Positions 1 through 20,133 of a DNA stretch of 20,133 nt are shown in pieces. Each line of letters opens with the position of its first letter. The first letter of the stretch is position 1. The translations under genes were made by a program, and so were the position numbers. Origin of the DNA: a virus; the IMG/VR virus record IMGVR_UViG_3300025168_000906, positions 1 through 20,133 of that record. One strand, given 5' to 3'. Below the pieces are notes generated by a model. That model saw only the letters and a list, made by a program, of their open reading frames with translations. It was not told the DNA's origin and did not search any database.

Positions 1-297
1 ATCTGCAATTTGAGAAGTTCCTACTGAACCAGCAGGAGGGTTAACTGTTTGAATTCCTTTTCCTAAAAAGACACAATACAATTCGTCAACTGTTGTAGTA
101 GCTGTACCCATTGTTAAAGTTGTATCTGTTGCTGTGTATGTTGAAGGTTTTTGTCTAACGTTATTTAGAAACAAAGCAAGATCATCAGAATTAGCTACCG
201 TTGTACTTAACGTATAGACAGTTCCGTTTATTGTAGTAAACGTTTGCGATGAAAGACTGATGTACGCTTCAGCCGGTATGTTTCCTATATAAGCCAT
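1..297 (-). CDS. Tail-fibre-like structural protein, N-terminal part (cut by window edge)
   Basis: This reading frame starts at ATG 297 and stays open for 99 codons to the window edge, so the C-terminus is missing. The protein begins MAYIGNIPAEAYIS and continues with alternating short polar and hydrophobic segments (FTTINGTVYTLS, ALFLNNVRQKPSTYTATD, DELYCVFLGKGIQTVNPP), a beta-rich pattern. It ends in GSVGTSQIAD, which looks like the start of a repeat or stalk region. In marine phages, openings of this kind are typical of tail fibre or other distal tail proteins whose C-terminal part binds the receptor. An AAGG ribosome binding site lies 6 nt upstream. It is the last gene visible in the morphogenesis block, a usual place for a fibre. 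The frame is certain; the fibre role is inferred from N-terminal character and position. Confidence 0.6.
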   Translation of the reverse strand, partial: MAYIGNIPAEAYISLSSQTFTTINGTVYTLSTTVANSDDLALFLNNVRQKPSTYTATDTTLTMGTATTTVDELYCVFLGKGIQTVNPPAGSVGTSQIAD

Positions 298-305
298 ATT
301 TAACC

Positions 306-638
306 TTATGTACTAATTGCATCAACTGCGCTTACCCAAACATCCAATGAAGAAGCTGTATCACTAACGACTTTAAGAGCATCAGAAGTAGTACCATCCA
401 TTACTAATTTTGCTCCGCCATCTAAAACTTGTAAAGCACTACCCACTGGAAGTGGTGCGTCTTTAACAAGATAAATGTCACTTGTTCCGTCATTAATATA
501 ACAACTTACATTGATTGCAGAAGTATGCACATTCGACAAAGATATACCAACAATAGCATCATAAGAATTTGCCGTTACCACAGTAGCGGGGGCTGTTCCT
601 ACGTTGTTAGATACATATCTTCTAAAATTTTGTGCCAT
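306..638 (-). CDS. Small phage structural protein (110 aa), function unknown
   Basis: A 110-aa protein rich in Val, Ser, Thr, Ala and Asp with no Trp-rich or catalytic motif. It starts MAQNFRRYVSNNVGT and ends LDVWVSAVDAIST. The alternating hydrophobic pattern (YDAIVGISLSNV, INVSCYINDG, SDIYLVKDAPLPVG, LKVVSDTASSLDVWVS) suggests a single all-beta domain. I recognise this type from marine tailed phages, where it sits near tail-fibre genes and is usually called a hypothetical structural protein. It has a purine-rich ribosome binding site (AAGGAAAAAAT before ATG) and lies 12 nt downstream of the 136-aa gene and 8 nt upstream of the fibre-like gene, so it is in the same transcript. It could be a minor tail, fibre-attachment or decoration protein; the sequence does not decide. 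Confidence 0.8.
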   Translation of the reverse strand: MAQNFRRYVSNNVGTAPATVVTANSYDAIVGISLSNVHTSAINVSCYINDGTSDIYLVKDAPLPVGSALQVLDGGAKLVMDGTTSDALKVVSDTASSLDVWVSAVDAIST

Positions 639-650
639 ATTTTTTCCTTA

Positions 651-1061
651 TTATAACGCAATAGCCATTGCTGTTGCGAATCCTTTACTTGCGCCTACGT
701 CGACAGCTGTGCCATCTCCATAAACTAAATTACCAGAATCATCTTTCATTACTGCTTTGTCCGCTGGTAACGTAACAAAAACAATTTTAGTTCCAGTAGT
801 GAAATCAGTTTTAGACCCACCATTACTACTACCAATTACGGTATCTCTTGATAGCGATGTACCTGAGTGAGTATAAACACCAATACCTACTTCCCATTCT
901 GATGAAACATCTTCACCAACAATAGTATAATATGTTGTATTACTATTTCCTACTCCCGAGTTAAAATCTATAAATCCTGTGACTGCAGCACCTAAAGTAA
1001 ACGAACCTGTGCCATTAGTCGTCGAAGTTACTTTAACTCGATCGTCTGTTTTAAAAGCCAT
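651..1061 (-). CDS. Small phage structural protein (136 aa), tail or fibre associated
   Basis: A 136-aa protein beginning MAFKTDDRVKVTSTTNGTG. Its core reads like one beta domain: FTLGAAVTGFIDF, TTYYTIVGEDVSSEWEVGIGVYT, SLSRDTVIGSSNGGS, and KIVFVTLPADKAVMKDD. The segments TYYTIVG, EWEVGIG, LSRDTV and FVTLPADKAV recur, as far as I recall, in many phages next to tail fibres, where the protein is annotated as hypothetical or tail associated. The last about 25 residues (GTAVDVGASKGFATAMAIAL) are Ala/Gly rich and may be exposed. It is preceded by AGGAGATAAAAA before ATG. It sits 10 nt downstream of the 144-aa gene. No enzymatic residues are seen. The structural assignment is firm by context; the exact site in the virion is unknown. 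Confidence 0.8.
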   Translation of the reverse strand: MAFKTDDRVKVTSTTNGTGSFTLGAAVTGFIDFNSGVGNSNTTYYTIVGEDVSSEWEVGIGVYTHSGTSLSRDTVIGSSNGGSKTDFTTGTKIVFVTLPADKAVMKDDSGNLVYGDGTAVDVGASKGFATAMAIAL

Positions 1062-1071
1062 TTTTTATCTC

Positions 1072-1506
1072 CTATGCTACTCTTATGATAGCAGTACCTG
1101 CACCTGCCGCGGGGAACTGAATCGTAAATGTTCCGCTCGTAGATGTCTGGTCAGATCCAAAATCTAATACACAAACAGCTTTTGTACTTCCAGGGCTAGC
1201 ATTCCATTTATAAATTAGTGCGTATCTTGCTGTGATAGTTGCACTTGTAAATGATCTGTCTGTAAAATCTACAATCGCAGTTGTACCTGAAGCAGATACT
1301 GCTTGTCCTGCAAGCTGTAATCCACCTGCTACATATGTTCCACTATTAGGAACTTCGTTCGCTGTAGTGTAAACTGTAGTGGTTGCTGTGTTGATTGAAG
1401 ATGCACTGGTGTACAAAGCTAAATAGTATGCATCACCAGCAGTTGCGATATCATGATCGCCTGATAGTAATTCAGTTTTGAAGCTTGTCATTACCGTATT
1501 TGCCAT
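1072..1506 (-). CDS. Small phage structural protein (144 aa), function unknown
   Basis: A 144-aa protein beginning MANTVMTSFKTELLSGDHDI. Segments such as AYYLALYTSASSIN, YVAGGLQLAGQAVS, IVDFTDRSFTSATITARYALIYKWN and VCVLDFGSDQTSTSGTFTIQFPAAG alternate in a beta-strand pattern, and the C-terminus is AGTAIIRVA. Proteins with the NEVPN-GTYVAGG and ARYALIYKW patterns are common beside tail-fibre genes in marine phages and are treated as structural. The ribosome binding site AAGGAGAAAATATG is strong, only 17 nt after the end of the adaptor gene. With the 110- and 136-aa genes it forms a trio of small beta-rich proteins between the adaptor and the fibre. No catalytic motif is visible. Confidence 0.8.
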   Translation of the reverse strand: MANTVMTSFKTELLSGDHDIATAGDAYYLALYTSASSINTATTTVYTTANEVPNSGTYVAGGLQLAGQAVSASGTTAIVDFTDRSFTSATITARYALIYKWNASPGSTKAVCVLDFGSDQTSTSGTFTIQFPAAGAGTAIIRVA

Positions 1507-1522
1507 ATTTTCTCCTTAGTTG

Positions 1523-2197
1523 TTAAGGGCTTGGTGGAACAGAACGTAATTTTTGTCTGATCTCGCCATCCACATATTCGTCTCTTCTTCTTCGTCCTTG
1601 TTGTTCAATACCTAATCCCATTAAGGACTGAGCGTATCTTCCTTCATATACTTTTAGCTGGTCTATGTCTTTTAAAAAAGTGCATGCTTCAACCATAGCA
1701 GCATACAAGAGCGTATTGGGAGCGTTTAAACTCAAATACGTGGTAGTGTTAGATGAATCTAGTTTAGTTCCATCTGAGTTGTTAGGTCTTTTAACATAAG
1801 CAACCTCAACATTCAAGGCTGTATCTGGTGTAGGACCCAATAACAATTTTGTCTCATTCCAGTATCCATAATATTTAGGATTCCCGGTAGTTGTTCTATT
1901 ACCTGTGTATTCATCAATAAAAGAACAATCTTTTTGCATTAAAGGAGTTCTTGCTCCTGTAGCACTAGTATATGTTTCAACCCATCTTATCAATAAAATA
2001 CCGTCTGGCAACGTTAAAAATTCATTTCCTACAACTAAAGTAGAATAATCATTTCTTCTAAAAACATCTAAATCTACATCCGTCATAATTCTAAACTCAG
2101 CATCTGAGATAAAACCATTAATAATTGTAGAACTTAAAACTGTAGAATCTACTTCTGTGTAAGCTTTTAATTTTGCAGATAATTCATCATATGTCAT
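1523..2197 (-). CDS. Head-tail adaptor protein, phage SU10 type
   Basis: A 224-aa protein that begins MTYDELSAKLKAYTEVDSTVLS and has an N-terminal helical part (about residues 1-45, INGFISDAEFRIMTDVDLDVF). Then comes a beta part with FLTLPDGILLIRWVETY (about 57-75) and PKYYGYWNETKLLLGPTPD, followed by VEVAYVKRPN and a helical C-terminal half (LNAPNTLLYAAMVEACTFLKDIDQLKVYEGRYAQSLM). The LPxGxLxIR, PTPxxxxxxEVxYxxRP and C-terminal helix pattern is that of the family found at the portal-tail junction in phage SU10 and many marine phages. There it docks under the portal ring and connects to the nozzle. The start overlaps the upstream stop in ATGA (4 nt), suggesting coupled translation. The Arg-rich stretch GRRRRDE near residues 200-206 is notable. 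Family assignment is from memory of the pattern. Confidence 0.7.
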   Translation of the reverse strand: MTYDELSAKLKAYTEVDSTVLSSTIINGFISDAEFRIMTDVDLDVFRRNDYSTLVVGNEFLTLPDGILLIRWVETYTSATGARTPLMQKDCSFIDEYTGNRTTTGNPKYYGYWNETKLLLGPTPDTALNVEVAYVKRPNNSDGTKLDSSNTTTYLSLNAPNTLLYAAMVEACTFLKDIDQLKVYEGRYAQSLMGLGIEQQGRRRRDEYVDGEIRQKLRSVPPSP

Positions 2198-3075
2198 GGT
2201 GTAATTGTAACAGGTCCAGCTGAAACTGGAAACCCGCCTCCTTGTATTCCTCCTGTTGTAGCATTAGTTCCAATTTTTTCAAAGGTAAAATAATTAGTAG
2301 GATCTTCTATTAAGTAAACAAGTGCTCCTGCTAAATGAGAAGCTGCCGTTGTACCAAATGCTCCTCTTATTACGACGTTTGGATTTATTGCTGTAGCTTC
2401 AGGACTCACTTGTCCCAATGAATTATCATCAGCAATAGTTGTATATTGAATAATCTCTGTTCCTATTAATATAGATTGTTTTAAAAAATTAGTAGTCGTT
2501 ACTGATTCAAATGCTGTAACATTAGTTAATTTAATTCCTGTAGTTTGAGTAGCATCAATTGAACTAACTAAAGTTGTATTTAAAGCTGCTCCTCTTTTAC
2601 CTACAAGAATTGTATGACCAGCTTCCTGACAAATATAAGAACCCGGAATTCCATCAACATCTAAACAATTGGAAAATTCTGGTGATCCATTTGCTGGAGT
2701 TGGAGGCCATCCCGACTCTCCAGTACTATTACTGGCTTGAGTTGTTCCTCTATATCGTACGATAGTAGAATTATTTCTTTGATGATTTGGTGAGTGTGTC
2801 CAAACTTGTGGATTACCTGCTAAATAAGTTTCAAAAGGATTTTCAGGAAGCATCACTGGAACTTTTTGATTTGTTCTTTGTTCTGGTCTTGGGTGTGCAA
2901 GAGCAATTCCATCTGGTCCAATTAAAGCTAATTCCAATTGAGGTTGTTTAGGTTCATATTCAGTATAGTGAACCCACATTCCATTCCATTCTTTAACCAT
3001 TTCTTTATAGGGATATCTTAATCCTGATCTATCTGAAATAGCTATGGCTTTATTACCTGATGCAAATTTTCCCAT
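2194..3075 (-). CDS. Phage virion protein (293 aa), probable head-tail joining component
   Basis: A 293-aa protein with two distinct parts. The N-terminus (MGKFASGNKAIAISDRSGLRYPYKEMVKEWNGMWVHYTEYEPKQPQL in outline, up to about residue 70) carries the pattern ISDRSG-RYPYKEMVKEWNG, which I recall from many marine phage genomes immediately beside the adaptor gene. The rest is Thr/Ser/Gly rich and beta-like, with IIQYTTIADDN, VIRGAFGTTAASHLAGALVYLIED, and a Gly-rich tail GGIQGGGFPVSAG. The beta half resembles carbohydrate- or tail-interaction modules in composition only. AAGG lies upstream of the ATG, 2 nt after the previous stop codon, and the gene overlaps the adaptor by 4 nt. A structural role is supported by position; a specific function is not. 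Confidence 0.75.
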   Translation of the reverse strand: MGKFASGNKAIAISDRSGLRYPYKEMVKEWNGMWVHYTEYEPKQPQLELALIGPDGIALAHPRPEQRTNQKVPVMLPENPFETYLAGNPQVWTHSPNHQRNNSTIVRYRGTTQASNSTGESGWPPTPANGSPEFSNCLDVDGIPGSYICQEAGHTILVGKRGAALNTTLVSSIDATQTTGIKLTNVTAFESVTTTNFLKQSILIGTEIIQYTTIADDNSLGQVSPEATAINPNVVIRGAFGTTAASHLAGALVYLIEDPTNYFTFEKIGTNATTGGIQGGGFPVSAGPVTITP

Positions 3076-3077
3076 AA

Positions 3078-3827
3078 TTAACCTTGTGCTGGATAGTAAG
3101 CTTTAGGAGTAATGTAAGAGCTTGAAGCTGATCCATCCTCTGACAAAGCTCTTGCCAGTTCATCCTCATAATATAATTTTAATTGTTGTGTTCTATCGGG
3201 TGCAACTTTTTGACTTAAATAAAAAGCAAGTCCTGAAGTCATGGCCGGTAAAAATCTGTAAGGCGCATCTGGATCATTAGAATATATCCCTGCATCTTGA
3301 ATTCTTTTAATATAATAGAAATTTAAAAAATTGTTTGTTGTTGAACTAGGAGTTAGATAAACTTTAATTTGAGTAAAATCAGCAAATCTTTGAACTAAAA
3401 ATTGAGAAGGAGTTCCTGTAGCATCTTTATTAGCTAAGGCTTGATAATCAGATCTACTTACCTTTGACATTGATACATCTGTTGGGGTAGCAATTTGATT
3501 TCTATAAACGACTTCTAAAATATCTGTCGCATTATAAATATAAGCTGCATTATTATCTTGCGCTGGATAAGCTGTGCTTAAATTTCTAGCTGTTGAATTT
3601 TTATAAATTTTATAAGTATTTTGATTAGTATTTAATGCCATGTTAACATTACCTACTTCCCAAAAATGTAAACCTCTATTGCCCCATTCAGACAATAGAA
3701 TATTTAATGAGCGTCTAGCACTTTTAAGATCATATCCTGCTCGTGCTTGACCGCCGCATCTTTCGTATGCGTCTTCAATTATCTCTTCAATTGATAGATT
3801 GAAGTTTACTGTTCCAGATGTTGCCAT
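3078..3827 (-). CDS. Head-completion or tail-nozzle-type structural protein (249 aa)
   Basis: A 249-aa protein. After a short polar start comes the helical motif LSIEEIIEDAYERCGGQARAG and then LKSARRSLNILLSEWGNRGLHFWEV, together about residues 11-60. The middle has LEVVYRNQIATPTDVSMSKVSRSDYQAL. The C-terminal half has a strand block (FLVQRFADFTQIKVYLTPSS, NFLNFYYIKRIQDAG) and a final helical block (YRFLPAMTSGLAFYLSQKVAPDRTQQLKLYYEDELARAL). The pattern EEAYERCG...L..A.RSLN.LL.EW..RG is shared by short-tail phage proteins that plug or extend the portal, such as P22 gp4- and gp10-like accessory proteins; the link is by pattern only. It has a TAGGAGGGTAATAG ribosome binding site and lies 11 nt after the 107-aa gene, upstream of the adaptor. 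Confidence 0.65.
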   Translation of the reverse strand: MATSGTVNFNLSIEEIIEDAYERCGGQARAGYDLKSARRSLNILLSEWGNRGLHFWEVGNVNMALNTNQNTYKIYKNSTARNLSTAYPAQDNNAAYIYNATDILEVVYRNQIATPTDVSMSKVSRSDYQALANKDATGTPSQFLVQRFADFTQIKVYLTPSSTTNNFLNFYYIKRIQDAGIYSNDPDAPYRFLPAMTSGLAFYLSQKVAPDRTQQLKLYYEDELARALSEDGSASSSYITPKAYYPAQG

Positions 3828-3838
3828 CTATTACCCTC

Positions 3839-4162
3839 CTATTGCCAGATTACTGCTACAGAAGTAGTTCCAGCTACCAAATCAATATATAAGCCATTAG
3901 GACTTCTAATCCCTACTGCTGAAATGTATTCTTGATAAACTGCTGAATCACTTAATTTCATTTCATAGATTAAGTTAGCAGCTACTGCTGCTGCACCACT
4001 ATAAATTTGAACGTGACACGTAGCTCCACTTGGATTGATTGTAACTCCTTTAAGGGAAGTTACTCCTGAGACTACAGTCGCACCACCTGTTTTTGTTTTT
4101 AAAGTAGCAGTGACTCCTGTGTAGAATTGTTTTACTGGTGTTGATCCACCTGCATATGCCAT
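3839..4162 (-). CDS. Small phage structural protein (107 aa), unknown
   Basis: A 107-aa, Ala/Val/Thr/Gly-rich protein starting MAYAGGSTPVKQFYTGVTATL. Its alternating strands (VVSGVTSLKGVTINPSG, CHVQIYSGAAAVAANLIYEMKLSD, AVYQEYISAVGIRSPNGLYIDLVAGTTSVAVIWQ) predict a compact beta sandwich. It has no signal peptide, cysteine pair or catalytic motif. It lies just after a 12-bp hairpin and has AAGGAGAATAAT as its ribosome binding site, so ribosome loading could be affected by that hairpin. Position between the probable decoration protein and the connector genes makes a head-surface or neck component likely, but the family is not one I can name. Confidence 0.75.
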   Translation of the reverse strand: MAYAGGSTPVKQFYTGVTATLKTKTGGATVVSGVTSLKGVTINPSGATCHVQIYSGAAAVAANLIYEMKLSDSAVYQEYISAVGIRSPNGLYIDLVAGTTSVAVIWQ

Positions 4163-4177
4163 ATTATTCTCCTTATA

Positions 4178-4205
4178 TATCTATGCTCCCGAAGGAGCAT
4201 AGATA
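4178..4205 (-). other. Perfect 12-bp intergenic hairpin with UUCG loop
   Basis: On the minus-strand transcript the arm TATCTATGCTCC pairs with GGAGCATAGATA around a TTCG loop, closed by C-G. C(UUCG)G is an exceptionally stable RNA tetraloop. It lies in the 49-base gap between the 161-aa and 107-aa genes. What follows is not a T-run but the ribosome binding site AAGGAG at 4169-4174, so it is not a standard intrinsic terminator. A role as an mRNA-stabilising or processing element, or as a block to one direction of degradation, fits better. Confidence 0.75.
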
Positions 4206-4211
4206 AATTAA

Positions 4212-4697
4212 TTATACTGCTGTTGCGTCTGATAAATTATTCGCTTGAGCATACGTAAAGGTAACAGTGGTTTGCCCTGTCGGAGCACCCGCAACTGCAC
4301 CTACTGTAGTTACTGTAGCTGTAATTTGAGTATCAGAACCAAATCTATCAGCTTCATCCAAAGATCCAGTTGCTAAAGTAGAGTACTCTGCTAAAGCTTG
4401 ACCGTCTTGAGCTGCTAAAAAGTATGCAGCAATTCCTGTTTTCCCCATTGATATAGTACATGAAGTAACATTATTATTAACTACTGCAGTTCTTATTGTA
4501 GCTGTAAGTAATTGTGAGTTTTTTGGTATTACACCTACATTGAATGTAGTTGCTCCGGCTGCGATTGCAGTGTCAATCATAATTGATTGAGACATTACAA
4601 CTTGACCAGTGTTTTTTACATTATCACCAAGTGTTGTTCCTGTCGTATATTTAATCGTTCCCGCTTTTATCGGTCCCGAAAATGTAGTTGTTGCCAT
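4212..4697 (-). CDS. Probable capsid decoration or head structural protein (161 aa)
   Basis: A 161-aa protein opening MATTTFSGPIKAGTIKYTTG and containing NTGQVVMSQSIMIDTAIAAGATTFNVGVIPKNSQLLTATIRTAV, then a strand-rich remainder ending in TGQTTVTFTYAQANNLSDA. The pattern TTFSGPI.AG, followed by VVMSQ and a segment like IPKNSQL, is familiar from marine phage genomes, where the gene lies soon after the major capsid gene and is thought to encode a virion surface protein. The ribosome binding site GGAGGA is strong (7 nt before ATG). It is the first gene after a 160-base gap with promoter-like sequence, so it may have its own transcription start and be made in large amounts. No Cys, no catalytic motif. 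Confidence 0.7.
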   Translation of the reverse strand: MATTTFSGPIKAGTIKYTTGTTLGDNVKNTGQVVMSQSIMIDTAIAAGATTFNVGVIPKNSQLLTATIRTAVVNNNVTSCTISMGKTGIAAYFLAAQDGQALAEYSTLATGSLDEADRFGSDTQITATVTTVGAVAGAPTGQTTVTFTYAQANNLSDATAV

Positions 4698-4857
4698 GTT
4701 ATATTCCTCCTAGAATATATAAATGTAGTCCCTAGGGATGTCGACTATACGCGTCTACACTTATTTTTTTTATTAAAAATGTATAGTACGTAAGATATAC
4801 CCCAAATTTAAATTTGGCGCAAGTGATCCTATAGGTTTTGTATGATTTTTGTGAGCC
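4698..4857 (-). promoter_or_regulatory. 160-base intergenic region with palindromes and weak promoter-like boxes
   Basis: The longest gap inside the structural block. It holds a perfect 16-bp palindrome, CCAAATTTAAATTTGG (4802-4817), and a perfect 10-bp palindrome, TCCCTAGGGA (4729-4738). A separated 7-bp inverted repeat pairs ACTATAC (4743-4749) with GTATAGT (4781-4787). On the minus strand TTGCGC, a 17-base spacer that contains the 16-bp palindrome, and TATATC form a weak sigma-70-like pair ahead of the 161-aa gene. Neither box is close to consensus. No terminator-like T-run follows the palindrome. A promoter or operator for the downstream head-tail genes is plausible but unproven. Confidence 0.35.
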
Positions 4858-5067
4858 CTAGCTAGCTATGTTTATTGAAGGCGCTGCGTCTTCAATTTGG
4901 TTAACACGGTGAGCAACTTTTGCTTCTTCTAGTTTAATTTCAGTGACGATTTCTTTAATTTTATCGTCAATCTTAACCATGTCTAGGGTATATCGACCTG
5001 AATCGTTATACTCTTGTTCCCAACTTAACTCCAAGGACTTCTTCTGTTTGTATAGATCTTGAGTCAT
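4858..5067 (-). CDS. Small charged helical protein (69 aa), unknown
   Basis: A 69-aa protein, beginning MTQDLYKQKKSLELSWEQEY. It is rich in Lys, Glu, Asp and Ile, with the heptad-like run VKIDDKIKEIVTEIKLEEAKVAHRVNQIED (about residues 31-60 in outline), so a short coiled coil is likely. It starts inside the end of the 82-aa gene, overlapping it by 62 nt in another frame, and has its own GAGGAAGTTATAA ribosome binding site, which supports real translation. It is the last gene before the 160-base gap. No family recognised; an accessory or regulatory role is possible. Confidence 0.6.
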   Translation of the reverse strand: MTQDLYKQKKSLELSWEQEYNDSGRYTLDMVKIDDKIKEIVTEIKLEEAKVAHRVNQIEDAAPSINIAS

Positions 5068-5254
5068 TTATAACTTCCTCATAAGTTATCCATTTACCAG
5101 TTTTACTAGTAAATCCATCAGTATCAAATTTTACCTCATTTTTACCTAGTTTGTCAAGGATTGATTTTTCAATACTTAAAGCATCATCTTCAGATATAAC
5201 AGTGAAATCTGCAAAATGCCCATGGTAACGGATTTGTACTCGGAAGTTTTTCAT
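5006..5254 (-). CDS. Small hypothetical phage protein (82 aa)
   Basis: An 82-aa protein starting MKNFRVQIRYHGHFADFTVI. The first half suggests a small alpha-beta fold: strands FRVQIRYHG and FADFTVISED, then the helix DALSIEKSILDKLG. Similar short proteins with an N-terminal K.F.V.I.Y.G pattern are, as I recall, common in marine phages, with no assigned function. It lies 63 nt after the capsid gene, just past the terminator-like hairpin, and its ribosome binding site is weak (only AAG/GAAA before ATG), suggesting low expression. Its 3' end overlaps the 69-aa gene by 62 nt. An alternative is that only one of the two overlapping genes is real, but the codon pattern and gene spacing favour both. 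Confidence 0.6.
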   Translation of the reverse strand: MKNFRVQIRYHGHFADFTVISEDDALSIEKSILDKLGKNEVKFDTDGFTSKTGKWITYEEVINDSRSIQTEEVLGVKLGTRV

Positions 5255-5270
5255 AGTGTATTTCTTACTT

Positions 5271-5304
5271 TATTTTTAAAATGAGGCGGTTTTAAGGCCG
5301 CCCC
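5271..5304 (-). terminator. Terminator-like hairpin after the major capsid gene
   Basis: On the minus strand GGGGCGG (5304-5298) can pair with CCGCCTC (5289-5283) across an 8-base loop, giving 7 pairs including one G-U. ATTTTAAAAATA follows. The stem is the most GC-rich short element in the window, and it begins 13 bases after the capsid stop codon, as expected for an intrinsic terminator or attenuator. The T-run is short (4), so read-through into the downstream head-tail genes is likely. This would give more capsid mRNA than connector mRNA. Confidence 0.6.
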
Positions 5305-5317
5305 ATTAATTTATTTA

Positions 5318-6226
5318 TTACGCACCTGCATTGCCGTATATGCCACGCCAGTCAGACCAGCCGAAGCTGTATCTTTCTCTTGCTTTATATCTAACATTAC
5401 CAGTATCGAAGTCGCCTTCCATAGCTGTTTTTAATGGTGCTCTAACAAAGTGCTTCATTCCATTTGGAACATCTGTTTTAAGAAACCAAGCATCTGAATC
5501 AGTTAAGTAATGGTTCACAGTATAACCTTGTGGAACCATACCCATGTTTTTCAGTGCATTGATATCATTATCAGCCGTACCAACTCTACCTTGAGATTTC
5601 ATAATTCTCTCAGCAGTGAATTGCAATTCTTTAGGAATGATCATTTTCGTTCCTTGCGCTGCAATTTTAAGACCTCTCTCATCTTGGTAGCCAGCGATAT
5701 CAATTAACGCTTGCTCTAAAGATGTTTCAGAAAGATCCGCTGCTGTAGTAGGGATGTTTGACTGATTTCCATTAAGTGTAGGGTGAGCGTTACCGCATAA
5801 AGATTCACCATCTCCGCCATTAAAGCCGGTTGCTGCGAATGCATTAATTAGAACGTTTGCACCTTTAACTTGTTTGGATGTTGCCATTGAACGAGCTAGT
5901 GCTTTTGTATAACGAGAAGAGATTCTGTCGTAGAGATTATCTTCGATAGCTTCTTCTGTTAAAGCGAAAGCTAATGCTATTGTTTCCATTGTGTATCTAG
6001 CTGTGTACGTTTCCTGAGCATCGTCGTATTGAACGCCGGATCCTTCAGGTTTTGTATCAGCAGTACCGAAACCACTTAACATTACTTCTTCCTCAAAAGC
6101 TCTATCAGATGATTCTTGATCGAATATCTGATTTGCTTCGTTTTCGTATCTTTTGTATTCCAAGCCGAAAAGTGCATTCAAACCTGGTTCTAGTTCTTTA
6201 ACTAGCTGTGCTCGTGATATTGCCAT
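5318..6226 (-). CDS. Major capsid protein, HK97-type fold
   Basis: A 302-aa protein beginning MAISRAQLVKELEPGLNALFGLEYKRYEN. It shows the usual head-protein order: an N-terminal arm; a region after ESSDRAFEEEVMLSGFGTADTKPEG (about 39-62) that fits the extended loop; and then helical stretches ARYTMETIALAFALTEEAIEDNLYD (76-100) and YTKALARSMATSKQVKGANVLINAFA (106-131). A C-terminal domain with TKMIIPKELQFTAERIM and WFLKTDVPNGMKHFVRAPL follows. It ends in VRYKARERYSFGWSDWRGIYGNAGA, a C-terminus typical of Mu gpT-like and marine-phage capsid proteins. The gene follows scaffold and head genes and has a strong AGGAG site that overlaps the previous stop codon. About 33 kDa, so no large insertion domain. 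Function is confident by context and pattern; the fold is inferred. Confidence 0.88.
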   Translation of the reverse strand: MAISRAQLVKELEPGLNALFGLEYKRYENEANQIFDQESSDRAFEEEVMLSGFGTADTKPEGSGVQYDDAQETYTARYTMETIALAFALTEEAIEDNLYDRISSRYTKALARSMATSKQVKGANVLINAFAATGFNGGDGESLCGNAHPTLNGNQSNIPTTAADLSETSLEQALIDIAGYQDERGLKIAAQGTKMIIPKELQFTAERIMKSQGRVGTADNDINALKNMGMVPQGYTVNHYLTDSDAWFLKTDVPNGMKHFVRAPLKTAMEGDFDTGNVRYKARERYSFGWSDWRGIYGNAGA

Positions 6227-6238
6227 GTTTTTATGCTC

Positions 6239-6859
6239 CTATATTCCCGCAACAGTTTGAGAATATTTCAAGTTTTGTACAACTATAATATTTGCAAACG
6301 TGTTTGCGAAATCGCTGTTATCCGGATCTTCAGCTCTTCTTAGAGCTAGCCAACCGAATGCACCACCTGCTGCTGGAGTAGTTAACGAAGTGTTAGATCT
6401 ACCTCCTACAGAAGTGCCTGAAGCAGAAGTGTCAGCTGTTCCGCCGAAAATAGCTTGTATGTTATTTTCAGTCGGTGCGCCAGCAATTGCTGATGTCAGA
6501 GCGATTTGGTATTCTTGGAAAGGGTTGTCGTTAACGAATGCAGTGATGAGTTCTCCTGCTACCACTCCGACCGCGTTTAAATACGCATTATTCCATGTAG
6601 GTTTACTTGTAGTCGATGCATTGTAAAAACAACCATTGAATACGCCTAAGAAATTATTGTTAGTCGAAGCACAACCGTTAGTTAAAAATCCACCAGCAGC
6701 AACTACTGCCGTTTGATCTAAAATAACTGGTTCGCCTTGGTAGATATTGAACGCGGCACCGTTTTCGATTTGGTATCTAGATTGACCAGATGTCGCTGGA
6801 GTATTTCCAAGCGTCATTACTGGCGTTAATCCACTACCTTGTGTTTGTCGATTTGCCAT
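6239..6859 (-). CDS. Head-associated structural protein (206 aa), possible decoration protein
   Basis: A 206-aa protein beginning MANRQTQGSGLTPVMTLGNTP. Its composition is Ala/Gly/Asn/Thr rich. Segments AFNIYQGEPVILDQTAVVAAG, FLGVFNGCFYNAST, NAVGVVAGELITAFVNDNPFQEYQIAL and GWLALRRAEDPDNSDFANTFANIIVVQNLKY alternate in a beta pattern. The YxGEPV and FxV-DPxxxF features resemble small head proteins encoded immediately before the major capsid gene in many marine phages. It stops 12 nt before the capsid start. The ribosome binding site is AAAAGG about 11 nt from the ATG, a long spacing, downstream of an 8-bp hairpin. A decoration or capsid-stabilising role is the best guess. Confidence 0.7.
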   Translation of the reverse strand: MANRQTQGSGLTPVMTLGNTPATSGQSRYQIENGAAFNIYQGEPVILDQTAVVAAGGFLTNGCASTNNNFLGVFNGCFYNASTTSKPTWNNAYLNAVGVVAGELITAFVNDNPFQEYQIALTSAIAGAPTENNIQAIFGGTADTSASGTSVGGRSNTSLTTPAAGGAFGWLALRRAEDPDNSDFANTFANIIVVQNLKYSQTVAGI

Positions 6860-6956
6860 TGTTATATATTACCTTTTCAAGTGTTCATAGTTTGACCTAT
6901 GAACGGTTAATAAAAATTCAGTAGTGAGGATTGACCTTAAAAGAGTGACTAAAAAA
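6860..6956 (-). other. 97-base gap with an 8-bp hairpin and a repeated AGGTCAA
   Basis: GTTCATAG (6883-6890) and CTATGAAC (6897-6904) form a perfect 8-bp inverted repeat around a 6-base loop. The minus-strand word AGGTCAA occurs at 6892-6898, inside the hairpin loop, and again at 6931-6937. No T-run follows the hairpin on the minus strand; instead the leader of the 206-aa gene follows. It may be a regulatory or RNA-stability element; no promoter boxes near consensus were found. Confidence 0.4.
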
Positions 6957-7421
6957 TTAATCGTCCTTTTTTGCACCACCGAAACTATACGAAGTACGCC
7001 TTTGACTGCTCATTGGCATACTTGGATGTTGATCCTTTAGAGGCTCGTTTTCTACTGCTTCGTTTTTTTGTTGCGCCATTTTTTGAAAATGTGCATCACG
7101 TTGCTTCGCGAGTTCTTCCGGCATTCTAGCCAACACTAGACCACCTACTCCTATGTACCCTTTATACCGACCTTGCTCTAAAGCGGGAAAGTTAGCTTGA
7201 GGATAGGCATCAGCTCTTACGAGTTCCCATCCTTGTCTTAACTTAGCGGTGATATTTTTAGTATCATCTACGCCCATCGTTTCAAAACGAATCCAACGCT
7301 GTCTATAGCCGTCCGGACATTTAGGTGCATCTAAGTGAGATGAATTCACCCAAACCTTTGGTCTTTCAGATTCAGACCTAGTTTGCTGAGCACGAGGGGT
7401 TTTATTTTCTTGTTTATTCAT
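6957..7421 (-). CDS. Hypothetical phage protein (154 aa) between scaffold and head genes
   Basis: A 154-aa hydrophilic protein. The N-terminal 25 residues are polar and probably disordered (MNKQENKTPRAQQTRSESER). A more ordered core follows, VWVNSSHLDAPKCPDGYRQRWIRFETMG (about 23-50), then LRQGWELVRADAYPQ and YKGYIGVGGLVLARMPEELAKQRDAHF. The tail is Gln/Ser/Lys rich and ends GGAKKDD. The PDGYxxRWIR, GWELVRADxYP and GGLVLARMP pattern is one I recall from many marine phages at this same place, of unknown function. Translation is likely strong: a full AAGGAGGT site lies within the end of the scaffold gene. The arrangement scaffold, this gene, head protein, capsid suggests a procapsid role. Confidence 0.75.
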   Translation of the reverse strand: MNKQENKTPRAQQTRSESERPKVWVNSSHLDAPKCPDGYRQRWIRFETMGVDDTKNITAKLRQGWELVRADAYPQANFPALEQGRYKGYIGVGGLVLARMPEELAKQRDAHFQKMAQQKNEAVENEPLKDQHPSMPMSSQRRTSYSFGGAKKDD

Positions 7422-7425
7422 ATGC

Positions 7426-8430
7426 TTATACCTCCTTCATGGTTAATTGTCTTGCATAGTCTTCTAGTGGCACGCTTAATTTTTTAGCTATTGCTACCTG
7501 TGAAGGCGTGAGAGTCACAGTTTTGCGACCAGGTTTTATGTTTCGTGCGGCTGATGAAGACGCAGAAGCAACCGTCTGTACGGGTTTGGTCGAAGTCGTA
7601 TTTCCAGTTCTATCAAATTTATGGGGAAAGTCAACCTTAATTCTTTTGTCTATTTCTACATAGTATTCATTAGATTTGGGATCAAAACCTTCTTTTTCCA
7701 CTAAATCCTTATGGATTTCAAAAGCAGTAAATGTCATAGCTCGGTCTTGACCGAACCATATATTTTTCTCTGCCCAAGCTTGTGCTTGTGGATCAGGAGG
7801 AGTTTCACTAGGAAGCTCTTTCGGAGTTTCCCTATGTCTCATATGATCTTGTGTATCGGGTGTTCTAGCTGTTTCTTTTTTTTCAGAACGATATTTCTCC
7901 GCAGCGCCAAGTCTAGCTTCCTCAATAGACAAAGCAGCAATTTTTCTATTGGCTGCAACTTGTTTTTGAGCGTCTCCATTTTCAATGGCAGAAGCTAATT
8001 CTTGTTGTGCTGAAGTCATACTTTCTTTTACTTTTTCAGAAAAAGCTTTATCGTATTTTTCTTCTGTAGTTTGAAACTGATTTCTAGTAATTTCTATTTC
8101 ACGTTTAGCTCCAGCTGCATAATCTAATGCTGCTTTTTCTCTACGTTCAGCTTCTCTTTTTTGTCGAGTTAATTTAGAAATTCTTTTTTGAACTCCTTCA
8201 CTATACTCTTTTAATTTATCTTCTTTAGTTTCTACTGGTTCTTCTTTTACTGATTCTTCTACTACTTTTATTTCTTCTACTGGTTCTACAATAGGTTCCG
8301 TTACTGGCGCAGCTTCGGCTTCTTTAACGGTATCATCCGGTAAATCTACTTCAACGGCTGGGCCTGTTGTATCAAGAGGAACTGACTTAACTTCTTCTAC
8401 CTCTACTTTTTTTACTTCTTCGTCTGGCAT
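7426..8430 (-). CDS. Capsid scaffolding protein
   Basis: A 334-aa protein with the composition and layout of a scaffold. The N-terminal 70 residues are very acidic and Val/Glu/Pro rich. A long Lys/Glu/Arg-rich coiled coil follows (about 70-188: YSEGVQKRISKLTRQKREAERREKAAL, then KYDKAFSEKVKESM, QVAANRKIAALSIEEARLGAAEKY). A middle domain has QAWAEKNIWFGQDRAMTFTAFEIHKDL (218-243), and a basic C-terminal segment has GRKTVTLTPSQVAIAKKLSVPLEDYARQL (301-329). The last part matches the usual short helical capsid-binding end. Its place directly before the head and capsid genes supports this. The scaffold would fill the procapsid and be released on maturation; no protease gene is visible nearby. Confidence 0.87.
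   Translation of the reverse strand: MPDEEVKKVEVEEVKSVPLDTTGPAVEVDLPDDTVKEAEAAPVTEPIVEPVEEIKVVEESVKEEPVETKEDKLKEYSEGVQKRISKLTRQKREAERREKAALDYAAGAKREIEITRNQFQTTEEKYDKAFSEKVKESMTSAQQELASAIENGDAQKQVAANRKIAALSIEEARLGAAEKYRSEKKETARTPDTQDHMRHRETPKELPSETPPDPQAQAWAEKNIWFGQDRAMTFTAFEIHKDLVEKEGFDPKSNEYYVEIDKRIKVDFPHKFDRTGNTTSTKPVQTVASASSSAARNIKPGRKTVTLTPSQVAIAKKLSVPLEDYARQLTMKEV
7430..7437 (-). promoter_or_regulatory. Full-length Shine-Dalgarno site AAGGAGGT inside the scaffold stop region
   Basis: On the minus strand AAGGAGGT spans the last codons of the scaffold gene (Lys-Glu-Val) and lies 8 nt before the ATG of the 154-aa gene. It is complementary to eight bases of the usual 16S rRNA tail, stronger than the sites of its neighbours. 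It fixes the start of the 154-aa gene and suggests that product is made in quantity together with the scaffold. Confidence 0.8.
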
Positions 8431-8448
8431 AGTTCTCCTTTTCTATGT

Positions 8449-8868
8449 TTAAAACTCGTGGACAATGTCCTCCGGGTCTTGTATGGTTGCGATGATTTCA
8501 TCATCGTTTAATAGGCGTACTTCGCCACCTTCTATCTTAAACCTAGATCCTGCATAACGAGCGAATATAACCCAATCGCCTTCCTTGCACCATGGACCTT
8601 CGGGATATCTTTCTTTATTCTTATAAGCATCTGGACCAACAGCTAATACATTACCACATACAGTAGCAAGTTGTTGTCGTTCTATTTGCTCATCAGAATA
8701 TATAATTCCACCTTTAGTTTTTTTCTTACCTTTAAAAGGCAATACTAAAAGTCTCCAACCAGTAGGTACTGGTAGTTTACTTGATTGTTCTTTGTATTTT
8801 TCTTCTAATGCTAATTTAATATTTGGGTTGTTTTTTGATGTCGATGACGCTTCCTGTGTGTTTTTCAT
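8449..8868 (-). CDS. GroES-like co-chaperonin (Cpn10 family)
   Basis: A 139-aa protein. After a polar N-terminal extension of about 35 residues it follows the GroES pattern: PTGWRLLVLPF (35-45), a Lys-rich mobile-loop equivalent holding KTKGGIIYSDE (50-60, with GGII matching the chaperonin-binding GGIVL of GroES), then GNVLAVGPDAY (72-82), KEGDWVIFARYAGSRFKI (95-112) and EVRLLNDDEIIATI (116-129). GroES caps the host GroEL ring; phage T4 gp31 and RB49 CocO replace it to fold the capsid protein. Here the gene stands directly before scaffold and capsid, so capsid folding with host GroEL is the likely job. AGGAG precedes the ATG by 5 nt. The start overlaps the previous gene by 53 nt. No GroEL gene is present. 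Confidence 0.85.
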   Translation of the reverse strand: MKNTQEASSTSKNNPNIKLALEEKYKEQSSKLPVPTGWRLLVLPFKGKKKTKGGIIYSDEQIERQQLATVCGNVLAVGPDAYKNKERYPEGPWCKEGDWVIFARYAGSRFKIEGGEVRLLNDDEIIATIQDPEDIVHEF

Positions 8869-9055
8869 ATTGCTCCTTTTTTTCTAGCAGGTTGGATATC
8901 TCCTGTAAGATGGCTTCATAAGCCTTGATTTGTCCTACGTTATACTTGTAAGATTCTATATTGTCAATGCTTCCTGAAGTAATTGATACAGTCAATGCAC
9001 TTAAAGCATTTCGAATGTCTACTCTTAGACTTTGTATTAAACTATTATTTTCCAT
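8816..9055 (-). CDS. Small helical hypothetical protein (79 aa)
   Basis: A 79-aa protein beginning MENNSLIQSLRVDIRNALSALTVSI. It appears mostly alpha-helical: SLIQSLRVDIRNALSAL (5-21) and KAYEAILQEISNLLEKKEQYEKH (44-66), separated by a loop holding YKYNVGQIK. Proteins with the N-terminal pattern MENNxLIQxLRxDIR and the YKYxxGxI motif are, as I recall, frequent in marine phages immediately before the head genes. A chaperone-assisting or regulatory role is possible, but nothing decides it. Its 3' end overlaps the co-chaperonin start by 53 nt in a different frame. It begins 1 nt after the stop of the Lys/His-rich gene. Confidence 0.7.
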   Translation of the reverse strand: MENNSLIQSLRVDIRNALSALTVSITSGSIDNIESYKYNVGQIKAYEAILQEISNLLEKKEQYEKHTGSVIDIKKQPKY

Positions 9056-9056
9056 C

Positions 9057-9296
9057 TTATACCCCTACTTTTTTAATAGCTTTTGTATGGGCTTTGGTAA
9101 AACTAGATCCTTTTTTAATATCTTTTTTCATTGCAGACATGTGTTTAGCTGAATGATGTTTTGAATGTTCTTTCATTTTTTTATTAGTACCTGTACTAAA
9201 ATTTGTTCTAATGGGAATTCCCCCACTAGGATAACCGTCTTTGTTAGATGAAAAATACTTAGGCATAGCCATAGCTTTTTTATCTTGATAACCCAT
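9057..9296 (-). CDS. Lys/His-rich small basic protein (79 aa)
   Basis: A 79-aa protein in two parts: a Gly/Ser/Asn-rich N-terminus (MGYQDKKAMAMPKYFSSNKDG, then PSGGIPIRTNFSTG, to about residue 38) and a very basic C-terminus (KKMKEHSKHHSAKHMSAMKK, then KGSSFTKAHTKAIKKVGV). The second part is a short amphipathic helix pattern with many Lys and His. The HSKHHS-KH..MKK..KKG.SFTKAH..A.KKVG pattern is familiar from marine phages. A nucleic-acid or anionic-surface partner is plausible by charge, though this is inference. It starts in TAATG, sharing the A with the stop of the 74-aa gene, a sign of coupled translation. Confidence 0.72.
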   Translation of the reverse strand: MGYQDKKAMAMPKYFSSNKDGYPSGGIPIRTNFSTGTNKKMKEHSKHHSAKHMSAMKKDIKKGSSFTKAHTKAIKKVGV

Positions 9297-9520
9297 TACT
9301 TGTCCATTGTAGAGACAGCAGAATAAGCTTTATTACCAGCTGCTTTTTCAGCACCTTTAGACTCATCTCTTCTATCTTTTAAAGATTGAGACTTAGTAGA
9401 TTCAGCACCATCTTTTGCACCTAAAGATTCATCAAGTCTATCATTGTAGCCTTGTTTTTTCTCTGTGCTAGAATATGGGAATCTAGGCTTGTAAGGTCTA
9501 TTTCCAAAATCGTTTCTCAT
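9296..9520 (-). CDS. Small hydrophilic protein (74 aa), unknown
   Basis: A 74-aa protein beginning MRNDFGNRPYKPRFPYSSTEK. The N-terminus is Tyr/Pro/Arg rich; the remainder is low-complexity and highly charged, with the internally similar pieces RLDESLGAKDGAES and RRDESKGAEKAAGN (each with RxDES.GA), suggesting an internal duplication of about 20 residues. Probably disordered. It is coupled to the basic 79-aa gene through TAATG and is preceded by AGGAG within the 36-nt gap after the membrane-protein gene. Opposite charge patterns of the two small proteins might mean they interact, but that is speculation. Confidence 0.65.
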   Translation of the reverse strand: MRNDFGNRPYKPRFPYSSTEKKQGYNDRLDESLGAKDGAESTKSQSLKDRRDESKGAEKAAGNKAYSAVSTMDK

Positions 9521-9556
9521 ATTTAACTCCTATCGTATTATTAGATTAAACGCAAT

Positions 9557-9946
9557 CTATTTTTTAGGTCCACCATTTCGGAATACTTGCGTTCCTTTTA
9601 TTCCAAAAATACTTGCCACAACGGTAATCCATAAAGTTTGGAACCATACCGGCAGTGAGCCAAAATGATGAAAGAAAAGTTCTATCTTCTGCATCATTAA
9701 CGGATCCTCACTGAAAACTCCCCAGGCAAGCACAATTATGGGCGCCGAAATAATAACAAGAACGATTTCGTCCTTTAGATCGTTATCTCGGGATTCTAAA
9801 AGTTTGCCTTGGTAAGATTCCTCACCTCGCGCCATACGCTCGGCGTGCATCAAAGCTGCATCCGACATAGCGGCTTTTGTCTTCTGTCTGTTCTGATAAA
9901 TATGACCCCCAGTCTTGAGAGCCATCTTCGCTAGACCAAACCACAT
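9557..9946 (-). CDS. Holin-like membrane protein with two hydrophobic helices (129 aa)
   Basis: A 129-aa protein with an amphipathic, positively charged N-terminal part (MWFGLAKMALKTGGHIYQNR and onward, to about 55). Two hydrophobic segments follow, EIVLVIISAPIIVLAWGVF (60-78) and VWFQTLWITVVASIFGI (100-116), then a short basic tail KGTQVFRNGGPKK. The pattern KDEIVLV.ISAP...L.W.V and W....W...VAS..GIKG resembles a widespread marine-phage family that I associate with GTA-type holins (three-segment holin family), in which such proteins would open the inner membrane for lysis. A role in virion membrane contact cannot be excluded. It begins 1 nt after the stop of the 59-aa gene, without a clear Shine-Dalgarno site, so it may depend on re-initiation. 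No endolysin gene is visible. Confidence 0.6.
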   Translation of the reverse strand: MWFGLAKMALKTGGHIYQNRQKTKAAMSDAALMHAERMARGEESYQGKLLESRDNDLKDEIVLVIISAPIIVLAWGVFSEDPLMMQKIELFFHHFGSLPVWFQTLWITVVASIFGIKGTQVFRNGGPKK

Positions 9947-9947
9947 A

Positions 9948-10127
9948 CTAATACCAAGTAGCTTTTTTGCTTTTATTAGCTAGCATTCTACTTGTGCCTC
10001 TAACTTGAACCACTTGAGATTCATTTGGATTAGTTGCTTCGATTTCTTTACCACCTGTTGGTAAACCATCTTTAGCAATTCCTATTCCAGTTGTAATCTT
10101 AGGTTCTTTACTTTTTTTCTTTTCCAT
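9948..10127 (-). CDS. Small Lys-rich protein (59 aa), unknown
   Basis: A 59-aa gene shorter than usual gene-finder limits. It starts MEKKKSKEPKITTGIGIAKD at ATG 10127, continues GLPTGGKEIEATNPNESQVV, and ends RMLANKSKKATWY before TAG at 9948. The AGGAGAAAAA sequence before the ATG is a good ribosome binding site. It fills the space between the portal stop (10136) and the membrane-protein gene (9946), leaving 8 nt on one side and 1 nt on the other. Such tight packing argues that it is translated. The ends are very basic, and the protein has Trp-Tyr at the C-terminus. No family recognised. Confidence 0.65.
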   Translation of the reverse strand: MEKKKSKEPKITTGIGIAKDGLPTGGKEIEATNPNESQVVQVRGTSRMLANKSKKATWY

Positions 10128-10135
10128 TTTTTCTC

Positions 10136-12652
10136 CTATGATTTTGGACCTTTTAATGTATTAACGTCTTTTCGTTTAATATTTGCAACGTCCATTTTAA
10201 CTCTATCAGACATTGTTTGCTTGGTCAAAGAAGTATCTGCTCTTAAATGAGCTAATTCTTCATTTTGCTCTAATTTATCGTCTTCAATACCCTCTCTAGA
10301 TATTAATTTAGCATTTTCAATATTTTTACGTTGAGTTAGTTCTTCTTCTTTTCTTTGAGTATCCATAGCTTTTAAATCAATTTCTCGAGATTTAAGTTTA
10401 AGTAATGGATCATGATCAAACTGAGAAGTAATTTTTTTCTCTTCCTTCATAAAGTCTTCACTAATCTCAGCTACCAAAGCAGCTTTTCTAGCCTCTATCT
10501 TTTGCTGTATTTGTTGCATTTGCATTTGTATCTGTTGATCCTGAGGATTCTGCTGAGACATTTGCATCATTTGTTGCATTTGAGCTGTTTCTTCTGGAAA
10601 CTCCATTTGAACTTGTTCAGTAGCCATTAAGCTAATGTGTTCTAAAATATTTTTTTCTATGGCAGCCATGACGACCGGGTTATTACGTACCATATTCATG
10701 GCCATAAAATGTAAGTGTGCACTTACATGTGCTCTATGGTCTTGTCCCTGATAAGCTTGAAAATTTTTCTGAGCTAAAGCATCAATATGCTCTAACGCAG
10801 GATCTTTAGGCTGTGGGGGTGGCGGAGGAGGTAACACCTTATCGATGTCCTTAATTCCTAACGCCGTATACATTGTACGATAACATTCATATAAGTTATG
10901 CATTTTGGGGTTTGACATAGCTAACTGTAATTCAGTTTGAGCCATACTTATTCGTTGCGTCTGACTATTTATATTAGGATCAGCAACTGGTAAAATGTCT
11001 ATCCGTTCGTCGAAGTCTGCTGCTTTGATCGTTCTTTGCGCACCTACAACATCATAAGGATATTCAGGTGGTAAAGATTGACCAAATACTTTTGCTAGAA
11101 GTTTAAACTCATCTCTAAGTCCTGCGTACAATCTTTTGTGAATTGCACTCATAACTCTTGAGCCTCTTTCTAATAAAGCGACTGTAGTTCCTACAGCTGC
11201 TCCTTGATTTCCATCGCCTACTTGCATATCGGCAATAGAAGCAAATCGTTGTCCTGCCTCTACAACTGTTCCCATCAGTTGCATTAGAACCGGTGATGGT
11301 TCTTTATAAGGCAAATTCATAAATGAATCTTTTAAATTTCCTCCAGGAGCGTCTACATCTCTCCATTCTCCTGGTTGTAATGGAGAAGCATCATCTCTTA
11401 TTCTAATACCTCTCATTTTAAATCCGGCTGGTAAATTGGATAATGTACCAGCATCTAATAATTGGCGGAGAGCGACCGTTGCGGTACGACTCAATCCGCC
11501 AATCATATGTATTAATCCGAAACCATAAAATCCTAGTCCAGGCAGAAATTTGAAATGGACGAAATATTGGATTTTACGTTTGTTTGGATCGTTGGGCGCA
11601 TAGTTCTTTCTGATTGAAAGAACTGTACGGCTTCCTGCATCGATTGTAACGATGTAGGGTAGTTTGATCCCTGTAGGTTCTCCAGTTTGTGGATTAGTGT
11701 CTTCGAAGCCCTCCAGGTCCAAATTCGTGTGGCACTCATACAGAGTGTAAATATCTTCAGGTTTAGTTCTTTTTTGACCTTCTAAATCTCTTTCTTTTGT
11801 TTTTAATTCATCTTCTATAATAGGCGGGGTTCCTAATTCTACATCTCTGTAAAAACCAGCCACTTGTTGTTTTCTAATTTCGTTAGAAGACATTTTAACA
11901 ACATGAATAATACATTCTGCATCTTCTAAACTAGTTGCTGAATAAGGAACAAGTAAATCATCCGCTTGAACAAATTTAGAAACCGCTTGTTGTTTAATGT
12001 CATCATAATAAACTTTTTTAAAAGTAGATCCTGCTAATGGTAAATAGAAAAGCATTTGATCAAAATCTTCATCATAACCTTCCATTTCATCCATCAACAT
12101 AAAATTCATGTAATTTTTAACACGTTGTGCTTGTTGATCTTTTTGAGGTGTTGAAATTCCCATAACCTGTGTTCTTACAGGGCCACCTGCGGGTAGTAAT
12201 TCTTTGTAAGCTTGCGCTTGAAATTGTGTAACTGCTTCTGCTAAAACTGGGTGCGTGGCACCTGAAGCTCCATCAAAAGGTTGTGTTCTTGTTTGGTATT
12301 TGAATCCTAATAAATCAAGTCCTTGAATATAAGTTGATTCCCATTCTTTACGAGAAACTTTATAATCCATTTGTTTTTCATAAAGATCTGATCCTAAAGG
12401 ACTTAAAGCATTTTCAGGTAAAAGTTCTGCTAAATTTGCGTTGTGATCATCGGGATTACCAGGTTTAACTTGAGAAGGATCGAAATTAACTTCAACGCCT
12501 CCATCACCCAGTTCCGTGATCCGTGGACCTTCAGTCTCAGTTTTTGTTTCACTAATATCAACATCAACTCCAGCTTCTTCTCTATCTGCATCCAGATTTT
12601 GAATATTAGGTAAGGCCTTTTCTATAGGCGAATATTTATTATCATCTGCCAT
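10136..12652 (-). CDS. Portal protein
   Basis: An 838-aa protein beginning MADDNKYSPIEKALPNIQN. It has an acidic N-terminal part (to about 85), then the portal pattern FKYQTRTQPFDGASGATHPVLAEAVTQFQAQAYKELL (about 117-153), and ALSTFKKVY-like motif GSTFKKVYYDD (208-218). Further in, it has YFVHFKFLPGLGFYGFGLIHMIGGLSRTATVALRQLLDAGTLSNLPAG (363-410) and VGTTVALLERGSRVMSAIHKRL (487-508). The dodecameric portal is the DNA entry channel to which the terminase docks. After six prolines (608-613) comes a long helical Met/Gln/Lys-rich C-terminus (to 838), probably a barrel. The start is TAATG-coupled to the 1049-aa gene. It is longer than P22 gp1 (725 aa); the family resembles SU10- and N4-like portals, by memory. 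Confidence 0.88.
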   Translation of the reverse strand: MADDNKYSPIEKALPNIQNLDADREEAGVDVDISETKTETEGPRITELGDGGVEVNFDPSQVKPGNPDDHNANLAELLPENALSPLGSDLYEKQMDYKVSRKEWESTYIQGLDLLGFKYQTRTQPFDGASGATHPVLAEAVTQFQAQAYKELLPAGGPVRTQVMGISTPQKDQQAQRVKNYMNFMLMDEMEGYDEDFDQMLFYLPLAGSTFKKVYYDDIKQQAVSKFVQADDLLVPYSATSLEDAECIIHVVKMSSNEIRKQQVAGFYRDVELGTPPIIEDELKTKERDLEGQKRTKPEDIYTLYECHTNLDLEGFEDTNPQTGEPTGIKLPYIVTIDAGSRTVLSIRKNYAPNDPNKRKIQYFVHFKFLPGLGFYGFGLIHMIGGLSRTATVALRQLLDAGTLSNLPAGFKMRGIRIRDDASPLQPGEWRDVDAPGGNLKDSFMNLPYKEPSPVLMQLMGTVVEAGQRFASIADMQVGDGNQGAAVGTTVALLERGSRVMSAIHKRLYAGLRDEFKLLAKVFGQSLPPEYPYDVVGAQRTIKAADFDERIDILPVADPNINSQTQRISMAQTELQLAMSNPKMHNLYECYRTMYTALGIKDIDKVLPPPPPPQPKDPALEHIDALAQKNFQAYQGQDHRAHVSAHLHFMAMNMVRNNPVVMAAIEKNILEHISLMATEQVQMEFPEETAQMQQMMQMSQQNPQDQQIQMQMQQIQQKIEARKAALVAEISEDFMKEEKKITSQFDHDPLLKLKSREIDLKAMDTQRKEEELTQRKNIENAKLISREGIEDDKLEQNEELAHLRADTSLTKQTMSDRVKMDVANIKRKDVNTLKGPKS

Positions 12653-15600
12653 TATTTAATCCACTTGTTGTATATATCACCAGGCTGTAAAGAACGCAAC
12701 CCTCCCATTTGAGGAGTGGGTCCTGATAAAGGAGGCGGGCCTGACGCAACGCCGCCCATGGATTTTTTAAGCCTAATAGGCAAGTTATTCTCCCCTTCAA
12801 TCCAATCGCCATCCGCGTTTTGAGTTCCTGTTGCATCACCAAAATGCTCGTCTGTTCTATTATACAGTTTTATTTCATTAGCGGCTTTTATTTTATCTTT
12901 TTTAGTCATGCCTACAACCCATTCTTCCATAGCTGCTACAATTTCATCTGCATCATTAACATAATCTAAGTACGTTTCTGAATCGGGGTTAGGATTATCT
13001 GGAGTTGTGCTTGTATAATCTGGTTCTGTATATGAAAATTCAGGTTCAGTAATAACCACTTCTTCTTTAGAAAGTCCTTGTCCTAATTCATCGGCAGCGT
13101 AGTTTTGTGTTCCTGTTTCTCCAGGTTGGTAATACATAGATCTTTCTATGTCGTCACCATAATTATCAGTGCTTCTCCAAGAAATATGAAAAGCTCCATC
13201 CTTCATAACTTCTATTTGTACTGGAACTTGTTCTGTTCTAGTTTCACTATGTTTACCTGTACTTCCCCAGTGATCTTTTTCACCTTTTGATGTAATAGGA
13301 TTACCATCGGGATCACTTTTGATTCCACGGTCCTTATTAGTAGAAGTATAATATTTTCGTTTTACCGGCAGCATCACTTGGTATGAAGCACCTTCAATAA
13401 AATTTTTATCGGGTAATCCTTTTAAAGCTCCCTTTTGTGTTGTTGCTTTTAAAATAAATTGTGGAAGCCATTCTGGCATTCCTCCTTGAACACTTTCAAA
13501 TGTTCGGGCTACCTTTGCCACATCTTTTACTTTTTTTCCTGTTAATATATCAGGTACAAATTTACCTATAGCTGCCATTATTCCAGCTACTCCTACTGTT
13601 TTTATGAAATCTCTTTTAGCCATATCAACCTGACCTTCGCTAGCCTCTTTAATTTTTTTAAATTTCGCAGCAGAGGCCGTTTTTAAAGCCTTGGGAAGAG
13701 CTGCATATAATAAAAAAGGATCTGCTATCATTCCAGCTAGCTCAGCACCTAGGGCAACTGATTTAACACCTTCGGGAACATTTCCTTCTCCAAATCTTTT
13801 TGTTAAACCTTCTAAACCTTCGTCAGCTTTTTGAGATAAACCTGTTTTATCTCCCCATGATAAATCAGGAGATAAAAAATCCATCCAATTCATTTCATTA
13901 TTATTTTCTTTTAAATACTTTTCCATGTCGTCTTTAGACTGGTAAGGTGCCAAACCTTTTTTATGTAATTCTTTAAATACGTGAGGAACAATCTCAACCA
14001 TCCACTCAGCTGTTTCTACAACGCCTTTACCTAAATTAGCTCCAGTCATTTTTAAACCTTCTTTAGTTCCAAAAGATTTTTTCATAACATCGGCTTGATA
14101 AGCAGGGATGATTCCAAAAGATTCGTCATCTTTGTATTCTGATTTATGTTTGTAACCATCAGCATTAGCTTTTTGTCTATCTTCATAATCTTTTCTATCT
14201 GCGTCAGCATTTTTTGCTGCGATCTTTGCCAACACATTAGGGTCTGTGCTATCTAACATTTTTTCCCAACCTCTAGAGTCACCCATCATAGAACCATCAC
14301 GGTACTCGAGCCTTGGGACAATACCACCTTCAGCCATGTTTAATTTATCTCCGATCATTCCCAAAAACTCATTTGTTTGTTTAGCATCTTCTCCTGGTGT
14401 TAAAGGAAAATCAGATAAAATACCGGGACCATCCCAAGTTTTATATTTATCTCCAAACATCATTTGATTAGCAACCATAGCAGGAAGTAATCCTTTTGCT
14501 ACAAGTCGCTTAGCAACTTTTTTGCTCATTTCTTTAAATGGTATATTAGCTCCTAGTTTATTTTTTCCTTTAAATCTCATTGGATTGCCACCAATAGGTT
14601 TTAATTTTCCAGTTTCTAAATCAAAAGTTTCAAAATATAAAAGACCTCTTAATGCTTTAGGTATTTTATCGCTTTCGCGTCTAGCTAAAAAATTAATTTC
14701 TTTAATTCTTCGTTCCCATCCTTTAGGTTTATTTTCAACTAATTCGAGTAATTCTTTTCCTAAAGTATTTCTTGCTTTTTCAAAATTTTGTAATTTTACA
14801 GAATTAGTTTTAATATCTAATTCTCCTATATCATTCCAGCTTGGAGAAATAGCTAGAATCTTATCTCCCAATTTTATTCCTTTTAAACGTCCATGATGTA
14901 TAGGCATATCTTTAGTTCCTATAGGTGTAATTTTATTAGGATCACCTGCTTTTTTAATATCATATTTTACTTTTTTAGCGGCTAGTTCTTCTGCTTTAGA
15001 AACTTTTTTAAAATCTAAACCCATATCATTAGCAACTCGATTAATCTGCTTGCTAATAACAGCATCAGCCGTTCCTTCGTCAAAATATTTAGCAAACTCT
15101 TTAATATTCATTGTTTGTTGAGGTCCAACTCTTGTTCCGCTTTTATATTTTCTAATATCAGCCAAAAGGTTTTCTTTATCCGCACCAGAAAGAACTCTTT
15201 CAATTCTGCTGCCGGCTTTAGTACTTTCTGCTGATTTTGCAATTCTTGTTTCTTTGGATGTGGCTGTCATCCCTGGCGTTAATTCTAAATTAGCTCTTTT
15301 TAAAACTTCTTTAATATTAACTCTTTTATTATCTAAAGTTTTAGAGTTATCCAGAGTCACTTTTTCCATGATTTCTGCTATATAGGGCTTTCTCCCTGTT
15401 GCTTCTAAAATCTCTGCATAAATTTTTTTAATTTGTTTAGCTAAAGGTTTCTCTCTTCCATCTATACCCCCACTTCCTGTCGGTGGTGTTTTTTTAGGAT
15501 TATTTATTTTATTTCTTAAAATCTCAAAATCTTCTGCTAAATCTTGTTGAGGATAAACTTGATCTCCTCTTATTCCTTCTCCTGCCATACTAATACGAGT

Positions 15601-15801
15601 TTTTGCAGGAGCAAATCTGTGTTTGTTTTGTATGTCTATTAATTTTTTATATTCAGGAGATAGAGATAAAGATCCTCTGTCTTTAAATCCTACTCTTCCC
15701 CCTTTATTTAAATATTGTTGTCCTAAATTTTTTCTTATAGGCGTGGGATTATCAGAACTATCTAATTCATTCGTTTGTGGATTAAAAATAAAATAAGCCA
15801 T
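12652..15801 (-). CDS. Large multi-domain phage protein (1049 aa), possible internal virion protein
   Basis: A 1049-aa protein of unknown function between the terminase and portal genes. In order: a short start with LNKGGRVGFKDRGSLS (31-46); a helix-turn-helix-like stretch IKKIYAEILEATGRKPYIAEIMEK (124-147); a Lys-rich linker; a segment with PIHHG (300-304) and SWNDIG (321-326) that loosely recalls HNH-type nucleases; FNR-like basic helices to about 445; a MAEGGIVPRLEYRDGS motif (489-504); a hydrophobic patch VALGAELAGMIADPFLLYAALP (682-703); a twin-arginine-like segment AKRDFIKTVGVAGIMAAIG (728-746); and a Thr/Ser-rich C-terminus ending GGVASGPPPLSGPTPQMGGLRS. The start shares TAATG with the 578-aa gene, and its end with the portal. 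Long proteins with these GGRV and GGIV motifs are common here in marine phages. A virion-internal or ejected role is inferred from position. Confidence 0.6.
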   Translation of the reverse strand: MAYFIFNPQTNELDSSDNPTPIRKNLGQQYLNKGGRVGFKDRGSLSLSPEYKKLIDIQNKHRFAPAKTRISMAGEGIRGDQVYPQQDLAEDFEILRNKINNPKKTPPTGSGGIDGREKPLAKQIKKIYAEILEATGRKPYIAEIMEKVTLDNSKTLDNKRVNIKEVLKRANLELTPGMTATSKETRIAKSAESTKAGSRIERVLSGADKENLLADIRKYKSGTRVGPQQTMNIKEFAKYFDEGTADAVISKQINRVANDMGLDFKKVSKAEELAAKKVKYDIKKAGDPNKITPIGTKDMPIHHGRLKGIKLGDKILAISPSWNDIGELDIKTNSVKLQNFEKARNTLGKELLELVENKPKGWERRIKEINFLARRESDKIPKALRGLLYFETFDLETGKLKPIGGNPMRFKGKNKLGANIPFKEMSKKVAKRLVAKGLLPAMVANQMMFGDKYKTWDGPGILSDFPLTPGEDAKQTNEFLGMIGDKLNMAEGGIVPRLEYRDGSMMGDSRGWEKMLDSTDPNVLAKIAAKNADADRKDYEDRQKANADGYKHKSEYKDDESFGIIPAYQADVMKKSFGTKEGLKMTGANLGKGVVETAEWMVEIVPHVFKELHKKGLAPYQSKDDMEKYLKENNNEMNWMDFLSPDLSWGDKTGLSQKADEGLEGLTKRFGEGNVPEGVKSVALGAELAGMIADPFLLYAALPKALKTASAAKFKKIKEASEGQVDMAKRDFIKTVGVAGIMAAIGKFVPDILTGKKVKDVAKVARTFESVQGGMPEWLPQFILKATTQKGALKGLPDKNFIEGASYQVMLPVKRKYYTSTNKDRGIKSDPDGNPITSKGEKDHWGSTGKHSETRTEQVPVQIEVMKDGAFHISWRSTDNYGDDIERSMYYQPGETGTQNYAADELGQGLSKEEVVITEPEFSYTEPDYTSTTPDNPNPDSETYLDYVNDADEIVAAMEEWVVGMTKKDKIKAANEIKLYNRTDEHFGDATGTQNADGDWIEGENNLPIRLKKSMGGVASGPPPLSGPTPQMGGLRSLQPGDIYNKWIK

Positions 15802-17537
15802 TATTCTACACGTCCTCCATCAGCGAAATCTGTATCTCCTGGAAAATCTCCCCAATCAAACTCAGGCATAAAATCTTCATATTGAATTTTGGCTTGATCG
15901 GCCATTTCACCTCTTACCCAAGCTAATGCATCATTAGGACTCTGTCCTTCTTCTTTCATAACTTTTCTAGCTTTTCTTATAATATCAATTTCTTGTAAGT
16001 TATAGCCTTCTTGAGCTAAATCAATATCAGTTAATTCTTTTTCAAAATTTTTCATTAGACGAATGTTAGGTCTATCTCTTTTAGCAGCTGTTTGTTTATA
16101 GGCATCAGAACCTGGTAAAACTTTAGTGTCTTTACCACCAACTACTTTAAGATCAGGTTTACCTGATTCAGTAATTGGATAGCCAGGTTTGGCATCAATT
16201 CCTAATGCTTTAGTAATATCATCATATTTTTTATTTCCTTTTGAAATAACTTCAAAATCTTTTTTAGATTCTAATATTGAATCTAAAACTGCATCTTTGT
16301 TAAGTTTGCCATCTGCAGAAAATAAATTATCTTTAGAAGGTGTAACATCAGAGGGGAAGTTTTCTGGTTTTAGATACTGCTGAAATTCTTCTGATTGTTT
16401 AGCTAAATCATCTAATGTAAATTTTTTGTGTTCAGGATCAGCTCTTGCCCAATAAGGATCATCACCATAAGCAATGTGATTCATTGCTTCGTCAATTTCA
16501 TCAATTGATGTTTTAATTTGATCTTGAGATAAATACTCGCCGGCTTTAACAGGTCCTGCTTTGGTTTTAGCAAGCAAACCATTTTTCATAGCTTTATCTG
16601 TTAACTTCATTTTACCTAAGTCTGTATAAATATCGGTTTCAGATAAACCAGGTGCCATATCATCTAATATTTTAAAAGCATCTTCACCAAAGTGATATCT
16701 AAATACATCCACAGGATCGACAGTCACTAAACGAATAGCGCCGCCTCCTTGCATATCTGCAGCAGAAGTAAGCTGTCGAAGGTGTTCATCAGACAATTGA
16801 ATTAATCCTCTGTTGTGAGCTTCTATTAAAATAGGTCTAGCAATAGCTCTTCTTGTACCTGTGTTTTTAAGAGTCTGAGAAGGGCCTAGATCATCTAGTA
16901 GTTTTTTAAAATTAAGTCTTCCATCATCATCAATAATACCTATTTCTTTATTTGATCTTTCCATATCTTTTATTAATGCATCAGACTTTCTTTTCATCAA
17001 ATCAAACTCGTAACCTAATTCTTCCATGGTTTGAGGTGCATTAGCGTCAAAATCTTCATTATATTTAGAAGATGCTTTAGTTGCATTCATATCTTTTTCA
17101 TATTTCAAATAAGCGTCTTCAGGTTTGATTTTATCTTTATAAAACTTACTTTCTAAGTCATTTAATTTTGTTTGCGTTCTTTTCCACTTATCAATGTTGG
17201 TTTCCCAGTTTTTTAACTTAGTTTTGTCCAGTGTAAGAGTATTTTCAAAAATTTCTTTACTTGTTCGAGCAATTTCTGCATCGAGTAGTTTATATTCGTT
17301 TAATAAGTGATAATATTGTCCCTCGGCTCCAACTCGCTCAATAGAATACTTTGAAATGTTAGGATCATACATTAAAGGACTTTCTAAAAGCATATATTTG
17401 CCTTTATCCTTTTTGGTCATGATTCGACCATCAATACCGGGCATCTTAACTTGAATTTTTCCAACTTTGCCCGCAACTCTCTCAGCTTGCTTGGTATTCA
17501 TACCAAACGACTTTAAAAATTTTATAAACTTATCCAT
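15801..17537 (-). CDS. Large hypothetical phage protein (578 aa) between terminase and portal
   Basis: A 578-aa hydrophilic protein. The first part (1-70) is basic; residues 74-190 form a coiled-coil-rich segment (YHLLNEYKLLDAEIARTSKE, WETNIDKWKRTQTKLNDLES). A central conserved-looking block follows: NTGTRRAIARPILIEAHNRG (225-244), SAADMQGGGAIRLVTVDPVDVFRYHFGEDA (258-287). I recall this latter pattern, with ADMQ and VDPV.LFRYY.GE, in marine phage proteins at this location. The C-terminus is acidic with GDTDFADGGRVE. The start lies 8 nt inside the terminase gene and the stop shares TAATG with the 1049-aa gene. No enzyme motif is evident. A virion-internal, ejection or portal-associated role is possible; the name 'hypothetical' is safer. 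Confidence 0.65.
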   Translation of the reverse strand: MDKFIKFLKSFGMNTKQAERVAGKVGKIQVKMPGIDGRIMTKKDKGKYMLLESPLMYDPNISKYSIERVGAEGQYYHLLNEYKLLDAEIARTSKEIFENTLTLDKTKLKNWETNIDKWKRTQTKLNDLESKFYKDKIKPEDAYLKYEKDMNATKASSKYNEDFDANAPQTMEELGYEFDLMKRKSDALIKDMERSNKEIGIIDDDGRLNFKKLLDDLGPSQTLKNTGTRRAIARPILIEAHNRGLIQLSDEHLRQLTSAADMQGGGAIRLVTVDPVDVFRYHFGEDAFKILDDMAPGLSETDIYTDLGKMKLTDKAMKNGLLAKTKAGPVKAGEYLSQDQIKTSIDEIDEAMNHIAYGDDPYWARADPEHKKFTLDDLAKQSEEFQQYLKPENFPSDVTPSKDNLFSADGKLNKDAVLDSILESKKDFEVISKGNKKYDDITKALGIDAKPGYPITESGKPDLKVVGGKDTKVLPGSDAYKQTAAKRDRPNIRLMKNFEKELTDIDLAQEGYNLQEIDIIRKARKVMKEEGQSPNDALAWVRGEMADQAKIQYEDFMPEFDWGDFPGDTDFADGGRVE

Positions 17538-19002
17538 AATACTGCCTTTTAACTTTTTCCTGCTTGGGATCTTTGTAATCTTCAGGGTGCGTGATTAATC
17601 CACCTTGTCTAAAACGCATAATTGCCTGAGTTGTACTATCCACTAAATCGTCATGATCTCCATGAGGAAATGCTGCGCACTCTTCAATCACTTCGTCAGC
17701 AAATTTCTGAGTGGGCGCCCATATCATACCAGATTCAAACAAAGGTGCAACAGAATTGACTCTAACATGCTTGTCATTTCCTTTAGACGGCGTAAAATTG
17801 ACAACAGGTATATCCATTTGTCTTAATTCATATGTCAGCGGAAGTCCAGCAGCTTTTGCTTCAATTAAAACTGTTTCTGGATCCCAATATTTATATGCAG
17901 CAAGCGCACGACGTCTTAATTCTGGAAATTCCCACCTTCCCTTGATGGAATCGAGCAATATGAGGTTTTGACCCGAGTCATCATTGGGAGTAAATACACC
18001 CCACGTAGTAATTGCGGAGAAATCGGCTGTTTCTTTTTTTAAATAAGCTGTATCATAACTTTGAATAACATGTTGTAACGGCGGCACAAAATCTTTTTCC
18101 CATTTCTTCCACCATTCACGTTTAATTAAAGCACCTTCTTCTGAAGTAGGTTTTTGCATCCATTGCGCGTTCCATTTTCCTACAGGTAGGGTTGCTTTTA
18201 CTTTCTCTAATTCATCAATTTTCCAATATTCTGGCCACACAGCTTTACCATTTGGTAAGATAGCTGGAAATTCTACTACTTCCCATTCATCTGCTTTGAC
18301 TGCGCCTTGATTTTTTAATAAAATTCCTGTTAAATCTTTAACTGACCACCTGGTCATAACTAAAACAATAGAAGCTCCTGGTTGTAGACGTTGTCGTGGT
18401 CCTGAGGTGTACCACTCATACGCATTTTCCATTGCATTTTGAGACATAGCGTCTTGCTCCGAGTGTGGATCGTCAATAATCAAGAGATCCGCACCACGGC
18501 CCGTGATTGCACCACCAACACCAGCGGCAAAGTATTCACCACCTTGAGCGGTTTCCCACCTACCGGCTGCTTTGGAGTCTTCTTGTAATCTAGTTTTAAA
18601 AATTTTGTGATATTCTGGAGAATCAATTAAATTTTTTGCTTTACGACCAAAACGAATTGCAAGTTCCCCGGTATGGGTAGCTTCAATAATTTTTAATTTT
18701 GGATTTCTTCCAATCATCCATGCAGGTAGCAAATAAGATGAAAATTCAGATTTTGTATGCCTAGGGGGCATATTTATAATTAATCTTTTTATTTCGCCCG
18801 TGGCTAATTTATTAAATTTTTCTGCAACAATTTTATGATGGGGCCCCTCAATAAATTCAGGCCAAACGCATTTAACAAAAGAAAGAAAATCGTCTTTAGC
18901 TTTATTTTGTATTTTTTTTTCAGCATGCATTACTCGATAGCGTTTGAATTCTTTCCTTACATCGGCAGGCAACTTGCTAATATTTATATTATTTAAGTCC
19001 AT
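17530..19002 (-). CDS. terL: Terminase large subunit (packaging ATPase and nuclease)
   Basis: A 490-aa protein that drives DNA into the capsid. The ATPase half has a Walker-A-like motif MPPRHTKS (78-85), with the lysine at 84, and a Walker-B strand LLIIDDPH (173-180) with acidic pair D177-D178. A motif like coupling sequence VLVMTRWS lies at 213-220. The RNase-H-like nuclease half has SYDTAYLK (315-322) with D317, VLIEAKAAG (378-386) with E381, and FPHGDHDDLVDS (445-456), holding acidic D449, D451, D452 and D455. This order and spacing match large terminases. The in-frame TAA 18 nt upstream fixes the start at 19002; no clear Shine-Dalgarno site is present there. A structured 165-base leader precedes it, and it overlaps the 578-aa gene by 8 nt. 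No small subunit was recognised. Confidence 0.93.
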   Translation of the reverse strand: MDLNNINISKLPADVRKEFKRYRVMHAEKKIQNKAKDDFLSFVKCVWPEFIEGPHHKIVAEKFNKLATGEIKRLIINMPPRHTKSEFSSYLLPAWMIGRNPKLKIIEATHTGELAIRFGRKAKNLIDSPEYHKIFKTRLQEDSKAAGRWETAQGGEYFAAGVGGAITGRGADLLIIDDPHSEQDAMSQNAMENAYEWYTSGPRQRLQPGASIVLVMTRWSVKDLTGILLKNQGAVKADEWEVVEFPAILPNGKAVWPEYWKIDELEKVKATLPVGKWNAQWMQKPTSEEGALIKREWWKKWEKDFVPPLQHVIQSYDTAYLKKETADFSAITTWGVFTPNDDSGQNLILLDSIKGRWEFPELRRRALAAYKYWDPETVLIEAKAAGLPLTYELRQMDIPVVNFTPSKGNDKHVRVNSVAPLFESGMIWAPTQKFADEVIEECAAFPHGDHDDLVDSTTQAIMRFRQGGLITHPEDYKDPKQEKVKRQYYG

Positions 19003-19167
19003 GGTACCAAAATGATTTTAACCTGAATGACTGTCTAAATCAAGCAATAAACCAAAAGTAGTGGGACCCCTTTATTTATATATATGATTAAAGCAACTAG
19101 CAGAAAGCTAGTCGAGATCTCGAACGGGTCCTACTGATTAAGTAGGACACCACTCTAGTAAGTAAAG
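19003..19167 (-). promoter_or_regulatory. Structured terminase leader with competing hairpins
   Basis: This gap holds three inverted repeats. (a) GTCCTACT (19128-19135) pairs with AGTAGGAC (19141-19148), 8 bp with a 5-base loop. (b) ACTAGC (19096-19101) pairs with GCTAGT (19107-19112), 6 bp with a 5-base loop. (c) TCGAGATCTCGA (19112-19123) is a perfect 12-bp palindrome. In addition AGTGGGACCC (19060-19069) pairs with GGGTCCTACT (19126-19135) at 9 of 10 positions, using the same bases as (a), so the two pairings exclude each other. The terminase ATG lies downstream with no strong ribosome binding site. TATATATAAAT (minus strand, about 19073-19083) is AT-rich but no well-spaced -35 is seen. 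Confidence 0.5.
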
Positions 19168-19554
19168 TTATAGCTGTCTAGTCTGTATGTTCAATGTTCC
19201 GTCCTCATTGACAGATGTATCGTCATCATATTGTTGTTCTGTTATTGGTCTTTGCTCTTTAGTTAGATAATTATATACATAGTAAGCATTGTTATCGGCA
19301 CCCCAATTTCTAATAGTTCGCCATGCATTATCTTGCGTCAATACTTTAGGCTCATGTATTCTACCATAATGATTGATAGCTTGTTCGCCATGCTGATTAA
19401 ACCAATCGCGTTCGCATTGCATTGAACACGCGTTACGACCTAGATAATAAAACTGTGATCTTCTTCTTGTTTCATTTCTCTTATTATCTTTCGGTCCTTT
19501 CTTTCTGTCTTTGGTGTCATATGTATGGCACAACGGACCTTGACAATATTTCAT
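19168..19554 (-). CDS. Hypothetical phage protein with paired cysteines (128 aa)
   Basis: A 128-aa protein beginning MKYCQGPLCHTYDTKDRKKG. It has cysteines at C4, C9, C43 and C47, with H10, H55 and H62 nearby. The spacing C-x4-C and C-x3-C suggests a zinc-binding fold. A very basic stretch (residues 15-33, KDRKKGPKDNKRNETRRRS in outline) is flanked by FYYLGRNACSMQCERDWFNQHGEQAINHYGRI. That pattern is one I recall from marine phages near the terminase. The C-terminus is acidic and ends TLNIQTRQL. A DNA-binding role beside terminase, even a small-subunit-like one, is possible by charge and position but not shown; typical small subunits have no such cysteines. The start overlaps the 50-aa gene in ATGA, with AGGAG 7 nt before. 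Confidence 0.75.
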   Translation of the reverse strand: MKYCQGPLCHTYDTKDRKKGPKDNKRNETRRRSQFYYLGRNACSMQCERDWFNQHGEQAINHYGRIHEPKVLTQDNAWRTIRNWGADNNAYYVYNYLTKEQRPITEQQYDDDTSVNEDGTLNIQTRQL

Positions 19555-19703
19555 TTTAAGGCTCCTATTATATTCTCTAAGCTTGTCACTACGTCCTTGC
19601 TTATGTGTTGCTCATCACTTTGATAGTGGTAGTCTTTAAGAAGTGATTTCAATTCTTCTCTTATTTGTTCTATTGTCATTGGTCTAGTTTGTTCTGTTGT
19701 CAT
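19551..19703 (-). CDS. Small helical protein (50 aa), unknown
   Basis: A 50-aa gene, too short for most gene finders. It reads MTTEQTRPMTIEQIREELKS, then LLKDYHYQSDEQHISKDVVT and SLENIIGALK before TGA. It looks helical (EQIREELKSLLKDY and SKDVVTSLENIIGAL). It is bounded on both sides by overlaps: its ATG uses the stop of the 73-aa gene (TAATG), and its TGA overlaps the next start (ATGA). A GAGG sequence lies upstream within the preceding gene. That arrangement makes it a real part of the operon. The family is unknown. Confidence 0.7.
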   Translation of the reverse strand: MTTEQTRPMTIEQIREELKSLLKDYHYQSDEQHISKDVVTSLENIIGALK

Positions 19704-19924
19704 TATGCTAACACCTCGTAGTTAACTGCTGTTCTATACTTGTTGCCCGTATCTGCATCAACATCATAATAACATAAACAGTTATCCCCTTTCTTAGATA
19801 TCCAAGTTCTGCAATTCTCATCATACTTGGCTCGTCTAGTAATTGTCTTGCCATATTTCTTTGCGTAGAATCTAACATTGAAATACATATCAATGTTGAA
19901 TAGTTGTGTGTCTTTCTTAATCAT
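19703..19924 (-). CDS. Small hypothetical protein (73 aa)
   Basis: A 73-aa protein starting MIKKDTQLFNIDMYFNVRFY. An upstream in-frame ATG at 19951 exists, but it lies in the -10/hairpin region, whereas ATG 19924 has AAAGGA 5 nt before it, so the later start is chosen. Its C-terminal half has NCRTWISKKGDNCLCYYDVDAD and TGNKYRTAVNYEVLA, a beta-like pattern (W.SKKG...CYYD.D...YRTA) that I recall from marine phage proteins of unknown function. It has three cysteines. It is the first gene after the promoter-like region and precedes two coupled small genes and the terminase. Confidence 0.7.
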   Translation of the reverse strand: MIKKDTQLFNIDMYFNVRFYAKKYGKTITRRAKYDENCRTWISKKGDNCLCYYDVDADTGNKYRTAVNYEVLA

Positions 19925-19937
19925 TTGTGTCCTTTCT

Positions 19938-19978
19938 GTTATATCCCTCATTATAAGGGATATAACTTAATAATACAA
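19938..19978 (-). promoter_or_regulatory. Promoter with a perfect inverted repeat around its -10 box
   Basis: On the minus strand TATAAT (19950-19955) is an exact -10 box, 17 bases downstream of TTGTAT (19973-19978), which keeps only TTG of the -35 consensus. GTTATATCCCT (19966-19956) and AGGGATATAAC (19948-19938) are a perfect 11-bp inverted repeat with a 7-base centre, TATAATG, that is the -10 box plus one base. It precedes the 73-aa gene by 14 bases from the arm end. The repeat could be an operator for a dimeric repressor, or the leader RNA could fold. No T-run follows, so it is not a terminator. Confidence 0.6.
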
Positions 19979-19981
19979 GAG

Positions 19982-20133
19982 TTAATTTACTGATTGTGCT
20001 TGGTTATATATTATCCTTTCTGCTATCTTTTGCTCTCTTGTTTTTTCTGTGTTCTTCATAGCTTTAATACGATCAGCTAAGTTCTTAGGATTGTAGATAG
20101 TAAGACCAGTAGAGTTTGTTCTAATGATTTCAC
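19982..20133 (-). CDS. Partial hypothetical protein, C-terminal 49 residues
   Basis: The frame is open from the window edge to TAA at 19982. The visible part reads EIIRTNSTGLTIYNPKNLAD, then RIKAMKNTEKTREQKIAERI and IYNQAQSVN; it is basic and mostly helical in its last 30 residues. The beginning lies outside the window, so the function cannot be told. It ends 4 bases before the -35 element of the next promoter-like site, which suggests that a transcript can end or restart here, though no terminator was seen. The frame is supported by its 49 uninterrupted codons only. Confidence 0.55.
   Translation of the reverse strand, partial: EIIRTNSTGLTIYNPKNLADRIKAMKNTEKTREQKIAERIIYNQAQSVN

Follow-up and report, generated by a model that had tools for sequence, protein, structure and literature searches.

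Why would a phage whose major capsid protein (MCP) has only 302 aa keep a GroES of its own among its head genes? The question is raised by the window analysed here, a stretch of 20,133 nucleotides (IMG/VR record IMGVR_UViG_3300025168_000906, positions 1 to 20,133), which carries a 139-aa GroES-like gene on its minus strand (8449–8868).

The locus encodes a Cpn10 co-chaperonin

The groES reading frame runs from an ATG at 8868 to a stop at 8449. Its product has a sole Pfam match, PF00166 (Cpn10), covering profile positions 4–93 of 93 at 47.5 bits (E 1.8e-12; curated cut-off 21.1 bits), and it matches the PHROGs family phrog_3188, “co-chaperonin GroES”, at 71.6 bits (E 7e-20). The best relatives of solved structure are Thermus and other Cpn10 chains, with Thermus Cpn10 at E 1e-10. 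The AlphaFold2 monomer model (mean pLDDT 83.6, pTM 0.73) shows a Cpn10 fold with the mobile loop in place; in Foldseek its best match is again Thermus Cpn10 (E 8e-8, probability 1.00), TM-scores by target length are about 0.6–0.78 for bacterial Cpn10, and the best PDB matches are GroES chains, many of them within GroEL complexes, T4 gp31 being a weaker match (E 1e-3). All four Cpn10 core motifs quoted in the first-pass annotation are present in the reading frame, and the profile matches are far beyond chance. Profile, fold and conservation rule out a fortuitous match or mis-assignment as Cpn10, and profile, alignment and predicted structure confirm the protein as a genuine phage-encoded Cpn10/GroES co-chaperonin with an intact GroEL-contact loop, as that annotation had proposed; the contact with GroEL itself is predicted. 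Pairwise dN/dS against seven close relatives is 0.085–0.25, a range that also holds the MCP and portal of the same contigs, and the gene is under purifying selection.

An AAGGAG ribosome-binding site (8869–8882, minus strand) lies a few bases 5′ of the groES ATG, the upstream sequence being ...AAAAAAAGGAGCAAT then ATG, and no other ATG, GTG or TTG occurs in the first 40 codons. A wrong start codon is thus ruled out, and the N-terminal extension of the protein is, judging from this single Shine-Dalgarno (SD)-supported start, very probably translated. The groES start overlaps the 3′ end of an upstream 79-aa gene (9055–8816) by 53 nt (8816–8868, minus strand), and a similar overlap is seen in HTVC027P, 023Pt_psg01 and HTVC023P.

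The mobile loop is lengthened and the roof is kept

The GroEL-contact motif, KTKGGIIY, occupies residues 50–57, within the mobile loop and following segment (residues 48–71, KKKTKGGIIYSDEQIERQQLATVC; 8656–8727, minus strand), which contains a four-residue insertion. Between G24, in the contact motif, and G38 (E. coli numbering), the loop spans 18 residues in 206 of 211 phage copies and 14 in all 51 bacterial copies, nearly all of them alphaproteobacterial; of 29 Chloroflexota Cpn10 sequences, 26 have a span of 14, two of 15 and one of 16. The five phage copies that depart from 18 are two truncated fragments, MW202796 (19 residues) and two members of a distant MW202601-like clade (22 and 21). 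The inserted residues and their surroundings (59–68) are modelled as a helix with good confidence. The contact loop is among the best conserved parts of the phage family, with its second G in 61 and its T in 57 of 63 non-redundant members, and conserved positions across the family include T51, G54, G72, G78, W99, G107, R118, D122 and the C-terminal P132. The roof loop (residues 78–97, GPDAYKNKERYPEGPWCKEG; 8578–8637, minus strand) is retained with its aromatics conserved, spanning 19 residues as against 18 in E. coli GroES and 11 in gp31.

The N-terminal extension, previously put at 35 residues, does exist, although alignment gives it a length of about 30 residues beyond E. coli Met1 (8779–8868, minus strand). 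It is mostly of low confidence in the AlphaFold model (pLDDT 43–65 over residues 1–30), with a short helix predicted at residues 20–27. At least 20 residues precede the E. coli start position in 178 of the 182 family members with an SD-supported ATG; the extension is nearly absent in QDWS535 and two spring-water phages, and is thus dispensable for basic function. At the other end, a conserved tail (residues 131–139, DPEDIVHEF; 8452–8478, minus strand) runs past the E. coli terminus, with P132 in 54 of 63 representatives. The preserved KTKGGII and roof, taken with the four extra loop residues, the N-terminal extension and the conserved tail, would suit a specialised lid better than a spare copy, and the longer mobile loop may alter the cage or the affinity of the lid.

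The same features could be read in another way, namely that the Cpn10 fold now serves the head as a structural or assembly component and no longer works with GroEL, as the location in the head module, the terminal extensions and the conserved aromatic roof might suggest. We regard this as highly improbable, because such a part would sit poorly with the strong conservation of the GroEL-contact loop and because the table published for B8b, another GroES-bearing phage, gives virion peptides for neighbouring structural proteins and none for GroES (PMC4294664).

groES lies in a conserved head module

In the window, the terminase gene (19002–17530) is followed in order by an SU10-like portal gene (10136–12652, minus strand; 838 aa; PF23899 E 1.7e-13, phrog_1216 E 4.6e-73), small genes, groES, a 334-aa gene that is scaffold-like by position (7426–8430, minus strand; phrog_28737 E 1.5e-86, with a weak match to a head-scaffolding family at E 0.007), two conserved block genes with PHROGs matches (154 aa, 6957–7421, minus strand, phrog_36003; 206 aa, 6239–6859, minus strand, phrog_37556) and the 302-aa MCP gene (5318–6226, minus strand; Phage_capsid_4, PF25209 E 3.4e-14; phrog_371 major head protein, E 1.3e-19). 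The earlier description of groES as lying directly before scaffold and capsid holds for the scaffold-like gene but not for the capsid gene, from which it is separated by the 154- and 206-aa genes. The interval that separates terminase from portal (12652–17537, minus strand) is taken up by two very large ORFs, of 1049 and 578 aa; at the equivalent position DSL-LC04 has an annotated PcfJ-like protein.

The order portal, small genes, GroES, ~334 aa, 154 aa, 200 aa and capsid is common to the window, HTVC027P and HTVC023P, and is also found in 023Pt_psg01, DSL-LC04, Planktothrix phage Pag-Yong1, Caulobacter phage RW, Alcaligenes phage QDWS535 and several spring-water phages; Roseobacter phage CRP-902 shares its GroES-to-capsid part. 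The GroES proteins of HTVC023P, HTVC027P and 023Pt_psg01 are 47–54% identical to that of the window, occupy the same slot before the scaffold-like gene in the same head block and differ from it by sequence divergence only, and the window is of the HTVC023P type. GroES is already listed in PMC9599517 as one of 13 core genes of HTVC023P-type pelagiphages, and its presence here is mostly expected. As described in PMC10149686, CRP-901 and CRP-902 have the structural module but not the replication genes in common with HTVC023P phages, arguing that GroES travels with the head module. What we add is not a new kind of system but new details, the co-inheritance counts and the four-residue lengthening of the loop, of which we found no mention in two open-access papers naming both HTVC023P and GroES.

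Within this block, the 206-aa protein is 95% identical to that of one relative (L004) and only 52–58% identical to those of five others, the capsid and GroES genes of which are 80–94% identical to the window's. This pattern suggests exchange or diversifying change, as might be seen in a surface or decoration protein. Searches of solved structures with the 206-aa protein and the 302-aa capsid protein returned no match.

GroES is co-inherited with the capsid family

The window's capsid protein, used as a query against 50,697 phage records, matched 21. Seventeen of these coincide with the full set of 17 records obtained with the GroES query, and an eighteenth carries an annotated GroES at the corresponding position; GroES is present in every one of the 18 records whose capsid reaches 36% identity. 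As for the remaining records, vir526 has an annotated 10-kDa chaperonin near its terminase gene and MW202601 has a Cpn10, recognised by profile, at another place in its genome; MW202604, with capsid match coordinates equal to those of MW202601, was left out of separate examination. With the capsid protein as sole query, all IMG/VR loci that had sufficient upstream sequence carried GroES 2.0–3.4 kb upstream of the capsid gene (medians 2.1 and 2.4 kb): 53 of 53 for the window capsid and 58 of 58 for the MW202675 capsid. Two distant capsid clades (~25–27% identity) have an empty GroES slot, and Cpn10 is found elsewhere in all five searched records of at least 44 kb; the distant-clade records without Cpn10 are all shorter than that, the longest having 35 kb. 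Cpn10 is present in 26 of 26 records of the window's phage type, in 24 of them over the curated cut-off, and is otherwise rare, an E. coli GroES query having matched 116 of the 50,697 records, with jumbo phages or host sequence accounting for many of these matches. A control set of 20 HTVC019P-type records (same host, T7-like head; 18–43 kb) and Pam1 contained Cpn10 in 0 of 21. Co-inheritance of GroES with the window's capsid family is thus complete among the contigs examined, although these counts are of records related by descent rather than of independent events, and co-inheritance within a tight gene block can reflect common descent instead of function.

The suggestion, made when the gene was first noticed, that it serves a specific head client is strengthened by this complete association, which includes distant relatives with the gene elsewhere, and by the lack of GroES in phages that share the host but have a different head; both point, at the level of sequence, to a client in the head. 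They also speak against the idea that the gene is a dosage booster, i.e., a generic GroES that raises the supply of lids as late proteins flood the cell and has no special client. Its contact motif and roof do resemble those of ordinary GroES, and T4 gp31 is able to fold host proteins too (PMC6318259). However, GroES is kept with one head type and is missing from other phages of the same host, the near-invariant loop insertion and the conserved tail would be superfluous in a generic copy, and the sequence is distant from that of host GroES and groups separately; we therefore consider a mere booster unlikely.

Which head protein would be served is a separate matter. The portal gene is co-inherited with GroES as fully as the capsid gene, so that co-inheritance does not single out a client within the head module; the terminase query matched 2,947 records and hence marks a far wider set of phages than GroES or capsid. 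The lid might accordingly be dedicated to the portal (838 aa), the scaffold-like protein (334 aa) or the 154- or 206-aa proteins. The location of groES immediately upstream of the scaffold-like gene and the co-inheritance of the portal would agree with this, and in lambda GroE is needed for portal assembly. Against it, the portal, at about 94 kDa, would be too big for whole enclosure, and the capsid protein would be by far the most abundant head product. We take a client other than the capsid protein to be possible but clearly the lesser prospect.

No GroEL in the related records searched

GroEL/Cpn60 is found in 0 of 26 related records (40–91 kb), so a phage-encoded partner is excluded among them and the partner must be that of the host. 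This agrees with the initial reading that the gene lacks a GroEL partner; within the 20-kb window itself, every ORF of GroEL size other than the two large ones at 12652–17537 is explained by position. A 62-kb contig of a Pelagibacteraceae single-cell genome (L291, 6001–6423) carries a 63% identical copy of the phage GroES family, and a normal host GroES sits on a separate contig of that assembly; this is consistent with the phages infecting SAR11 cells.

A dedicated lid for host GroEL is the probable role

Taken together, our analysis makes it probable that the 139-aa protein is a lid for host GroEL dedicated to the folding of a phage head protein, a role that we consider the most likely because of the precedent of T4 gp31 and gp23 (PMC3012670). 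A GroES-type heptamer would cap host GroEL and help a head protein to fold during the late burst of capsid synthesis. As to the client of such a lid, we lean, with moderate confidence, towards the 302-aa MCP (33 kDa). Against this explanation, a 33-kDa capsid protein would fit an ordinary GroEL cage, and related PF25209 capsids of other phages are found, by sequence search, without GroES, so the fold is not always dependent on it. It had been remarked earlier that cage size may not be the reason for a phage GroES here; with a capsid protein of 33 kDa this is a sensible view, yet the mobile loop is lengthened, as in gp31. Cage size in the gp31 sense is an unlikely reason for a client of 33 kDa, though less so in view of the longer loop.

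PF25209 capsids and the origin of the phage GroES

In a tree of 52 Cpn10 domains over 100 columns, which does not place the root of the slot family, that family clusters together (SH-aLRT 95), separate from host-type sequences, and vir526-type copies lie outside the cluster, next to gp31, with long branches. With so few columns and with long branches meeting, the tree no more than suggests separate acquisitions of GroES. Recent capture of a host gene is unlikely, as the slot family stands as a separate, long-branched group and its loop span is absent from 51 of 51 bacterial sequences. The virus vir526 (L090, 100–456), assigned to Methanomicrobiales, has a distant capsid relative together with its own chaperonin.

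A PF25209 capsid is also combined with GroES in siphoviruses 1/44, 2.096.O and relatives, and B8b, and close capsid relatives in that group have GroES in 8 of 8; in the two siphoviruses examined closely, GroES has an ordinary loop span and lies among tail genes. In L458 (3492–3797) and L461 (3486–3806), the ordinary-loop GroES sits just before the major tail protein gene, together with a protease-capsid fusion (PF25209). The F10, mEp043 and Rhodobacter phage groups, with more distant PF25209 capsids, gave no match to the siphovirus GroES by sequence search, so a phage GroES is not a general requirement of PF25209 capsids and the capsid fold by itself does not call for a phage lid. A tentative wider proposal, which we hold as conceivable at somewhat less than even confidence, is that the slot family is a distinct lineage co-evolved with a PF25209-type capsid, in which the helical four-residue insertion and the kept roof would tune the GroEL cage or lid affinity for the capsid protein of these phages, unlike gp31, and that PF25209-class phages gained GroES more than once, with different positions and spans of 14, 18 and 21–22.

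Comparison with known co-chaperonins

The leading case of a capsid-dedicated phage lid remains T4 gp31. That dedication is usually explained by the large size of gp23. Here, an abundant marine and freshwater phage group keeps a lid alongside a capsid protein of a mere 33 kDa, with the loop lengthened and the roof intact. Co-inheritance and the lengthened loop make the dedicated-lid reading testable, and the question of which property makes a capsid protein require a dedicated GroES can be addressed with small proteins in laboratory E. coli.

The window's protein shares the Cpn10 fold and contact motif with bacterial GroES (E. coli, alphaproteobacterial hosts, Thermus), yet differs in its four additional mobile-loop residues, its N-terminal extension, its C-terminal tail and the lack of a groEL neighbour. 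The GroES of the Shewanella, Vibrio and Pseudoalteromonas siphoviruses (1/44, 2.096.O, B8b) likewise lies in a morphogenesis cluster of PF25209-capsid phages, but has the standard 14-residue span and a position among tail genes; the siphovirus capsid domain stands at the end of a longer polypeptide, for which the annotation is a fusion of protease and capsid. In T4, gp31 replaces GroES while GroES cannot replace gp31 in folding gp23, and comparable gp31 homologues favour their own gp23 (PMC3012670). Like the window's protein, T4 gp31 and RB49 CocO are phage co-chaperonins without a phage GroEL, and gp31, the known client of which is the T4 capsid protein, also has a lengthened mobile loop (PMC3012670, PMC6318259), of 22 residues as against 16 in GroES, with its roof loops lost (PMC6318259). 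The two proteins nevertheless show no close sequence kinship to that of the window. Moreover, the insertion follows the GGI motif in the window's protein and mostly precedes it in gp31, the roof loop is kept in the former and lost in the latter (19 versus 11 residues), and the gp31 gene lies outside the T4 head cluster, whereas groES of the window lies within the head genes.
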